NCBI RefSeq assembly: GCF_017854565.1 | Contig: NZ_JAFMHJ010000002.1 | Coordinates: 1 to 64,000, forward strand | Origin: Yoonia sp. | GTDB taxonomy: Bacteria > Pseudomonadota > Alphaproteobacteria > Rhodobacterales > Rhodobacteraceae | Length of the DNA stretch: 64,000 nucleotides | Direction of reading: 5' to 3' | Part shown: positions 1-64,000 of the stretch, one piece after another | Layout of the letters: each line of letters opens with the position of its first letter | Numbering within the stretch: position 1 is the first letter of the stretch | Translations under genes and position numbers: made by a program | The notes under the pieces: model-generated | What the model was told of the DNA's origin: nothing | The model's database searches: none | Seen by the model: only the letters and a program-made list of their open reading frames with translations

Positions 1-110
1 ACAGATTTCTACAAACATGTCTCAAATCTGCGCTGCAACGCTGCATTAACGGTTTCACCCCTTCACTGGCCGTCGGGAACCACACAATCGTGTGGTGGGT
101 AAAGTGAGAG

Positions 111-590
111 ATGCCGATGTCACGTTTCGCGTGGGGTGGCCTGCTGCGGCGGGCGGGCCTTCAACAAATTAGCTGCCTCGTCGCGATCGGCGTTTGGGGT
201 GCCATGGCGGCCAGCCAAAGCGTCGCTGTGAAAATCGTCGAAAATGATCGGGGTGGCCTGATCGGCGCGCGCGCTGTTGAAATCGCAGCGATCAATGCAG
301 ACAGCAGCCGGGTCGAACTGCGCGGCAAGTTTTGTTATTCGTCCTGCACCATGTATCTGGGCGTCAGCGACCTGTGTATCAGCCCGACAACGGCGTTTGG
401 GTTCCATGGCCCCAGCAGATACGGCGCGGTTCTCTCTGTGCCGCAATTCGAACATTGGTCACGGGTTATGGCCATGCATTACAACGCGCCGCTGCGGGAT
501 TGGTTCATGCGCGAAGCCCGCCACCGGATCACCGGCTATCACCGGGTCAGTGGCGCACAGCTGATCGCGTTGGGATATCCATCGTGCTAG
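111..590 (+). CDS. Exported protein of the COG3904-like (ClpP-fold-like) family
   Basis: A 159-residue protein with a hydrophobic N-terminal segment (about residues 18-34) that looks like a signal peptide or anchor after an Arg-rich start. The core has the pattern FCYSSCTMYL (residues 74-83) followed by GFHGP (97-101). A small Cys-Ser-Ser-Cys motif followed by a GFH motif is typical of periplasmic proteins grouped as COG3904, which resemble ClpP-type serine hydrolases; Ser77/Ser78 and His99 would be the residues to test. The function is unknown. A second ATG at 117 is an equally possible start. It converges on the small gene at 592-885, with one base between the stop codons. Confidence 0.6.
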   Translation: MPMSRFAWGGLLRRAGLQQISCLVAIGVWGAMAASQSVAVKIVENDRGGLIGARAVEIAAINADSSRVELRGKFCYSSCTMYLGVSDLCISPTTAFGFHGPSRYGAVLSVPQFEHWSRVMAMHYNAPLRDWFMREARHRITGYHRVSGAQLIALGYPSC

Positions 591-591
591 G

Positions 592-885
592 CTATTGCGT
601 GTCTGGCGTCGCGTTTCCACCCGATACCGCAGATGCCACAGCAACCGCAGCCCCAGCACCCAAGACCGGCCCCAGCCCGCCCAGCAGCGGTACAAACGCC
701 GTGGCGTCATCATTGCAGACCGCGCGGATCGTGCCATCCGGAGCGGCCGTGGCAGATGCCACGCCAAACGGCGCACAGACACCACTGGCCTGCACGATAG
801 CAATAGGGTCAACTATTTCCTGCGCCTGCAAAACATTCACGAAAACACTCAGCAAAAAAATGCTTCCCAGCATGATAGACCGCAT
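592..885 (-). CDS. Small secreted protein of unknown function
   Basis: A 97-residue protein with a clear signal peptide (MRSIMLGSIFLLSVFVNV, then a likely cut after LQAQ) and a Gly/Ala-rich hydrophobic stretch near the C-terminus (PLLGGLGPVLGAGAAVAVA) that could be a membrane segment or amyloid-like tail. Two cysteines (VCAPF and AVCND) may form a disulfide. A GTG lies three bases upstream at 888, but ATG at 885 has better spacing (7 nt) to the AAGGA ribosome-binding site. I do not recognise the family. A 17-bp palindrome lies just upstream at 903-919. Confidence 0.55.
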   Translation of the reverse strand: MRSIMLGSIFLLSVFVNVLQAQEIVDPIAIVQASGVCAPFGVASATAAPDGTIRAVCNDDATAFVPLLGGLGPVLGAGAAVAVASAVSGGNATPDTQ

Positions 886-902
886 CACTCATTCCTTTTG
901 AC

Positions 903-919
903 GTGAAAATTACTTTCAC
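903..919. promoter_or_regulatory. Palindrome upstream of the small secreted protein gene
   Basis: Perfect inverted repeat GTGAAA-ATTAC-TTTCAC, about 17 bp before the ATG at 885 (minus strand). Its size and position suit an operator or a 5'-UTR hairpin. No regulator is assigned. The rest of 920-1091 is A+T-rich and shows no gene. Confidence 0.35.
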
Positions 920-1091
920 ATGGACCAACTTAACGCGACCACTAGAGCCAATTTAGGGTTAAGGATGTATGAATTTCTTGCCCAGTATAATAATTAAAAA
1001 TACCAAATTTAGCGGGAACCTGATACCGGGCGCAATTCACCGCGGATCAATCACCAATCCGTCTGTCGTTAAAAACTGGCCGGCAGATTGC

Positions 1092-2207
1092 CTAGTTGCG
1101 AATAATGCCCCGGACGGCATGAGGTTCAAGTGAATTTGCGCCAACCTGGGCAAGTGAGATACTTGTTTCCTGACGCAAAACATCCCAAAGCGCCTGTAGC
1201 CCCTCTTCGCCAGCCGCCGCTATGGCAAATTGAAGAATACGACCAAGGAATGTGAAGCTGGCGCCTTGGGCATAGGCTTTCAATACGTCTTCACCACTGC
1301 GTAAACCAGAATCGTAGAACAACGGGAATGCACCGCCCAAAGCCGCCTTGATTTCGGCAAGCGCCATTATTGGTGACGGCGCGCTTTCAAGTTGGCGTGC
1401 GCCATGGCTTGAAACCTGAATCGCATCGACGCCCGCAGCCTGCAGTGCCAGCGCATCTTCGACGTCAAGAACGCCTTTTACGACAAGCCGACCGGGCCAA
1501 ATATCGCGCAGATGGGCGAGCGTGTCCCAATTCGCTTTCGCCCGACTTTCCACGCGGTCGAATGTATACCCAGGCATGTCAAAGTTCGCCATTTGCGGAC
1601 GGCCATCGAAAAGCGCGGCAAGGGACCAGCGCGGATGCAGGGCAAAGTCCAGAAATTGTTTGGGTCCAATGCGAAATGGCATGGTGAATCCGTGTCGCAA
1701 TTCACGTGGACGGCGCCCCACCTCCGGGACATCAACGGTCAGGATTATCGTATCGTAACCCGCCGCCTTGGCCCGTTCCACCAGCTTGAATGTGCCTGCG
1801 CCGTCGCCGCTAAAATAAAGCTGAAACCATGCATGCCCTTCTGCGGCCTCGATCAATGGCTCCATCGCGGTAGAGGCAACAGTGGACACCCCCAACGGCA
1901 CCTGTTCCCGCGCGGCCAACCGGGCGAGCATCAAGTCAGCGCCGGGGCCAGACAGATTGCACATGCCCATCGGACTGATGCCAAACGGGGCTTTGGCGGT
2001 TTTGCCAAACAACGAAACCGCCAAAGATCTTTCGCTGACATCACGTAGAATGCGGGGCCGCAAAACAAGGGCGTCAAAGCTGGCGCGGTTACGCGCCGCC
2101 CCCGTTTCCCGCCCTGCGGCACCGTCGATGTAGTCAAAGACCATCCACGGCAAGCGTTGACGCGCGATACGCCGTGCATCAACGCTGGAGTGTATGCCCG
2201 TAGCCAA
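1092..2207 (-). CDS. FMN-dependent L-2-hydroxyacid dehydrogenase (candidate sulfolactate dehydrogenase)
   Basis: Member of the LldD/glycolate oxidase/mandelate dehydrogenase family, which oxidises 2-hydroxyacids to 2-oxoacids on FMN. Visible family motifs are FDYIDGAA near the N-terminus, TVDVPEVGRR, VVKGV (FMN lysine), SSHGARQLE (catalytic His and substrate Arg) and DSGLRSGED (flavin phosphate loop). The length (about 371 aa) is normal, and no membrane segment is obvious. It is the last gene of the minus-strand operon, right after comE. I chose TTG at 2207 because AAGG lies 9 nt upstream at the end of comE; the longer GTG start at 2243 would overlap comE by 32 bp. Its place beside ComDE and HpsN suggests it oxidises 3-sulfolactate to sulfopyruvate. 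That substrate is inference; lactate or another 2-hydroxyacid cannot be excluded. Confidence 0.85.
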   Translation of the reverse strand: MATGIHSSVDARRIARQRLPWMVFDYIDGAAGRETGAARNRASFDALVLRPRILRDVSERSLAVSLFGKTAKAPFGISPMGMCNLSGPGADLMLARLAAREQVPLGVSTVASTAMEPLIEAAEGHAWFQLYFSGDGAGTFKLVERAKAAGYDTIILTVDVPEVGRRPRELRHGFTMPFRIGPKQFLDFALHPRWSLAALFDGRPQMANFDMPGYTFDRVESRAKANWDTLAHLRDIWPGRLVVKGVLDVEDALALQAAGVDAIQVSSHGARQLESAPSPIMALAEIKAALGGAFPLFYDSGLRSGEDVLKAYAQGASFTFLGRILQFAIAAAGEEGLQALWDVLRQETSISLAQVGANSLEPHAVRGIIRN

Positions 2208-2211
2208 AGCG

Positions 2212-2766
2212 CTAGGCCTTGACCGCGCCCATGAAACGATCACGGATGGTCACGGGGTCCATGGTGATCACCGGCACCTTGATATTGCCGCTTTCACATT
2301 TGGCCACGATGATCGTCATTTTCTTGCTATCAATGGCGGCTTGCAGCACCTTGCCGGTTTCCTCGGCCTGACACTCGACGACGGTTTCGCAACCGCAGGC
2401 TTTGGCCACCGCCGTCAGCGAGGTTTTCTTGCCAGCGTAGGTCGGTTGATCGCCCGTAGAGCCATAGGACCCGTTATCGACGATCAGCAGGATAAAGTTG
2501 TCCGCCACGTTGTTTGCAATCGTCGGCAGCGTGCCGAAGTTCGTCAGAACCGATCCGTCGCCATCAATTGAAATGACCGTCTTGGGCTGCGACAGCGCAA
2601 GGCCAAGACCAATGGACGATGACAGGCCCATGGTGCCCAGCATGTAGAAGTTCGCGGCATTGTCGTCGATCAAATGCATCTCTTGGCTGGGAAGACCGAT
2701 GTTGCAGACGACCAGTTGGTCCCGCAGAATTGGCGCAATCTCGCGGATAATGTCAGAGCGGATCAT
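2212..2766 (-). CDS. comE: Sulfopyruvate decarboxylase, beta subunit
   Basis: A 184-residue subunit carrying the thiamine-diphosphate-binding half of the enzyme. The motif GDGS (residues 69-72) followed by Asn98 is the Mg/ThDP pattern GDG-x(25-30)-N. ComDE converts 3-sulfopyruvate to sulfoacetaldehyde and CO2. In methanogens this serves coenzyme M synthesis; in Roseobacter-type bacteria it serves sulfolactate and DHPS breakdown. The start is fixed by overlap: its ATG shares one base with the comD stop (TGATG), which suggests translational coupling. A reading frame continuing upstream to 3102 is only the out-of-frame shadow of comD. The product would feed the Xsc encoded at 30323-32095. Confidence 0.92.
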   Translation of the reverse strand: MIRSDIIREIAPILRDQLVVCNIGLPSQEMHLIDDNAANFYMLGTMGLSSSIGLGLALSQPKTVISIDGDGSVLTNFGTLPTIANNVADNFILLIVDNGSYGSTGDQPTYAGKKTSLTAVAKACGCETVVECQAEETGKVLQAAIDSKKMTIIVAKCESGNIKVPVITMDPVTIRDRFMGAVKA

Positions 2767-3263
2767 CAGTAGCCTCCCCAGAATGTCGCGTCGGTCAGGA
2801 TCGCGACAGGCTTGTTGCACATGAATGTGTATTTCAGGATCGCATCCAGTTCCTGTGCGTCCTCTCTGTGGTGGAAATGGTAGGTGGGGATGTTGAGCTG
2901 GTTCAGCAGCGCCTTGGTATGCACGGCCATTTCCGCCTGACACGCGACCGGCTCTTTCAGCTCTCCGCGATATGAGATCAGCATCGGCAGCGGCATCCGG
3001 TAAAATTGGGTCAGCGTCACCAGCGTGTTGATGGTCACGCCGATCGCAGTGTTCTGCATGATGATCGCAGGCCGCTTGCCGCCCATGAACGCCCCGGCGC
3101 ACAGGCCCATTCCCTCGTCCTCTTTGTTGGATGGGATGTGATATATTTCAGGTCGGGAATCGACCTCCTCGATCACGCCGGCCAGCTGTTTGCAGGGCAC
3201 CGTGGTCACGAATGAAATGTCATTTGCGACAAAGTCATCCACGATCTGTTTGCTGATATCCAA
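2766..3263 (-). CDS. comD: Sulfopyruvate decarboxylase, alpha subunit
   Basis: A 165-residue subunit of the two-part, ThDP-dependent sulfopyruvate decarboxylase. It has the pyrimidine-binding domain of the family, with the activating glutamate in IPSNKEDEG (about residues 44-51). Length and partner match the split comD/comE arrangement known from Methanocaldococcus and from sulfolactate-degrading bacteria. It starts at TTG (3263), supported by AGGAGAG 9 nt upstream. The gene lies 61 bp after the universal stress gene and overlaps comE by one base. Confidence 0.92.
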   Translation of the reverse strand: MDISKQIVDDFVANDISFVTTVPCKQLAGVIEEVDSRPEIYHIPSNKEDEGMGLCAGAFMGGKRPAIIMQNTAIGVTINTLVTLTQFYRMPLPMLISYRGELKEPVACQAEMAVHTKALLNQLNIPTYHFHHREDAQELDAILKYTFMCNKPVAILTDATFWGGY

Positions 3264-3324
3264 GTTCTTCGCTCTCCTGTATGCGCGCTCATCCCGGTGA
3301 GTGCTGCGGTGTCATTGATAAGGG

Positions 3325-3738
3325 TCAGTTGGGCTCTCGCAAGACATGCACAGCACAGGGTGCATGTCGTACCACGCGGGACGCGGTTGATCCAAGAAGG
3401 TAGTCAATCAGGCCCGGCTTGTGCGAGCCGATCACGATGCAATCGGCCTGCATGGCAATGGCGACATCAATGATGCTGCGCCCGCTGTGCCCTTTGACAA
3501 TTTTCGCGGAAAGCGCTGGCTCATCTTTGGCCCGCGCCTCGAGCTGGGATTGGGCACGGTCAAAAGCATCCTGCACAACACCTTCGTCAAGATAGGCGCT
3601 GACAGATCCCTGTGGCGCCTCGTAGACGTGCAGCGCGGTGATCGCGCCACCTTCGGACAGAAGCGCGCGCGCAACGGCAAGCGCGGATTGCCCGATCCCA
3701 TGATCAAGGGCCATTGGGACAAGAATGTTCTTATACAT
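3325..3738 (-). CDS. Universal stress protein (UspA family)
   Basis: A 137-residue single-domain Usp. It opens with MYKNILVPMA and ends with the nucleotide-binding pattern G-x2-G-x9-G-S/T, seen as GSHKPG...GSTASRVV, followed by APCAVHV. This places it with the ATP-binding UspA/UspFG type. The start has a good ribosome-binding site (GAGG, 6 nt). It sits inside the sulfonate operon between the Zn-alcohol dehydrogenase and comD. Usp genes are often found inside TRAP transporter operons, where they are thought to tune uptake. The specific role here is unknown. Confidence 0.9.
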   Translation of the reverse strand: MYKNILVPMALDHGIGQSALAVARALLSEGGAITALHVYEAPQGSVSAYLDEGVVQDAFDRAQSQLEARAKDEPALSAKIVKGHSGRSIIDVAIAMQADCIVIGSHKPGLIDYLLGSTASRVVRHAPCAVHVLREPN

Positions 3739-3774
3739 ATCGTACCTCGCAGGGTTTTGATCCTGATGCCGGCG

Positions 3775-4761
3775 TCATGATTGCGGTTCTAGGATGATCT
3801 TGGGGGCCGCAACCCGACCTGCCCTGATGTCCGCAAAGGCCTGTTGGCCAGCGGCAAGCGGGCGCTGTTCTGTCCAATCCAAGGCACCCAACCTGCCATC
3901 AAAAATGGCCTGAGCCGTGTCGCGAAAATCCTGTGCGGTATAGGTATAGGTGCCGATAAAGGTAATTTCCTGCAACGTCATGCGGCGAATATCCAACCCG
4001 TCCAACGCCTCGCCCAGACCGATGTGCATGATGATGCCACCGGGGCGCGCGATAGCAGTCGCGGTAGCGCGGGTCGCCGCATAGCCGACGCCGTCGATGA
4101 TCAAATCCGCGTCCTGAACGGTGCCGGGGGCAACGGCGTGGAAACCGTCGATCTTATCCAATGCCGCGCGGCGGATTTCATTGGGTTCAACGACATGAAT
4201 GTCAGTGGCCCCGAATGCACGTAGCGACAGCGCCGCGCCCACACCGATTGCGCCGCCGCCGATGACAAGACAGCGCGCGTCACACAGCGGCAGATCAAGC
4301 GCCGCAGCACCAAGACGCACGGCGTGCCACCCGCAGGCCAGCGGCTCGGCCAACGCGGCGATGCGCAGCGGCACATCATCAGGCACCGTGACAAGGTTCG
4401 CCGCGCGCATGACGACCTGTTCGGCAAACGCCCCATCGCGCGGCGGCATCGAGATGATCATACGTTCAGGGCAGAGGTTGTCGCGGCCAGCGACACAGGC
4501 ACGACAGCGACCGCAAGAGACAAGCGGATTGATCGTCACACGTTCGCCATCACGCGCACCGCCCACGACAACACCCGCAGCCTCGTGCCCAAGGATCAGC
4601 GGGGCCGGTCTGCGTTCGTCATGGCCAAGATAGGCATGCATGTCAGACCCGCATATCCCAGAGGCTTGCACCTGGATCAGACACTGGCCCGGTCCCGGCT
4701 GCGGGTCCGGCATGTCACGATACGCAAGCCTTTCAACGGCATCGTAAACAAGCGCTTTCAT
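3775..4761 (-). CDS. Zn-dependent medium-chain alcohol dehydrogenase (HpsO/HpsP-like candidate)
   Basis: A 328-residue NAD(P)-dependent dehydrogenase of the sorbitol/threonine dehydrogenase type. The catalytic zinc ligands are Cys37 and His59-Glu60 (GHEAAG). A structural zinc lobe has Cys83, 86, 89 and 97. The Rossmann motif is VIGGGAIGVG. The start is fixed by a 4-bp ATGA overlap with the upstream SDR; longer frames are shadows. Between an HpsN-like enzyme and ComDE, it most likely interconverts the C2 hydroxyl of DHPS with the SDR, as described for the HpsO/HpsP pair that racemises DHPS before HpsN. The substrate is inferred from context. Confidence 0.85.
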   Translation of the reverse strand: MKALVYDAVERLAYRDMPDPQPGPGQCLIQVQASGICGSDMHAYLGHDERRPAPLILGHEAAGVVVGGARDGERVTINPLVSCGRCRACVAGRDNLCPERMIISMPPRDGAFAEQVVMRAANLVTVPDDVPLRIAALAEPLACGWHAVRLGAAALDLPLCDARCLVIGGGAIGVGAALSLRAFGATDIHVVEPNEIRRAALDKIDGFHAVAPGTVQDADLIIDGVGYAATRATATAIARPGGIIMHIGLGEALDGLDIRRMTLQEITFIGTYTYTAQDFRDTAQAIFDGRLGALDWTEQRPLAAGQQAFADIRAGRVAAPKIILEPQS

Positions 4762-5519
4762 TTGGCAGTATACCCCCCGTCGACCATCAGAACCTGCCCG
4801 GTGACATAGGCAGATGCGTTCGAGCACAGAAAAAGCAGCGGCCCGTCGATATCGTCCAAAGCACCATTTCGCCCGATACATGTCTGTGCCGCATTGCGCG
4901 CGGCACGGTCCGGGTCGGCAAAGACGGGACCGGTCAGTTCGGTCGGAAAGAAACCCGGGCCGATCGCGTTTGCCGTGATGCCGTTGCGTGACCACGCCTC
5001 GGCCATGGCGCGGGTCAGCTGGGCGATACCAGCCTTGGATGCGCCATAACTCACGCCACCCGGAAAGGCGCGCGTTGTTTGCAGCGATGCGAAATTGACG
5101 ATGCGGCCCCAGCCTTTGGCTTTCATCGCAGGCGCAAAGGCCTGACTTAGGAAAAATGGCGCGGCGAGGTTGAGGTTCATGGTAACGTCCCAACCTGCGC
5201 CCGACACCTCATCGGCGGCTTCTCTTGTATTGATGCCAGCTGCGTGCACCACGATATCGGGTGGGCCAAACGGTGCCGCGACCCGGGCCGCAATATCGCC
5301 AATCTGATCACGCTGCGACAGGTCTGCGGCGACCGTCGCGGCATTTGCCCCGGTCTGCGACGCCCATTGTGCCAGCGCATCAGCCCGGCGTGCGACACCG
5401 ACCACCCGCGCCCCTGCTGCTGCCAACACGATTGCAGCCCTGTGCCCAAGCCCTGCACTTGCGCCGGTCACACAGGCCACCCGCCCGGTCAGGTCAAACA
5501 GCGCGCGCGGGTCAGACAT
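4758..5519 (-). CDS. Short-chain dehydrogenase/reductase (DHPS 2-dehydrogenase candidate)
   Basis: A 253-residue classical SDR with the cofactor motif TGASAGLG (residues 18-25), HAAG in place of NNAG (92-95), and the full catalytic set Ser145, Tyr158 and Lys162 (SYGASK). The end (GQVLMVDGGYTAK) is standard. It overlaps hpsN by 8 bp upstream and the Zn-alcohol dehydrogenase by 4 bp downstream, so the three are made as a unit. The paired dehydrogenases beside HpsN suggest oxidation or epimerisation of DHPS at C2. The exact stereochemistry cannot be read from the sequence. Confidence 0.87.
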   Translation of the reverse strand: MSDPRALFDLTGRVACVTGASAGLGHRAAIVLAAAGARVVGVARRADALAQWASQTGANAATVAADLSQRDQIGDIAARVAAPFGPPDIVVHAAGINTREAADEVSGAGWDVTMNLNLAAPFFLSQAFAPAMKAKGWGRIVNFASLQTTRAFPGGVSYGASKAGIAQLTRAMAEAWSRNGITANAIGPGFFPTELTGPVFADPDRAARNAAQTCIGRNGALDDIDGPLLFLCSNASAYVTGQVLMVDGGYTAK

Positions 5520-6819
5520 CGGCGTTCAGATCAAAGCTCTCGTCGGGGAAGTATTTGGCAAGACGTACATCGGCAGCGCGCGCGTGACCCTCCATTCCCT
5601 CCAGACGCGAAATCCGGGCCGTCGCTTCTGCGACCTGCTTGGACCCCTCGCGCGTTGCTTGCTGCCAGGTGACGATTTTCATATATTTATGGACCGAAAG
5701 ACCGCCAGTATATGACGCGGCGCCGGAGGTCGGCAACACATGGTTCGTGCCAGATGCCTTGTCACCGTAGGATACCGTCGTCTCTTCTCCCAGAAACAGC
5801 GAACCGTAACAGCTAAGCCGCCCGCGCCACCAATCCAGATCAGCGGCCTGCACGGTCAGATGTTCGGGCGCGTAATCATCAGATGTGGCGGCCATCTCCT
5901 CGCGGTCGGCGCAGACGATGACTTCCGCATAGTCGCGCCAGGCGGCTGCGGCATTTTCGCGGTTAACCTCTGGCAGGTCGGCGATCAGGTCGGGCACGCG
6001 GTTCATCACGTCTTGGGCCAGCGCCTGATCATCCGTGACCAGCCAAACCGGAGAATTGTAACCATGCTCGGCCTGACTGACGAGGTCGGTCGCGACAATG
6101 TGCGGGTCTGCGGAACTGTCGGCCAAGACAAGGCTATCGGTGGGGCCGGCGATCATGTCGATGCCCACGCGACCAAACAGAATCCGTTTCGCCTCGGCGA
6201 CAAACTGGTTGCCCGGACCGACAAGGATGTTGGCTTTGGGTAGCCCGAACAGACCAAAGGTCATTGCCGCCACACCCTGCACGCCGCCCAAGGCCATGAT
6301 CTTGTCCGCACCACAAATATGCGCGGCATAAACGATGGCGGGATGAACACCGACACCGGGGCGCGGCGGGGAGGTTGCCGTGATGTGTTTGCATCCCGCG
6401 ACCTTGGCCGTGGTCACAGTCATGATCGCGCTGGCGATGTGGCTATAGCGCCCGCCGGGCACGTAACACCCGGCCGCATCAACCGGAATCGCCTTTTGAC
6501 CCGCGATCAAGCCCGGCACAATTTCCACTTCGATGTCACTGAGCGTGGATTTCTGAGCTTCGGCAAACCGACGCACGTTGTCATGTGAAAATTGGATATC
6601 CGCTTTGAGCTTGGCAGGGACCAACGCGCTTGCCGCCTCGATTTCCGCAGCGGTCAGAATGATATTACCGTCATACTTGTCGAACTTTGCGGCGTATTCC
6701 CTGGCCGCGGCATCGCCGCCCGCTTCGATGTCGGACAATATTTTGCGCACGATATCATGAACATCAGACGCGCCAGACTGAGACGTGAGCGTCGCTTTTT
6801 TGAGATAGTGTCGTGCCAT
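5512..6819 (-). CDS. hpsN: Sulfopropanediol 3-dehydrogenase (HpsN), histidinol-dehydrogenase family
   Basis: A 435-residue homologue of HisD that keeps the catalytic and metal residues: SQAEHG (Gln249, His252), PEH (Glu319-His320), GDKASGTNH (Asp353) and EGMEGHA (His412). HisD proper sits in histidine operons, whereas HpsN oxidises the C3 alcohol of DHPS twice with NAD to give sulfolactate. The context favours HpsN: TRAP carrier genes start 12 bp upstream, and an SDR, a Zn-alcohol dehydrogenase and sulfopyruvate decarboxylase lie downstream. No his genes are near. Related HisD paralogues act on other polyols, so the sulfonate substrate rests on the neighbourhood. Confidence 0.85.
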   Translation of the reverse strand: MARHYLKKATLTSQSGASDVHDIVRKILSDIEAGGDAAAREYAAKFDKYDGNIILTAAEIEAASALVPAKLKADIQFSHDNVRRFAEAQKSTLSDIEVEIVPGLIAGQKAIPVDAAGCYVPGGRYSHIASAIMTVTTAKVAGCKHITATSPPRPGVGVHPAIVYAAHICGADKIMALGGVQGVAAMTFGLFGLPKANILVGPGNQFVAEAKRILFGRVGIDMIAGPTDSLVLADSSADPHIVATDLVSQAEHGYNSPVWLVTDDQALAQDVMNRVPDLIADLPEVNRENAAAAWRDYAEVIVCADREEMAATSDDYAPEHLTVQAADLDWWRGRLSCYGSLFLGEETTVSYGDKASGTNHVLPTSGAASYTGGLSVHKYMKIVTWQQATREGSKQVAEATARISRLEGMEGHARAADVRLAKYFPDESFDLNADV

Positions 6820-6831
6820 TTTGGGTCTGCC

Positions 6832-8160
6832 TTATTTGTAGATATCGGGAAGCATCGTTGTTGAGACCGCTGGAACGAAGGCGATCAGTAGAACAACGAG
6901 AAGCATGAAGAAAACAAAGGGAACCGCGCGCCATGCAATCTTGAGAATGGATTCGCCCGTGATGCCTGACACCACAAACAGGTTCAGGCCAAGCGGCGGC
7001 GTGATAAACCCGACACCAAGGGCCGTAATCATCATGATGCAGAACTGGATTTCGTTCATGCCGATATTATCGGCCAGCGGCTTGAGGATAGGTGCGAGAA
7101 TGACGATGTTGGGCGTCGTTTCCATGACACAGCCCGCAGCGATCAGGATGCCGATCATCATCAGAATAAGAAGGGTAGGATCATCCGTCAGCGCAGTGAT
7201 CGAATAGACGAACCCCTGCGGGACCCCCATGATTGCAAGCGCCTGCGCCAATGGCAGCGAAAAGGCGATGATGGGCAAGATGATGCCGTTCACCTTGGCC
7301 GAGCTGATCAGCATGGCAGGAAAATCGGCCAGCTTCAGCGTCCCAAGGATAAATCCGATGGTGATGGTCACGATGACCGCGGTCGCACCCGCTTCTGTCG
7401 GCGTCAGGCGGCCAGAAAATATCCCGTAAAAGATGACGCCGGGAACGATGAATGCATACCAGCCAGAGACCAGAGCCCGACCCAGATTGCGGAAATACTC
7501 GCCGGCAGAAAGGTTGCCACCGCCTTCGTAACCGTAGATTCGGTTCACAACGATATTGGTCGTCAGGATCGCCAAAAGGATCAGGATGCCGGGGATCAAA
7601 GCCGCCAGGAACAGCGTCGAGGCGGAAATACCAAGCACAAGGCCAATGATGATATAGGCAATCGAGGGTGGGATCAGGATACCGGTACATGCGCCAGCCG
7701 CGACCAATGCGCAGGCATAGGGGCGTGGATAACCACTTTCGACAAGCCGGTCGATCGTCATCCGCCCGACCGCCGCTGCACCCGCCGCGTCAGACCCCGA
7801 GATAGCCGCGAACATGCCGCAGACCAAGACGGTCGCGGAACCAAAGCCGCCTTTGGCAAATTGGGTCAGCGCCTCGGCCACATCAAGAAACTTTCGCGAC
7901 AGCCCGGTCCGGACCAGCACATCGCCCGTCAGGATAAACAGCGGCACTGCCGTCAAGGCAAAGGCGTCGATACCATCGAACAGGCTCTCGCCGACCAGCG
8001 CCAATGGCAGGTCGCCGGACATCAGCAACATGGCAATCGCCGCCACACCGATTGATGCCCAGACCGGCACGGCCAGCGCACAAAGAACGACAAAGATGAT
8101 GACAGGCAGATAAAAATCCCAGCCCAGTTCGACCGCTTGATTGAGCGTATTAAAAAGCAT
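6832..8160 (-). CDS. TRAP transporter large permease (DctM), probably for DHPS
   Basis: A 442-residue membrane protein with about 12 hydrophobic segments. Typical DctM stretches include GMFAAISGSDAAGAAAVG, IPPSIAYIIIG and a C-terminal FITPPLGLNLFVV. It forms the ion-driven channel of a TRAP carrier with the DctQ protein encoded 11 bp upstream and the binding protein at 8795-9943. It is followed 12 bp later by hpsN, so uptake and first oxidation are co-expressed. TRAP systems (HpsKLM) accompany hpsN in other Roseobacters. The ligand is inferred from this context. Confidence 0.92.
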   Translation of the reverse strand: MLFNTLNQAVELGWDFYLPVIIFVVLCALAVPVWASIGVAAIAMLLMSGDLPLALVGESLFDGIDAFALTAVPLFILTGDVLVRTGLSRKFLDVAEALTQFAKGGFGSATVLVCGMFAAISGSDAAGAAAVGRMTIDRLVESGYPRPYACALVAAGACTGILIPPSIAYIIIGLVLGISASTLFLAALIPGILILLAILTTNIVVNRIYGYEGGGNLSAGEYFRNLGRALVSGWYAFIVPGVIFYGIFSGRLTPTEAGATAVIVTITIGFILGTLKLADFPAMLISSAKVNGIILPIIAFSLPLAQALAIMGVPQGFVYSITALTDDPTLLILMMIGILIAAGCVMETTPNIVILAPILKPLADNIGMNEIQFCIMMITALGVGFITPPLGLNLFVVSGITGESILKIAWRAVPFVFFMLLVVLLIAFVPAVSTTMLPDIYK

Positions 8161-8171
8161 CGGTTATCCCT

Positions 8172-8684
8172 TCAATCGAACAGCTTGTCGCCTTCGTAGA
8201 CGGGGGTGCCGTCGCGAAAGCTGCGGAGGTCATGCAGGAATGACTGGGTCAATCGCAAAATCATCAACGCAAATCCGATGGGTACAGCCATCAAAAACCA
8301 GACCATCGAAACCCGCAGGCCGTGGCTGACCGATCCGAACTTCCACGAGACGTAAACCGTTTCCCACGACCAATAAAGTGCGATGACCGCGACGCCGAAC
8401 ATCACCAGATCGCCAAAAATATACAGCAGTGCCTTGGGTCGTGGCCCTAGGTAATGCATGATCACGTCAATGCGGATATGGGCACGGTCCTTGACGGCTG
8501 CTGCGGCGCCGATCCATGCCAGATAGATAAATGAATAGCGCACGATTTCTTCGCCCCAGATCGACGAATAAGAAAAGATTTCGCGGCGCAAGACTTCGAC
8601 CGCCATTGTCAGCACCAGCATCACGTAAAACAGCAAAAGCGCCCAGCGTTCAGCGTCGCGATTCAATCTGTGCAGTAAATTCAT
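8172..8684 (-). CDS. TRAP transporter small permease (DctQ)
   Basis: A 170-residue protein with four predicted membrane helices (ALLLFYVMLVLTMAVEV; YSFIYLAWIGAAAAV; LLYIFGDLVMFGVAVIALYW; VSMVWFLMAVPIGFALMIL), the usual DctQ topology. The motif WGEEIVRYSFIYLAW is common in the family. It has a good ribosome-binding site (AAAGGGATTCACC before ATG). It lies between dctP, separated by a stem-loop, and dctM. Confidence 0.92.
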   Translation of the reverse strand: MNLLHRLNRDAERWALLLFYVMLVLTMAVEVLRREIFSYSSIWGEEIVRYSFIYLAWIGAAAAVKDRAHIRIDVIMHYLGPRPKALLYIFGDLVMFGVAVIALYWSWETVYVSWKFGSVSHGLRVSMVWFLMAVPIGFALMILRLTQSFLHDLRSFRDGTPVYEGDKLFD

Positions 8685-8760
8685 GGTGAATCCCTTTTGC
8701 GGCTTTGCCGAATGGATCGGCTGGGCGTGACCGACACGTGATGAATGGTGTGAAAAGCGC

Positions 8761-8786
8761 GGCGGGCACCGTAAACGGCACCCGCC
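8761..8786 (-). terminator. Intercistronic stem-loop between dctP and dctQ
   Basis: GGCGGG pairs with CCCGCC outside an inner CCG-TAAA-CGG stem, with a 2x2 CA/CA bulge. On the transcript it begins 9 nt after the dctP stop and is followed by GCGCTTTT. It probably acts as a 3' stabiliser or partial terminator that keeps binding protein in excess over permease. Confidence 0.6.
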
Positions 8787-8794
8787 TGTTTCTC

Positions 8795-9943
8795 TCAGGC
8801 ATCATTGACGTAATAGCGGCCCATTGTGCCAGCTGCCTCTTCAAGCTTGGCAAAGGTATCCATCGACCCTGCCAATTCCATTTTGAAGCTGTCCCATTCG
8901 GGCAACTGATAGCCGCCTGCGGCCTGCCACTCGGCCAGTTGATCATCGGAAAGCGAGTGGAACTCCACACCAGCCTTGCGCAATTCAGCCATGGCGTAGT
9001 TGCGTGATGACGGCACCTTTGCAAGGTTCTGGTGGCGCGTGATTTCGGACGCTTCCATGATACCATCCTGCACGTCAGACGGCATCGCATTGAACCACTC
9101 AAGGTTACATGAGTAGACTTGGCTGTCAGGCACCGCCTGTGTGAATGTGACGTGGCTCAGAATGTCCTTGAAGCCAAAGACGTACAGCGCGCCAACCGAT
9201 GGATCCAGCGCATCTGCGACGCCTTGCTTGATCGCCGAAGGCGTTTCGCCCCAGGCAACCGGCGTCGGGTTTGCACCGACCATGCGGTAGTACTGCTGCA
9301 ACATCGCAGAGCCGGGCACGCGGAATTTGATACCCGACAGATCGCCGGGCGCCAGAACCGGGCCAGCGCCGCCAGCCCGAATAGCCACGACCCGTGGGTC
9401 GATATTCACATAGAACAGCGACTTGAAGCCTGCGGCCTCAATCTTTGGGTTCACTTCCTGTGCCCAGACGTCAGAGTGTACAAGGTTCGTAAAACGCTGG
9501 TTTGACCCACACAGGTACGGCATGTTGATCAGGTCGACCACAGATGCGAACGGCGCGAAGTTCGACAGCGAATGCTGCGCGGCCTGGATGGTGCCCGTCT
9601 GCACCTTCTGAACCAGCGCACCGCCAGCCCCGAGTTGACCGCCGGGCGCAAGCTTGACGTAAATCTTGCCGTTGGTTGCGTTTTGAATGTTTTCCTTGAG
9701 GTCCAGCTGCATGATCGGATAGCTGCGTGTCGCGCCCAAGACGTAGGCTGTCGCAATGGTCATGACATGTTCGGCGGCTTGTTCACGATCGCGCTCTTCA
9801 TTCGCGGTCTGGGCCGTGGCCTCGGTCGACCAAAGCGTTCCTGCGGCACCCGCCACGACAGCCGCCGTAAAGCTGCCCGCGCCCGCCAGCTTGAGAAAAT
9901 TCCGGCGTTCTGCCGACTTCAGTTCTGCGTTCTCTTTTTCCAA
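8795..9943 (-). CDS. TRAP transporter solute-binding protein (DctP), Tat-exported
   Basis: A 382-residue periplasmic binding protein. It starts with a twin-arginine signal (ERRNFLKLAG, then hydrophobic AAVVAGAAGTL and cleavage near ATAQTA). The fold is the DctP/TAXI-like TRAP type: GQLGAGGALVQKVQTG is the ligand-domain start and the conserved Arg region is IKFRVPG. The start is TTG at 9943 with a strong GGAGG 7 nt upstream. It is followed by a stem-loop. Together with DctQM it should bring a polar organic anion, probably DHPS, into the cell. Confidence 0.9.
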   Translation of the reverse strand: MEKENAELKSAERRNFLKLAGAGSFTAAVVAGAAGTLWSTEATAQTANEERDREQAAEHVMTIATAYVLGATRSYPIMQLDLKENIQNATNGKIYVKLAPGGQLGAGGALVQKVQTGTIQAAQHSLSNFAPFASVVDLINMPYLCGSNQRFTNLVHSDVWAQEVNPKIEAAGFKSLFYVNIDPRVVAIRAGGAGPVLAPGDLSGIKFRVPGSAMLQQYYRMVGANPTPVAWGETPSAIKQGVADALDPSVGALYVFGFKDILSHVTFTQAVPDSQVYSCNLEWFNAMPSDVQDGIMEASEITRHQNLAKVPSSRNYAMAELRKAGVEFHSLSDDQLAEWQAAGGYQLPEWDSFKMELAGSMDTFAKLEEAAGTMGRYYVNDA

Positions 9944-9975
9944 TAGTCGTCCTCCCTGGACAGGTTCACGCTGCG

Positions 9976-10149
9976 CTACTTTTTGGCTGCAGCTTCTTTT
10001 TCCAAAATTGCAATCACGAACAAAACGGCCACGCCACCAAGGACCAGCATTTCGCCTACGTCATTCAAAAACGCAGCGTTGGACGCGGACCCCAGTCCGA
10101 CGTTCGCCGCGAATATTAAAAGCAAGATGATAGCCCCGATAAGCGACAT
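9976..10149 (-). CDS. Small membrane protein at the head of the TRAP operon
   Basis: A 57-residue protein with two hydrophobic helices (LIGAIILLLIFAANVGL and MLVLGGVAVLFVIAIL) and a charged tail (EKEAAAKK). I chose ATG at 10149, which has a strong GGAGGAAACGCATC leader; the frame extends to 10227 but that part overlaps the candidate operator repeats. It is the first gene of the sulfonate operon, 32 bp before dctP. I know no named family. It may assist the transporter, but this is a guess. Confidence 0.65.
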   Translation of the reverse strand: MSLIGAIILLLIFAANVGLGSASNAAFLNDVGEMLVLGGVAVLFVIAILEKEAAAKK

Positions 10150-10188
10150 GATGCGTTTCCTCCCAGTCACACAGCCGATTCCATCCCT

Positions 10189-10227
10189 ATGCAAGCCTTT
10201 ACATCGACATAATGCAAGCCTTGACAT
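10189..10227. promoter_or_regulatory. Two direct repeats in the lacI/sulfonate-operon divergent promoter
   Basis: ATGCAAGCCTTTACAT (10189-10204) and ATGCAAGCCTTGACAT (10212-10227) match at 15 of 16 bases and start 23 bp apart, about two helical turns. They lie between the divergent lacI gene and the small membrane protein gene. They are the best candidates for binding sites of the LacI-family protein, although classical LacI operators are palindromic. Confidence 0.5.
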
Positions 10228-10305
10228 TTAATTTTTTATGCTTGATCCAGTTAGGCCGGACCGGACCGAAATCTATGCAGCACGAAATTCACGCCAAGGA
10301 GCGAA

Positions 10306-11328
10306 ATGAAAGCCCATAGACCGACACCAACGCTTCACGATGTCGCCAAGGCAGCGGGCGTTTCAACCGCAACAGTATCGCGGTGTTTGAACTTTCCCGA
10401 TCAGGTCGCAGTGCGCACGCGCGAAAGAGTCATGAACACGGTGCGCGATATGGGCTATTCCCCGAACTTTGGCGCCAGAGCCATGGCCGCGCGGCGCACC
10501 AACACCATCGGGGCGATCATTCCAACAATGGAAAACGCGATCTTTGCGCGCGGCTTGCAGGCGTTCCAGGAAGAATTGCGGCTGCATGGGTTCACCATGC
10601 TGGTCGCAAGCACGTCATACCGCCCCGACATCGAAGCAGAACAAATACGGACGCTGGTGGCACGGGGCGCGGACGCCTTGTTGTTGATTGGCCACGAACG
10701 CGACCCGGAAATCTATCGTTTCCTAGAGGCGCAAGGCGTTCCTTGGCTGGTCACGTGGGCATTTGACCTTGACGCGGGGTGCCCGTCGGTTGGTTTTGAC
10801 AATCGTGCGGCGATGTATGCGATGGCCCAGAAAGTCATTGCGTTGGGGCATCGCCGACTTGCGCTCATCTCGGCAGAGACGGCGATGAATGATCGCGCAA
10901 GAGCACGTAAAATCGGGATACTCGAGGCGATGGACGAAGCCGGCATCGACCGGGATGAACTGCACGTCATCGAGACCCCGTACGGCATCGAAAACGGGGC
11001 CGCTGCCTTTACTGATTTAATGCGGCAAGCGCCGCGTCCGACCGCCGTGTTCTGCGGTAATGACGTGTTGGCCGTCGGTGCGCTGCGGCAGGCGCAGGCG
11101 TTGCACATTGCTGTCCCGGCCGACCTGTCAATTATGGGCTTTGACGATATTGAACTGGCCCGGGTCGCCTTCCCTGCCCTCACCACGGTGCACGTGCCCC
11201 ATCGAGAGATGGGCAGGCGTGCGGCCCAAGCACTTGTTCGGATGGTGCAGGGCGGAATCACCGAAGCGCCCGTCGAACTGGCCGCGACACTGGTTTTCCG
11301 GGACACTCTTGCGCAGGCACCTGCCTAA
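10306..11328 (+). CDS. LacI-family transcriptional regulator of the sulfonate operon
   Basis: A 340-residue LacI/GalR protein. The helix-turn-helix is TLHDVAKAAGVSTATVSRCL, followed by the hinge helix NFGARAMAARRTNTIG (minor-groove leucine replaced by Met-Ala) and a sugar-binding-protein-like core. The core ends with NDVLAVGALRQA and IMGFDDIELA, typical for the family. It has a good Shine-Dalgarno sequence (AAGGAG). It is transcribed divergently from the TRAP/hps/com operon, which points to local control by DHPS or an intermediate. The effector is not known. Confidence 0.9.
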   Translation: MKAHRPTPTLHDVAKAAGVSTATVSRCLNFPDQVAVRTRERVMNTVRDMGYSPNFGARAMAARRTNTIGAIIPTMENAIFARGLQAFQEELRLHGFTMLVASTSYRPDIEAEQIRTLVARGADALLLIGHERDPEIYRFLEAQGVPWLVTWAFDLDAGCPSVGFDNRAAMYAMAQKVIALGHRRLALISAETAMNDRARARKIGILEAMDEAGIDRDELHVIETPYGIENGAAAFTDLMRQAPRPTAVFCGNDVLAVGALRQAQALHIAVPADLSIMGFDDIELARVAFPALTTVHVPHREMGRRAAQALVRMVQGGITEAPVELAATLVFRDTLAQAPA

Positions 11329-11366
11329 GGGAGCATCGGCCACCATACGGCCGATGGTTCTGCCCA

Positions 11367-11404
11367 ACGTACCCCTCCCCCGATCATCGGTCCGGGGGAG
11401 GGGT
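11367..11404. terminator. Terminator-like inverted repeat between convergent genes
   Basis: A perfect 14-bp inverted repeat (arms 11367-11380 and 11391-11404, core CCCCTCCCCCG/CGGGGGAGGGG) with a 10-nt loop. It sits between the stops of lacI and tctA, so it can end transcription from both sides, although no U-tract follows. Confidence 0.75.
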
Positions 11405-11418
11405 ACAGCCTGATCCGA

Positions 11419-12957
11419 TCAGTCCGCGATAGAGCCTTCTTCGTCCCGGCGTTTGTGCATGCCCTTGCGGACCTTGCGGCCGATAATCAGTGGCAGAACA
11501 AAGCCGATGAGGGCGACGATCCAAAGTCCCACCGCAAGCGGGCTGTCGATCAGGGTAAACCAGTTGCCATCGTCAATCGTGATCGCGCGGCGCAGGTTGT
11601 TTTCCATCGTGTTGCCCAACAACGTGCCCAGGATAATCGGCACCAGCGGCACATCGAACTTGCGCAGCCCCCACCCCATAATGCCGAAACCGATCATGAC
11701 CAAAAGATCGAACGACGACCCGGAGATGCCATAGATACCGACAAACGATACCATCGCGACGATTGGCATGAGAACGCGCGGCGGGATCAGAAGCAGCCGC
11801 GTGAACAGACCGACCATTGGGATATTCAATGCCAGCAGCATGAAGTTGGCGATGAAAAGCGCCGCAATCAGACCCCAGACAACGTCGGGGTTATTGGCAA
11901 AAAGTAGCGGACCCGGTGTGATATTAAGCGACAAAAGCACTGCCAGCAGCACCGCTGTCGTCCCTGATCCCGGCACCCCCAGCGCCAGCATGGGCACAAG
12001 CGCGCCACCGGCTGCCGCGTTGTTACCAGCTTCGGGCGCCGCGACGCCACGCGGATCGCCGGTGCCGAATGTGCCTTTCTTATCGACCAGCCGCTTTTCC
12101 ATCGAGTAGGAAATGAACGACCCCAATGACGCCCCCGCACCCGGCAGAACACCCGCAAGAAAACCAAGCGCAGAACTGCGCAGCATCGTCGGCGTGCATT
12201 CCTTGAGCATCGACAAGGGAGGGGTCAGTCGGCCAATAACCAATTTGCTCTTGGTCGCATCAGCGGCCCCATGGCGGTTTTCCAGAAAGATAAACACTTC
12301 GGACAGTGCAAAAAGACCGACGATCGCCACGAGGAAATCCAGACCATCATAAAGGTGGACTTCGCCAAATGTGAACCGCGGCACGCCTGTTTGCGTATCC
12401 ACGCCGATCGTTGCAAGACCAAGGCCAAGCGCTGCGGCAAATGCGGATTTGGCCTGATTGGTCGAAGACACGCCGCCCAACGTCATGAAGGCCAGTGCGA
12501 AAAGCGCGAAATATTCGGCGGGGCCAAACAGCAACGCGATTTTGACCAGCTGCGGGGCCAGAAAAATCAACCCCCATGTCGCAAAGAACGCGCCGACGAA
12601 AGATGCGATGCCGGACAGCGACAACGCCTGACCCGCCATCCCTTTTTGCGCCATTGGATACCCGTCGAGACAGGTCATCATCGCAGGCTCATCCCCCGGT
12701 ATGTTCAGCAAGATTGATGAAATACGTCCGCCGTACATCGCACCATAATACACCGATGTCAGAAGGATCATCGACGGCGTCGGTCCCAACCCTAGCGTAA
12801 ATGCCAGAGGAATCAGAATTGCCACACCGTTCGATGGACCAAGCCCGGGCAGCGCGCCCATCACCGTACCCAAAAAGCAGCCCAGCAGGGCAAGCAGCAG
12901 GTTTTGCCATGTCAACGCGATGGCAAAACCATCCGCGAGGTTTGAAAGTGTTTCCAT
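11419..12957 (-). CDS. tctA: Tripartite tricarboxylate transporter, large membrane protein TctA
   Basis: A 512-residue TctA with about 12 membrane segments and the family signatures GALPGLGPSNGVAIL, YGAMYGGRISSILLNIPG and GVLPGAGASLGSFISYS. It is the main permease of a TTT carrier that works with TctB (12969) and the periplasmic TctC (13494). ATG at 12957 (METLSNLADG) is the start; the longer frame overlaps tctB. Known ligands of the family include citrate, other carboxylates and some sulfonates or aromatics. The ligand here is not evident. Confidence 0.93.
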   Translation of the reverse strand: METLSNLADGFAIALTWQNLLLALLGCFLGTVMGALPGLGPSNGVAILIPLAFTLGLGPTPSMILLTSVYYGAMYGGRISSILLNIPGDEPAMMTCLDGYPMAQKGMAGQALSLSGIASFVGAFFATWGLIFLAPQLVKIALLFGPAEYFALFALAFMTLGGVSSTNQAKSAFAAALGLGLATIGVDTQTGVPRFTFGEVHLYDGLDFLVAIVGLFALSEVFIFLENRHGAADATKSKLVIGRLTPPLSMLKECTPTMLRSSALGFLAGVLPGAGASLGSFISYSMEKRLVDKKGTFGTGDPRGVAAPEAGNNAAAGGALVPMLALGVPGSGTTAVLLAVLLSLNITPGPLLFANNPDVVWGLIAALFIANFMLLALNIPMVGLFTRLLLIPPRVLMPIVAMVSFVGIYGISGSSFDLLVMIGFGIMGWGLRKFDVPLVPIILGTLLGNTMENNLRRAITIDDGNWFTLIDSPLAVGLWIVALIGFVLPLIIGRKVRKGMHKRRDEEGSIAD

Positions 12958-12968
12958 AACAGCGCCCT

Positions 12969-13400
12969 TCAGAAGCCAAGCGGGCCGCGGGCCAGCGAAA
13001 GCCCCAGCACCAGATGAAAGATAACGTAGATGCCGATTGAGGTCCCTACGCCCGTGGCAATCGCCGCGATGACCGACGATCCCAGACGCCACGACAGATA
13101 AGCCGCAGCAATGGCGGTCGCCAAGACGAAGCCGATAACCGGCAACATCAGTGCATAAAGCACCATGACCACCACTGCGGCTCCGATTTCAACAAGCCGC
13201 CCCAGCGCGGGCCACGCGGGCTCTGCGTCGGGGCGCATGGCGATAACCAGACTCGACACGCCCAGAACGGCGGCCACGATCAGCGGAAAGGCCTTGGGGC
13301 CGACGGCATCGGATAGAAAACTTTCCTCGATCGCAAAGGCCGCAAAGGCAAAGCCGATGGCAAGAAGCAGGCCGAATACGCCGAAAATGCGATCACTCAT
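12969..13400 (-). CDS. tctB: Tripartite tricarboxylate transporter, small membrane protein TctB
   Basis: A 143-residue protein with four hydrophobic segments (IFGVFGLLLAIGFAFAAFA; AFPLIVAAVLGVSSLVIAM; AAVVVMVLYALMLPVIGFVL; AAIATGVGTSIGIYVIFHLVL), the usual TctB layout. The SDAVGPKAFP loop is characteristic. It has a strong ribosome-binding site (AAAGGAGATCCCC). It lies 11 bp before tctA and 93 bp after tctC, with a stem-loop in that gap. Confidence 0.88.
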   Translation of the reverse strand: MSDRIFGVFGLLLAIGFAFAAFAIEESFLSDAVGPKAFPLIVAAVLGVSSLVIAMRPDAEPAWPALGRLVEIGAAVVVMVLYALMLPVIGFVLATAIAAAYLSWRLGSSVIAAIATGVGTSIGIYVIFHLVLGLSLARGPLGF

Positions 13401-13442
13401 GGGGATCTCCTTTGGCTAAAACTGTGGTGGGCGGATGCGGAA

Positions 13443-13472
13443 AGGGGCGCCGCGCAGATCGGCGGCACCCCT
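13443..13472 (-). terminator. Intercistronic stem-loop between tctC and tctB
   Basis: An 11-bp stem with one C-A mismatch (arms 13443-13453 and 13462-13472), about 21 nt after the tctC stop on the transcript. It has the same placement as the hairpins after the other binding-protein genes in this window and is likely a 3' stabiliser or partial terminator. Confidence 0.55.
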
Positions 13473-13493
13473 GTTGTGCGCAATCCGCAGCGC

Positions 13494-14483
13494 TTACTTG
13501 ATGATGCCGATTTCCTTGGAAATCTTCTCAATTTGGCTGACTGAATTCACAACGAACTCTTCGAATGCGGCGCCTTGCAGATCAAGCGGCGCAAGGCCGT
13601 TGGCCTCCATCACGTCTTTCCACGCATCGGACGCATACAGATCGGCGATCTTGCTGACCCATGCATCATAGGCCGCATCCGACATCCCGCCGGGTGCATA
13701 AAAGCCACGCCAGTTTGCGCCGATGGCGTCAACGCCCTGTTCCCGCGCGGTCGGCATGTCGGCAAAATCGCCAGACAGACGCTCGGGCGCCAGAACCGCG
13801 ATGACGCGAATGTCGCCACTCTCGACAAAGCCCCGTGCCTCGGACAGGTCGCCCGTAAAGGCCTGGACCGATCCGGCCAAAAGTTGTGTGACCGCCTCGC
13901 CGCCGCCATCGAAGGCGATGTACTTGATCGAGCGGACGTCATCTATGCCATAGGCGTTTGCTGCGATCAGAACCTTCAGGTGATCCCACCCACCGACGGC
14001 AGAGCCGCCAGCAACGGAAATCGCCGTTGGATCGTTCTTCATCGTCTCCAACATCTGGGCAAGATCGCCGATCTCGCTGTCAGCGGCCACGGCAATCACG
14101 CCATAGTCCGCGCCCACAGCCCCGATCCAACGCACCTGATCCATTGTGTTGCCAGGGTAAGCACCCTGTGCAAGGCGCGTCGCAGTCGCCGACGATGCTG
14201 CAACGATCAGGTCGTTATCGTTGCTACGCTTGTTGACGACCTCTGCGTAGGCAACGCCACCGCCGCCACCGGCAAGGTTGACGACCTGCATGGTCGAACC
14301 AAGCAGCCCCTGATCCTGTAGCGACTTTCCGACCTGCCGGCAGGTAAAGTCCCAGCCGCCGCCGGGATTGGCAGGTGCGATGCACTCTGGATTTTCAGGG
14401 GTATATTCCTGTGCTGTCGCGGTGAGCGCGGACGCACCCAGAATGGCCGCCGCCATGGCGAACCGAGTTACGTTAAATATCAT
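13494..14483 (-). CDS. tctC: Tripartite tricarboxylate transporter solute-binding protein TctC (Bug family)
   Basis: A 329-residue periplasmic protein with a Sec signal peptide (cleavage near TATAQEY). The Bug-family beginning is CIAPANPGGGWDFTCRQVGK, where two cysteines could form a disulfide, followed by VNLAGGGGGVAYAEV. ATG at 14483 with GGAGGAGACAAAA upstream is the clear start; longer frames run into the promoter. It is the first gene of tctCBA, divergent from the tctDE regulatory genes, a standard arrangement for TTT systems. Confidence 0.92.
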   Translation of the reverse strand: MIFNVTRFAMAAAILGASALTATAQEYTPENPECIAPANPGGGWDFTCRQVGKSLQDQGLLGSTMQVVNLAGGGGGVAYAEVVNKRSNDNDLIVAASSATATRLAQGAYPGNTMDQVRWIGAVGADYGVIAVAADSEIGDLAQMLETMKNDPTAISVAGGSAVGGWDHLKVLIAANAYGIDDVRSIKYIAFDGGGEAVTQLLAGSVQAFTGDLSEARGFVESGDIRVIAVLAPERLSGDFADMPTAREQGVDAIGANWRGFYAPGGMSDAAYDAWVSKIADLYASDAWKDVMEANGLAPLDLQGAAFEEFVVNSVSQIEKISKEIGIIK

Positions 14484-14591
14484 TTTTGTCTCCTCCCAAG
14501 AGCAAAATAAGCGCGACCTGCGCGCCCCGTTGTGCGCCGCCTGCATCGCTGGGGTTTGCAGCGTCGTTGCGGCGGGCTACGATGACCGTAC

Positions 14592-14618
14592 CTGTCAATC
14601 CTGTCACGAAGCTGTCAC
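14592..14618. promoter_or_regulatory. Pho-box-like direct repeats between tctC and tctD
   Basis: CTGTCA occurs three times, at 14592, 14601 and 14612. The last two form CTGTCAC-GAAG-CTGTCAC (14601-14618), the same 7-4-7 layout as a Pho box. It could bind TctD itself (OmpR/PhoB class) or PhoB. Confidence 0.5.
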
Positions 14619-14668
14619 AGACCTATTGCCGGGCAAGATTGTCGAAATCGGGAGGAGTCCGAGCGCGC

Positions 14669-15340
14669 ATGCGAATCCTGATTGTAGAGGATGCCGCTGA
14701 TCTGGCCGAGGCCATTGCAGCACAGTTGAGCCGCGTCGGAATGGCGTGCGACCGCGCTGGAAGCATTGCGGCCGCCGAGGATTTTCTGGCGGTTCAGCGC
14801 TATGATGCGGTGGTGCTGGACATCAATCTTCCGGACGGCACCGGGACCGACCTGTTGCGTAGGTTGCGCATGCGCGGCAATCGGACACCCGTGCTGATGC
14901 TGACCGCTTTGTTTTCGGTGGATGATCGGGTTAGCGCACTTGATCTGGGGGCCGACGATTATCTGGTCAAGCCTTTCGATCAACGCGAATTGGAAGCACG
15001 GTTGCGTGCGCTGACACGTCGCGACACCGAACAGAAAAGCGATGTCGTGTCGCTGGGCGCGCTGACCTATTGGCCAGCGTCGATGACCGCAGAGATCGCG
15101 GGTAACCGGCTTGATCTGGCCCGCAGAGAGGCCGCGCTGTTGGGTTTGCTCTTGCGCCATGCCGGGCAGGTATTGAGCAAAGAACGGCTTTATGATGGGT
15201 TGTTCGCGTTTGACGAAATCAATGTCGGGCTGAACGCCATCGAGCTTTATATCGCACGCTTGCGTAAAAAGATCGCAGGTTCGGGCGTCGCCATCCAGAC
15301 CCAACGCGGGCTGGGCTATAGGATTCACGAGGATGGCTGA
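14669..15340 (+). CDS. tctD: OmpR/PhoB-family response regulator TctD
   Basis: A 223-residue two-domain regulator. The receiver domain starts MRILIVEDAADLAEAI, with phosphoacceptor Asp51 (VVLDINLPDG) and the signalling Lys in YLVKPFD. The C-terminal winged-helix DNA-binding domain includes LDLARREAALLGLLLRH and a final RGLGYRI. ATG at 14669 follows GGAGGAG at 14651-14657. The stop overlaps tctE by 8 bp. It most likely activates the divergent tctCBA operon. Confidence 0.9.
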   Translation: MRILIVEDAADLAEAIAAQLSRVGMACDRAGSIAAAEDFLAVQRYDAVVLDINLPDGTGTDLLRRLRMRGNRTPVLMLTALFSVDDRVSALDLGADDYLVKPFDQRELEARLRALTRRDTEQKSDVVSLGALTYWPASMTAEIAGNRLDLARREAALLGLLLRHAGQVLSKERLYDGLFAFDEINVGLNAIELYIARLRKKIAGSGVAIQTQRGLGYRIHEDG

Positions 15341-16727
15341 TACATCCACCGCCCAATGGTCCCTGCTGTCGCGGGTCATGACAGCCGTCCTGGCGGTTCT
15401 GGCGGTTGGCGGGGTCATCGTCGCGGTTGCGTCATGGACATACGGGCGGTCTGCCGCGCGGCAGGCCTATGACCGGCTTCTTGTTGGTGCCGCGCAGGAC
15501 ATCGCAGAATCAATAGACGTGATCGACGGTGCCCCGTTGACGGATCTTCCGGTGTCCGCCTTCGGCCTGTTGGGGTTGGCTGCCGATGACCGGATCACCT
15601 ATGCTGTGCGCGGGCCAAACGGGGGGTTGCTGACCGGACACGAAACAGCGCGTTTGCCAGAAGGCCTGCGCCGTCGGACCGGGGATACCGAATTTTTTGA
15701 TGCCGAGATGCAGGGCGAACCGGCGCGTTTCGTCACCGTCGTGCGGCGTTTCGCAGAGCGGGATTTTTCGGGCAATGTCACGGTCACAGTGGGCCAGACC
15801 CTGCTGGCGCGCAATGCCATGGCGATGACGCTTGCGCGCGGCGCGCTGACCGCTGCGGCCTTTGCCGGTGCTGTTTTGATCGTGATCGCGTTTCTTGTCG
15901 TGCGCTCTGCGATGCGGCCACTTGGCAGGATTGCCGACAATCTTTTGGCGCGCGATCCCTATGATCTGACCCCGATGGAAACCAACGTGCCGTCGGAGGT
16001 GGGCGTGATGCTTGTCGCGCTCAACCGCTTTATGTTGCGTCTGGATCGTCAGGTGGATGCGCTGCGGCACCTGATCTCGGACACGGCGCATCAGTTGCGC
16101 ACCCCGGTCGCGGCGATTCGTGCCCAGGCCGAACTGGCCGTAGAACAGGACACGCCCGCGCGACAGGCACAAAGGCTTGAACGCTTGTTGCGACGGACCC
16201 GGTCGCTGGGCGAATTGCTGGACCAGATTTTGTCGCGCGCATTGGTCATCCACCGCACCGACAATGCGCCCCCCGTCCCGGTCGATCTGCGCGACATCGC
16301 GTTGGCCGTGATCGAAGAACGCGATCATGAACTGATTGCGCCCGGGGTTCCGGTCGCGTTGGTGATCGGACCTGATCCAATCATTGTCATGGCAGATGAG
16401 ATTTCACTGCGCGAAGCGGCAAAAAACCTGTTGGTCAACGCGATGCGGCATGGCAAGCCGTCGATACGGATCGGTGTTTCCGCACAGGGCGCGGTTGCAT
16501 CGCTTTGGGTCGAAGATTCAGGTTCAGGGCCTTCACCGGATGTGTTGTCACGTTTGGGTGGACGGTTCGAATCCTCTGCCTTGGCAGGGGGCACTGGCTC
16601 CGGGCTTGGCCTGTCCATCGTGCGGTCGGTGGCCGAAGCGTTTGGCGGACGGCTTTGTTTTGCAACGACCGACAGCGGCTTTCGCGCTGCACTTGAACTG
16701 CCTGCACGCGAGGAGCGCGCCCCATGA
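15333..16727 (+). CDS. tctE: Sensor histidine kinase TctE
   Basis: A 464-residue membrane kinase. One transmembrane helix (about residues 14-34) and a second (about 168-190, AAAFAGAVLIVIAFLVV) flank a periplasmic sensor of about 130 residues. These are followed by a HAMP-like linker, the H-box with His253 (TAHQLRTPVAAI), the N-box (EAAKNLLVNAMRHG) and the G-boxes (VEDSGSGPS; GTGSGLGLSIV). It overlaps tctD by 8 bp and the following binding-protein gene by 4 bp (ATGA), so all three are co-translated. Confidence 0.9.
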   Translation: MADTSTAQWSLLSRVMTAVLAVLAVGGVIVAVASWTYGRSAARQAYDRLLVGAAQDIAESIDVIDGAPLTDLPVSAFGLLGLAADDRITYAVRGPNGGLLTGHETARLPEGLRRRTGDTEFFDAEMQGEPARFVTVVRRFAERDFSGNVTVTVGQTLLARNAMAMTLARGALTAAAFAGAVLIVIAFLVVRSAMRPLGRIADNLLARDPYDLTPMETNVPSEVGVMLVALNRFMLRLDRQVDALRHLISDTAHQLRTPVAAIRAQAELAVEQDTPARQAQRLERLLRRTRSLGELLDQILSRALVIHRTDNAPPVPVDLRDIALAVIEERDHELIAPGVPVALVIGPDPIIVMADEISLREAAKNLLVNAMRHGKPSIRIGVSAQGAVASLWVEDSGSGPSPDVLSRLGGRFESSALAGGTGSGLGLSIVRSVAEAFGGRLCFATTDSGFRAALELPAREERAP

Positions 16728-17767
16728 TCCGCCTTTGCATCGCCGCATTCACCATGACTTTCGCCATACCCATCCCCGTCGCAGCACAAGAGGCGGTCGC
16801 ACACATCACGGCAAACGGCAGCACGCCTGCAACCGAACTTGTTGTCCACTCGACCACGGATTACGTGATCTTCCGGCCCGCCCTAGAGGCCTTCGTGGCC
16901 AAGAACCCAACCGTCTCGATCACCTATGAACAATGGGGGTCCAACGCGCTTTATGCACAAAGCCTTGCCGCCTGCGAAGGCGATCTGCCCAAGGCAGACG
17001 CGGTGTTTTCTTCGGCAATTCACCAGATGGTGGCATTGGTCAATCACGCATGCGCCAGCCCTTACAGGTCGGCGGCGACCGCAGCGCTTGCGCCCACCCG
17101 GCGGTGGCGTGACGAGCTTTGGGGTGTGACGCATGAAGCTGCGGTTATCATCTACAACACAAAACTGGTCCCCGCGACTGACGCACCCCGCACACGGTTT
17201 GCGCTGCTTGATCTGATGCGCCAGCCCGGCACCACCTATGACGGTAAAATCGCGACATACGACATTGAAGCTTCGGGGCTTGGCTATCTGCTGGCCTTTG
17301 CAGACAGTCTTGAGGCGACGACCTTTGGTGCGCTTTTGGAGGGTTTCGCGCGAAGCAATGCGGTCGCAACCTGTTGTTCTGCGGAAATCATCAAAGGTGT
17401 GGCCGATGGCCGTTATCTGATCGCCTACAACGTGTTGGGGTCGTACATAGACCCGGTCGCGTCAGAAAACATTGGCGTTATCAAACCAGAGGACTACACG
17501 CTTTTCCTGTCGCGCGCGTACATGATTCCGCGTGGCGCCAGAAACCCGGTCATGTCAGCGGCACTGCTCGACTTTCTTCTGTCGCCGGAAGGTCAATCCG
17601 TTCTTGCCGACAGAAATCTGGTTGATCGTGGCGACAGCGAGGACACCAACCTGCCAATCAGCGCCCAACGCGACATCGCAATCGAGCCAGCCTTGCTGGT
17701 GGCCATCGACCAACACCGCCGCGTGCGTTTCATTGATCAGTGGCGATCGTCGTTCAGGCCAAAATGA
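16724..17767 (+). CDS. Extracellular solute-binding protein (AfuA/Fe3+-ABC type) co-encoded with TctDE
   Basis: A 347-residue periplasmic protein with a signal peptide (MIRLCIAAFTMTFAIPIPVA, cut near AAQEA). The fold looks like the iron(III)/2-aminoethylphosphonate-type binding proteins: VVHSTTDY at the start of domain 1, then EQWGSNALYAQSL and a C-terminal FLLSPEGQSVLADRNL. No ABC permease or ATPase genes follow. The ATGA overlap with tctE suggests a sensory job, presenting a ligand to the TctE periplasmic domain, rather than transport. This role is inference. Confidence 0.8.
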   Translation: MIRLCIAAFTMTFAIPIPVAAQEAVAHITANGSTPATELVVHSTTDYVIFRPALEAFVAKNPTVSITYEQWGSNALYAQSLAACEGDLPKADAVFSSAIHQMVALVNHACASPYRSAATAALAPTRRWRDELWGVTHEAAVIIYNTKLVPATDAPRTRFALLDLMRQPGTTYDGKIATYDIEASGLGYLLAFADSLEATTFGALLEGFARSNAVATCCSAEIIKGVADGRYLIAYNVLGSYIDPVASENIGVIKPEDYTLFLSRAYMIPRGARNPVMSAALLDFLLSPEGQSVLADRNLVDRGDSEDTNLPISAQRDIAIEPALLVAIDQHRRVRFIDQWRSSFRPK

Positions 17768-17794
17768 TGTCGCGCAGACTGCCCGATCTGTGCA

Positions 17795-18925
17795 TTAGCG
17801 ATCAAGTGCCGCGCGCCGATCAATCGCATGCCGCACGGCCAGATCAATGGTCTGCTGACCATGATGTTCAAATACAAAGCGCCGACCGGCATCAATCAAT
17901 CGGCCCGCCAATTGCGGATCAGCCGTCAGTCGCTGCAGCGCTGTGACAAAGTCGGCATCTGTCTCGGCCAACAAAAACGTACCATCGGGTACGACGTCCA
18001 ACCCCTCGACGGCCTTGGCGGTCGCGACGACAGGCACGCCCATGGCCATCGCCTCCAACACTTTCAAACGGGTGCCGCCGCCTTGGGCCAACGGGATCAG
18101 GGCCACTGTCGCACGCGCATAGAAAGGCGCCAGATCCGCAGGGTCGCCAATCAATGTGACACCGGGCACGCCAGCGGCATGGCGGCGCAAAAGCCGGCCC
18201 GGCGATCTGCCGCAAATGTCCAGCGTGGCATCGGGGAACACCGCGCGGATTGCCGGCTGGATACAGTGCAACAGTCGTTTGCCGGCTTCGATATTGGGCC
18301 GATACCCAAGATGGCCGACAAACAGCGCCCGCGCGATCCAGGGATCAGGCGGTGAATGTGGTTCAGCGTGCCGGCACCACGCAGGGGCGGGGTTGGGGAT
18401 AACGTCCATCAATATATGGTCCCCGACAATGCGTTGCATCAATGCCACATCGCGTGCCGAACACATCCAGATCCGATCAGCAATTTCGGCCAATTGCCTT
18501 TCAGCGGCTTGGGCGTATCGCCAGCGCTTGCGAAACCGCAGAGCGGCCAGCCAGCCATATTTTGCCCGGTCAACTTCTTGTTGCAGTGCGCTTTCGACAT
18601 TGTGCATGTCGATAATCACGCGACGCCCATCTGCGATCAGCCGCTTGGCGATGTCGCCCAGAAATACGCCGTCAACCACCACCATATCCGGGTCTATCCG
18701 CGCAACTTGCCCGGCAACGTCCGCAATGACCACAGGCTGCAGGTCCGCTTCGATGAACGATACCTTGCGCGTCGGGTAGCGCTTTTGCGTGCCATAGCAG
18801 TCCTGTACTGCTATGGTGTTGGTCCGCGCAACGCCGGACAGGCCAAGGCCCACGGCAAGGTTTCGCAAATCAGCACCAGATCCATGCGCCAGCGGAGGTT
18901 CATATACGATATGTACGATGTTCAT
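17795..18925 (-). CDS. Glycosyltransferase, GT4 family
   Basis: A 376-residue GT-B glycosyltransferase of the RfaB/GT4 type. The N-terminal Rossmann domain begins MNIVHIVYEPP with a Gly-containing loop (HGSGADLRN). The C-terminal domain has ARALFVGHLGYRPN, LDICGRSPG and the nucleotide-sugar signature PLAQGGGTRLKVLEAMAMGVPVV (residues about 300-320; the usual E-x7-E is partly changed). It transfers a sugar from an activated donor to a polysaccharide or lipid acceptor that cannot be named from sequence. ATG at 18925 lies inside the start of the divergent glycosyltransferase gene. Confidence 0.85.
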   Translation of the reverse strand: MNIVHIVYEPPLAHGSGADLRNLAVGLGLSGVARTNTIAVQDCYGTQKRYPTRKVSFIEADLQPVVIADVAGQVARIDPDMVVVDGVFLGDIAKRLIADGRRVIIDMHNVESALQQEVDRAKYGWLAALRFRKRWRYAQAAERQLAEIADRIWMCSARDVALMQRIVGDHILMDVIPNPAPAWCRHAEPHSPPDPWIARALFVGHLGYRPNIEAGKRLLHCIQPAIRAVFPDATLDICGRSPGRLLRRHAAGVPGVTLIGDPADLAPFYARATVALIPLAQGGGTRLKVLEAMAMGVPVVATAKAVEGLDVVPDGTFLLAETDADFVTALQRLTADPQLAGRLIDAGRRFVFEHHGQQTIDLAVRHAIDRRAALDR

Positions 18926-20518
18926 GGGCACAGCCTGACAATTTCACATTGCATCCATCAAACATGGAAAACCGAGGACATTCCAGACCCCAAGGAATGG
19001 CCAGACAGTTGGAAGCGCCTGAATCCCGGCTGGGATTATCGGCTCTGGACGGACAGTGATTTGCGCGGCCTTGTCCACGACCACTATCCCGAGTTGGAGG
19101 ACCTTTATTTGTCCTATCCCAACCCGGTGCAGCGGGCAGACATGGGGCGTTATCTGATCCTGCATCATTGCGGCGGGGTCTATGCCGACCTTGATACCGA
19201 ATGCGTCTCCCCGCTTGATGTCATCGCGCAGGACACGCGGGTGATCTTGGCCGAAGAGCCGATCGAGCATCACCATCACGCCACCCGGCTTGGCCTTAGC
19301 CGTGTGATTTTCAACGGCGTCATGGCCAGCCCCAAAGGGCATCCATTCTGGGAACATCTTATCGCGCTGCTGGTTCGGTCGCGGCATGCCAGCGGCTATG
19401 TACTTGAATCTACCGGTCCTGTCGTTTTGACAAGCGCGGTGGCGACATTCGACGAACCTGACACCCTTGCCATCCAGTCCTGTCATCTGTTCAATCCGCT
19501 GACCGACCAAGGGTGGCGCAGCACGGCTGTGCCATTTGGCGATTATGCGGGTCACCATATCTGCAACCACTATTGGCGTGGGTCGTGGTATCGCCTGCCG
19601 ACGTCCAATCGCACGACGCGCATGAAACGCAAGCTCCGCAAGGCACAATACAACCTGACACGCGGCCCGTTTCTGGGCCAGATGCAGCTGAAAAAGCAAA
19701 TCAACATGTCGGTTTTGCATCGCCCCGTGGCACCGACCGACACCAATGTCAGTATCTTGATCCCGGTGCGCGATGCAGAACCGTTTCTGGATCGGTGCTT
19801 TGCACTGCTGCTGGCGCTGGATTACCCAAAGGATCAGTTGAAAATCGTCTTCTGCGAAGGCGACAGCACGGATCACACGACTGAGAAACTGGCGGAGTTG
19901 GCAGATAAGCACCGCAGTGAATTCCGCGATATTATCGTGACACGCTGCGTCACGGGCGCCCCGCTGGACCGATCCAAGCGGTGGCTTCGTGCGCTGCAAC
20001 TGGCCCGCCGCTCCAATCTGGCAAAGGTGCGCAATCACTTGATTGATCGGGGCATCGCGGATGACGATCACTGGGCGCTTTGGATTGACGTAGATGTCTG
20101 CGACTATGATTCCAGCGTTCTGAAACGACTTCTGGCCGAACGGACCAAGGTCGTCACACCCGATTGCGTTCTTGAGTGGGGCGGGAAAAGCTATGATTTG
20201 AACGCATTTCATGACGACGGCAGCGCGCGCGACCATACCTATTACAAATACGTAAAACGCGGCCTGTTCATGCCGCCGGTCACCTACCGTCAGCGCCGTC
20301 CGCTGCATGCGTTACGTTGCCTTGAACGGGTGCCCTTGTCATCGGTCGGGGGCACCATGTTGCTGGTGCACGCGGCGGTGCATCGGGCCGGCGTGCGGTT
20401 CCCCGAAATTCCATATGATGATTTGCTGGAAACCGAAGGTTTTGGACGCAGTTGCCGGGATTTTGGCGTGACGCCCATCGGGCTTCCGAATGTGCAGATC
20501 AAACATGTAAAGTCGTGA
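18911..20518 (+). CDS. Two-domain glycosyltransferase: OCH1-like (GT32) fused to Anp1/Mnn9-like (GT62)
   Basis: A 535-residue protein. Residues 13-100 match the GT32/OCH1 pattern: CIHQTWK, W..LNPGWDYRLWTD, QRADMGRYLILHHCGGVY, then DXD as DLD (93-95). Residues 279-535 match the Anp1/Mnn9 (GT62) pattern: SILIPVRDAE, CEGDSTDHT, SNLAKVRNHLI, WALWIDVDV (DXD 393-395), VVTPDCVLEW and YDLNAF. In yeast these families start and extend the alpha-1,6-mannan backbone. A basic linker of about 40 residues (TRMKRKLRKAQ) joins the domains. There is no signal peptide or membrane helix, so it should be cytosolic or peripheral. ATG at 18911 is chosen because the GT32 fold begins right after it; 18884 is an alternative. 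The long upstream frame to 18356 is antisense to the GT4 gene. Confidence 0.82.
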   Translation: MYDVHGHSLTISHCIHQTWKTEDIPDPKEWPDSWKRLNPGWDYRLWTDSDLRGLVHDHYPELEDLYLSYPNPVQRADMGRYLILHHCGGVYADLDTECVSPLDVIAQDTRVILAEEPIEHHHHATRLGLSRVIFNGVMASPKGHPFWEHLIALLVRSRHASGYVLESTGPVVLTSAVATFDEPDTLAIQSCHLFNPLTDQGWRSTAVPFGDYAGHHICNHYWRGSWYRLPTSNRTTRMKRKLRKAQYNLTRGPFLGQMQLKKQINMSVLHRPVAPTDTNVSILIPVRDAEPFLDRCFALLLALDYPKDQLKIVFCEGDSTDHTTEKLAELADKHRSEFRDIIVTRCVTGAPLDRSKRWLRALQLARRSNLAKVRNHLIDRGIADDDHWALWIDVDVCDYDSSVLKRLLAERTKVVTPDCVLEWGGKSYDLNAFHDDGSARDHTYYKYVKRGLFMPPVTYRQRRPLHALRCLERVPLSSVGGTMLLVHAAVHRAGVRFPEIPYDDLLETEGFGRSCRDFGVTPIGLPNVQIKHVKS

Positions 20519-20591
20519 CCGCAGGCTGCAGCGGGGCATGCAGAATGGGTACACAAGCCGTACGCACAGCGTACATACGATGCAGGGCGCG

Positions 20592-20978
20592 TCAGGCCCC
20601 TTCGAGACCTTTCAGGATCGGGCAATCGGGGCGATTGTCACCGGCACATTCCTGCACCAATTCCGCCAGCGTATCGCGCATGGCGGCCAGACCGGCGATC
20701 TTGGTCTCGATCTCGGTCAGGTGGTGTTTGGCGATGGCACGGACATCGGCGCTGGCGCGGCTGCGGTCACCCCATAGCGCCAGCAGGTTGCGACAGTCTT
20801 CGATGGAAAACCCAAGCGCGCGGGCACGGGCCAGAAACGCCAGTTTATGTGCATCGCTTTGACCAAAGATGCGGTAACCGTTCGCGCCCCGCTCCGGCGT
20901 GACCAGCCCGATGTCTTCGTAGTAGCGGATCGTCTTGGCAGGTAGTCCGGTCTGGGTGGCGACGTCACCGATATTCAT
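20592..20978 (-). CDS. cueR: Copper-responsive MerR-family activator CueR
   Basis: A 128-residue MerR protein. The winged HTH has [20 protein letters not shown] and [11 protein letters not shown] dimerisation helix follows, then a metal loop CAGDNRPDC with Cys111 and Cys119, almost the same spacing and positions as the Cu(I) ligands Cys112 and Cys120 of E. coli CueR. The ATG overlaps the copA stop (ATGA), so it is made from the copA transcript. It should bind the promoter at 23432-23462 and activate it on Cu(I), Ag(I) or Au(I). Confidence 0.92.
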
Positions 20979-23404
20979 GATGCTATCCCTTTGACCCAGC
21001 GCAGACGCAGGGCATTTGTGACGACCAGAACGCTGGACAGCGCCATCGCCCCAGCAGCAAGCGCCGGTGACAGCAGCACGCCCCAGACCGGATAGAGAAC
21101 CCCTGCCGCGACCGGCACCAGCAACACGTTATAGCCGAACGCCCAGCTAAGGTTTTGCCGGATATTTGCCATCGTGGCCCGGCTGACCGCGATGCCATTC
21201 AGCACGCCGACGGGGTCGCCCGACATCAGCACGACATCCGCGCTTTCCACGGCGACATCGGTGCCGGTGCCGATGGCAATGCCGACATCAGCGGCAGCCA
21301 GAGCGGGCGCATCGTTGATCCCATCCCCGACAAAGGCCACCTTGGCCCCATCCGCCTGCAAGGCCCGGATCGCGTCAACCTTGCCAGCGGGCAGCACATC
21401 TGAAATCACATCCGCCACGCCCAGCTCTGCGCCAATCGCCGCGCCCGTGCGTGCGGCGTCGCCGGTGATCATCACCACCCGCACGCCTCGCGCCTGCAAA
21501 CCCGCGATGGTCGCCTTGGCGCTGGGGCGCAGCGTATCGGCCACGCCGATGACACCGGCCGCGGCCCCGTCGATGGCGACCATGATCGCAGTCTTGCCTG
21601 CTGAGGACAATGCGGCGGCCTGTGCAACCAGCGGTTCGGGGTCGATGCCTTCCTTTTCCAGCAATCGCGCCGCGCCGATCAGCACCCGGCGCCCGTCCAC
21701 CAGCGCAGACAGGCCGTGGCCGGTGATCGCGGCAAAGTCCGTCACTGCCGGGAACGGTTTTTGGGCCGCTGCCACAATCGCGTGACCCAGCGGATGTTCT
21801 GACAGCGCCTCGACTGCGGCGACATCGCGCAACAGGGTGTCCGCGTCGCCGTTCAGCGGGATCACGTCGGTCAGGGCGGGTTTGCCCATGGTCAGCGTGC
21901 CGGTCTTGTCAAAGGCCACCACATCGACGCCTTGCAACGCCTGCAGCGCATCCCCCTGACGAAACAGCACACCCAGTTCCGCCGCGCGCCCGGTGCCCAC
22001 CATGATCGACGTCGGCGTCGCCAGCCCCATTGCGCAGGGGCAGGCAATGATCAGGACGGACACGCCCGCGACCAAAGCATACGACAGCACCGGCGCCGGG
22101 CCCAGCACCAGCCAGATCAGCACCGTCAGCGTCGCGATCACCATAACCCCCGGCACGAACCACGCCGTGACCCGGTTGACCAGATCCTGCACCGGCAGGC
22201 GCGCGCCCTGGGCCGCTTCGACCATCGCGATGATGCGCGCCAGCATCGTGTCGCCGCCGACTGCCGTCGCACGCATTTTCAGCGCACCATTGCCGTTGAC
22301 GGTGCCACCGACCAGCGTGCCGCCTTTGGTTTTCTCTACGGGCACGGGTTCGCCGGTAATCATGCTTTCATCCACGAATGACGCGCCATCGCGCACCACC
22401 CCATCGGTTGCGATGCGTTCGCCCGGCCGGATGATCAGGACATCGCCGCGCACCACATCGGCAATCGGCACCTCTATCTCGGCACCGTCGCGCAACAGGC
22501 GCGCGGTGGCGGGGCGCAGGCCGATCAGGCGTTTGATCGCCGCCCCGGTCTGGCCCTTGGCCCGCGCCTCGAGCCAGCGGCCCAGCAAGATGAGGGTGAC
22601 GATGACGGCTGCCGCCTCGAAGTACACAGCGCGGGTGTCGGCGGGCAGCAGGCCGGGCGCGAAAAGCGCGATGGTGGAAAACGCCCACGCCGCCGAGGTG
22701 CCCAGCACCACAAGCGAATTCATGTCAGGGGACAGACGGATCAACGCAGGCACGCCTTTGGTGAAAAAACCCCGGCCCGGCCCGGCCAGCACGAGCGTCG
22801 TCAGGATAAACTGGATCATCCAGCTGGTCGGCGTGCCGATCGTGCGTGCGATCAGGTGGTGCAGGTCGGGAAAGATGTGGCCGCCCATTTCCATCACAAA
22901 GACCGGCAGGGTCAGGGCCGCCGTAATCAAGAAGTGACGCAGATACACCTTGGCCTCTTGGGCCTGGCGGTTGTCGGTGGGCTGTGTGGTGTCAAGCGGG
23001 GCGGCGGCATAGCCGACAGCGGCCACCGCGTCCTGCAATGGGACCGGGTCGGTCAGGGTGATCACGGTGGCAGTGGCGTCGGCCAGATTGACCGTGGCCG
23101 ACAGCACGCCGGGCACGTCTTGCAGGGCGGTTTCGACCCGATTGACGCAGGACGCACAGGTCATGCCAGTGATGGCGAGACGCATTTTTTGCGGCAACGC
23201 GGGATATCCCGCTGCTTTGAGCGCGCCCGCGACGGCCCGCCCGGTGCCCGCACCATCAAGCTGCACCGTCGCGGAGGCATTGGCGAGGTTCACATGCGCC
23301 TGACGAACGCCCGAGACGGCTGTAATCGCTTTTTCCGCGCGCCCCACGCAGGATGCGCAGGTCATCCCGTCGATGCCGAATTTGATCTCTGTGGCCTGTG
23401 CCAT
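20975..23404 (-). CDS. copA: Cu(I)-exporting P1B-type ATPase CopA
   Basis: An 809-residue copper pump with two N-terminal metal-binding domains (GMTCASC at residues 13-19 with Cys16/Cys19, and at 80-86 with Cys83/Cys86). It has eight membrane segments, the ion site CPC in IIACPCAMG, the phosphorylation motif DKTGTLT, the hinge [10 protein letters not shown] and the later membrane copper ligands (FGYN and MALSS). This set defines P1B-1 Cu+ export. The operator before it is a CueR-type promoter. A 4-bp overlap links it to cueR. Confidence 0.96.
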
Positions 23405-23431
23405 GATACCGTTCCCCTATGGTTCTGCCAC

Positions 23432-23462
23432 TACATAGGGGTTCCAGTCACAGGAAGGTCAA
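23432..23462 (-). promoter_or_regulatory. CueR-type promoter of copA-cueR
   Basis: On the minus strand, TTGACC (-35, 23457-23462) and TATGTA (-10, 23432-23437) are separated by 19 bp, the over-long spacer typical of MerR-activated promoters. The spacer carries the dyad CTTCC-TGTGACT-GGAAC, close to the CueR/MerR box CCTTCC-N7-GGAAGG. Confidence 0.85.
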
Positions 23463-23480
23463 GGGCGTAATCCTATCAGA

Positions 23481-24815
23481 TCAGCCTTTGCCTTTCCACG
23501 GCACCAATATCCGTTCGGCCCAGCGCATCAGCATGTCGATGCTGAACCCGATGATCCCGATCAGGATGATGCCCATCAACACGATATCCGTGCTTTGGAA
23601 TTTGGACGCGACCATGATCATCATGCCGGCCCCCTTTTCTGCCGCGACCAATTCGGCGGCGACCACGGTGCCCCAGCAGACGCCCATCGCCACGCGCGCC
23701 CCGGTGAAGATTTCGGGCAGCGAGTTGGGGATGATCACATGGCGCATGATCTGCCATTTCGATGCGCCAAGGCTGTAGGCCGCATGCACCTTGGAAATCC
23801 GCACGCCGGACACGCCGGATCGCGCGGCAATGGCCATGATCCACAGCGCGGCAAGGAACAGCAGGATGATCTTGCCCACTTCGCCGATGCCCGCCCAGAT
23901 GATCACCAACGGGATCAGGGCCAGCGGCGGCACCGGGCGCATGAATTCGACGATCGGATCAAACCAGCCGCGAAACCAGTTGGACAGCCCCATCGCATAG
24001 CCTAGCGGGATGCCGATCAGCGCCCCGAGCGTAAAGCCGACGATGACCCGGAACAGCGAATAGCCAAGGTGTTCGGCAAGGGTAGAGTTGCGGTAGCCCT
24101 CGGTGGCGATTTCGGTCATGCGTTTCCACACCGCTTCGGGGGCGGGCAGCCAGATTGGTTCCATCTGCACGCCAGACGCCGGGATGATGTTCAACGTCCC
24201 TTTGCCGGACATCGTGACGCTGCCGAAAGCCACTTTGACGGACCCGTCAGGCGCGATGGGCTGGCCGTTGACGGCGGTGACGAACGTGCCGTCGTCGCGA
24301 CCCATTTCGTCGTTGTTGTCGACCCGCAGCAGCGCGCTGCGATAGCTGGCGATAGCGATGGCATCATTCTTGGCGATCCCATCACCGGGACTGATTTCGG
24401 GGGCTGCGGTTTCGACCGTGGCGGGATGCACCACGACCGAAACCGTCGCATCGTCGGTTTGCCCGTCCGGTGTCATGATCGTATAAGTAAACGACCCGTC
24501 ACCCACGAATGGCCCCGGCGCATGCATGAAACCGGGCAGCAATCGGGACCCGGTGAACGCCGCCCAAAGGACAAAGATCAGCACGATGGACACCACCGAT
24601 GCGACCGAATTCGAGGTTACCGCGCTTTCGTCACCAAAGGTCACGGTCTTGAGAGAGCTATAGTCATGTTTGGGGGTCAACAGCCGTTTGATCCCGGTCC
24701 AGATCATCATCGTCAGCAGGATCAGCAGGATGTAGCCAATCACATAGGGGGCTGCTGCGAAAAGCGTTTTGAGGACGGCCCAGAGTTCGCCCCAGAGGTT
24801 GCCAAGCAATTCCAT
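23481..24815 (-). CDS. tauC: Taurine ABC transporter permease TauC with a periplasmic insertion
   Basis: A 444-residue protein, longer than the usual TauC/SsuC permease of about 260-280 residues. Residues about 245-440 are the normal permease core, with EAA-loop-like YSLGASKWQIMRHVIIPNSLP. In front of it lie two extra helices (about 22-42 and 71-89) and a periplasmic insertion (about 100-220). The insertion carries GDGSFTYTIMTPDGQTDDAT and NGQPIAPDGSVKVAFG, which look like cadherin/VCBS-type beta-sandwich repeats. It overlaps tauB by one base. It imports taurine with TauA and TauB. The role of the insertion is unknown. Confidence 0.88.
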   Translation of the reverse strand: MELLGNLWGELWAVLKTLFAAAPYVIGYILLILLTMMIWTGIKRLLTPKHDYSSLKTVTFGDESAVTSNSVASVVSIVLIFVLWAAFTGSRLLPGFMHAPGPFVGDGSFTYTIMTPDGQTDDATVSVVVHPATVETAAPEISPGDGIAKNDAIAIASYRSALLRVDNNDEMGRDDGTFVTAVNGQPIAPDGSVKVAFGSVTMSGKGTLNIIPASGVQMEPIWLPAPEAVWKRMTEIATEGYRNSTLAEHLGYSLFRVIVGFTLGALIGIPLGYAMGLSNWFRGWFDPIVEFMRPVPPLALIPLVIIWAGIGEVGKIILLFLAALWIMAIAARSGVSGVRISKVHAAYSLGASKWQIMRHVIIPNSLPEIFTGARVAMGVCWGTVVAAELVAAEKGAGMMIMVASKFQSTDIVLMGIILIGIIGFSIDMLMRWAERILVPWKGKG

Positions 24816-25630
24816 TATGCAGTCTCCGTCCGGCCCATGATTTCTTCTTCCATATCCCAGATCATCCCCAGAATTTCTTCGCGGGTTTCGGCGAATTTAG
24901 GGTGCTTCTTGACCTCGCGCAGGTCTTGACCGACGCCCATTTCTGCAAAGGGCAGGCGATATTCGGTGTGAATGCGACCGGGGCGCGGGGCCATCACGAT
25001 CAGGCGCTCGCCCAATAGCAGCGCCTCTTCCACAGAGTGGGTGATCAGGATGATCGTCTTGCCGGTTTCCTTCCACAGCTTCAGAACAAGGCCCTGCATC
25101 TTTTCACGCGTCAGCGCATCAAGCGCGCCAAGCGGTTCATCCATCAAGATCACGTCGGGTTCATTGGCAAGGCAGCGGGCCAATGCGACGCGCTGCTGCA
25201 TGCCGCCCGAAAGTTCATAAACCGCCTTGTCTTTGAAATCCTGCAGGCCGACCACATCAAGCAGGTGATCGACGATCTGCGCCTTGGGCGCTTTGGCCAT
25301 GCCTTTCATCGACGGGCCGAAACCGACGTTTTCACGCACGCTCATCCATTCGAACAGGGCGCCCTGCTGAAACACCATGCCGCGTTCCGGGCCGGGGCCG
25401 CTGACGGTTTTGCCATTCAGGATTATGGTGCCTGCGGTTGGGGCCAAAAACCCCGCAACGATATTCAGAAGAGTCGTTTTTCCGCAGCCCGATGGCCCCA
25501 GAACCGATAGTAGCTCGCCTGCTTTCAGGTCGACGGACACGTCTTGCAGCGCCTGCACCGATGATCCGTTCGGCAGGTCGAACCGCATGGATAGCTTGTC
25601 TATTTGAAGTCCCGACATATGCCGCCCCAT
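24815..25630 (-). CDS. tauB: Taurine ABC transporter ATP-binding protein TauB
   Basis: A 271-residue ABC ATPase of the nitrate/sulfonate/taurine family. It has Walker A GPSGCGKTT, the Q-loop GMVFQQGALFEW, signature LSGGMQQRVALARCLA, Walker B VILMDEPLGALD and the switch His in LITHSVEEA. The start is ATG at 25630 (MGRHMSGLQ), with AGGA 6 nt upstream; the ATG at 25618 is an alternative. It powers TauC. It lies about 100 bp after tauA, with a hairpin between them. Confidence 0.93.
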   Translation of the reverse strand: MGRHMSGLQIDKLSMRFDLPNGSSVQALQDVSVDLKAGELLSVLGPSGCGKTTLLNIVAGFLAPTAGTIILNGKTVSGPGPERGMVFQQGALFEWMSVRENVGFGPSMKGMAKAPKAQIVDHLLDVVGLQDFKDKAVYELSGGMQQRVALARCLANEPDVILMDEPLGALDALTREKMQGLVLKLWKETGKTIILITHSVEEALLLGERLIVMAPRPGRIHTEYRLPFAEMGVGQDLREVKKHPKFAETREEILGMIWDMEEEIMGRTETA

Positions 25631-25686
25631 TGTTGTTCCTGAAAATCCTTGCGCGGCGCAGGCAAGGATCATCACGACAACCAAGG

Positions 25687-25719
25687 GGCGGCTGGCGCAG
25701 CGAACCCGCGCCAGCCGCC
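25687..25719 (-). terminator. Strong stem-loop between tauA and tauB
   Basis: A perfect 12-bp stem (GGCGGCTGGCGC, 25687-25698, with GCGCCAGCCGCC, 25708-25719) and a 9-nt loop, starting 9 nt after the tauA stop on the transcript. No U-tract follows. It likely stabilises tauA mRNA or ends part of the transcripts before tauBC. Confidence 0.7.
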
Positions 25720-25727
25720 GATCGTTA

Positions 25728-26735
25728 TTACATCGCTTCGGCGGCAGCCAATGGGCCGATGTTGATGGTCCCGGCGTAGCTGCCCAAGGCGGATGGGATC
25801 GAACCGGAATCGACAAACACGTCGGCCACGCCCTTCATGAAGGCAGGGGCCGCGCCGCCCAGCCATGTAGGAGACAGCTGATCTGCAACGCTGGGGAATA
25901 CGAATGTCGCCATGGTTTCGGCGGTTGCGGCTTCGTCCATGCCCGCGTCCTGGGCGATGACGGGCAGCATTTCCGCCACGCCTGAACCGTCATTCCATGC
26001 GGCATTTGCCGCCGCTGTGACGGCGAGGAATTTCGCCACGACATCGGGGTTTTCGGCGACAAAGGACGCGGGGGCCGATGTGACGTCAAACACCAAAATA
26101 CCCAGCGCTTCTTTTTCGGCACCGGTCAGCAGGACATTGCCGTGCTCTTTCATGCGGCGCAGCGCACCGCCCCAACCGCAGGCCATATCGACCTGACCCT
26201 GGGCAATCGCCGCAGCACCATCGGCGGGGGCCATGTCCACGACATCAAGCGAGGCAAGATCGACGCCAAAGTGGTCCATCTGGCGCAGGAAGCCATAGTG
26301 CGCAGCGGTGCCCAGCGGCACGGCGACCTTTTTACCGGCCAGTTCAGCGGCGCTGTCCTTGTCGATCTCAAGCCCGGACGACACGACGCAGTTGTCGTTT
26401 TCCGCGTAGGATACGGCGACATCAAGGATTTGCAGATCCTGCCCCGCAGAGACCGCGACGACAAAAGGTGGCACGCCTTGGCTGACTGCGATTTGCACAT
26501 CACCCGATGCCATGGCAGCCGACATTGCGGTGCCGCTGTCGAAACTGACCCAGTTCACCGTCATGCCCAGCGCCTCATCGTAGGTGCCGTTCACCTTGGC
26601 GAATTGAAATGGCATCGGCCATTCCAGAAAATAAGCGACGGTAAGTTCGCTGTGACCTGCGGCCATCACCTGTGTCGTGCCGGTCATGATCGCCACGCCG
26701 GCCACAGCACTCATTAGTGTCTTCTTGAGGTTCAT
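25728..26735 (-). CDS. tauA: Taurine-binding periplasmic protein TauA
   Basis: A 335-residue protein with a Sec signal peptide (cut near QVMAAGHS). The NMT1/TauA-like fold shows TVAYFLEWPMPFQ, DSGTAMSAAMASGDVQIA, GKKVAVPLGTAAHYG and MACGWGGALRRM. The last two regions match TauA ligand-site segments. ATG at 26735 has GGGAGACGATCAA upstream; the longer frame is not used. First gene of tauABC, divergent from tpa across a 460-bp regulatory region. Confidence 0.93.
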   Translation of the reverse strand: MNLKKTLMSAVAGVAIMTGTTQVMAAGHSELTVAYFLEWPMPFQFAKVNGTYDEALGMTVNWVSFDSGTAMSAAMASGDVQIAVSQGVPPFVVAVSAGQDLQILDVAVSYAENDNCVVSSGLEIDKDSAAELAGKKVAVPLGTAAHYGFLRQMDHFGVDLASLDVVDMAPADGAAAIAQGQVDMACGWGGALRRMKEHGNVLLTGAEKEALGILVFDVTSAPASFVAENPDVVAKFLAVTAAANAAWNDGSGVAEMLPVIAQDAGMDEAATAETMATFVFPSVADQLSPTWLGGAAPAFMKGVADVFVDSGSIPSALGSYAGTINIGPLAAAEAM

Positions 26736-26921
26736 TTGATCGTCTCCCATGTTGTGACCCGTGATATGGGCCATGAATTGGGCAGGGTTCGCCCCGCCTC
26801 TGTAGCGTCTAACTGACCATGATTCTCGTCAGGTGCCTAGCCCCGTCCGGTGCAGCAAAATGTCGGCGCGCGCCTGCCGGACAAAACGATGTTTGCAGTG
26901 CGTTGCATGTGAGCCAAGGGA

Positions 26922-26941
26922 ATTGACGCGCCTGCGTCAAT
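26922..26941. promoter_or_regulatory. Perfect palindrome in the tauA/tpa intergenic region
   Basis: ATTGACGC-GCCT-GCGTCAAT, 8-bp arms with a 4-bp centre. It is either an operator for a dimeric regulator or a small hairpin. It differs from the TauR-box direct repeats, so a second regulator may be involved. Confidence 0.45.
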
Positions 26942-27065
26942 GAAAAGAACACAGTCAGATATTTGAAAAATGAGGCGGCACGGGGTCTGGAAAAATACAA
27001 TTTATATATTTTTCAATGTGTTAAAAAGACGCGGGCACCGCTGGGCATCCGGTTCCCGCCTTGAA

Positions 27066-27097
27066 CTGGCATTATCTTTGCGTACCATCTGGCCCTA
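27066..27097 (+). promoter_or_regulatory. Candidate TauR boxes upstream of tpa
   Basis: CTGGCATTA (27066-27074) and CTGGCCCTA (27089-27097), direct repeats with starts 23 bp apart. They resemble the TauR direct repeat CTGGACYTAA described for the Rhodobacter capsulatus tpa promoter, and the pair before xsc at 30202-30234 has identical spacing. Confidence 0.6.
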
Positions 27098-27195
27098 TCG
27101 ACAGTGCCCAGCTTATAGGCACAGTGCATATGTCAGCAGCACCACGCGAAGTGGATTCGGCTGCCCATTCCCTTTTGATACACGGAGCACCGGAC

Positions 27196-28578
27196 ATGGA
27201 CCTGCACTCTTTCTCGAACGACCCCGGTCATGTGGTCGAAGCCGACCGCGCCCATGTCTGGCATCACCTGTCCCAGCACAAACCCTACGAGACGATGGAC
27301 CCGCGCATTATTGTCGAAGGCAAAGGCATGCGCGTCTGGGACATCAAGGGCAAAGAGCATCTGGATGGCGTGTCGGGCGGCGTTTGGACCGTCAATGTCG
27401 GCTATGGCCGTGAACGCATCAGCAAGGCGGTTGCCGATCAGTTGACCAAGATGTGCTTTTTCGGCGGCATGGCGGGCAACATCCCCGCCGCCGCGTTTTC
27501 CGAAATGCTCACTGATAAGATGCCCGGACTGGACCGCGTTTACTATGCCAACTCTGGTTCCGAGGCCAATGAGAAGGCGTTCAAGATGGTCCGCCAGATC
27601 AGCCACAAACATCATGGCGGCAAAAAGAACAAGATCCTATACCGCGAGCGTGACTACCACGGCACAACGATCAGCGCCCTGTCAGCGAGCGGACAGGAAG
27701 AGCGTAGCGGGCAGTATGGCCCCTTTACCCCCGGATTTATCCAAGTGCCGCATTGCCTTGAATATCGGTCGCAGGATGGATCGGTCGGGGAAGAATACGG
27801 CGCAAAAGCCGCGCAGGCGATCGAGGACGTGATCCTGCGCGAAGGCGCCGATACGATTGGCGCGCTGTGTCTGGAGCCGATTACCGCCGGTGGCGGCATT
27901 ATCGTCCCGCCAACAGGCTATTGGCAGCGGGTGCAGGAGATTTGCCGCAAATACGAGATTTTGCTGCATATCGACGAAGTGGTTTGCGGGTTGGGCCGGA
28001 CCGGCACCTGGTTTGGCTATCAGCAGTTCGGCGTGCAGCCTGACTTTGTCACCATGGCCAAGGGGGTCGCGTCAGGCTATGCGGCGATTTCGTGCTGTGT
28101 GACGACCAATGCGGTGTTCGAGATGTTCAAGGACGACACCGATCATCTAAGCTATTTCCGCGATATTTCGACGTTTGGCGGCTGCACGGCAGGCCCGGCG
28201 GCGGCGATTGAAAACATGAAAATCATCATGGAAGAAGACCTGCTTGGGAATTCAGTGGATATGGGCGCGCACCTGAAGGGCAACCTGTATGGGCTGATGG
28301 AAAAGCATAAATGGATCGGCGATGTCCGCGGCATGGGCCTGTTTGCCGGTGCCGAACTGGTGCTGGACCGCGACACAAAAGAGCCGGTCGGCGAAAAGCA
28401 GGTGGCCGCGATTGTGGCCGATTGCATGGCGCAGGGTGTGATCATCGGGGCGACCAATCGGTCGCTACCCGGTTTCAACAACACCTTGCTGTTCGCCCCG
28501 CCACTGATCGCCACAAAGGACGATCTGGATCAGATCACCGATGCCGTGGATCACGCGATCAGCCGCGTTCTGGGCTAG
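27196..28578 (+). CDS. tpa: Taurine:pyruvate aminotransferase
   Basis: A 460-residue class III (omega) PLP aminotransferase. It has NSGSEANEKAFKMVRQ (phosphate-binding), DYHGTT, LLHIDEVVCGLGRTG (Asp to the PLP ring) and MAKGVASGY (Schiff-base Lys). Tpa moves the amino group of taurine to pyruvate, giving sulfoacetaldehyde and alanine. It lies between tauABC and tauR, near xsc, which separates it from beta-alanine aminotransferases of the same class. ATG at 27196 with GGAG upstream is the likely start; the frame reaches back to 27061 but that part covers the TauR boxes. Confidence 0.95.
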   Translation: MDLHSFSNDPGHVVEADRAHVWHHLSQHKPYETMDPRIIVEGKGMRVWDIKGKEHLDGVSGGVWTVNVGYGRERISKAVADQLTKMCFFGGMAGNIPAAAFSEMLTDKMPGLDRVYYANSGSEANEKAFKMVRQISHKHHGGKKNKILYRERDYHGTTISALSASGQEERSGQYGPFTPGFIQVPHCLEYRSQDGSVGEEYGAKAAQAIEDVILREGADTIGALCLEPITAGGGIIVPPTGYWQRVQEICRKYEILLHIDEVVCGLGRTGTWFGYQQFGVQPDFVTMAKGVASGYAAISCCVTTNAVFEMFKDDTDHLSYFRDISTFGGCTAGPAAAIENMKIIMEEDLLGNSVDMGAHLKGNLYGLMEKHKWIGDVRGMGLFAGAELVLDRDTKEPVGEKQVAAIVADCMAQGVIIGATNRSLPGFNNTLLFAPPLIATKDDLDQITDAVDHAISRVLG

Positions 28579-28587
28579 GTGACCATC

Positions 28588-28615
28588 GCAGGCGTGGCAG
28601 ATGCCCCCCGCCTGC
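28588..28615 (+). terminator. Weak stem-loop after tpa
   Basis: GCAGGCG (28588-28594) pairs with CGCCTGC (28609-28615) around a 14-nt loop, 9 nt after the tpa stop, followed by AATTT. It is a possible terminator or attenuator before tauR. The remaining 100 bp to tauR show no gene. Confidence 0.4.
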
Positions 28616-28721
28616 AATTTACCCCCCCCGCTGGCCGGGGTCGTTTACGCGGCGCGGACCTGCGACGGCTTGCACAACCTTGTCTTTCGGGTCAGGCTGA
28701 CGCTTCATTCCGGGCGCGTTC

Positions 28722-30188
28722 ATGTCGATATCCGTCGAAACCTTTCTTCTTGATCCTGCCGCCGAAGGCACGTTGCAGGCGCGCATCCAGCAAATGGTTG
28801 CGCAGGGTATTCTTGCGGGCCGTTTTCGCCCCGGCGAACGCCTGCCGTCATCGCGCAGGATGGCCCTGCATCTGGGTGTCAGCCGGATCACCGTGACGCT
28901 GGCCTATACCGAGTTGGTGGCAGATGATTACCTGACATCGCGGGGGCGGTCAGGGTATTTCGTCTCGGAAAATGCGCCCGAACCGCCCGCCTTTCCCGCC
29001 CTGCGTGCGGGGGCCGGTGCGGGCACGGTGGACTGGACCCGCGCGATTGGCCAACGCTTTACCCCCGGTCTGAGCATGGACAAGCCCGCCGATTGGGCCA
29101 GTTATCGCTATCCGTTTATTTATGGACAGGCCGACAGAACGCTGTTCGATACCGCCAACTGGCGCCTTTGTGCGGTGCAGGCGCTGGGGATGCGGGATTT
29201 TGCGGCGCTGACATCGGACTATTTCGATGGCGACGATCCGCAGTTGATTGATTTCATTGCCCGCCAAAGCCTGCCCCGGCGCGGCATCTTGGCCAATCCC
29301 GATGAAATACTGGTCACGATGGGCGCGCAAAACGCGCTGTGGCTGGCCGCGCAGGTCTTGCTGAACAGCCGCAGGCGCGCCGCCATCGAGGACCCGTGTT
29401 ACCCCGCGCTGCGCACCATTTTGACGCAATCGCGATGTCAGTTCAGTACGGTGCCGGTAGACGCCGATGGCCTGCCCCCCGATGCCTTGCCTGCGGGCAC
29501 CGACGTGGTTTTCACCACACCGAGCCACCACTGCCCGACCACGGCCACCATGCCGGTCAGCCGCCGCAAGGCCCTGCTGCAAAAGGCGGAGGAAGAGGAT
29601 TTTGTGATTGTCGAAGACGACTATGAGTTCGAGATGTCGTTTTTGAAATCGCCCTCGCCCTCGCTCAAATCGCTGGATCAGAACGGGCGGGTGATTTACG
29701 TCGGCTCTTTCTCGAAATCGCTGTTTCCGGGGTTGCGGCTTGGCTATCTGGTCGGGCCAGAGCCGTTTATCCGCGAGGCCCGCGCGCTGCGGGCAACCGT
29801 GCTGCGCCATCCGCCGGGGCATATCCAGCGGACGGTGGCCTATTATCTGTCGCTGGGGCATTACGACGCGCTGGTGCGACGGATGAGCAAAGCCTACCAT
29901 CAGCGCAGGCAGGTGATCGGGGCGGCGTTGCACGATCACGGGCTGACCATCGCGGGGCAAGGCACCTATGGCGGGTCATCGGTCTGGCTGCGCGCGCCCG
30001 ATGGCACGGACACCACGGCACTTGCCCAGACGCTGCGCCGCGATAGCGTGCTGATCGAGCCGGGCGCGCCGTTCTTTGCCAGCCCGACACCACCGACGGA
30101 ATATTTCCGTCTTGCGTATTCGTCGATCGCGGCAGAGCGGATCACTGCGGGCGTCGGGCTGATCGCAGCCGCGCTGAAATCGCAGTGA
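28722..30188 (+). CDS. tauR: TauR, MocR/GntR-type activator of taurine genes
   Basis: A 488-residue MocR-family regulator. The N-terminal GntR winged HTH (GERLPSSRRMALHLGVSRIT, then SGYFV) is joined by a linker to an aminotransferase class I-like domain. That domain keeps the PLP lysine region YVGSFSKSLFPGLRLGYLVGP and the PLP Asp region VIVEDDYEFEM. TauR proteins activate tpa and xsc with taurine as inducer. It reads in the same direction as tpa, 143 bp after it, and is followed by the xsc promoter with two TauR boxes. Confidence 0.93.
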   Translation: MSISVETFLLDPAAEGTLQARIQQMVAQGILAGRFRPGERLPSSRRMALHLGVSRITVTLAYTELVADDYLTSRGRSGYFVSENAPEPPAFPALRAGAGAGTVDWTRAIGQRFTPGLSMDKPADWASYRYPFIYGQADRTLFDTANWRLCAVQALGMRDFAALTSDYFDGDDPQLIDFIARQSLPRRGILANPDEILVTMGAQNALWLAAQVLLNSRRRAAIEDPCYPALRTILTQSRCQFSTVPVDADGLPPDALPAGTDVVFTTPSHHCPTTATMPVSRRKALLQKAEEEDFVIVEDDYEFEMSFLKSPSPSLKSLDQNGRVIYVGSFSKSLFPGLRLGYLVGPEPFIREARALRATVLRHPPGHIQRTVAYYLSLGHYDALVRRMSKAYHQRRQVIGAALHDHGLTIAGQGTYGGSSVWLRAPDGTDTTALAQTLRRDSVLIEPGAPFFASPTPPTEYFRLAYSSIAAERITAGVGLIAAALKSQ

Positions 30189-30201
30189 GTGGCGGGGCCA
30201 A

Positions 30202-30234
30202 CTGGCCTTAATGTCCCAATGCAACTGGCCCTAA
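30202..30234 (+). promoter_or_regulatory. Candidate TauR boxes upstream of xsc
   Basis: CTGGCCTTAA (30202-30211) and CTGGCCCTAA (30225-30234), direct repeats 23 bp apart, about 90 bp before the xsc start. Nine of ten bases agree between the two. They match the TauR consensus CTGGACYTAA except at one position, where both have C in place of A. Confidence 0.75.
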
Positions 30235-30322
30235 CGAAATCCATCAGCTAAACCTAGGGTCGCTGTAGCAAACCGGGGCATATGGCCACGCGATTGACCA
30301 TTCCAACGGGAGAGACCCAGCC

Positions 30323-32095
30323 ATGAAGATGACCACCGAAGAAGCTTTCGTCAAAACCCTGCAAATGCACGGCATTCGGCATGCCTTTGGCATTATCGGA
30401 TCGGCCATGATGCCGATTTCAGATATTTTCCCCAAGGCCGGTATCACATTCTGGGACTGCGCCCACGAAGGTAGCGCGGGCATGATGGCCGACGGCTATA
30501 CCCGTGTGACCGGCGAGATGTCGATGATGATCGCGCAGAACGGCCCCGGCATCACCAACTTTGTCACGGCTGTCAAGACCGCCTATTGGAACCATACGCC
30601 GCTTTTGCTGGTCACGCCGCAGGCTGCCAACAAGACCATCGGTCAGGGCGGTTTTCAGGAGGTCGAGCAGATGAAACTGTTCGAAGATATGGTCGCCTAT
30701 CAAGAAGAAGTCCGTGACCCGACCCGGATCGCCGAGACGCTGAACCGGGTGATCATGCAGGCCAAGCGCGCCAGCGCCCCCGCCCAGATCAACGTGCCGC
30801 GCGATTTCTGGACGCAGGTGATCGACATTGAACTGCCGATGATCGTCGAGTTTGAGCGCCCGGCGGGTGGCGAAGCCGCTATCGCCAAGGCCGCCCAGCT
30901 ATTGTCAGAGGCCAAGTTCCCCGTGATCCTCAACGGTGCCGGTGTCGTGCTGGCCGAAGGCGGGATCGCGGCATCCAAGGCGCTGGCCGAACGGCTGGAT
31001 GCGCCGGTTTGCGTCGGCTACCAGCACAATGATGCCTTTCCCGGATCGCACCCGCTGTTTGCCGGGCCTTTGGGCTATAACGGATCCAAGGCCGGGATGG
31101 AGCTGATCAGCAAGGCCGATGTCGTGCTGGCGCTGGGAACGCGGCTGAACCCGTTTTCGACCCTGCCGGGCTATGGCATTGATTACTGGCCGAAGGATGC
31201 AAAGATTATTCAGGTTGATATCAACCCTGACCGCATCGGCCTGACCAAAACGGTGACGGTAGGCATCATTGCAGACGCCGCAAAGGCCGCAAAAGGCATT
31301 CTGGCCAACCTGACCGACAGCGCGGGTGATGCAGGCCGCGCCGACCGCAAGGCATTGATCGGCCAGACGAAATCGGCTTGGGCACAGGAGTTGACGGGGC
31401 TTGACCACGAACAGGATGATCCCGGCACGTCATGGAACGAACGCGCCCGTGCGGCGCGCCCTGACTGGATGTCGCCGCGCATGGCGTGGCGCGCGATACA
31501 GGCTGCAATGCCGGAAAACGCGATTATTTCGTCCGACATCGGCAACAACTGCGCCATCGGCAACGCCTATCCATCGTTCCCGCAGGGCCGCAAATATCTG
31601 GCGCCCGGTCTGTTCGGCCCCTGTGGCTATGGCCTGCCATCCATCGTGGGGGCCAAAATCGGCCAGCCCGACGTGCCGGTCATCGGGTTTGCCGGTGATG
31701 GCGCTTTTGGGATTTCCGTCAACGAATTGACCGCGATTGGCCGCGACGAATGGCCTGCGATCACGCAGATCGTGTTCCGCAACTATCAGTGGGGCGCGGA
31801 AAAGCGCAATTCGACCCTGTGGTTCGACGACAACTTTGTCGGGACCGAACTGGACATGAAAGTGTCCTATGCCGGGATCGCGCAGGCGTGCGGGCTGAAG
31901 GGCGTGCAGGCGCGCACCATGGAAGAACTGACCACGATGCTGAATCAGGCGATCAAGGATCAGATGGAAAACAACGAAATCACCTTGATCGAGGTGATCC
32001 TGAACCAAGAGCTGGGCGAGCCGTTCCGCCGGGATGCGATGAAGAAACCTGTGCAGGTGGCCGGTATTTCTGCCGCGGATATGGCGGCTGAGTAA
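30323..32095 (+). CDS. xsc: Sulfoacetaldehyde acetyltransferase
   Basis: A 590-residue ThDP enzyme of the acetolactate synthase superfamily. The activating Glu is in CAHEGSAGMMADGY, followed by the Xsc-typical NGPGITNFVTAVKTAYWNHTP and INVPRDFW. The ThDP/Mg motif begins at FAGDGAFG and runs to the Asn in FRNYQWGAEKRN. Xsc uses phosphate to split sulfoacetaldehyde into sulfite and acetyl phosphate. The gene has a strong ribosome-binding site (GGGAGAG). It is the only xsc in the window, so it should serve both the taurine route (Tpa) and the proposed DHPS route (ComDE). Confidence 0.97.
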   Translation: MKMTTEEAFVKTLQMHGIRHAFGIIGSAMMPISDIFPKAGITFWDCAHEGSAGMMADGYTRVTGEMSMMIAQNGPGITNFVTAVKTAYWNHTPLLLVTPQAANKTIGQGGFQEVEQMKLFEDMVAYQEEVRDPTRIAETLNRVIMQAKRASAPAQINVPRDFWTQVIDIELPMIVEFERPAGGEAAIAKAAQLLSEAKFPVILNGAGVVLAEGGIAASKALAERLDAPVCVGYQHNDAFPGSHPLFAGPLGYNGSKAGMELISKADVVLALGTRLNPFSTLPGYGIDYWPKDAKIIQVDINPDRIGLTKTVTVGIIADAAKAAKGILANLTDSAGDAGRADRKALIGQTKSAWAQELTGLDHEQDDPGTSWNERARAARPDWMSPRMAWRAIQAAMPENAIISSDIGNNCAIGNAYPSFPQGRKYLAPGLFGPCGYGLPSIVGAKIGQPDVPVIGFAGDGAFGISVNELTAIGRDEWPAITQIVFRNYQWGAEKRNSTLWFDDNFVGTELDMKVSYAGIAQACGLKGVQARTMEELTTMLNQAIKDQMENNEITLIEVILNQELGEPFRRDAMKKPVQVAGISAADMAAE

Positions 32096-32097
32096 GC

Positions 32098-32841
32098 GTG
32101 CCATTCGACCTTGGCCCCGGCACGGCGGCGGTCCTTGCAATGACATTGCTGGGGGCCGCGTTTGTGCGGGGCTATTCGGGGTTTGGGTTTTCGGCGATTT
32201 TCATTGCCTGCGCGGCCTTGCTGACCAATCCGCTGCCACTGATCCCGGTGGTCTTTTCATGCGAAATGCTGATGACGCTGTTTCAGGCGCGCGGCATCCG
32301 GGGCCATGTCGATTGGCGGCGGGTTTTGGTATTGCTGGGCGGGGCGGCGGTGGTGCTGCCCTTTGCGGTGACTGTCATTTTATCGCTGGGGGACCAGAAC
32401 GTGCGGCTGGTGGTGTCACTGTTCGTCGGCACAATGGCCCTGGTGTTGCTGTCGGGTTGGCAGGTTCGCAAGGTGATCGGGCCGTTTGGGACCGCAGGGG
32501 TCGGCATGGTGTCAGGCATGATCAACAGCGCGGGTGTGGGCGGTTTGCCGGTGGCGGCGTTCATGTCGGCGCAGCCAATCCCCGCGGCGCGGTTCCGCGC
32601 CACGATGATTGCATATCTGACCGGGCTGGACCTGATCACGCTGCCGCTGATGTGGCACGGTGGGCTGGTCGGCCCCGATACCGCCGTTGGCGCAGCGCTT
32701 GCGTTTCCACTGCTGGCAATCGGCGTCTGGCTGGGAGGGCGGCGATTTTTGGCGGCGAACCCGGAGACATTTCGGCGGTTTGCGGTTTTGCTCTTGCTGA
32801 TTTTGTCAGGGCTTGGCCTACTTCGGGCGATGATCACATGA
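32098..32841 (+). CDS. TauE/SafE-family membrane exporter (sulfite or organosulfonate)
   Basis: A 247-residue membrane protein with about eight hydrophobic segments in the duplicated TauE (DUF81) layout. The first repeat has FVRGYSGFGFSAIF and the second GMINSAGVGGLPVAAFM. It starts at GTG two bases after the xsc stop and lies between xsc and pta. Family members near xsc are thought to export sulfite or sulfoacetate, which prevents build-up of toxic sulfite. Which anion is moved here is not shown by the sequence. Confidence 0.82.
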   Translation: MPFDLGPGTAAVLAMTLLGAAFVRGYSGFGFSAIFIACAALLTNPLPLIPVVFSCEMLMTLFQARGIRGHVDWRRVLVLLGGAAVVLPFAVTVILSLGDQNVRLVVSLFVGTMALVLLSGWQVRKVIGPFGTAGVGMVSGMINSAGVGGLPVAAFMSAQPIPAARFRATMIAYLTGLDLITLPLMWHGGLVGPDTAVGAALAFPLLAIGVWLGGRRFLAANPETFRRFAVLLLLILSGLGLLRAMIT

Positions 32842-32854
32842 AAGGTGCCGCCCA

Positions 32855-33790
32855 ATGAGCGATGATTTCCCCTTCCTTGCGACACAGACAGCCGCCTGCC
32901 CGGCCACGTTGCTGGCACGCGCCCAGGATCTGCCCACCCCACGGGTGGCCCTGGTGAATGCCGGCAGCATCAACGCCTTGCAAGGTATCCGCGAGGCGGC
33001 CGCGTTGGGGTTGGCCACGCCGGTTTTGATTGGCGACCGCGACAAGATCACCGCGACCGCCGCGCAGATAGGCTGGGATATCACGCCCTACCGGTTGGAA
33101 CATGCCCCGCATGAACAGGCAGCGGCCCGTGCCGCCGCCCTTGCCCGCAACGGCGAGGTGGACAGCATCATGAAGGGGCAAATCCATACATCGACGTTCC
33201 TGATGGGCCTGTTGCCGTCAGCCGCGGGGCTGCGTGAAAAGGACGTGCGTTGCGGGCATGTGTTTCACATCACCAAACCCGGCTCCGACCGGCCCTTGTT
33301 GCTGACCGATGCGGCGCTGAACGTGGACCCTGATGTGGCGACCCGCAAGGCCTGTCTGGCCCATGCCGTCCGGCTTGCCACGATCCTGGGTGATACGAAC
33401 GTCAAAGCGGGCCTGCTGGCCCCGACCGAAGACCCGATCCCGTCGATCCCCAACACCATGGAAGCCGCCGAGATCGCAGCATGGGCCAAAGACGCGCTGC
33501 CCAACGCGATTGTACAGGGCCCGATGGCGCTTGACCTGATTTTCAGCAAGGCGGCGGCAGAGGCCAAGAATTACGCATCCGAGGTCGCGGGCGACGCTGA
33601 TATCATGCTGGTGCCCAATATCACGTCCGGCAATGCGCTGTTCAAGCTGATGGTTCTGGGCATGGGGTGCTGTGCCGGTGGTTTGGTGATGGGGCTGAAA
33701 GTGCCGGTGCTGCTGACCTCGCGCAGCCAGCAGGCGCCGGACCGGATTTGCGCGGCGGCACTTGGCGCGATTGTGGCGGCTGCGTCATGA
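32855..33790 (+). CDS. pta: Phosphate acetyltransferase
   Basis: A 311-residue enzyme of the PTA/PTB family. Conserved stretches are SIMKGQIHTSTFLMGL, VFHITKPGSDRPLLLTDAA, VQGPMALDL and VPNITSGNALFKLMVLG. It turns acetyl phosphate from Xsc plus CoA into acetyl-CoA. It is of the short class seen with xsc and also resembles phosphate butyryltransferases, but its place after xsc makes acetyl phosphate the natural substrate. It overlaps ackA by 4 bp (ATGA). Confidence 0.9.
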   Translation: MSDDFPFLATQTAACPATLLARAQDLPTPRVALVNAGSINALQGIREAAALGLATPVLIGDRDKITATAAQIGWDITPYRLEHAPHEQAAARAAALARNGEVDSIMKGQIHTSTFLMGLLPSAAGLREKDVRCGHVFHITKPGSDRPLLLTDAALNVDPDVATRKACLAHAVRLATILGDTNVKAGLLAPTEDPIPSIPNTMEAAEIAAWAKDALPNAIVQGPMALDLIFSKAAAEAKNYASEVAGDADIMLVPNITSGNALFKLMVLGMGCCAGGLVMGLKVPVLLTSRSQQAPDRICAAALGAIVAAAS

Positions 33791-34851
33791 TCCTTGTCAT
33801 CAATGCAGGATCATCGTCGCTGAAGGTCAGCCTGTTTCAGACCGACCTGCACTGCGTCGCGGATGGCATGATCACCGAAATTGGCGGGGCGGGGACGCTG
33901 GCGGTGAACGGCGCAAAGACGCCTGTTACATCAATCGACCATGCCGATGCGCTGACGCAGATACAGGCCGCGTTCCAACATATCGGCCATGACAGCACGC
34001 AGATTGCGGCTGCCGCGCACCGCGTGGTGCATGGCGGGACGCAATGTACCACGCCGGCCCGGATCACGCTGCAGGTGTTGCGGGCGATTGCCGATTGCGT
34101 GCCACTGGCCCCGCTGCACAACCCGGTCAACCTGTCGGGCATTCACGCCGTTGCGGCCAGCGCACCGGACTTGCCGCAATACGCCAGCTTTGACACCGCG
34201 TTCCATGCGACCAACCCCGATGTCGCCACCCGCTATGCCATTCCCGCAGCGCAAGCGGCGCAGGGTATCCGACGCTATGGGTTTCACGGCCTGTCCTATG
34301 CCAATATGGTCGCTGATTTTGGCACCGCCCTGCCGGCCCGTTTGCTGGCGTTTCATCTGGGCAACGGGGCCAGCCTCTGTGCCATCAAAGAGGGGCAATC
34401 TGTTGCGACATCAATGGGTTACTCGCCCTTGTCAGGACTGACCATGGGCACGCGCAGCGGTGACATCGACGGTGCCGCCGTACTGCGGATTGCGCGGGCG
34501 CTGGGGATTGATGGCACCGATCATTTACTCAACAAGCAAAGCGGGCTGATGGCGCTCGCAGGCGACAACAACATGAAGGCCCTGCTGGAGCGCGATGATG
34601 CCGATGCCCGATTTGCCGTGGCGCATTTTTGCTATTGGGCCGCGCGCCATGCCGGATCGGCCATTGTGGCCATGGGCGGGCTGGATGCGGTCGCGTTCAC
34701 CGGCGGCATCGGTGAAAACGCAGCCCCGGTGCGGGACCGGATCATGGCGCATCTGGCCTGTTTTGGGGATACCCCCGTGCATGTGATTGCCGCCGACGAA
34801 GAAAAACAAATCGCCCGCGACGCGCTGGGCCTGATCGCAAAGGGGCGATAG
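33787..34851 (+). CDS. ackA: Acetate kinase
   Basis: A 354-residue member of the acetate/propionate kinase family, somewhat shorter than the usual 400 residues. Motifs are NAGSSSLKVSLF at the N-terminus, RVVHGG, RRYGFHGLSY, FHLGNGASLCAIKEGQS, MGTRSGDID and FTGGIGENA. It makes ATP and acetate from acetyl phosphate. The start is ATG at 33787, overlapping the pta stop. Being in one unit with xsc and pta, it offers an ATP-yielding outlet for acetyl phosphate from sulfonate breakdown. Confidence 0.9.
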   Translation: MILVINAGSSSLKVSLFQTDLHCVADGMITEIGGAGTLAVNGAKTPVTSIDHADALTQIQAAFQHIGHDSTQIAAAAHRVVHGGTQCTTPARITLQVLRAIADCVPLAPLHNPVNLSGIHAVAASAPDLPQYASFDTAFHATNPDVATRYAIPAAQAAQGIRRYGFHGLSYANMVADFGTALPARLLAFHLGNGASLCAIKEGQSVATSMGYSPLSGLTMGTRSGDIDGAAVLRIARALGIDGTDHLLNKQSGLMALAGDNNMKALLERDDADARFAVAHFCYWAARHAGSAIVAMGGLDAVAFTGGIGENAAPVRDRIMAHLACFGDTPVHVIAADEEKQIARDALGLIAKGR

Positions 34852-34945
34852 ATGCACCACAGCCCACGCGCGGCCTGTTCACCCCCTGTCCGGCACCGTA
34901 CTGTCCCCACGATGGCCCACACGCCATCGCTTGAAAGGTCCGCCT

Positions 34946-37774
34946 ATGTCACTTGATCAGCCCCCTCTCGATACATCGCCATTTGTGTCTGACGAGGTCC
35001 GCAAGACGACGTGCTACATGTGTGCCTGCCGCTGCGGGATCAATGTGCATATGAAGGGCGGCAAGGTCGCGTATATCGAAGGCAACAAGGATCACCCGGT
35101 CAACAAGGGCGTGCTTTGCGCGAAGGGGTCGGCGGGGATCATGCAGCACAACGCGCCCTCGCGGCTGCGCGCGCCGTTAAAGCGGGTTGGCCCGCGCGGG
35201 TCCGGCAAATTCGAGGAAATCAGCTGGGAAGAAGCGCTGAGCCTGGCCGTCGACTGGCTCAAGCCGATCCGGGACACGGCCCCTGAAAAGCTGGCGTTCT
35301 TTACCGGGCGGGACCAGTCGCAGTCGTTCACCAGCTTTTGGGCGCAGGGGTTCGGCACCCCCAACTATGCCGCCCACGGGGGGTTTTGTTCGGTCAATAT
35401 GGCCGCAGCGGGCATTTACACCATGGGCGGCGCCTTTTGGGAATTCGGGCAGCCCGATTGGGACCATACCAAGCTGTTCATGCTGTTCGGTGTCGCCGAA
35501 GACCACGACAGCAACCCCATCAAGATGGGCATCGGCAAGATCAAGGCGCGCGGCGCGCGGATGATTGGGGTCAACCCGATCCGCACCGGATATAACGCCG
35601 TGGCGGACGATTGGGTGGGCATCACGCCCGGCACCGATGGTTTATTCATCCTCGCTCTGGTGCATTGCCTGATGAAGGCCGGCAAGGTCGATCTGGATTA
35701 TCTCGCCCGGTTTACCAATGCGTCCGTGCTGGTCAACGACGACCCCAAGTCAGAGCAATACGGCCTGTTCCTGCGCGATGCGGCCGGCCAGCCGCAGGTG
35801 ATCGACCGACGCACCGGCATGCTGGCGGCATGGAATGGCATGGGTGTCGAACCGGATCTATCGGGCACCCACCATGCCAAGGGGATCACCCATCGCCCGG
35901 TGTTCCATCGGATGGCGGACCGGTATCTTGATCCGGCCTATGCACCCGAAGCCGTCGCAGACCGCTGCGGCATCTCGGCACTGCGTATCCGCGCGATTGC
36001 CGCCGACCTTGCCCGCGTGGCCTTTGATGAAGCGATTGAACTGGATCGCACGTGGACAGATTTTCGCGGTGTGACACATACCAGAATGGTCGGCCGCCCG
36101 GTGTCATTCCACGCCATGCGCGGGATTTCGGCACATTCCAACGGGTTTCAGACCTGCCGCGCGCTGCACATGCTGCAAATCATCCTTGGCGCGGTCGAAA
36201 CCCCCGGCGGCATGCGGTTCAAACCGCCCTACCCCAAACCTGCGACAGCCCACCCCAAACCGCATTGCAAGGTCACACCCGGTCAGGCGCTGGACGGTCC
36301 GCATCTGGGCTATGTGCAGGGCCCCGAAGACCTTTGCCTTGATGACGATGGCCGTCCGATCCGCATCGACAAGGCTTATAGCTGGGAAAACCCGATGTCG
36401 GCGCATGGGCTGATGCATATGGTGATTTCCAACGCGCATGCAGGCGACCCCTACAAGATCGACACGCTGTTTATGTATATGGCGAATATGGCGTGGAATT
36501 CGTCGATGAATGTTGGCGGCGTCGCAAAGATGCTGACCGATCAGAATGCGGATGGGTCCTATGTCATCCCCCACATCATCTATTCCGATGCCTATTCATC
36601 CGAAATGGTGGCCTATGCCGACCTGATCCTGCCCGACACGACCTATCTGGAGCGGCACGACTGCATTTCGCTGCTGGACCGCCCGATCTGCGAGGCCGAC
36701 GCGGTCGCCGACGCGATCCGCTGGCCCGTGGTGGAACCCGACCGCGATGTGCGCGGGTTTCAATCGGTGCTGTGCGAATTGGGCGCGCGGCTGGACCTGC
36801 CGGGATTTGTGAACGCGGACGGCAGCCAGAAATACCAAGACTATGCAGATTATATCACCAATCACATCAGACGCCCCGGAATCGGACCGCTGGCGGGCTT
36901 TCGCAAAGGCGCAGACGGCGTTCAGGGCGGGCGCGGTGACGTTAACCCCGACCAATTGCAGACCTATATCGACAACGGCGGTTTCTGGATCGAACACGTT
37001 CCCGAAAGCGCGGCCTATTACAAACCCTTCTCGATGGACTATCAGAACTGGGCCGTGAAGATGGGTTTCTACGATGTGGTCCAGCCGTATATCTTTCAGC
37101 TTTACGTCGAACCACTGCGCAAGTTTCAGGCGGCCGCCCAAGGCATCGGCACCCGGCAGCCGCCCGACCATCTGCGCGGCCAAATTGCCGTGACGATGGA
37201 CGCGCTGCCAATCTGGTATCCACCGTTCGAGGACGGACACGTGGACCCGGTGGAATATCCCATCCACGCGCTGACGCAGCGGCCAATGGCGATGTATCAC
37301 AGTTGGGGGTCGCAAAACGCATGGCTGCGCCAAATTCACGGGCACAACCCGCTTTATGTGCCAACCAAAATCTGGGAAGCCAACGGATTTCAAGAAGGCG
37401 ACTGGGCGCGGGTCAGCTCGGCCCATGGCGCCATCACCGTGCCGGTGGCCCATCAGGCGTCGCTGAACGAAAACACGGTCTGGACATGGAACGCCATCGG
37501 CAAACGCAAAGGCGCATGGGCGCTGGACAGCGATGCACCCGAAGCGACCAAAGGGTTCTTGCTGAACCATCTGATCCACGAATTGCTGCCACCCAAGGGC
37601 GACGGGCTGCGCTGGGCAAACTCTGATCCGATCACCGGCCAGGCGGCCTGGTTCGACCTGCGGGTGAAAATCGAAAAATCCGGCATCCCGAACGAAGCCC
37701 AGCCAGTGTTGCCGGCCATCACGTCACCGGTGCCAAAAGCCCCGCGCGTACTGGCATGGAAGGTGGGCAAGTGA
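34946..37774 (+). CDS. soeA: Sulfite dehydrogenase molybdopterin subunit SoeA
   Basis: A 942-residue molybdopterin oxidoreductase of the DMSO reductase family. The N-terminal [4Fe-4S] site has Cys23, Cys26, Cys30 and Cys58 (CYMCACRC ... CAKG), followed by the family's substrate and cofactor domains. No twin-arginine signal is present, so the enzyme should face the cytoplasm, as described for SoeABC, which oxidises sulfite from inside the cell. The operon soeABC directly after xsc-tauE-pta-ackA fits sulfite from Xsc as the substrate. ATG at 34946 is preferred over the TTG at 34931. A different DMSO-reductase-family function is possible but less likely here. Confidence 0.85.
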   Translation: MSLDQPPLDTSPFVSDEVRKTTCYMCACRCGINVHMKGGKVAYIEGNKDHPVNKGVLCAKGSAGIMQHNAPSRLRAPLKRVGPRGSGKFEEISWEEALSLAVDWLKPIRDTAPEKLAFFTGRDQSQSFTSFWAQGFGTPNYAAHGGFCSVNMAAAGIYTMGGAFWEFGQPDWDHTKLFMLFGVAEDHDSNPIKMGIGKIKARGARMIGVNPIRTGYNAVADDWVGITPGTDGLFILALVHCLMKAGKVDLDYLARFTNASVLVNDDPKSEQYGLFLRDAAGQPQVIDRRTGMLAAWNGMGVEPDLSGTHHAKGITHRPVFHRMADRYLDPAYAPEAVADRCGISALRIRAIAADLARVAFDEAIELDRTWTDFRGVTHTRMVGRPVSFHAMRGISAHSNGFQTCRALHMLQIILGAVETPGGMRFKPPYPKPATAHPKPHCKVTPGQALDGPHLGYVQGPEDLCLDDDGRPIRIDKAYSWENPMSAHGLMHMVISNAHAGDPYKIDTLFMYMANMAWNSSMNVGGVAKMLTDQNADGSYVIPHIIYSDAYSSEMVAYADLILPDTTYLERHDCISLLDRPICEADAVADAIRWPVVEPDRDVRGFQSVLCELGARLDLPGFVNADGSQKYQDYADYITNHIRRPGIGPLAGFRKGADGVQGGRGDVNPDQLQTYIDNGGFWIEHVPESAAYYKPFSMDYQNWAVKMGFYDVVQPYIFQLYVEPLRKFQAAAQGIGTRQPPDHLRGQIAVTMDALPIWYPPFEDGHVDPVEYPIHALTQRPMAMYHSWGSQNAWLRQIHGHNPLYVPTKIWEANGFQEGDWARVSSAHGAITVPVAHQASLNENTVWTWNAIGKRKGAWALDSDAPEATKGFLLNHLIHELLPPKGDGLRWANSDPITGQAAWFDLRVKIEKSGIPNEAQPVLPAITSPVPKAPRVLAWKVGK

Positions 37775-37813
37775 TCTACCTTCTTCCGAGCCGAAATATC
37801 CCCGCCGGAGGCC

Positions 37814-37835
37814 ACGAAATTTCTGGAAATTTCGT
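37814..37835 (+). terminator. Hairpin with T-run between soeA and soeB
   Basis: A perfect 9-bp stem, ACGAAATTT-CTGG-AAATTTCGT, followed by TTT, 40 nt after the soeA stop and 28 nt before soeB. It looks like a small intrinsic terminator or attenuator inside the operon. The A+T-rich stem suggests only partial termination. Confidence 0.5.
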
Positions 37836-37862
37836 TTTCCGCCCAGACGAAAGCGCCACCTG

Positions 37863-38624
37863 ATGACCCAGCTTCCCGGACCGACCGCCAAGAAACTCGG
37901 CCTTGTGATTGACCTTGATACCTGCGTGGGCTGCCACGCGTGCGTGATTTCATGCAAGGCTTGGAATACGGAAAACTACGGCGTGCCGTTGTCGGATCAG
38001 GAACCTTACGGCGCTGACCCGTCCGGCACATTCCTCAACCGGGTCCATTCCTACGAAGTCCAACCCGCACAGGGCACGGCACAGCTCGTCCATTTCCCAA
38101 AATCCTGCCTGCATTGCGAGGACGCACCTTGCGTCACCGTCTGCCCCACAGGGGCCAGCTACAAACGGGTCGAGGACGGTATCGTGCTGGTCAACGAAAG
38201 CGACTGCATCGGCTGCGGGTTATGTGCCTGGGCCTGCCCCTACGGCGCGCGGGAATTGGACGCCAAAGAAGGCGTGATGAAAAAGTGCACGCTTTGCGTC
38301 GATCGGATTTACAATGAAAACCTGCCCGAAGAAGACCGCGAGCCGGCCTGTGTGCGCACATGTCCGTCCGGTGCGCGCCACTTTGGTGATCTGGGAGACG
38401 CCGATAGCGATGTGTCGAAACTGGTGGCTGAACGCGGCGGGTTTGATCTGATGCCCGAACAGGGCACCAAACCGGTCAACAAATACCTCCCCCCCCGCCC
38501 CAAGGACGCAGAGCCGCAGATAGATATCCTTGCGCCGTTTCTTGAACCCATTGCCCAAGACGGCAAAGGCTTTGTCGGCTGGCTCGACAAGGCGCTATCG
38601 GCCCTGCCGGGAGGTGCCAAATAA
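37863..38624 (+). CDS. soeB: Sulfite dehydrogenase iron-sulfur subunit SoeB
   Basis: A 253-residue ferredoxin-like subunit with four cysteine groups for four [4Fe-4S] clusters: CVGCHACVISCKAWN, CLHCEDAPCVTVCP, CIGCGLCAWACPYGA, and CTLCVDRI with a later CVRTCP. This is the DmsB/NrfC layout; the subunit passes electrons from SoeA to the membrane anchor. The ATG at 37863 directly precedes TQLPGPTAKKLG. It overlaps soeC by one base (TAATG). Confidence 0.9.
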   Translation: MTQLPGPTAKKLGLVIDLDTCVGCHACVISCKAWNTENYGVPLSDQEPYGADPSGTFLNRVHSYEVQPAQGTAQLVHFPKSCLHCEDAPCVTVCPTGASYKRVEDGIVLVNESDCIGCGLCAWACPYGARELDAKEGVMKKCTLCVDRIYNENLPEEDREPACVRTCPSGARHFGDLGDADSDVSKLVAERGGFDLMPEQGTKPVNKYLPPRPKDAEPQIDILAPFLEPIAQDGKGFVGWLDKALSALPGGAK

Positions 38625-39496
38625 TGCATCCTGCACCATCCGTTATCATCTTTACCACATTTTCAGGCCTGGGTTTTGGGCTGTTGTTCTGGCTTGGGGT
38701 CGGCGCATTGGTACCGGGGGGGCTGTCTGCGTTCATTTGGTTTACGATCGCCTATGTCGCGGCGGTCGGTGGGCTGCTGGCATCGACCTTTCATCTGGGT
38801 CACCCCGAACGCGCGATCAAGGCGTTCAGCCAGTGGCAGACAAGCTGGCTTAGCCGCGAAGGCATTGCCGCCGTCGCGACATTGCTGATCATGGCGTTCT
38901 ATGGCGCGGGATTGGTCTTTGGCGGCACGCGGTTTGCGGCCTTGGGGTGGCTTGGCGCGGTCGGGGCGCTGACGACGATTTTCACGACGGCGATGATCTA
39001 TGCACAGCTCAGGACCGTGCCACGCTGGCACCACTGGACCACACCTGCGCTGTTTTTGACCCTATCGCTGGGTGGCGGCGCATTGCTGGGCGGGCAAGTG
39101 TCGGAAACCATTGGACTTTTGGCGCTGGCGGGTGGCTTGCAACTCTATGCCTGGGCCATGGGCGACAAGCGGTTTCAGCGGTCCGGCACCGATATGGACA
39201 CCGCCACGGGCCTTGGGCACATCGGCAAGGTCCGCGCGTTCGAGCCGCCCCATACGGGCACCAATTATCTGATGCGTGAATTCATCCATGTAGTCGGGCG
39301 CAGACACGCCGTGCAATTGCGGGCCATTGCGCTGGGGCTCGGCTTTGTCCTGCCGGTCGTGCTGCTGCTTTTGCCGTTCAGCCACATTTTCGCAGTGTTT
39401 GCCGTGTTCAGCCACATCGCAGGTGTGCTGGTGGTGCGCTGGCTGTTTTTTGCACAGGCCGAGCATGTGGTCGGCCTTTATTACGGCAAACGCTGA
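38624..39496 (+). CDS. soeC: Sulfite dehydrogenase membrane anchor SoeC (DmsC family)
   Basis: A 290-residue membrane protein with eight hydrophobic segments, matching the DmsC-type anchor that exchanges electrons with quinone. It has the family's STFHLGHPERAIKAFSQWQTSWLSRE region (residues about 47-72) after the second helix. Together with SoeA and SoeB it links sulfite oxidation to the respiratory chain. Its stop converges on the sugar ABC ATPase gene 16 bp away. Confidence 0.88.
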   Translation: MHPAPSVIIFTTFSGLGFGLLFWLGVGALVPGGLSAFIWFTIAYVAAVGGLLASTFHLGHPERAIKAFSQWQTSWLSREGIAAVATLLIMAFYGAGLVFGGTRFAALGWLGAVGALTTIFTTAMIYAQLRTVPRWHHWTTPALFLTLSLGGGALLGGQVSETIGLLALAGGLQLYAWAMGDKRFQRSGTDMDTATGLGHIGKVRAFEPPHTGTNYLMREFIHVVGRRHAVQLRAIALGLGFVLPVVLLLLPFSHIFAVFAVFSHIAGVLVVRWLFFAQAEHVVGLYYGKR

Positions 39497-39512
39497 CCCC
39501 GGGGCGCAAACG

Positions 39513-40574
39513 TCAGGTGCGGATACGCTGTTCGGTGTCGCCATCGAACAGATAGACCCGTGATTTGTCGATCGTCACGCCAACGCGCGCGCCTTCGACC
39601 GACCGGTCATCGCCGCGTTCTTCGATGACGATCCGCTCGCCGGTTTCGCATGTCAGATAGACAAACGACACCCCTCCAAGGCTTTCGGTCAGGTCAACGG
39701 TATGGGTATCGCCCGCCGGATCGACCATCAGGTGTTCGGCGCGCATGCCCACGGTCACGGTCTTGCCGGTATAGGCGGGGGCAATGATACCGTCGAACGA
39801 CGCTTTCATGCCCGGCACATCGACGCGGCCATCAGTGGCCGTAGCGCGCAAGAAGTTCATCGCAGGCGAGCCGATGAAACCGGCCACGAATTTGTTGTCG
39901 GGGTCACGGTACAGCGCCATCGGCGCCCCCACCTGTTCGATCCGTCCCGCCCGCAGCACGACGATCTTATCGGCCAGCGTCATCGCCTCGACCTGATCAT
40001 GGGTCACATAGATCATCGTAGCGCCAATCTCGCGGTGGAGGCGTGCGATTTCGACACGCATCTCGACCCGCAGTTCCGCATCGAGGTTGGACAGCGGTTC
40101 GTCGAACAAAAACACCTCTGGCCCACGCACAATCGCCCGCCCGATCGAGACGCGCTGGCGTTGCCCCCCCGACAGGGCCGCAGGTTTGCGTGACAGGTAG
40201 TCTTCAAGCTTGAGGATGCGCGTCGCCTCGGCCACCTTTGCCGCGATCTCGGCCTTGGGGTAGCCATTCATCTTGAGACCAAAGCCCATGTTCTCCTTGA
40301 CCGTCATATGCGGATAAAGCGCGTAGGTCTGGAACACCATCGCCACGCCACGCAGCGATGGGTCCAGGCGGGTCACATCGCGGGTGCCGATTTGCATCGA
40401 CCCTTCGGTCGTTTCTTCCAGACCCGCGACCATGCGCAGCAAGGTGGATTTGCCACAGCCCGACGGGCCGACAAAGACGCAGAATTCGCCGTCGTCGATT
40501 TCCAGATCAATCCCGTGAATGACCTGCACCTCGCCGTAGCGCTTGATCACTTTGTTCAGTGTCACACCTGACAT
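39513..40574 (-). CDS. Sugar ABC transporter ATP-binding protein (UgpC/MalK type)
   Basis: A 353-residue ABC ATPase of the CUT1 carbohydrate class. It has Walker A GPSGCGKST, Q-loop VFQTYALYPHMTV, signature LSGGQRQRVSIGRAI, Walker B FLFDEPLSNLDA, and a C-terminal TOBE domain that includes VTVGMRAEHL. It should power the permeases at 42912-44810. It is unusual that it lies on the other strand, 3 bp after the iclR gene, so the ATPase and regulator are co-transcribed and divergent from the binding protein and permeases. Confidence 0.92.
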   Translation of the reverse strand: MSGVTLNKVIKRYGEVQVIHGIDLEIDDGEFCVFVGPSGCGKSTLLRMVAGLEETTEGSMQIGTRDVTRLDPSLRGVAMVFQTYALYPHMTVKENMGFGLKMNGYPKAEIAAKVAEATRILKLEDYLSRKPAALSGGQRQRVSIGRAIVRGPEVFLFDEPLSNLDAELRVEMRVEIARLHREIGATMIYVTHDQVEAMTLADKIVVLRAGRIEQVGAPMALYRDPDNKFVAGFIGSPAMNFLRATATDGRVDVPGMKASFDGIIAPAYTGKTVTVGMRAEHLMVDPAGDTHTVDLTESLGGVSFVYLTCETGERIVIEERGDDRSVEGARVGVTIDKSRVYLFDGDTEQRIRT

Positions 40575-40577
40575 GGC

Positions 40578-41381
40578 CTATATCCCCGTTGTTTCTTTGG
40601 TATCGTGGTCTGGAAAGCTCCAGTTTTGGGCGTCGATTGCGATATTTCGGGCGGTATCTTGCAAGATCGGCACATAGGCTTCGAGCCCGGCAAGATTGGT
40701 GCGTCCCGTCGTGCTGGTCACGGACAAGGCGCCCAGCACGCGCCCGGCTTCCGACAAGATCGGCATCGCCACGCAGATGATCCCCGGTTCGTGTTCTTCG
40801 CGATCAAAGCCATAGCCTTGGGCGCGGATGTCGGCCAGTTCTTCGCGCAGCGCAGCCGCACTGGTCAGCGTGTGCGGCGTGAAAGCATGAAACGACTGCT
40901 GTTCAATCACCAGATCGACAATCGCCGGATCGGAAAACGCCAACATCACCTTGCCGACCCCGGTGCAATACGCCGGCCCGACCTTGCCGGCCTGGCTGTA
41001 CATCTGAACAGGCTTTCCGGCGTTGCGTTTGTCGACATATAGAACCTGCGCATGATCCAGCTGCGCCAGATGCACCGTTTCCCCCACCGCCTTGCTGAGC
41101 GCGTCGATATGCGGACGCGCGACCGGCGCCAGCGTTGATTGTTCCCACGCGGCATGGGCCAGCCGGACAAGGCGGATACCCGGCGCATAGGTTTGCCGAT
41201 CGGGATCATAGGACAACATCTGTTGATTGGTCAGCGTTTGCACAAAACGGTAAAGCGTCGGCTTGGGAAATGGCGACTGAGCAAGAAGCTCGGTGAAGCG
41301 CACAGGCCGCCCAAAGGCTGCCACCTGATCAAGCACGCTAAGTGCTTTGCCGACTGTGCCGTCGCGGGTCGCCGCTACCAT
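40578..41381 (-). CDS. IclR-family regulator of the galactoside operon
   Basis: A 267-residue IclR protein. The winged HTH (ALSVLDQVAAFGRPVRFTEL ... PKPTLYRFVQTL) is followed by the GAF-like effector domain (GPAYCTGVGKVMLAF, GYGFDREEHEPGIICVAMPI, GALSVT). ATG at 41381 has GGGGGGAAC upstream. It reads away from the sugar-binding protein gene. The 163-bp gap contains repeats likely to be its operators. The inducer is probably galactose or a breakdown product, inferred from the neighbours. Confidence 0.9.
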   Translation of the reverse strand: MVAATRDGTVGKALSVLDQVAAFGRPVRFTELLAQSPFPKPTLYRFVQTLTNQQMLSYDPDRQTYAPGIRLVRLAHAAWEQSTLAPVARPHIDALSKAVGETVHLAQLDHAQVLYVDKRNAGKPVQMYSQAGKVGPAYCTGVGKVMLAFSDPAIVDLVIEQQSFHAFTPHTLTSAAALREELADIRAQGYGFDREEHEPGIICVAMPILSEAGRVLGALSVTSTTGRTNLAGLEAYVPILQDTARNIAIDAQNWSFPDHDTKETTGI

Positions 41382-41457
41382 GTTCCCCCCTGTCCAAACT
41401 GGGCGTTTTTGCACCGACTTGCGCGCCGGTGCCGCCCTGCACTGTTGACAAGGCTAG

Positions 41458-41517
41458 ATGAGTCGCGGTTTAGTATCAATATCCAAAACCAAGTTTCATA
41501 TAATGAGACGCGGTTTA
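41458..41517. promoter_or_regulatory. Repeats in the iclR/sugar-operon divergent promoter
   Basis: ATGAGTCGCGGTTTA (41458-41472) and ATGAGACGCGGTTTA (41503-41517) are 14/15 identical direct repeats 45 bp apart. The second overlaps the near-perfect palindrome GTTTCAT-ATA-ATGAGAC (41493-41509), which also contains TATAAT (41499-41504). TTGACA at 41445-41450 is a possible -35. This looks like an operator/promoter set for the IclR protein. Confidence 0.55.
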
Positions 41518-41544
41518 CACTATGGAAGCACCAGGGAGGACACC

Positions 41545-42804
41545 ATGCATTCCATTCTTAAGACGTCGCTTGCGGCGTTTATTGCTGCTGGCATCAGCGC
41601 ATCTGCCGCATCTGCCGCGGGTCATACGCTGTCAGGCGATCTTGTCATCTTTTCGGACATGTCAAACCCCGCGCCCCGCGCGGTGATGGAAGGCATGGTC
41701 GAACGGTTCGGCGACTTGCACCCCGATCTGAACATCGAACTGACGGTCATTGACCGCGAAGCCTACAAGACGCAGATCCGCAACTTCCTGACAGCCAATT
41801 CGCCTGACGTGGCCAACTGGTATGCCGCCAACCGCATGCTGCCCTATGTCGAGGCGGGCCTTTTCGAGGACGTGTCCGACATCTGGGACGGTCAGATGTC
41901 AGAAGAACTGGCATCGACCAAAGGCGCACTGACCATCGACGGCAAGCAGTACGGCGTGCCGTACACCTACTACCAGTGGGGCGTTTATTATCGCAAAGAT
42001 ATCTTTGACCAATATGGCCTGACAGAGCCGGCAACATGGGCCGAAGAGCTGGCGAACTGCCAGACGCTACTGGATAATGGCGTGAAATGCTACACCATCG
42101 GGACCAAATTCCTTTGGACCGCCGGTGGTTGGTTCGACTATCTGAACATGCGCACCAACGGCTATGACTTCCACGCGCGGCTGACCAACGGCCAAGAAAG
42201 CTGGACCTCGGACGAGGTGCGCGCGACCTTTGCCAACTGGCAGCAACTGATCGACATGGGCGCGTTCATCGACGACCATCAGACCTATAGCTGGCAAGAA
42301 GCGCTGCCGTTCATGGCCAATGGCGAAGCTGCGGCCTATCTGATGGGTAACTTTGCAGTGGCCCCGCTGCGCGAAGCAGGTCTGGATGACAGCAAACTGG
42401 ACTTCTATCAGTTCGTCGAAATCACCCCCGGCATTCCGCGCGGCGAAGATGCGCCGACGGATACCTTTCACATCCCCGCGAACGCATCCAACAAAGACAA
42501 CGCGCGCGAATTCCTGAAATTCGTGGTCTCAGCGGAGAACCAGACGCTGATCAACAACGGTGAAAATCTGGGCCAGTTGCCGGTGAACGCGAATTCATCG
42601 GTGGATGACGACAAGTTCCTGCAACAGGGTTTCGACATGCTGTCGAACAAGGCACCGGGCGGCATCGCGCAGTTCTTTGACCGTGACGCCCCTGCGGAAA
42701 TGGCCGCCGTGGCCATGGAAGGGTTTCAGGAGTTCATGGTGTTCCCGGACGCGCTCGATGATATTCTCGAGCGTTTGGAAAATGCCCGCGAAGACATTTA
42801 CTAA
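41545..42804 (+). CDS. Sugar (galactoside) ABC transporter solute-binding protein
   Basis: A 419-residue CUT1 binding protein (SBP family 1, MalE-like). The signal peptide ends near ASAASAAGH, followed by LVIFSDMSNPAPRAVMEGM, SPDVANWYAANRM, GVPYTYYQWGVYY and a C-terminal lobe. The start ATG has a strong AGGGAGGACACC site. It heads the operon with two permeases, alpha-galactosidase, beta-galactosidase and galactonate enzymes, so a galactoside such as melibiose, raffinose-type sugar or lactose is the probable ligand (inference). Confidence 0.9.
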   Translation: MHSILKTSLAAFIAAGISASAASAAGHTLSGDLVIFSDMSNPAPRAVMEGMVERFGDLHPDLNIELTVIDREAYKTQIRNFLTANSPDVANWYAANRMLPYVEAGLFEDVSDIWDGQMSEELASTKGALTIDGKQYGVPYTYYQWGVYYRKDIFDQYGLTEPATWAEELANCQTLLDNGVKCYTIGTKFLWTAGGWFDYLNMRTNGYDFHARLTNGQESWTSDEVRATFANWQQLIDMGAFIDDHQTYSWQEALPFMANGEAAAYLMGNFAVAPLREAGLDDSKLDFYQFVEITPGIPRGEDAPTDTFHIPANASNKDNAREFLKFVVSAENQTLINNGENLGQLPVNANSSVDDDKFLQQGFDMLSNKAPGGIAQFFDRDAPAEMAAVAMEGFQEFMVFPDALDDILERLENAREDIY

Positions 42805-42813
42805 GCAACCAAA

Positions 42814-42838
42814 GGGGTGCGCGAACGCCGCGCACCCC
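42814..42838 (+). terminator. Stem-loop after the sugar-binding protein gene
   Basis: A perfect 10-bp stem, GGGGTGCGCG/CGCGCACCCC, with a 5-nt loop (AACGC), 9 nt after the SBP stop. It resembles the hairpins between malE and malF-type genes that keep binding protein in excess. There is no U-tract. Confidence 0.7.
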
Positions 42839-42911
42839 ACCCTCCGCCGCCTATCTGCAAGCGCGTTTCCCATGCGCTTTCACATGCGCAAACCGGGAAA
42901 GTGGGACGATT

Positions 42912-43865
42912 ATGACAGCATCCTCTGACAGCCATTCCCCGGCGCAGCGCGGCTGGTACAAGCGCAACGAGATCGCCATCACCCCCTGGCTGTTTCTGGC
43001 CCCCGGCGTCATCTTCTTTTTCATCTATGTCGTTGCCCCGATCTGGCAAAGTTTCGGTCTGTCGCTTTATGATTGGAATGGTCTGGGCGATGTTCAAACC
43101 AACGGCGAATATGTCGGGCTTGAGAACTATAACAAGCTGTTTGGTCTGAACGGCGAACGCGCCGACCGGAATTTCGGGATCTCGCTGAGCAATAACTTCA
43201 AATGGTTGGCGCTGTATCTGCTGGCCATCCCCGGCGGGCTGTTCATCGCGCTGTTTCTCAACCAGACGGTGCCCGGTATTCGGCTGTACAAGTCGCTGTT
43301 CTTTTTTCCGTTCGTCATCAGTCAGGTGGTCGTGGGGCTGGTGTTTTCGTGGTTCTACCTGCCCAACGTCGGTCTGCTGAATGTGATCATCGGCTGGTTC
43401 GGCATGGAATCAACCAATATTCTGGGCGACAGGACATGGGCAACCTATGGGATCATCGCGGCGGGTCTTTGGCCGCAGACGGCCTATTGCATGATCTTGT
43501 ATCTGACCGGTCTGAACGCGGTTGACCCCGAACAGGTGGAGGCCGCGCGGCTGGACGGGGCGAAGGGCTGGAAGATGCTGTGGTATGTGATCATTCCCCA
43601 ACTGAAACCTGCGACATTCATCGCCTTTGTGGTGACTGTGATCGGTGCACTGCGCAGCTTTGATCTGGTGTCGATCATGACGGGGGGCGGGCCGTTCGGT
43701 TCGACCCGCGTGCTGTCCTATTACGTCTTTGAAAAATCGCTGAGCGAGCGCGGCCTGCAGTACGGCTATGCGGCGGCCATCGCGGTGGTCCTGTTCCTGA
43801 TCATGCTGGTCTTCATCTCGTATTTCCTGTGGGCGATGTACCAAGACGAAAAAGGGGCACGCTGA
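42912..43865 (+). CDS. Sugar ABC transporter permease (MalF type)
   Basis: A 317-residue membrane protein with six main helices. The first is WLFLAPGVIFFFIYVVAPIW. The EAA loop is EAARLDGAKGWKMLWYVIIP, where the ATPase docks. It is a CUT1 permease. The gene has no close ribosome-binding site of high quality; the start at 42912 is supported by the usual N-terminus length. A palindromic repeat element separates it from the partner permease. Confidence 0.9.
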   Translation: MTASSDSHSPAQRGWYKRNEIAITPWLFLAPGVIFFFIYVVAPIWQSFGLSLYDWNGLGDVQTNGEYVGLENYNKLFGLNGERADRNFGISLSNNFKWLALYLLAIPGGLFIALFLNQTVPGIRLYKSLFFFPFVISQVVVGLVFSWFYLPNVGLLNVIIGWFGMESTNILGDRTWATYGIIAAGLWPQTAYCMILYLTGLNAVDPEQVEAARLDGAKGWKMLWYVIIPQLKPATFIAFVVTVIGALRSFDLVSIMTGGGPFGSTRVLSYYVFEKSLSERGLQYGYAAAIAVVLFLIMLVFISYFLWAMYQDEKGAR

Positions 43866-43882
43866 TGACATCCTTGCGCCTG

Positions 43883-43953
43883 CCCGTCCCGGGCCTGACC
43901 CGGGACCTCCACGTCACCTTTTACAAGAGGTCCCGGGTCAAGCCCGGGACGGG
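43883..43953. repeat. Palindromic intergenic repeat element between the two permease genes
   Basis: Two 26-nt arms (43883-43908 and 43928-43953) are inverted copies with 25/26 matches, separated by 19 nt. Each arm is itself nearly palindromic, with the core CCCGGGTCAAGCCCGGG. Such units are common dispersed repeats in alphaproteobacteria. The right end runs into the GGGAGGG that serves as ribosome-binding site of the next gene. Confidence 0.8.
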
Positions 43954-43961
43954 AGGGCAAC

Positions 43962-44810
43962 ATGTTCCCGACACCGATTGAGAAATCATCCCGCGCCGTG
44001 CAAATCAGCTATCAGGCGTTCCTGCCGTTCGCGCTGATCGTTTGGCTGCTGCCGCTGATCGCCGTCATGATCTTTTCGATCCGCCCTGCCGTGGATTTCA
44101 CCAATGGCAACTATTGGGGCTGGCCGTCGTCGTTTGAGGGGTTCACGAACTACGGCAAAGTGTTCTTTGAAAGCGCGATGCCGCGCTATTTGATGAACTC
44201 GGTCCTGATCACCGTGCCCACCGTGATCGGCACCGTGGCGCTGGCGTGCATGACCGGGTTTGCGCTGGGGGTCTATAAATTCAAAGGCAACCTGCTGATC
44301 TTTTTCATGTTCATTGCGGGCAATTTTGTGCCCTTCCAAATTCTGATGGTGCCCGTGCGCGACCTGACTGTCGAAATGGGCCTGTATAACACCAAAACCG
44401 GCCTCGTGCTGTTTCACATCGCGTTTCAGACCGGGTTTGCGACGCTGTTCATGCGTAACTTCATCCGCGCCCTGCCGTTTCCATTGATCGAGGCCGCCCG
44501 TGTCGAAGGTGTCGCGGAATGGCGCATTTTCTGGTACGTCGTCTTGCCGTTGATGAAGCCCGCGATTGCCGCCATGGCGGTGCTGATCTTTACCTTTATC
44601 TGGAACGATTATTTCTGGGCGGTCGTGCTGACCCAAGGCCCCGAAAGCCAACCTGTCACCGCTGGCATCACCAGCTTTAACGCCCAGTACCGCGCGGCGT
44701 ATCATCTGATGAGCGCGGGATCAATTGTCGCAGCCCTGCCCCCTGTCGCAATGTTCTTTTTGATGCAAAAGCATTTCATCGCGGGTTTGACCCTTGGCGC
44801 CGTAAAGTAA
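43962..44810 (+). CDS. Sugar ABC transporter permease (MalG type)
   Basis: A 282-residue CUT1 permease with six helices. It has a hydrophobic start (LPFALIVWLLPLIAVMIFSI) and the EAA loop EAARVEGVAEWRIFWYVVLP. Its ribosome-binding site GGGAGGG lies at the edge of the palindromic repeat. It pairs with the permease at 42912 and the ATPase at 39513. Confidence 0.92.
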   Translation: MFPTPIEKSSRAVQISYQAFLPFALIVWLLPLIAVMIFSIRPAVDFTNGNYWGWPSSFEGFTNYGKVFFESAMPRYLMNSVLITVPTVIGTVALACMTGFALGVYKFKGNLLIFFMFIAGNFVPFQILMVPVRDLTVEMGLYNTKTGLVLFHIAFQTGFATLFMRNFIRALPFPLIEAARVEGVAEWRIFWYVVLPLMKPAIAAMAVLIFTFIWNDYFWAVVLTQGPESQPVTAGITSFNAQYRAAYHLMSAGSIVAALPPVAMFFLMQKHFIAGLTLGAVK

Positions 44811-44816
44811 GAAATC

Positions 44817-46898
44817 ATGAACCGAACCTACCGTATCGACGACGGCCGTCAGACACTTGTTCTGGCGGCCCGCAACGACCGCCTGCCGCAGGTTGTCTAT
44901 TGGGGCGGCGTGCTGCCTGCCGCCGAAAACCTTGAGACATTGCACGCCGCGCATGTGATTGATGTGACCGGCGGGATGCTGGATGAAAATCCCGACCTGT
45001 CTATCTGCCCGGAGGCGACGCGCAGCTTTCCCGGCCAGCCCGGCCTGATCGTGCGTGATACGGATGGCACGCCGCTGTTGCCGAAATTCTGCTTTGAGGG
45101 GGTCACGCAAGACGGCGCGCTGGTGCTGACCTATGCCGATAAGGCCAACGGGCTGACCCTGACGATCAGCTTTGCCAGCGACCCCGAAACGCATGTCATC
45201 ACCTGCGACACGACGCTGGACGCGACCCGCCGCGTGCATCTGCACTGGCTGGCCGCACCTGTGCTGCCCGGCCCGCAACACAGCGACGAGATGATTGACG
45301 TTTCAGGCCGTTGGTGTGGTGAATTCCAGCTGTCGCGCACGCCATGGTCGCCCGGAATGCGCTACCGCGAAAACCGGACGGGCCGCACCGGGCACGAACA
45401 TTTTCCCGGTCTTTATGTGCCCTGTCGTGGCGCGACCAATACCGCTGGCGAAGCCTACGCATTCCACTATGGCTGGTCCGGCGGTCACAAGATGATCGCC
45501 GAGGAACTGCCCGACGGTCGCCGCCAAATCCAATGGGGCCATGCGGCAAGGATGGAGACGGAACCGGCAACCCGGTTCCGGACAGCGCCCCTTTATATCG
45601 CCTATTCCGACACTGGCCTGAATGGCTGTGCCGTCGCGTTTCAGCGCCACCTGCGCGACCACATCGTCACCTGGCCCAAGCCAGATGCCCCACGCCCGGT
45701 GCATTATAACTGCTGGGAGGCCGTATATTTCGATCATCGGCTGCCCGTCCTGCAAGACATCGCCACCCGCGCCGCCGATCTGGGCGCGGAGCGCTTTGTG
45801 CTCGACGACGGATGGTTCGGCCAACGCGATGATGACACCCGCAGCCTGTCGGACTGGACGGTGGACGCGCGCAAATATCCCGATGGGCTGACCCCGCTGA
45901 TCCAACATGTTCACGGGCTGGGCATGACCTTTGGCATCTGGTTCGAGCCTGAGATGATCAACGAAGACAGCGACATCCACCGCGCCCATCCGCATTGGGC
46001 GCTGGGCAGCGCCGATCAGACGTTGGGCCGCCAGCAAAAGGCGCTGAACATGGCGCTGCCAGAGGTGCGTGATTTTCTGTATGGCCGGATGTCCGCGATC
46101 CTGCACGACAATGCCATCGACTATATCAAATGGGACCACAACCGCGTGTTGCCGATGCCCGATGCGGCGCAAACCCGTGGATCATATGCGTTAATCGACC
46201 AGCTGCGCGCGACGTTCCCCCATATCGAGATTGAAACCTGCGCATCGGGTGGCGGGCGCATCGACTTTGGCATTTTGCAGCGCACCCAGCGGGTTTGGTT
46301 ATCCGACAGTAACGACGCGCTGGAACGGCTGCGCATCCAGCATGACGCGGCGCTGTTTCTGCCGCTGTCGGTCACCGGCAGCCACGTCGGCCCGCGCCAT
46401 TGCCATACATCCGGCCGCACGCTGGATATCAGTTTTCGCGCTTGGGTCGCGGCCCAGCGCCACATGGGCTTTGAGATGGACCCCCGCGAACTGAGCGCCC
46501 ATGAGGCCGCCGTCCTGACCGAGGTCACAAGTTGGTGGAAGCACAACCGCGCATGGATGCAGACCGCCGATATTCTGCGGCTGGACAGTGCCGATCCGGC
46601 GGTGCTGGCCGAGCTGCAACTGGCGCGCGATACATCCCGGTTCGTGGTGTTCGCCGGCAAGGCCGCAACCAGCGCGCAGATCGCGCCACGCCCGCTGCGC
46701 CTGACGGGATTGCAGGCGGACGCGATGTACCGGATCAACCTGACCAACCGCAACACGCTGCATCACCTGTCACGCGGAACACCGGCATTGAAAACCGACG
46801 CGCTGACGCTTTCGGGGGCCTATCTGATGCGCTATGGCGTCACCTTGCCGTGGTCATTCCCGGAACGCATGTGGGTGGTCGAGGGCCGGAAGCTATGA
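44817..46898 (+). CDS. Alpha-galactosidase, GH36 family
   Basis: A 693-residue retaining alpha-galactosidase. The barrel has FVLDDGWFGQRDDD, FGIWFEPEMIN, the nucleophile motif KWDHN (Asp440), CASGGGRIDFG and the acid/base motif LSDSNDALERL (Asp497 by family comparison). Length and motifs fit the bacterial GH36 (AgaA/Rafa) type. No signal peptide is seen, so galactosides are cut after import. It starts 7 bp after the permease gene and overlaps dgoK by 4 bp. Confidence 0.94.
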   Translation: MNRTYRIDDGRQTLVLAARNDRLPQVVYWGGVLPAAENLETLHAAHVIDVTGGMLDENPDLSICPEATRSFPGQPGLIVRDTDGTPLLPKFCFEGVTQDGALVLTYADKANGLTLTISFASDPETHVITCDTTLDATRRVHLHWLAAPVLPGPQHSDEMIDVSGRWCGEFQLSRTPWSPGMRYRENRTGRTGHEHFPGLYVPCRGATNTAGEAYAFHYGWSGGHKMIAEELPDGRRQIQWGHAARMETEPATRFRTAPLYIAYSDTGLNGCAVAFQRHLRDHIVTWPKPDAPRPVHYNCWEAVYFDHRLPVLQDIATRAADLGAERFVLDDGWFGQRDDDTRSLSDWTVDARKYPDGLTPLIQHVHGLGMTFGIWFEPEMINEDSDIHRAHPHWALGSADQTLGRQQKALNMALPEVRDFLYGRMSAILHDNAIDYIKWDHNRVLPMPDAAQTRGSYALIDQLRATFPHIEIETCASGGGRIDFGILQRTQRVWLSDSNDALERLRIQHDAALFLPLSVTGSHVGPRHCHTSGRTLDISFRAWVAAQRHMGFEMDPRELSAHEAAVLTEVTSWWKHNRAWMQTADILRLDSADPAVLAELQLARDTSRFVVFAGKAATSAQIAPRPLRLTGLQADAMYRINLTNRNTLHHLSRGTPALKTDALTLSGAYLMRYGVTLPWSFPERMWVVEGRKL

Positions 46899-47800
46899 CA
46901 GATCAAACCATCAAGGCCGATTGGATCGCCGTCGACTGGGGCACGACGCATATGCGGGCCTGGGCGATGTCGGCATCCGGGTCCGTACTGGCCGAGGCGG
47001 TATCGGATCAGGGCATGGGTAAGCTGACACGCGACGGGTTCGAACCCGCCTTGCTGGACGCTGTGGCGCCGTGGCTGGATGGCCCCACGCCCATCATCGC
47101 CTGCGGCATGGTCGGATCACGCCAGGGCTGGGTCGAGGCGCCATATGCGGCGGTGCCCTGCCCCGCGCTGCCCGGCGGATTTGTGCGCGCACCCACACAG
47201 AATCCCGATTTGCAGGTTCACGTCATTGGCGGCATCAAACAGACCGATCCGGCGGATGTGATGCGGGGCGAAGAAACCCAAATCGCGGGCTTTCTTGCGC
47301 GCAACAAAAACTGGGACGGCGTCATTTGCCTGCCCGGCACCCACACCAAATGGGTCCACGTCAGCGCCGATGAGGTCGTCAGCTTTCAGACATTCATGAC
47401 CGGAGAGTTGTTCGATACGATCGCGACCCACACCGTCTTGCGGCATTCGATCCCCGCAGAGGGCTGGGACAGTGCCGCCTTTGCGACCGGCCTGTCGGAT
47501 GCGATGGCACGGCCCGAGCGGATTGCCGCGCGGCTGTTTTCGCTGCGCGCGGAGGCGCTGTTGCAGGACCTGTCGGGGCCTGCGGCGCGCGCGCGGCTGT
47601 CGGGGCTGTTGATCGGTGCCGAACTTGCCGCGGCCAAACCGTATTGGCTGGGTCAGCAAATCGCCGTCATTGGCGCGGGCGCGCTGTCGCGGCTGTATGT
47701 TGATGCGCTGGCCACGCAGGCCGCCCCCGCCACACAAGTAAAGGGCGACGCCATCACGCTGGCCGGTCTGACCGCCGCGTTTCGCCTGTTGAAAGGATAA
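46895..47800 (+). CDS. dgoK: 2-dehydro-3-deoxygalactonokinase
   Basis: A 301-residue kinase of the DgoK family. Its ATPase phosphate-binding start is WIAVDWGTTHMRAWAM, followed by ACGMVGSRQGWVEAPY and CLPGTHTKWVHV. It phosphorylates 2-keto-3-deoxygalactonate at C6. ATG at 46895 overlaps the galactosidase stop; longer frames are shadows. It is followed by the matching aldolase 3 bp downstream. Confidence 0.93.
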   Translation: MTDQTIKADWIAVDWGTTHMRAWAMSASGSVLAEAVSDQGMGKLTRDGFEPALLDAVAPWLDGPTPIIACGMVGSRQGWVEAPYAAVPCPALPGGFVRAPTQNPDLQVHVIGGIKQTDPADVMRGEETQIAGFLARNKNWDGVICLPGTHTKWVHVSADEVVSFQTFMTGELFDTIATHTVLRHSIPAEGWDSAAFATGLSDAMARPERIAARLFSLRAEALLQDLSGPAARARLSGLLIGAELAAAKPYWLGQQIAVIGAGALSRLYVDALATQAAPATQVKGDAITLAGLTAAFRLLKG

Positions 47801-47803
47801 CCC

Positions 47804-48409
47804 ATGCACCGTCCCCTGATCGCCATCCTGCGCGGAATCACCCCGACCGAGGCCGCGCCGGTTGCGGCGGCCCTGATTGACGCAGGGATCACCCGGATCG
47901 AGGTGCCGCTGAATTCACCGGACCCGTTTGACAGCATCAAGGCGATGGTCGCGGCGCACGGCCATGAAGCCTTGATCGGCGCGGGCACGGTGCTGTCCAC
48001 CGGCGATGTGGGCCGGGTGGCGCAGGCAGGTGGCAAACTGATCGTGTCGCCCAATTGCGACCAGCGGGTGATTGTCGCGACCAAGGCTGCGGGCATGGCA
48101 AGCTGGCCCGGCGTGATGACCCCGACCGAATGTTTCCTCGCGCTCAAATCCGGTGCGGATGGTCTGAAAATCTTTCCGGCCAGCCTGATCGGCCCCGATG
48201 GGATCAAGGCGATCCGCGCGGTCCTGCCCATCGGCACATTGGTCTATGCGGTGGGCGGCGCAGGGGCCGATAACTTTGCCATGTGGATGGCGGCCAGCGC
48301 GGATGGTTTCGGCATCGGTTCCGCGCTTTACAAACCCGGCCTGTCGGTTGCCGATGTGGCCGCGCGCGCCCGCGACATGGTCGCCGCCTATGATCAGGCG
48401 GCGCGATGA
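47804..48409 (+). CDS. dgoA: 2-dehydro-3-deoxy-6-phosphogalactonate aldolase
   Basis: A 201-residue class I aldolase of the KDPG/KDPGal family. It has [13 protein letters not shown], the Glu of the active site in [15 protein letters not shown], and the Schiff-base lysine in GLKIFPAS. It splits KDPGal into pyruvate and glyceraldehyde 3-phosphate, the last step of the De Ley-Doudoroff route. It overlaps the next gene by 4 bp (ATGA). Confidence 0.94.
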
Positions 48410-49230
48410 TTTATGATGATACCCAGTGCCAATTGGGCGAAGGCCCGTTGTGGCATCCGACACGGGGGCAACTGTTCTGGTTCGATATTCTGGGGCAACG
48501 GCTGCACACGCGGACGCAGCACTGGCAATTTGACACCTACGTCAGCGCGGCGGGTTGGGTCGATGATACCACACTGATCGTGGCCTCGGCCCGGGCGCTG
48601 CACCGGTTTGACATCACGACCGGCGACCACCGGGAAATCTGCGCGCTTGACGCAGACAATGCCGCCACGCGGTCAAACGACGGGCGTGCCGACCCGCAGG
48701 GCGGGTTCTGGATCGGGACCATGGGGATCAATGCAGAAGACGGCGCGGGGGCGATCTATCGTTACTACAAAGGTGCGCTGCGGCGGCTTTTTGCACCGAT
48801 CACCATTTCCAACGCGATCTGCTTTGCACCGGATGGCAAGACGGCGTATTTCACCGATACCCCGACCCAAAAGATCATGCGCGTCGGGCTGGATGCGGAT
48901 GGCTGGCCCTTGGGTGATCCGGTATTGCATATCGACCTGCGCGGCACCGATCTGCGCCCCGACGGCGCGGTCGTGGATGCCGCAGGCAATCTGTGGAATG
49001 CGCAATGGGGGGCTGGGCGCGTTGCGGGCTACGGCCCTGATGGCCGCTTTATCGCAGCGTATCACTTCGCGGCCAGACAAACCTCTTGCCCGGCCTTTGG
49101 TGGCCCGGATTTCCAGAGCCTGTTTTGCACATCTGCCGCCGTGGGCTTGCCCCGCGACGACACACAGGGCAAGACGTTCCAGACCCAAACCAACATCACC
49201 GGCCAACCAGAGCACCGCGTCACCCTCTGA
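48406..49230 (+). CDS. SMP-30/gluconolactonase family sugar lactonase (galactonolactonase candidate)
   Basis: A 274-residue six-bladed beta-propeller. It has the metal ligand Glu in [29 protein letters not shown], and [19 protein letters not shown] with the catalytic Asp/Asn region. Family members hydrolyse aldonolactones. Between dgoA and beta-galactosidase, galactono-1,4-lactone is the likely substrate (inference). A classical lactonase ending without signal peptide indicates a cytoplasmic place. Confidence 0.88.
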
Positions 49231-49255
49231 GCCGCCTTTCGCAAAGAAGCCTGTC

Positions 49256-51157
49256 ATGAAACGCACACTCGGCGTCTGCTACTACCCCGAACACTGGCCT
49301 CAGGATCAATGGGCCGATGACGCCGCCCGCATGGCCACAACCGGCCTGACGTGGGTGCGCATCGGTGAATTTGCATGGACCCGGATGGAGGCCGTGCCGG
49401 GCACCCTGACATGGGATTGGTTGGACCGGGCGATTGATGTCTTGGGCAACGCGGGCCTCAGGGTCGTGCTGGGCACGCCGACCGCGACGCCGCCGCGCTG
49501 GATGCTGGACAAATATCCCGACATGCTGCCGGTAGACGCGCAGGGGCGCCCGCGCAAATTCGGGTCACGGCGGCATTATGATTTCAGCCATCCGGGCTAC
49601 CGCGATGAATGTCGGCGGATCGCAGGGTTGATGGGCGAACGCTATGGCACGAACCCCCATGTCGCGGCGTGGCAGATCGACAATGAATACGATTGCCACG
49701 ATACCACGCTGAGTTATTCAGCGGCAGCCCGGCGCGGGTTTCAAGATTGGCTGGCGCAGAAATATCAATCACCCTATGCCCTGAACCGGGCATGGGGCAA
49801 TGTGTTCTGGTCAATGGACTATGACTCATTCGACCAGATCGACCTGCCCAACCTGACCGTGACAGAACCCAACCATCCCCACCAGCTCGCGTTCCGGCGC
49901 TATAGCTCTGATCAAGTCGTCGCCTTCAACAAGGTGCAGGCGGACGAGCTGCGCCGCCACACGCAGGCACCTTTGATCCACAATTATATGGGCCGGATCA
50001 CAACCTTCGATCATTGGAAGGTCGGCGCGGACCTTGATATTGCCTCCTGGGACAGTTACCCCATCGGCTTTCTATCGGACCGGATCGAAGGCACGCCCAA
50101 GGAAAAACTGAAATTCCTGCGTCAGGGCCATGCCGACAACCAAGCGTTTCACCACGATCTTTACCGCGCCGTAGGCCGTGGCCGGATGTGGGTGATGGAA
50201 CAGCAACCCGGCCCGGTCAATTGGGCACCCTACAACCCCGCCCCGCTGCCCGGCATGGCCCGCCTTTGGGCTTGGGAGGCGTTTGCCCATGGTGCCGAAA
50301 CCGTGTGCTATTTCCGCTGGCGGCAGACGCCGTTTGCGCAAGAACAGATGCACGCGGGGCTTTTGCGGCCTGATAGCGCAGCGGCACCTGCATTGGCAGA
50401 AGCCGCGCAAGTGGCCGCCGAGATTGACCAGATGCCCGATGTCGGCACCGCACCCGCGCAGGCCGCGCTGATCTTTGATTACGAAAGCGCCTGGGCGTGG
50501 GATGTGCAGCCGCAGGGCGCCGATTTCGACATGTTCCGCCTTGCCTTTGCTGCGTATCGCGCATTGCGGCGGGCGGGGCTGAACATTGATATTCTGCCAC
50601 CGGATACGGCGGATCTTGCGGGCTATAAACTGGTTCTTGCACCGGGGATCATGGCGCTGTCTGACCCGCTGCGCGCCGCACTGGCCCGGTTCGACGGTAT
50701 CGCATTGATCGGCCCCCGGACAGACACCAAGACGATCGAGCTGGCCATTCCCGTACCGCTTGGCCCCGACTTGCCCGACACCGACATCACCGTCGCACTG
50801 ACCGAAAGCATGCCACCGGATGCCAAGATCAAACTGCAAGGCGGCGGCGCGTTCCGGCATTGGTTTGAACACCTTGAGGGCACGGCGCCGGTGCATATGA
50901 CCACCACGTCGGGCCAGCCCGCGATCATGGGCGGCGACAGTTTGCGGTATCTGGCCGGTTGGCCCGACGATGCGACGTTTGACATGATCATCGGGGGGCT
51001 GTGTGACAGTCTTGATGTGCCGACGTACCGTCTGCCGGACGGGCTGCGCATACGCGAAACGCCAACGCATCGGTTCGTGTTCAACTACGCCCCCAAGGCG
51101 CAGAAATGGAATGGCACCAAGATCCCCGCCGCCGGTGTCCATTGGGAGCCGCTGTGA
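49256..51157 (+). CDS. Beta-galactosidase, GH42 family
   Basis: A 633-residue retaining beta-galactosidase. The TIM barrel begins GVCYYPEHWPQDQWADDAAR, with acid/base Glu144 (QIDNEYDCH) and nucleophile Glu315 (VMEQQPGPVNW). A trimerisation domain (AALIFDYESAWAWD) and a small C-terminal domain follow. No signal peptide is present, so it acts in the cytoplasm on lactose-like or galacto-oligosaccharide fragments. ATG at 49256; the frame is open to 48608 but overlaps the lactonase. One base overlaps galM (TGATG). Confidence 0.93.
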   Translation: MKRTLGVCYYPEHWPQDQWADDAARMATTGLTWVRIGEFAWTRMEAVPGTLTWDWLDRAIDVLGNAGLRVVLGTPTATPPRWMLDKYPDMLPVDAQGRPRKFGSRRHYDFSHPGYRDECRRIAGLMGERYGTNPHVAAWQIDNEYDCHDTTLSYSAAARRGFQDWLAQKYQSPYALNRAWGNVFWSMDYDSFDQIDLPNLTVTEPNHPHQLAFRRYSSDQVVAFNKVQADELRRHTQAPLIHNYMGRITTFDHWKVGADLDIASWDSYPIGFLSDRIEGTPKEKLKFLRQGHADNQAFHHDLYRAVGRGRMWVMEQQPGPVNWAPYNPAPLPGMARLWAWEAFAHGAETVCYFRWRQTPFAQEQMHAGLLRPDSAAAPALAEAAQVAAEIDQMPDVGTAPAQAALIFDYESAWAWDVQPQGADFDMFRLAFAAYRALRRAGLNIDILPPDTADLAGYKLVLAPGIMALSDPLRAALARFDGIALIGPRTDTKTIELAIPVPLGPDLPDTDITVALTESMPPDAKIKLQGGGAFRHWFEHLEGTAPVHMTTTSGQPAIMGGDSLRYLAGWPDDATFDMIIGGLCDSLDVPTYRLPDGLRIRETPTHRFVFNYAPKAQKWNGTKIPAAGVHWEPL

Positions 51158-52101
51158 TGGTATTGTTCGGCACCACGAAAACCGGCCGGGATGTTCACAA
51201 AATCACGCTGCGCGCGGGCGATCTAACGGTGCAGCTGCTGACGTGGGGTGCTGTTATTCAGGACATTCGATTGGACGGGATTGACCGGTCGCTGACGCTT
51301 GGCTCGGACAATCTGGCCGATTACGAAGGCGCGATGCGTCATCACGGCGCACTGATCGGGCCGGTCGCCAACCGGATCAGCAACGCGCGCGTCCGGCTGG
51401 ACGGGATGATGTACGAACTGGAGCGGAATGAAAAAGGCCATATCCACCTGCATTCGGGCGCACAGGCGACACATTTGCAGGTTTGGGACGTGGCAGAGGT
51501 GACCCAAGACAGCGCGACCCTGACGCTGCGGCTGCCTGACGGGATGTGCGGGCTGCCCGGCAACCGGCAGATCAGCGCGACATTCACCGTCACGGCACCT
51601 GCGACGCTGACGATGACCGTGACCGGCAGGACCGACACCAAGACCCTGATGAATTTGGCCAACCACAGTTATTGGAACCTTGACGGCGCACCGACATGGG
51701 CGGGCCACCGCCTGCGCATGGCTGCGGATCACTTTCTGCCCTGCACCCCGGACAATTACCCGACCGGCGATGTCGCAGAGGTGGCCGGCACCGCGATGGA
51801 TTTCACGACAGAGCGGGAAATGATCGCAGGCGCGCCAGCGCTTGACCACAACTTTTGCCTTTCCTACACGCGGCAGCCGCTGCGCGACGTCTTGTGGTTG
51901 ACCGGGCAGAGCGGCGTGCAGATGACACTGGCCACGACGGAACCCGGCCTTCAAATCTATGACGGGCGCACGACCTATGCGGGCGTGGCGATCGAGGCAC
52001 AATGCTGGCCCGATGCGCCCAACAACCGGGACTTTCCGTCGATCATTCTGGCACCCGACGACACATACCGCCAAACGACCAGCTGGTCATTTCCACGCTA
52101 A
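51157..52101 (+). CDS. galM: Aldose 1-epimerase (galactose mutarotase)
   Basis: A 314-residue mutarotase. It has LTWGAVIQDIRLDG, ANRISNARV, HLHSG (catalytic His), NLANHSYWNLDG (second His) and LDHNFCL, ending with the Glu region GVAIEAQCWPDAPN. It interconverts alpha- and beta-galactose, so products of both galactosidases can enter oxidation. ATG at 51157 overlaps the beta-galactosidase stop. The gene ends in a 4-bp convergent overlap with uraH. Confidence 0.92.
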   Translation: MVLFGTTKTGRDVHKITLRAGDLTVQLLTWGAVIQDIRLDGIDRSLTLGSDNLADYEGAMRHHGALIGPVANRISNARVRLDGMMYELERNEKGHIHLHSGAQATHLQVWDVAEVTQDSATLTLRLPDGMCGLPGNRQISATFTVTAPATLTMTVTGRTDTKTLMNLANHSYWNLDGAPTWAGHRLRMAADHFLPCTPDNYPTGDVAEVAGTAMDFTTEREMIAGAPALDHNFCLSYTRQPLRDVLWLTGQSGVQMTLATTEPGLQIYDGRTTYAGVAIEAQCWPDAPNNRDFPSIILAPDDTYRQTTSWSFPR

Positions 52102-52442
52102 CTGCCGCGATAGGTTGAAAAGCTGAATGGCGAAACCAGCAGCGGCACATGATAATGCGACGCAGGGTCATTGATGCCAAAGCGGATCGGGATATCGTCC
52201 AGAAAACAAGGTGTATCGTCGCGGCCGAAATACGCGCCCGCCTGAAACAGCAATTCGTAACGCCCGATCGCAAAGTCGGCGGCTGGCAGGATCGGGCTGT
52301 CGGTGCGACCATCGTCATTGGTGACCATCGTGACCACATGGACCCGCGCCGCCCCATCCAACCGAAACAGGTCAACGGTCATACCCGCTGCGGGCAGACC
52401 GCTGGCCGTATCCAACACATGCGTCGTTAAATATCCACTCAT
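52098..52442 (-). CDS. uraH: 5-hydroxyisourate hydrolase (transthyretin-like)
   Basis: A 114-residue transthyretin-like protein. It starts LTTHVLDTASGLPAAG (catalytic His8), has HYHVPLLVSPFSFSTYRGS at the end (His and the C-terminal YRGS that closes the active site), and a conserved Arg in between. It hydrolyses 5-hydroxyisourate in urate breakdown. No other purine genes are near, so it stands alone here. ATG at 52442 has GGAAG close upstream. Confidence 0.93.
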   Translation of the reverse strand: MSGYLTTHVLDTASGLPAAGMTVDLFRLDGAARVHVVTMVTNDDGRTDSPILPAADFAIGRYELLFQAGAYFGRDDTPCFLDDIPIRFGINDPASHYHVPLLVSPFSFSTYRGS

Positions 52443-52521
52443 CTTCCATCCTTTTTGTTTGCGCTGAATCATCTGGAAATTACGTCGGAATGTCACGGGG
52501 TTTTCAAATATTTCGCCCAGT

Positions 52522-52549
52522 GTGCGACAGCCGCGATGTGCTGTCGCAC
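52522..52549. promoter_or_regulatory. Palindrome in the uraH/cioA divergent promoter
   Basis: GTGCGACAG (52522-52530) and CTGTCGCAC (52541-52549) form perfect 9-bp arms around 10 bp. The half-site GCGACA is reminiscent of redox-regulator (RegA-type) sites in Rhodobacter, but the match is loose. It is a candidate operator for cioAB or uraH. Confidence 0.4.
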
Positions 52550-52622
52550 CCCCCCTGTTCACCGTGTATTTACGGCTATATGACAACGCGACGGCACCAT
52601 TCGTCAGAAAAACCGAGGCCAC

Positions 52623-54011
52623 ATGGACACGCTCATTCTGTCACGCATGCAATTTGCAGCAAATATTTCGTTCCACATCCTGTTTCCGACGATCACCATC
52701 GCACTTGGCTGGGCGCTGTTGTTTTTCAAGCTGCGCTATAGCCGAACCCGCGATGAACGCTGGATGGAGGCCTATCGGTTCTGGGTCAAAATATTTGCGC
52801 TGTCTTTTGCGATGGGTGTTGTGTCCGGCATCACGATGTCATTCCAGTTTGGAACCAACTGGCCGGGCTTTATGGAAACGGTCGGCAACATTGCCGGGCC
52901 GCTGCTGGCCTATGAGGTGCTGACGGCCTTTTTCCTCGAGGCGGTCTTTCTCGGGATCATGCTGTTTGGTGCGTCGCGCGTGCCCAATTGGCTGCATACG
53001 ACGGCGACGTTTCTGGTGGCCTTTGGCACGATGATGTCGGCCTTTTGGATCATCGTTCTGAACTCCTGGATGCATACCCCCCAAGGGTTCGAGATGATCG
53101 ACGGTGTGGCCCATGCGACCGACTGGTCCGCGATTATCTTTAACCCGTCCATGCCCTATCGCTTTTTCCATATGGTATTGGCCAGCTTCCTGACCGTCAG
53201 CTTTCTGATTGCCGGGGTCAGCGCGTTTCGTTGGATCATCGGCGGGCGAACCGAAGGGGTTCGGGTTGCGCTGAAAACGGCGGTGTTTGCGGCGGCGGTC
53301 CTTATTCCGGTTCAGATCCTTGTCGGGGATATGCACGGGCTGAATACGCTGGAACATCAACCGCAAAAGATTGCCGCGATGGAAGGCAATTGGGAAACGC
53401 AATCAAACGTGCCCCTGCTGCTGTTCGCGATCCCCGATGATGCGGCGCGCGAAAATCGTTTTGAAATCGGGATACCCAATCTGGCGTCCATCATCCTGAA
53501 ACATCGTGCGGATGGCGTGGTGCCCGGCCTGAATGATTTTGTCACTGCGGACGGCGAGGTGCTGCATCCGCGGGTCGCACCGGTGTTCTGGTCGTTCCGG
53601 GTCATGGTTGGCACCGGCATGCTGATGTTACTGGTCAGCTGGGGCGCCGCTGCCATGATGTTACGCCGCAGGCGGGGCGTGGACGGGTTGCCAAAGGTGA
53701 TGCTGTACGCGCTGGTCGGGATGAGCTTTAGCGGCTGGCTGGCCACGCTCGCCGGGTGGTACACAACCGAAATCGGGCGGCAGCCATGGTTGGTGCAGGG
53801 CGTCCTGAGCACCAAGCAGGCCGTAGCCGACGTGCCCGCGCCCATGGTCCTTTCGACACTGATTGCCTATCTGGTCGTCTATGTCCTGCTGTTGGGTGTG
53901 TATATTTCGGTGATCTTCTTTCTTGCCCGCCGGGCATCACAGGGGCAACCGCTTGGCACCGGAATCGAACCACGCGGCGCCAAATCAACCCATGCATTGC
54001 CAGCGGAGTAA
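52623..54011 (+). CDS. cioA: Cyanide-insensitive terminal oxidase (cytochrome bd type) subunit I
   Basis: A 462-residue quinol oxidase subunit I. It has about nine membrane helices, His19 region FHILFPTITIALGW (heme ligand), GRQPW in GWYTTEIGRQPWLVQG, and a short Q-loop, which marks the CioA class rather than long-loop CydA. With CioB it oxidises ubiquinol and reduces O2 to water. It has a GAGG ribosome-binding site. Five bases separate it from cioB. Confidence 0.92.
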   Translation: MDTLILSRMQFAANISFHILFPTITIALGWALLFFKLRYSRTRDERWMEAYRFWVKIFALSFAMGVVSGITMSFQFGTNWPGFMETVGNIAGPLLAYEVLTAFFLEAVFLGIMLFGASRVPNWLHTTATFLVAFGTMMSAFWIIVLNSWMHTPQGFEMIDGVAHATDWSAIIFNPSMPYRFFHMVLASFLTVSFLIAGVSAFRWIIGGRTEGVRVALKTAVFAAAVLIPVQILVGDMHGLNTLEHQPQKIAAMEGNWETQSNVPLLLFAIPDDAARENRFEIGIPNLASIILKHRADGVVPGLNDFVTADGEVLHPRVAPVFWSFRVMVGTGMLMLLVSWGAAAMMLRRRRGVDGLPKVMLYALVGMSFSGWLATLAGWYTTEIGRQPWLVQGVLSTKQAVADVPAPMVLSTLIAYLVVYVLLLGVYISVIFFLARRASQGQPLGTGIEPRGAKSTHALPAE

Positions 54012-54016
54012 GCAAT

Positions 54017-55027
54017 ATGAACACGTTTGGTGATCCGACGGTCTGGCTGCCGTTTGTCTTTGCGGCGCTAATGGGTGTGTCCATCCTGATCTATGTCGTT
54101 CTGGATGGGTTTGACCTTGGCGTTGGGGTCCTGTTTCCCTTTGCCGAAGATGATGAAAAAGACCGGATGATCGCGTCGATCGGGCCGTTCTGGGATGCCA
54201 ATGAAACATGGCTTGTGCTGGCGGTCGGCCTTTTGCTGGTCGCCTTTCCGGCGGCGCATGGGGCCATCCTGACCGCGCTGTATCTGCCGGTGGCGATCAT
54301 GTTGATTGGGTTGATCCTGCGCGGCGTTGCATTCGAATTTCGCGCCAAGGCCCCACCGCCCTACAAACGGCTGTGGAACAATGCGTTCTTCGCCGGGTCA
54401 TTGATGACATCGCTTAGTCAGGGTTTCATGCTGGGGCTTTATGTCATGGGTCTGGACTGGACGTTGGCTCATGCGGTATTTGGCGTGCTGACGGCGGTTT
54501 TTCTGACTGTCGGCTACAGCTTTATCGGGGCGACCTGGGTCATTCACAAGACAGACGAACATTTGCAGCGCAAGGCGGTCGGCTGGGCAAAAGGCGGCAT
54601 ATGGGGTCTGGTGCTGGGCATCGGGGCAATTTCATTGGCCACGCCGTTTGTCAGCGCCCGGATCTTCGACAAATGGTTCTCGTTTCCGGAGGCGTTTTAC
54701 CTTGCGCCACTGCCGATTGCATCGGGGGTACTGGTGGTCTGGCTATGGGCGATGCTGCGCCGGATGCCGTTTGAAGGTGACCGTCGGTCATGGCAGCCAT
54801 TTGCCGTCGCCACGGCCCTTTGGGTCATGGCATTTGGCGGGATGGCCTATAGTTTCTATCCCTACGTCGTACCGGAAAAGCTCACGATCTACGAAGCGGC
54901 AAGCGCGCCGGAAAGTCTGTTCATCATCCTGATCGGCACCTGTTTCGTGCTGCCGACGATCTTGGGTTACACGGTGCTGGCCTATGCAATCTTTCGCGGC
55001 AAAGCGACCGAACTGCGTTATGATTAA
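54017..55027 (+). CDS. cioB: Cyanide-insensitive terminal oxidase (cytochrome bd type) subunit II
   Basis: A 336-residue subunit II with eight or nine membrane helices. It has LDGFDLGVGVLFPF near the start and NETWLVLAVGLLLVAFPAA, both typical of CydB/CioB. ATG at 54017 (MNTFGDPTVW); the open frame upstream is inside cioA. It completes the bd oxidase. No cydX-like small gene or cydDC follows; a terminator-like hairpin and a tRNA come next. Confidence 0.93.
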   Translation: MNTFGDPTVWLPFVFAALMGVSILIYVVLDGFDLGVGVLFPFAEDDEKDRMIASIGPFWDANETWLVLAVGLLLVAFPAAHGAILTALYLPVAIMLIGLILRGVAFEFRAKAPPPYKRLWNNAFFAGSLMTSLSQGFMLGLYVMGLDWTLAHAVFGVLTAVFLTVGYSFIGATWVIHKTDEHLQRKAVGWAKGGIWGLVLGIGAISLATPFVSARIFDKWFSFPEAFYLAPLPIASGVLVVWLWAMLRRMPFEGDRRSWQPFAVATALWVMAFGGMAYSFYPYVVPEKLTIYEAASAPESLFIILIGTCFVLPTILGYTVLAYAIFRGKATELRYD

Positions 55028-55032
55028 GGGAG

Positions 55033-55050
55033 GGTGGGTTGAAACCCACC
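55033..55050 (+). terminator. Terminator-like hairpin after cioB
   Basis: GGTGGGT-TGAA-ACCCACC forms a compact 7-bp stem (8 if the T-A closing pair is counted), 5 nt after the cioB stop, followed by TTAC. Likely the end of the cioAB transcript. Confidence 0.6.
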
Positions 55051-55131
55051 TTACGGCCTGGCAACTGCATGAAAACACCAGAAACGGTTTGACACCCCCG
55101 CAGCCATTGCGTAATCGGTGCGCTGTGGTCC

Positions 55132-55208
55132 GGCGCGGTAGCTCAGTTGGTTAGAGCGATCGACTCATAATCGATAGGTCGGGAGTTCAAGTCTCCCCCA
55201 CGCCACCA
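55132..55208 (+). tRNA. tRNA-Met (anticodon CAU)
   Basis: A complete 77-nt cloverleaf with encoded CCA. The D-stem is GCTC/GAGC, the anticodon stem ATCGA/TCGAT encloses CTCATAA (anticodon CAT), and the T-stem is GGGAG/CTCCC with loop TTCAAGT. The acceptor stem GGCGCGG/CCACGCC has one C5-A68 mismatch. Position 1-72 is G-C, so it is not an initiator tRNA by the usual mispair rule. It may be elongator Met or Ile2 (lysidine-modified CAU); the sequence alone does not settle this. Confidence 0.88.
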
Positions 55209-55324
55209 CCACCAGCATTCCTATGACGCGATCAGGCGAAAGATCTGCGCAGGCAGATGTGCTACGGCCTTTCGCATGTATCATTTTACCGCTAGCGTTC
55301 CGCGAAACTACGGGAGGCTGCACC

Positions 55325-56737
55325 TTGTCCATTCTTGATCGTATCGCCGCAATTATCGGCCAGGACCGCGTGCTGACCGGCGACGCCGCAGCGCCATTCG
55401 CCACCGACTGGACCGGCGCCTATACCGGTGTCCCGCTTGCCGTCTTGCGCCCCGGCACCACCCAAGAGGTCGCGGGCATCCTGCGGATCGCCAATGAAAC
55501 CGGCACGCCTGTGGTTCCCGCGTCTGGCCGGACCGGGCTGACCGGGGGCACCATGGGGCAAGACGCGCTGATCTTATCGGTGGACCGGCTGAACACCATC
55601 CACACGATCGACCCCACCGGGCGGACGGCGACGGTCGGCGCGGGTGTGATCCTGTCCAATCTGCATGCTGCCGCCGACGCCCATGATCTGATCTTTCCAC
55701 TGACCTTTGGGGCGCGTGGATCGGCGATGATCGGCGGGGTTTTGTCCACCAACGCAGGCGGATCGAACGTCGTGCGCTATGGCAACACCCGTGATCTGTG
55801 TCTGGGCCTAGAGGTCGTGATCGCCGATGGTCGCATCATGAATTTGATGAGCGCACTGCACAAGGACAATTCGGGTCTGAACCTGCGCCAGTTGATGATC
55901 GGCGCCGAAGGGACGCTGGGCGTCATCACCGCCGCCGTCATGAAGCTCAAGCCCAAACCCCGTGCCTATGCCACCGCCATGGTCGCGCTGCCGTCGCTTG
56001 ACGATGCTTTGGCCCTGCTCAACACGTTGCAGGACCACACTGGCGGCGCGGTCGAGGCGTTTGAATACATGCCGCGCAACTATATCGACCGGCATATTGC
56101 CCTGATCGCGGGCGCACAGGCGCCGTTTGATCAGGCCTATGATGTGAACATCATGATCGAAGTGGGCGCCACCGCCCCGCGTGACGCCCTGCCCGGTCCC
56201 GATGGGCAGGTTCCCGTGGTCGCCGCGTTGGAACATATCCTTGGCGATATGCTGGAAGACGGGCGTGTCCTGGATGCCGTGATCGCCCAGAATGAGGCGC
56301 AGCGCGCCGCCATGTGGAAACGCCGCGAAGAGGCGGGTGAAATATCGTTTCAGGGCGGACCAGCCGTGATGACCGACGTCGCGGTCCCATTGGATAAAGT
56401 CGCCACATTCGAACGCGCCATCACACCCCGGATCAAGGCACTGGATGCCAATGCCTCTGAGATGATCGTGGCGCATCTGGGCGATGGCAATATCCACCAC
56501 GTCACCTACCTTAGCCGCAATGACCCCGATGTGATGAACGCGGCGGTCGAAGCCGTCGAAGACGTGGTGCAAGAGCTGGGCGGCACGTTCAGCGCCGAAC
56601 ACGGTATTGGCCTGTCAAAGCTGGATACGATGCGGCGGCGCAAAGACCCCGTCGCCCTTGATGCGATGCGGGCGATCAAAGCCGCCCTTGATCCCAAGGG
56701 CATTATGAACCCCGGCAAGCTAATCCCGCCCGCCTAG
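55325..56737 (+). CDS. FAD-linked oxidase (GlcD/D-2-hydroxyacid dehydrogenase family)
   Basis: A 470-residue protein of the VAO/PCMH flavoprotein family. The FAD-binding half has PVVPASGRTGLTGGTM, GGVLSTNAGGSNVVRYGNTR and GAEGTLGVITAAVMKLKP. The C-terminal half has HLGDGNIHH (metal/substrate His) and SAEHGIGLSK. Relatives oxidise glycolate, D-lactate or D-2-hydroxyglutarate. I chose TTG at 55325, which follows GGGAGG by 7 nt and gives the normal length; the ATG at 55223 sits next to the tRNA 3' end. It overlaps hemC tail-to-tail by 4 bp. Confidence 0.88.
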   Translation: MSILDRIAAIIGQDRVLTGDAAAPFATDWTGAYTGVPLAVLRPGTTQEVAGILRIANETGTPVVPASGRTGLTGGTMGQDALILSVDRLNTIHTIDPTGRTATVGAGVILSNLHAAADAHDLIFPLTFGARGSAMIGGVLSTNAGGSNVVRYGNTRDLCLGLEVVIADGRIMNLMSALHKDNSGLNLRQLMIGAEGTLGVITAAVMKLKPKPRAYATAMVALPSLDDALALLNTLQDHTGGAVEAFEYMPRNYIDRHIALIAGAQAPFDQAYDVNIMIEVGATAPRDALPGPDGQVPVVAALEHILGDMLEDGRVLDAVIAQNEAQRAAMWKRREEAGEISFQGGPAVMTDVAVPLDKVATFERAITPRIKALDANASEMIVAHLGDGNIHHVTYLSRNDPDVMNAAVEAVEDVVQELGGTFSAEHGIGLSKLDTMRRRKDPVALDAMRAIKAALDPKGIMNPGKLIPPA

Positions 56738-57675
56738 TGATCAAAAAACCCCGGTCCGGCCTGCGCCAACAGTTTCGCCGCCATCGCGCGGCCCATCTGG
56801 GGTCCATCCGCAATCGCGCCGGTCATGTCATCGGTCAACACTTGCGATCCATCCGTGCGCAGGATTTCCCCACGCAGGCGCAACATACCACCATCAATAT
56901 CCGCCAACCCACCGATGGGGGTTTCACACGAGCCGTCCAGATGCGCGAGAAATGCGCGCTCTGCGGCCAGACGCTGGCCGGTTGGGCCATCGTGTATCGC
57001 CGCGAGCATGGCCGCCGCGCGGCTGTCGTCAGCGCGCCGTTCGATGCCAATCGCGCCCTGCGCCACCGCAGGCAGCATGTCTTCTGGCGCAATCGCGGTG
57101 TGCGGCACGTCATCCATATTCAGGCGGTTCAGGCCCGCCATGGCCAGGAACGTCGCCTCGGCCACGCCATCGCCCAACTTTTTCAGGCGGGTCTGCACAT
57201 TGCCCCGGAATTCCACGATGTGCAGATCAGGCCGACGCGCCAGCAATTGCGACCGGCGGCGAAGCGACGAAGTGCCGACCGTGGCCCCCTGCGCCAAATC
57301 GGTCAGGCCGCTGACCGATAGCGAAACAAACGCGTCACGCACATCTTCGCGCGGCAAATACGTGTCCAGCAGCAGCCCCGCAGGCTGTTCGACGGGCATG
57401 TCTTTCATCGAATGGACCGCGATGTCGATCGTGCCATCCAGCAGCGCCTCTTCGATCTCGCGGGTGAACAGGCCCTTGCCGCCGATCTCCTTGAGCGGGC
57501 GGTCCAAAACCTGATCGCCGGTCACCTTGATCACGACGATGCTAAACGCCTCGAACGGCAAATCAAAGGCCTGTGCAAGCCGCGCGCGTGTCTCGTGGGC
57601 CTGCGCAAGGGCAAGCGGCGATCCGCGGGTTCCGATTTTGAAGGCTTGGGCGGGTGTGGGCAAATCAATTATCAT
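56734..57675 (-). CDS. hemC: Hydroxymethylbilane synthase (porphobilinogen deaminase)
   Basis: A 313-residue HemC. It starts [15 protein letters not shown], has [28 protein letters not shown], and the dipyrromethane-cofactor cysteine in [10 protein letters not shown]. It joins four porphobilinogens into hydroxymethylbilane for heme and tetrapyrrole synthesis. The ATG at 57675 gives the expected length, although no strong ribosome-binding site is seen. It is divergent from hemE (95 bp apart), a layout common in Rhodobacterales. Confidence 0.95.
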
Positions 57676-57769
57676 GATTGGATTGTTAGACCTGTCAATC
57701 TGGCCTGACAACTCCCTTGACAACATCGCAGCCAATTGGGACCACAAGGGGCACGAAAAAGGACATCCC

Positions 57770-58804
57770 ATGGCGCAGCACAAAACCATCCTCCGGGCCC
57801 TCGCGGGCGAAACCCTTCCGACACCCCCGATCTGGATGATGCGGCAAGCCGGGCGGTATTTGCCGGAATATAAGGCGACGCGCGCGCAGGCCGGTGATTT
57901 CCTGTCGCTGTGCTACAATCCCGAACTGGCCGCCGAGGTCACGCTGCAACCGATCCGGCGTTATGGCTTTGATGCCGCGATTCTTTTTGCCGATATCTTG
58001 CTGTTGCCGCAGGCCCTTGGGGCGGATCTTTGGTTTGTCACCGGCGAAGGCCCGCGCCTGTCCACGATTACCAGCGCCGACGATCTGGCAAAGCTGAAGC
58101 CCGTGGATGCCATCCACGACACGCTGAACCCGGTCTATGAGACGGTGAAAATCCTGGCGCAAGAACTGCCCAAGGAAACGACCCTGATCGGTTTCGCAGG
58201 TGCGCCGTGGACCGTGGCCACCTATATGATCGCTGGCCAAGGCACGCCGGATCAAGGCCCGGCCCATGCGCTGAAGGCCGAAAACCGGCCCGTGTTCGAA
58301 GAGATCATCAACCGGATCACCGAAGGTACGATCGCATACCTGTCCAAACAGATCGACGCTGGCGCCGAGGTGGTAAAGCTGTTTGATAGCTGGGCAGGGT
58401 CGCTGGAAGGCGATGATTTCACGACATTTTCCGTCAAACCGATGCAGCAAATCATCGCCGCGCTAAAGGAGCGTCACCCCGGCATCCCGGTCATCGCATT
58501 TCCGCGCGGGGCTGGCACCAGATACACCGGTATGCACGCCGCCACCGGCGCCGATTGTGTCGCGATTGACGATGGCGTCAGCGCGGAATGGGCCGCCGCG
58601 CATGTCCAGATCGACGGCTGCGTCCAAGGCAACCTGAAGTCATCGCATATGGTCACCGGCGGCGATGCACTGGTCAGTGAAACGCGGCGCATCTGCAAGG
58701 CCTTCAGCAACGGCCCGCATATATTTAATCTGGGCCATGGGATTACCCCCGACGCGGACCCTGCCAATGTACAGTTGATGATCGACACGGTGCGCGCGGG
58801 CTGA
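57770..58804 (+). CDS. hemE: Uroporphyrinogen decarboxylase
   Basis: A 344-residue HemE. The signature [16 protein letters not shown] holds the active-site Arg, and [12 protein letters not shown] holds the catalytic Asp. [11 protein letters not shown] and [12 protein letters not shown] are also typical. It removes four carboxyl groups from uroporphyrinogen III. ATG at 57770; the upstream frame is antisense to hemC. It is divergent from hemC and followed by a small gene of unknown function. Confidence 0.96.
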
Positions 58805-58815
58805 TCGGCACCGCC

Positions 58816-59178
58816 GTGCAACTGCCACTGACCCTGCGGATCGCATTTCATGGGCTGCGTAGCCTGTGGTTGGCGGTCTTTATCACGCTGGCAGGCTGGA
58901 TCGCCTTTGTCCCTGCAACCGCAGATGAACGCAGCGCCCTTGGCGCGCGTATCGGTGATGCGCGACCGCCGGGTCTGGTGCCGCTGCGCACGGCACGTGC
59001 GATGGTGCGTCTGGCCCCTGACCGGGCCGCGCGCCTTTTGTCGCGCGCCAGCAATGGCGAATTGTCGCCAGAGCTTGCCGCGATGCTGCTGCGTGACATC
59101 GCCAAAGGACAGCACCTGCAACCCCCGCCCGGCCCAAGCGACCCTGTCGGCGGCGCCAAGTTCATTCAGGTCCGATAG
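58816..59178 (+). CDS. Small membrane-associated protein of unknown function between hemE and hemF
   Basis: A 120-residue protein with one hydrophobic segment (LWLAVFITLAGWIAFVPATA, about residues 17-36), followed by a polar Arg/Ala-rich tail with a Pro-rich end. It starts at GTG, 11 bp after hemE, without a strong ribosome-binding site. I do not recognise it. Codon use and position suggest a real gene, but it is the least certain in this block. Confidence 0.5.
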   Translation: MQLPLTLRIAFHGLRSLWLAVFITLAGWIAFVPATADERSALGARIGDARPPGLVPLRTARAMVRLAPDRAARLLSRASNGELSPELAAMLLRDIAKGQHLQPPPGPSDPVGGAKFIQVR

Positions 59179-59200
59179 GGATGGCCGTGACGGGTGCCCG

Positions 59201-60079
59201 TCAGACCCACTTGGCCAGCGGAGGCAGGCTCATCAATACGGCGTTGGCGTCATGACCGGTCGCCAGACCAAACTTTGTGCCCCGGTCGTAGACAAGGTTA
59301 TATTCCGCATAAAGCCCGCGATGAATGAGCTGGGTGTCCTTGTCGGCCTCATTCCACGGCGTGTTGCGCCGGGTTTCAATCAACGGCACGTAGGCGGGCA
59401 GAAATGCCCGGCCTATATCCTGCGTCAACGCGAAATCAGCCGCCCAATCACCGGTGCAGTAATCATCCATAAAGATGCCGCCGACACCGCGGGCACGATT
59501 GCGGTGCGGGATATAGAAATATTCATCCGCCCATGCCTTGAGCTTGGGGTAATGATCGGCCCCATGCGGGTCCAGATGGGCCTTTTGGGCGGCATGGAAA
59601 TGCGCGGTATCTTCGTCATATTCGATGCAGGGGTTCAGGTCCGACCCGCCACCAAACCACCATGCGTGCGGGGTCCAGAACATGCGGGTGTTCATATGCA
59701 CGGCCGGCGCATGGGGGTTTTGCATATGTGCAACCAGCGAAATACCCGACGCCCAGAAACGCGGATCATCGGCCATGCCGGGGATTCCACGCGCAGCCAT
59801 CGCGTTTTGGGCGGCGTCGCCCAGTTGGCCATAGACAGTGGATATGTTCACGCCCACCTTTTCAAACACGCGCCCTGTGCGCATCACGGACATCAGGCCA
59901 CCCCCCGCCTCTGATCCATCATCGGATTGGCGGGTGGTTTCGGTCACTTCGAACCGGCCAGCAGGCCGATCGCCTGCGCCACTGTCCTCAAGCCCCTCAA
60001 AGGCCGCTACGATCTCATCGCGCAAGACACGGAACCATGCCGCTGCTTTTGCCTTTTCCGCCTCAAACCCGTTTGACAT
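59201..60079 (-). CDS. hemF: Oxygen-dependent coproporphyrinogen III oxidase
   Basis: A 292-residue HemF. It has EVTETTRQSDDGSEAGGG, HMNTRMFWTP, WWFGGGSDLNPC, HAAQKAHLDPHGADHYPKLK (within residues about 160-180) and IGRAFLPAYVPL; all are conserved in this family. It turns coproporphyrinogen III into protoporphyrinogen IX using O2. ATG at 60079 (MSNGFEAEK); the frame extends to 60145 without support. Together with hemC and hemE, three heme genes cluster here. Confidence 0.95.
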   Translation of the reverse strand: MSNGFEAEKAKAAAWFRVLRDEIVAAFEGLEDSGAGDRPAGRFEVTETTRQSDDGSEAGGGLMSVMRTGRVFEKVGVNISTVYGQLGDAAQNAMAARGIPGMADDPRFWASGISLVAHMQNPHAPAVHMNTRMFWTPHAWWFGGGSDLNPCIEYDEDTAHFHAAQKAHLDPHGADHYPKLKAWADEYFYIPHRNRARGVGGIFMDDYCTGDWAADFALTQDIGRAFLPAYVPLIETRRNTPWNEADKDTQLIHRGLYAEYNLVYDRGTKFGLATGHDANAVLMSLPPLAKWV

Positions 60080-60181
60080 CTTTGTGCCCTGCCTCTGATA
60101 TTGAATAACATTCTGTGTTAGCTTCTTTGCACCATACCGATCCAATAACGATGATCCAGATCAAACCCCGGAGACGAAGCC

Positions 60182-60568
60182 ATGCGCCGCGCCATTTTTA
60201 TCCTGCCTCTTCTCGTACTCGTGGCCTGTGCGACCCCGCGCGAGGCGTGCATCAACGACGCCATCCGCGACGTGCGGATACTCGATGCGCTGATTGTGCA
60301 GACGCGCGGCAATCTCGCGCGCGGCTATGCTCTTGAGGAACGGCAGGACGTGCGCACCCTGCGCCGGACCTGCCGGGGCCGCAATGAAGACGGCTCTACG
60401 TTTATCTATCGCTGTGACGAGGTCGAGACATTTACCACCACCGTGCCCGTGGCCATTGACCTGAACGCAGAGCGTGAAAAGCTGGTGTCACTGGAAGAAC
60501 GGCAGCGCCAGAACCGGATCAATGCGGATACCGCCGTGGGGCAGTGCATCGCGATCCATCCGGAATGA
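60182..60568 (+). CDS. Small lipoprotein of unknown function
   Basis: A 128-residue protein with a lipoprotein signal peptide: MRRAIFILPLLVLVAC, lipobox LVAC with Cys16. The mature part has four more cysteines (EACIND, RTCRG, YRCDE, GQCIA) and a short coiled-coil-like region rich in Glu, Arg and Gln. GGAGACGAAGCC precedes the ATG. I do not recognise a named family. It ends at 60568, directly against the stop of the SDR gene on the other strand. Confidence 0.75.
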   Translation: MRRAIFILPLLVLVACATPREACINDAIRDVRILDALIVQTRGNLARGYALEERQDVRTLRRTCRGRNEDGSTFIYRCDEVETFTTTVPVAIDLNAEREKLVSLEERQRQNRINADTAVGQCIAIHPE

Positions 60569-61372
60569 TCAGTGCGCCGAAACGGCTGCCGGATCAATCA
60601 AGGTACGGCCACCGTCGACGGTAATGATCTGACCCGTCACAAACCCTGCGGCGTCGGACGCCAGATATTGCACCGCGTCTGACACCTCACCGGGGCTGGC
60701 GATCCGGTGCAGCGGGGTATTTTCGACAATCGCATCCCGCACCAGATCGTGATCCTTCAGGGAACCCCGCAGGCTCGCGCTCATCACGCTGCCAAAGGCC
60801 ACGGCGTTCACGCGGATACCATGCGGCGCAAAGGCCACCGCCATCGACCGTGTCAATTGGTCCAGCGCCGCAGAGCTGACCGAATAGGCCAGCAAATCAG
60901 GGTGCGTGCGTCGTGCCGCAATCGAGCTGATGTTCACGATTGATCCAATCGGACCAGTGCCCCCTTCGCCCGCCTGTTTGATCATGCGCCGCGCCACGGC
61001 CTGGCTCAACCGCATCGCCGTCAGGGTATTTTGCAGCAACAGTTCCTCGACCGTATTGTCATCAGGGTCCAGAGGGTCCGTTGTCATCACCTGCCGCGAG
61101 GCGTTGACCAGAATATCCACCCGCTCGAACGCATCAATCGTGGCAGACAGCAAGTTGGCAATCGTCAACTTCTTGCGCAGGTCACCGGCAAAGATGCGGA
61201 CGTTTTCCTCTTTCTCGGCCAGCTCGCCCATTTCGTGGAACAGTGCCTTTTCATCCATATCAGCGAACACCACATTGGCGCCCATTTCGACAAACTGCCG
61301 TCCGATCGCAAGGCCGACACCATTGGCCGCACCGGTGACGATGGCGGTCTTGCCAGCTATTGAAAATGACAT
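60569..61372 (-). CDS. SDR-family protein lacking the catalytic lysine
   Basis: A 267-residue Rossmann-fold SDR with a good cofactor motif TGAANGVG (residues 13-20) and FADMD for NAD preference (Asp38). Ser150 (NISS) and Tyr163 are in place, but position 167, where YxxxK needs Lys, is Ser (AYSVSSAALD, codon TCT). NNAG is replaced by NASR. The C-terminal GQIITVDGGRTL is normal. It may use a different proton relay, or may bind nucleotide without being an oxidoreductase. The start has AAGGAG upstream. Confidence 0.8.
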   Translation of the reverse strand: MSFSIAGKTAIVTGAANGVGLAIGRQFVEMGANVVFADMDEKALFHEMGELAEKEENVRIFAGDLRKKLTIANLLSATIDAFERVDILVNASRQVMTTDPLDPDDNTVEELLLQNTLTAMRLSQAVARRMIKQAGEGGTGPIGSIVNISSIAARRTHPDLLAYSVSSAALDQLTRSMAVAFAPHGIRVNAVAFGSVMSASLRGSLKDHDLVRDAIVENTPLHRIASPGEVSDAVQYLASDAAGFVTGQIITVDGGRTLIDPAAVSAH

Positions 61373-61405
61373 GGGTCTTCTCCTTGATGCCGCAGCACGG
61401 CCTCT

Positions 61406-62377
61406 TTAGCGGATGGGCCGGTTCGCGTGAAAAATCTTGAAGGCACCGTTACCGCCAATCATGTCCACATTACGGAAACATTCGTTCATCACCGCCTCAT
61501 AGGGCAAATGCCGGTTGGCGACCATCCAAAGCTTGCCATGTGGGGCCAACAGCCGTGCGGCGGCCCGAATGAATGTGTGGCCCAAACCCGGATCAGATGC
61601 ACGGCCAGCATGAAACGGCGGGTTCATGACAATCCCGTCATAGGCGGTTTTTGATGTGAAACCGGTCGCATCCGCCCAATGGAACGTGACCCGAGGGTCG
61701 TTCACATTCAGCTTTGCACAGTCCAGCGATACCGCTTCGGCCTCGATCAGGTCCAGCGATTTGACCCCGTCACGCGCCAGCACCGGCCCGGCAAGATAGC
61801 CCCAGCCAGCCCCAAGATCGGCCATGCGGCCCGGCAGCTTGGGTGGCAATGCAGCAGCAAGAAGCGCGGACCCGGCATCAACCGCCCCATCCGAAAACAC
61901 CCCAGGTGCGGTAAAGAACCCATGCGCGCCCTTTTCAGGCGGCGGTGCGGCCCAATCGGCGAAAACATCAGATGCGGCAAACCAAAATATCCGGCCATGC
62001 CCCTTGGTGATGGATGGCAAGTCACCCAACCGCTTGCGGCAATCCTTGAAAAGACTGTCCACACCGTCGGTGCGTTGCCCGTCGATCACGACCAGATCAG
62101 CCTTGGCACAGGCATCGGCCAGCATCGCACGGGCCAGCGCCTTGGCGCGGGGAACCACAACGATGGCGACGGCGACACCGGACGCCTCGCGCGCGACACT
62201 ATACCCCGCGTTCTGCCATGCGCTAAAATCAGGGTAGAACCCATGCACGATCTGAACCGCCGCACGCGGCAGCGATGAGACATCATAGGTGGCAGACGGG
62301 CGCAGGACGGCTATGTTGCCTGCGGGCAGGGTCAACAAACCGTCTTGGATTGCGGTGCTTAAGCGTGATTGGGACAT
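61406..62377 (-). CDS. RsmC/RlmG-like class I methyltransferase
   Basis: A 323-residue SAM-dependent methylase. The C-terminal catalytic half has motif I MADLGAGWGYLAGPVL, and the NPPFH motif (VMNPPFHAG) typical of N2-guanine RNA methylases. The N-terminal half looks like a degenerate copy, as in RsmC and RlmG. Substrate is probably a guanine of 16S or 23S rRNA. The ATG at 62377 lacks a clear ribosome-binding site; translation may be coupled to clpS, 25 bp upstream. Confidence 0.82.
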   Translation of the reverse strand: MSQSRLSTAIQDGLLTLPAGNIAVLRPSATYDVSSLPRAAVQIVHGFYPDFSAWQNAGYSVAREASGVAVAIVVVPRAKALARAMLADACAKADLVVIDGQRTDGVDSLFKDCRKRLGDLPSITKGHGRIFWFAASDVFADWAAPPPEKGAHGFFTAPGVFSDGAVDAGSALLAAALPPKLPGRMADLGAGWGYLAGPVLARDGVKSLDLIEAEAVSLDCAKLNVNDPRVTFHWADATGFTSKTAYDGIVMNPPFHAGRASDPGLGHTFIRAAARLLAPHGKLWMVANRHLPYEAVMNECFRNVDMIGGNGAFKIFHANRPIR

Positions 62378-62402
62378 TTTTATTGCGAACAACGACGGCG
62401 CG

Positions 62403-62744
62403 TTATTCTTTCTCCATGGTGCATTGCAGCGGGTGCTGGTGACGCTGGGCAAAATCCATCACCTGGGCCACCTTGGTCTCGGCAATCTCGTGACTGAAGA
62501 CACCGACGACCGCCACACCTTTTTTATGCACGGTCAGCATCAGCTCAAATGCCTGAGCGTGGGACAGGCCAAAGAAGCGTTCCAGTACCAGAACCACGAA
62601 CTCCATCGGCGTAAAATCATCATTCAGAATCAAAACTTTGTAAAGCGGCGGGCGCTTTGTCTTCGGCTTTGTCTCAAGCACAACGCCGACATCGCTGTCA
62701 TCATTGTCCTTTTTGTCTGCCATCATGAAAAAGTCTGTCAACAT
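62403..62744 (-). CDS. clpS: ClpS adaptor protein of the Clp protease
   Basis: A protein of about 113 residues. It has the ClpS core [20 protein letters not shown], including the N-degron-binding NDD, and the helix [19 protein letters not shown]. ClpS delivers N-end-rule substrates to ClpAP. Three starts are possible: 62762, 62744 and 62726. I chose 62744, because AAGG lies 7 nt upstream; 62726 gives the shortest typical protein. It is divergent from dacA. Confidence 0.92.
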
Positions 62745-63028
62745 CACTCTGCCTTGGTTCATCGCTGCTATATATAAGGTACAGGCCGGGAGTGAAAAGG
62801 CCAGTCTTTCACAAACGCCAAAAGACGCGCAAACCGCCCGAAATCACCCATGTAGCGACGATCATCTTGCGTATCACTACATGTTGTCGTGCCAGCATTG
62901 CAACCGCCATCAAAGTCTTTGAATTTAAGGTATTTTATGAAAATCGAAGTTGTGTTAGCGTACAGACATATTAATAGGTCACCGGAAAAATCCGGGATCA
63001 GAGGCAGTTAAAAAAAGAGGCATACGAC

Positions 63029-64000
63029 GTGGCAAGTCGTCCGGGACAGTTGGCCCTTAGTGGGCTGTTTTTATTCGCATTGATGATATCCATGCTGTTT
63101 GCGCCGTTGCGCGCGGCGGCCGCCCCCTATGCGGCGATGGTGATGGATGCCCGCACCGGCGAGGTTTTGCATTCACGCAACGCCGACACCCGCCTGCATC
63201 CGGCATCGCTGACAAAGATGATGACGCTCTATATTGCGTTTCAAGCCATCGAGCGGGGCGAGATCAGCCTTGACACCGAAGTGACAATCACCCGCCTTGC
63301 CGCGAATGAACCGCCGTCCAAGCTGGGCCTGCGCGCAGGGCAAAAAATCCGCCTGCGCTATCTGTTGCGGGCCGCTGCAGTGAAATCCGCCAATGACGCC
63401 GCGACTGCGATCGGCATCGCGCTGTCCGGCTCGGAAGAGGCGTTTGCGACCCGGATGAACCGGACAGCCGCCGCGATGGGCATGAGCAGCACCACCTTTC
63501 GCAATGCCAACGGGCTGACCCAATCGGGCCATATGTCCACCGCCCGCGACATGACCGTCCTGGGGCGGCATGTGATCTATGACTTTCCACAGTACTACAA
63601 CCTGTTCTCGCGGCGCACCGCCGATGCGGGGATTGCAACGGTCCGTCACACCAACCGGCGTTGGCTGGACAGCTACGAAGGCGGCGACGGGATCAAAACC
63701 GGCTATACGCAGGCTGCGGGCTTTAATCTCGTGGCCTCGGCGCAGCGCGGGCAGGAGCGGATTATCGCGACAGTTTTTGGCGGCTCTTCGACCGCGTCAC
63801 GCAATGCGCAGATCACCGAGTTGATGGATATGGGCTTTAACCGCGCGCCCTCGCGCGCCACCATTCGCCAGCCCAATCCGCCTGCGGCCATGCCGACGGG
63901 CACCCCCGCGAACGATAACATAGCATCCGCCAACGTGCGCGGCAGCGCGGGGCGGACCATCCGCGTCAGCGGTCAGGTCGCCAGCAGTCTGCGCCCCATC
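63029..64000 (+). CDS. D-alanyl-D-alanine carboxypeptidase (PBP5/6 type), 3' end outside the window
   Basis: The first 324 residues of a penicillin-binding D,D-carboxypeptidase. A signal peptide (LALSGLFLFALMISMLFAPL, cut near RAAAAP) is followed by the three active-site motifs: SLTK (Ser60, Lys63), SAN (Ser120) and KTG (223-225). It trims the terminal D-Ala of peptidoglycan stem peptides in the periplasm. It starts at GTG 63029, with AGAGG 8 nt upstream. No stop occurs before the window ends; the last visible part is a Pro/Gly-rich linker typical of alphaproteobacterial members. The 284-bp gap upstream shows no gene. Confidence 0.93.
   Translation, partial: MASRPGQLALSGLFLFALMISMLFAPLRAAAAPYAAMVMDARTGEVLHSRNADTRLHPASLTKMMTLYIAFQAIERGEISLDTEVTITRLAANEPPSKLGLRAGQKIRLRYLLRAAAVKSANDAATAIGIALSGSEEAFATRMNRTAAAMGMSSTTFRNANGLTQSGHMSTARDMTVLGRHVIYDFPQYYNLFSRRTADAGIATVRHTNRRWLDSYEGGDGIKTGYTQAAGFNLVASAQRGQERIIATVFGGSSTASRNAQITELMDMGFNRAPSRATIRQPNPPAAMPTGTPANDNIASANVRGSAGRTIRVSGQVASSLRPI

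Follow-up and report, generated by a model that had tools for sequence, protein, structure and literature searches.

A bacterial protein joining GT32 and GT62 domains, a probable bifunctional glycosyltransferase linked to a GT4 gene

In the window (the whole 64 000-nucleotide stretch of DNA that was analysed), a bacterium related to Loktanella encodes a protein of 535 residues in which a GT32 domain and a GT62 domain are joined in one chain (Table 1). Yeast uses domains of these two kinds in building its mannan coat. We propose that the protein is a cytosolic bifunctional glycosyltransferase which, together with the GT4 enzyme encoded by the divergent gene, adds successive sugars to one glycan, a reading to which we give a probability of about 0.6. 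The earlier note had described this architecture, with a DXD motif in each domain, a basic linker between them and a head-to-head GT4 gene, and each of these elements was found again.

Table 1. Positions in the window of the fusion gene, the elements of its protein and the neighbouring GT4 gene.
Feature	Position	Strand	Basis or correspondence
Divergent partner GT4 gene	17795..18925 (ATG 18925; GTG also possible at 18931)	-	PF13692, E = 2e-21
GT32–GT62 fusion gene	18911..20518	+	535 residues; Pfam, alignment of relatives, AlphaFold2 model
5'-end overlap of divergent fusion and GT4 genes (predicted, 15 bases)	18911..18925		
GT32 (Gly_transf_sug) domain	18938..19606	+	About residues 10-232; PF04488 match, start of relatives at residue 10
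DXD 1, D93-L94-D95	19187..19195	+	Aligned with Och1 D187-M188-D189
Basic, partly helical linker	19607..19714	+	About residues 233-268
GT62 (Anp1/Mnn9) domain	19715..20515	+	About residues 269-535; PF03452, Mnn9 profile and fold match
DXD 2, D393-V394-D395	20087..20095	+	Aligned with Mnn9 N236/D238 (Mn ligand D238)
Y-D-L-N, residues 428-431	20192..20203	+	Aligned with Mnn9 D280/N282; by numbering, AnpA acceptor residues D286/N288
H532	20504..20506	+	Aligned with Mnn9 His389 (Mn ligand)

For the C-terminal half, Pfam places PF03452 at residues 276–500 with 121.8 bits (cut-off 28.8; E = 4.7e-35; positions 19–262 of the 263 in the profile), and a profile comparison with Mnn9 (3zf8) gives E = 1.6e-36. 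Mnn9 is also the best match in a Foldseek search with the predicted model (E = 2.4e-18, TMt 0.74). An assignment to ordinary GT2, which the earlier note had raised as the alternative, is ruled out, because PF00535 (29.2 bits, cut-off 23.3) spans only the fragment at residues 281–345 and Mnn9 comes first by both profile and fold. The Mnn9 fold of the predicted model, together with the manganese-binding aspartate and histidine located by alignment, places this half in GT62. We aligned the window protein with 27 of the 34 two-domain loci (alignment A2, which omits L032, L035, L042, L043, L046, L048 and L049, most of which have no clear ATG close to the domain), and both Pfam domains are matched in all 28 members. 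Residues P285, R357, R366, D393, D395, D429, N431 and H532 are kept in all of them and R287 in 27; they align with the metal, phosphate, guanosine and acceptor residues of Mnn9 and AnpA.

In the N-terminal half, PF04488 matches residues 32–110 (58.5 bits against a cut-off of 23; E = 1e-15) and the middle residue of the DXD is hydrophobic (L, I or M throughout the 28 sequences), which places this half in GT32. Residues D48, D77, R80, D93 and D95 are invariant in the alignment and T18 is kept in 26 sequences, all aligned with donor-site residues of Och1. A profile built from twelve fusion GT32 domains matches Och1 with E = 1.7e-14. However, the window's own domain matches Och1 less well (E = 4e-5) than the unfused GT32 of the same genus that served as the single control (L116; E = 8e-6). 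Against this one control it is thus not placed in the Och1 subfamily, defined as being closer to Och1 than unfused bacterial GT32 is, and to judge by sequence it looks like a generic GT32. The earlier idea of an ‘initiating plus extending’ pair of mannan enzymes in one chain is not supported in that form.

The AlphaFold2 model of the whole protein is confident (pLDDT 94, pTM 0.91); among solved structures Mnn9 is its best match and Och1 the 20th, with LARGE1 and K4CP also among the matches. The model contains a helix at residues 234–250 in the linker, which is the least conserved part of the chain (mean pairwise difference 0.75, compared with 0.54 for the GT32 part and 0.51 for the GT62 part). 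Pairwise distances in one half correlate with those in the other (r = 0.85), a value reached by none of 2000 Mantel shuffles, and their trees (61 of 89 GT62 domains plus Mnn9, and 55 of 81 GT32 domains, the omitted rows being mostly near-duplicates from Streptomyces and Azospirillum) are largely congruent; the two halves are therefore co-inherited. The root of the GT62 tree is unsure, since Mnn9 sits on a very long branch (3.06).

A search of GTDB genomes gave 166 GT62 loci, of which the best 80 were kept for architecture. GT32 lies in frame upstream of GT62 in 73 of these 80; the fusion is not unique to the window and is common among bacterial GT62. This recurrence and the correlated distances of the halves rule out a chance joining of the domains. 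GT62 is fused to or adjoins GT71, the Mnn1/2/5 family of yeast mannan enzymes, in five of the other seven kept loci (five of six when only untruncated loci are counted); L091 is a GT71–GT62 fusion, and L022 is a GT4–GT62 fusion whose GT4 is barely above the cut-off. The two-domain form is found at L018 and in Mesorhizobium (L046 and L051), and L056, where the two-domain module has a long in-frame N-terminal extension, was counted with the multi-domain loci. PF03452 occurs across several phyla of bacteria and in a single archaeal MAG, which bears out the earlier note's placing of GT62 outside fungi, yet the family is rare: in a sample of 398 genomes from the phylum it is present in 4, the window's own included. 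The fusion is carried by 6 of 55 genomes of the genus. One copy (G022) is split over frames, and the GT62 domain of another (G432) is changed at positions 319, 431 and 507, invariant in alignment A2; the enzyme is therefore dispensable and perhaps subject to decay.

In a 2017 survey whose species set took in 52 bacteria and 15 archaea, PF03452 was detected in fungi only (PMC5225481), in contrast to the distribution seen here, where the family in the examined loci has GT32 or GT71 as its joined partner in nearly every case. Our literature search found no publication on a GT32–GT62 fusion and no function in print; of the earlier reservation that the architecture might be already described and common with a known non-mannan function, its being common is borne out among bacterial GT62, while the search gave no support to the rest. 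Bacterial proteins are thus available for testing GT62 catalysis and GT32–GT62 cooperation, and the loci form a data set for examining where the mannan enzymes of fungi came from.

The gene is likely to start at 18911, since the first methionine of most aligned relatives falls at residue 10 of the window protein and the stretch further upstream is antisense to the GT4 gene. The longer reading of the frame, which extends upstream to 18356 (720 residues), was rejected as the start of the gene on the same grounds. The predicted starts of the divergent pair likewise overlap or touch in L031, L034, L036, L039, L053 and L014. The GC content across the pair is about 0.575–0.605, against 0.58–0.67 in the surroundings, a signal of foreign composition too weak to be used, and no sigma-70-like site was found between 17700 and 20700, an uninformative result where 1.5 would be expected. 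Phage or viral carriage was rejected: phage records gave no match to the GT62 half at E = 1e-5, and none of the nine stretches that matched a pattern in IMG/VR is a relative.

Of the 34 two-domain loci, 22 have a GT4 homologue nearby, with divergent, tandem and convergent orders all represented, and the other 12 show none in the examined flank (up to 7 kb, with some contigs ending there). A GT4 homologue also adjoins three of three further fusions and is found near none of the 38 multi-domain loci. Within the genus, three of the four GT4 carriers also have the fusion (six fusion carriers among 55 genomes; hypergeometric probability 0.003, kinship ignored). G029 has GT4 without the fusion, G009 and G019 have the two on separate contigs, and G006, G022 and G432 have the fusion with no GT4 match at E = 1e-20. 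We also scanned 101 of 140 listed neighbouring ORFs, leaving out near-duplicate genus loci and very long or doubtful ORFs; GT4 hits had been removed beforehand, and some of the scanned ORFs are possibly spurious frames. GT25 occurs in 7 of the 101, and the 25 of 104 neighbour families covered include no flippase, polymerase or exporter.

These comparisons suggest a scheme in which one cytosolic chain would hold two metal-dependent GT-A active sites. Each of the two halves, GT32 and GT62, would use a nucleotide donor to transfer one type of sugar, sequentially or in alternation, and both would extend a shared oligosaccharide. The separate GT4 enzyme would contribute another residue, and the fusion would hold the intermediate in one place. 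A short cell-surface glycan (a glycolipid, an LPS-type glycan or the side chain of a glycoprotein) would be the most likely product, in preference to an exported polymer, given the lack of flippase, polymerase and exporter among the listed neighbour families. We put the use of mannose in one or both sites at somewhat below even odds, and it may be that one half is no longer catalytic although its residues are retained.

Could the protein instead be a compact bacterial alpha-mannan synthase, its GT32 half starting and its GT62 half extending an alpha-1,6-mannose chain from GDP-mannose, a single-chain counterpart of the pairing of Hoc1 (GT32 family) with Mnn9/Anp1 (GT62) in yeast M-Pol II? The protein retains the residues that in fungal GT62 bind metal, donor and acceptor, the acceptor D-x-N among them, and the couplings seen in the best 80 of the 166 loci, to GT32 (73) or GT71 (5), involve yeast mannan families in both cases. 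Among the components of M-Pol II, Hoc1 belongs to PF04488 (PMC5225481). TIGR01479 (ManC) matches 24 of 25 searched genomes, 22 of them above the cut-off, the window's genome included. However, ManC is no marker of the fusion, since it is also present in six of six searched genus members without it; the match is below the cut-off in carriers G423 and G426, and carrier G424 (L039) has none, its four NTP_transferase hits resembling RmlA, GalU, GlmU and MurU. The case of G424 makes GDP-mannose doubtful as an obligatory donor. Moreover, the GT32 half shows no special likeness to Och1, and GT71 is absent from all 28 searched genomes with a GT32-fused GT62. The earlier mannan-synthase idea thus gains from the GT71 partners of GT62 loci without GT32 and loses by the generic GT32 half and by G424, and we regard it as unlikely. 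Slightly less likely still is a wider version, in which the mannan toolkit of fungi exists as linked modules in bacteria and in one archaeal MAG, the two-domain protein is a one-chain mannan-type extender, and a prokaryotic module of this kind was the source from which fungi acquired GT62, perhaps along with its partners. An origin of the GT62 and GT32 domains outside fungi is in itself possible.

An alternating copolymerase, whose halves would use different donors to make a disaccharide-repeat polymer as LARGE1 and K4CP do, is improbable: the chain is compact with two distinct GT-A-type domains and both enzymes are among its structural matches, but these reflect general GT-A similarity (query TM 0.26–0.30), export genes are lacking among the listed neighbour families, and a GT2 domain sits between the halves in three-domain relatives. 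Least probable is a protein with one catalytic half and one acceptor-binding or docking half: degenerate domains are known in multi-GT proteins and G432 is changed at conserved GT62 positions, but both DXD motifs, with all four aspartates, and their partner residues are present in every one of the 28 aligned sequences, the window's own included.

The bifunctional transferase proposed here can be set beside several known systems. LARGE1 and K4CP, like the fusion, have two transferase domains per chain, but belong to other GT families and make proven repeat polymers. The three-domain GT32–GT2–GT62 proteins of Streptomyces, cyanobacteria, Azospirillum and others have the same first and last domains and differ by the GT2 between them (matched by Pfam in six of six long forms scanned, with weak model hits in most others); L015 and L066 have a GT4 in addition to the middle GT2, and in 25 actinomycete loci a common gene follows that of the three-domain protein (GT2 in two of two scanned). 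One bacterial GT62 is already in print: the Mnn9 homologue of Mesorhizobium opportunistum serves as outgroup to root a tree, in a passage that does not mention a second domain (PMC9769593). With yeast Och1/Hoc1 (GT32, PF04488) the fusion has in common the DXD with a hydrophobic middle residue and the Och1 donor-site residues, whereas its GT32 half is shorter, and L116, the one control, is at least as close to Och1. Passages on the GT32 family link it with the transfer of mannose, galactose and glucosamine (PMC6993521) and place GlcNAc-transferring bacterial toxins in it (PMC12312940). Yeast Mnn9/Van1/Anp1 and Aspergillus AnpA (GT62, PF03452; alpha-1,6-mannosyltransferases) share with the fusion the whole catalytic domain and the predicted fold, as well as the Mnn9 manganese ligands D238/H389, the phosphate arginines and the acceptor D-x-N (AnpA residues mapped by numbering). 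Compared with Mnn9, the fusion is bacterial, is joined to GT32 and has an aspartate at the first DXD position in place of Asn236 of the Mnn9 structure. Finally, yeast M-Pol II brings GT62 and GT32-family subunits together, whereas the fusion has both in one chain. The yeast complex further contains Mnn10 and Mnn11, which belong to GT34 (PF05637). The M-Pol II proteins are anchored in the Golgi membrane; most aligned relatives of the fusion begin at the GT32 domain itself.

The fusion of a GT32 with a GT62 domain is a real, conserved and little-noticed bacterial architecture: one chain whose two transferase sites look intact, accompanied by a GT4 gene in many carriers. Both domains, as well as the positions of the two DXD motifs, are as the earlier note had called them, each domain exceeding its Pfam cut-off within one 535-residue frame. 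A GT2 assignment of the C-terminal half was rejected, the Pfam match being weak and confined to residues 281-345. The frame is open upstream as far as 18356. The first methionine of most aligned relatives falls at window residue 10, so the gene likely starts at 18911. With the ATG at 18925 taken as the start of the divergent GT4 gene, the two 5' ends would share 15 bases. Anp1 has a single match in the whole source genome (3.5 Mb, 108 contigs).

Features of the window and of related loci (L-numbers, GT62 loci in GTDB genomes; G-numbers, genomes)
Feature	Locus	Position	Strand	Remarks
GT32-GT62 fusion gene	window	18911-20518	+	535 residues by frame translation
Gly_transf_sug (GT32) domain	window	residues 32-110		58.5 bits (Pfam cut-off 23)
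Anp1 (GT62) domain	window	residues 276-500		121.8 bits (Pfam cut-off 28.8)
GT4 gene	window	17795-18925	-	head-to-head with the fusion
CueR regulator, copper P-type ATPase	window	20592-23404
Taurine/sulfonate-type ABC transporter genes	window	23481-26774		includes 444-residue permease
Split fusion copy	L021 (G022)	9580-11123		several frames
GT4-GT62 frame	L022 (G217)	8313-10244		643 residues; GT4 barely above cut-off; no GT32
GT71-GT62 fusion	L091	5183-7780
333-residue gene	L018	10550-11551		conserved in L026, L027, L127

When GTDB genomes were searched with eleven GT62 domains, 488 stretches matched, of which 166 encode relatives; the best 80 were kept, a set biased towards the kin of the window. 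GT32 lies upstream in the same frame in 73 of these best 80 of 166 loci, and one further locus (L086) is interrupted by the end of a contig. Within the same 80, the two-domain form (approximately 540 residues) accounts for 34 loci, mostly from Alphaproteobacteria plus two Verrucomicrobia MAGs, and the longer forms (approximately 800-900 residues) are usually GT32-GT2-GT62. The latter occur in Streptomyces, other actinomycetes, cyanobacteria, Chloroflexota, Verrucomicrobium, Parabeggiatoa, Rhodoferax and an archaeal Methanolinea MAG; contamination is possible for loci in MAGs. Pfam GT2 was found in all six long forms scanned (L015, L059, L066, L096, L099 and L103) and is suggested by weak model matches in most others. 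The longest forms, of up to about 1980 residues, are from Azospirillum: L066 and L073 (approximately 1830-1980 residues) combine GT32, a GT2-type domain and GT62 in one protein, and L066 additionally carries TPR repeats, a GT-D-like domain and GT4. Six plasmid records hold relatives, five from Azospirillum and one from Gemmobacter aquarius, all named ‘glycosyltransferase’ by NCBI; the Gemmobacter member is two-domain, with GT25 after the fusion gene and GT4 head-to-head with it.

The GT62 family is rare in the sampled genomes, with 4/398 in the phylum sample, 3/385 in the class sample and 1/150 in a sample from the family of a Streptomyces, each tally counting the genome from which the search started. 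Among the three of the class sample, one (G221) is below the cut-off and another (G217) has a GT4 domain, just above the cut-off, in place of GT32. In the genus of the window the fusion is present in six of 56 genomes (36 searched with the whole protein and the remainder via PF04488 only; G432 was checked separately). The G022 copy is split, by a pseudogenization or an assembly error, and the G432 copy departs at three positions that are invariant in the 28-sequence two-domain alignment. Trees of the GT32 and GT62 halves recover largely identical groups, and in each tree a well-supported branch separates the proteins with the two-domain module from the others. Weaker forks disagree, the window grouping with Octadecabacter L028 by its GT32 half (88) and with Loktanella by its GT62 half (82), and the placement of Azospirillum L066 and L073 shifts between trees. 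Pairwise distances of the two halves correlate at 0.85 (0 of 2000 shuffles as high). For the most part, the halves have travelled together.

The GT4 gene that the earlier note placed head-to-head with the fusion is indeed there. With a model partly made from these same loci, a homologue was detected in the vicinity of 22 of the 34 two-domain loci, no more than 0.9 kb away in 21 of them and 2 kb away in L040; eight are divergent, 11 tandem and three convergent, the window and Gemmobacter being additional. GT4 is also near GT62 without GT32 at L091, L097 and L100; none was found near the 38 multi-domain loci examined (L056 is outside this set). Three fusions of the phylum sample (G523, G712 and G764), possibly close kin of species already counted, all have GT4 just upstream on the same strand. 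Of ten divergent pairs (eight loci, the window and Gemmobacter), seven have predicted starts that touch or overlap (the window, L031, L034, L036, L039, L053 and L014); the starts are separated by about 11 bases in L030 and about 250 in L043, and L052 is the tenth pair. One CATG is common to both predicted ATGs in L031, L034 and L036, and each upstream region therefore lies within the coding region of the partner. Ten of the 11 tandem pairs were examined, and in eight of them GT4 has its stop codon 14-54 bases ahead of the conserved HQxW codon; these genes therefore overlap or directly adjoin. Of 55 genomes of the genus, four have GT4, and three of these carry the fusion (p = 0.003, kinship ignored); in two genomes with both, they are on different contigs. 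In Loktanella-like loci (L018, L026, L027 and L127) the 333-residue gene, without a Pfam match in the copy scanned (L027), takes the place of GT4 directly downstream. GT25 accounts for seven of 101 scanned neighbours; the 25 neighbour families shown, out of 104, include no ABC-2 exporter, flippase or polymerase. In the window, an ordinary copper unit adjoins the glycosyltransferase pair; in the transporter genes beyond it, the best-family match of the permease begins only at about residue 218.

Searches of an open-access collection, which lacks most subscription papers, gave no paper on a bacterial GT32-GT62 fusion. A Mesorhizobium Mnn9 homologue is already in print as an outgroup (PMC9769593, excerpt). 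The GT2, GT4, GT25 and GT32 genes named in flagellar islands (PMC6993521, excerpt) are a reminder of the many glycans that such families serve.

An AlphaFold2 model, computed from an alignment of the window protein with those of 27 of the 34 two-domain loci (28 sequences in all), reached a pLDDT of 94.0 and a pTM of 0.91. Its best Foldseek match among solved structures is yeast Mnn9 (3zf8; E = 2.4e-18, target TM 0.74), followed by LH3 and COLGALT1; Och1 (9n3s) ranks 20th (E = 5e-10), and further matches include LARGE1 and K4CP. A profile of eleven GT62 halves covers the entire Mnn9 domain (1.6e-36), with COLGALT1 second (5e-8). With 3zf8 numbering brought to that of the papers by an offset of 90, derived from a printed alignment, Mnn9 Asn236, Asp238 and His389 align with window Asp393, Asp395 and His532, and Asp280 and Asn282 with Asp429 and Asn431. 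AnpA Arg208, Arg217, Pro128, Arg130, Asp286 and Asn288, which in simulations contact the phosphate, guanosine and acceptor (PMC9769593, excerpt), correspond, by residue numbering alone, to Arg357, Arg366, Pro285, Arg287, Asp429 and Asn431. All of these window residues are identical in 28/28 aligned sequences, except Arg287 (27/28). In the GT32 half, Och1 Thr103, Asp139, Asp171, Arg174, Asp187 and Asp189 (PMC12312940, excerpt) align with Thr18, Asp48, Asp77, Arg80, Asp93 and Asp95, kept in 28/28 except Thr18 (26/28). Given this conservation, both active sites look able to work.

A function of the fusion in mannan synthesis, as a one-chain analogue of yeast Hoc1 plus Mnn9/Anp1, is a good hypothesis and not a result. 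Och1 is the best solved match of the GT32-half profile (1.7e-14), but it is also that of the single unfused control GT32 of the genus (8e-6), which the window GT32 alone does not improve upon (4e-5). TIGR01479, for GDP-mannose supply, matches in 24/25 genomes (22 above cut-off; six fusion-less genus members included, the genome of L051 left out); all six fusion-less members match, so that it is no marker of the fusion. Two carriers (G423 and G426) match below cut-off, and a genome search of a third, Pseudooceanicola antarcticus (G424, L039), gave no match. The four NTP_transferase matches of the latter, in the partial stretches scanned, resemble RmlA, GalU, GlmU and MurU; unless the assembly is incomplete, this species would lack the standard GDP-mannose route, which argues against mannan. 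In favour is the coupling of GT62 to GT32 or GT71, both families of yeast mannosylation enzymes. Six untruncated loci among the best 80 of 166 lack GT32 (L091, L097, L098, L100, L101 and L102), and in five GT71 (PF11051) accompanies GT62, fused in L091 and adjoining in L098, L100, L101 and L102. Over 53 genomes, grouped by us, PF11051 is present in four of five with GT32-less GT62, and in none of 28 with the GT32 fusion, the one with a GT4-GT62 fusion (G217) or 19 others; in the class sample it has one weak match (1/385). In the genomes examined, GT62 is thus coupled to either GT32 or GT71, never both. The yeast enzymes fall into the same three families: Och1 and Hoc1 (PF04488; Hoc1 being a component of M-Pol II), Mnn9/Van1/Anp1 (PF03452) and Mnn1/2/5 (PF11051) (PMC5225481, excerpt).
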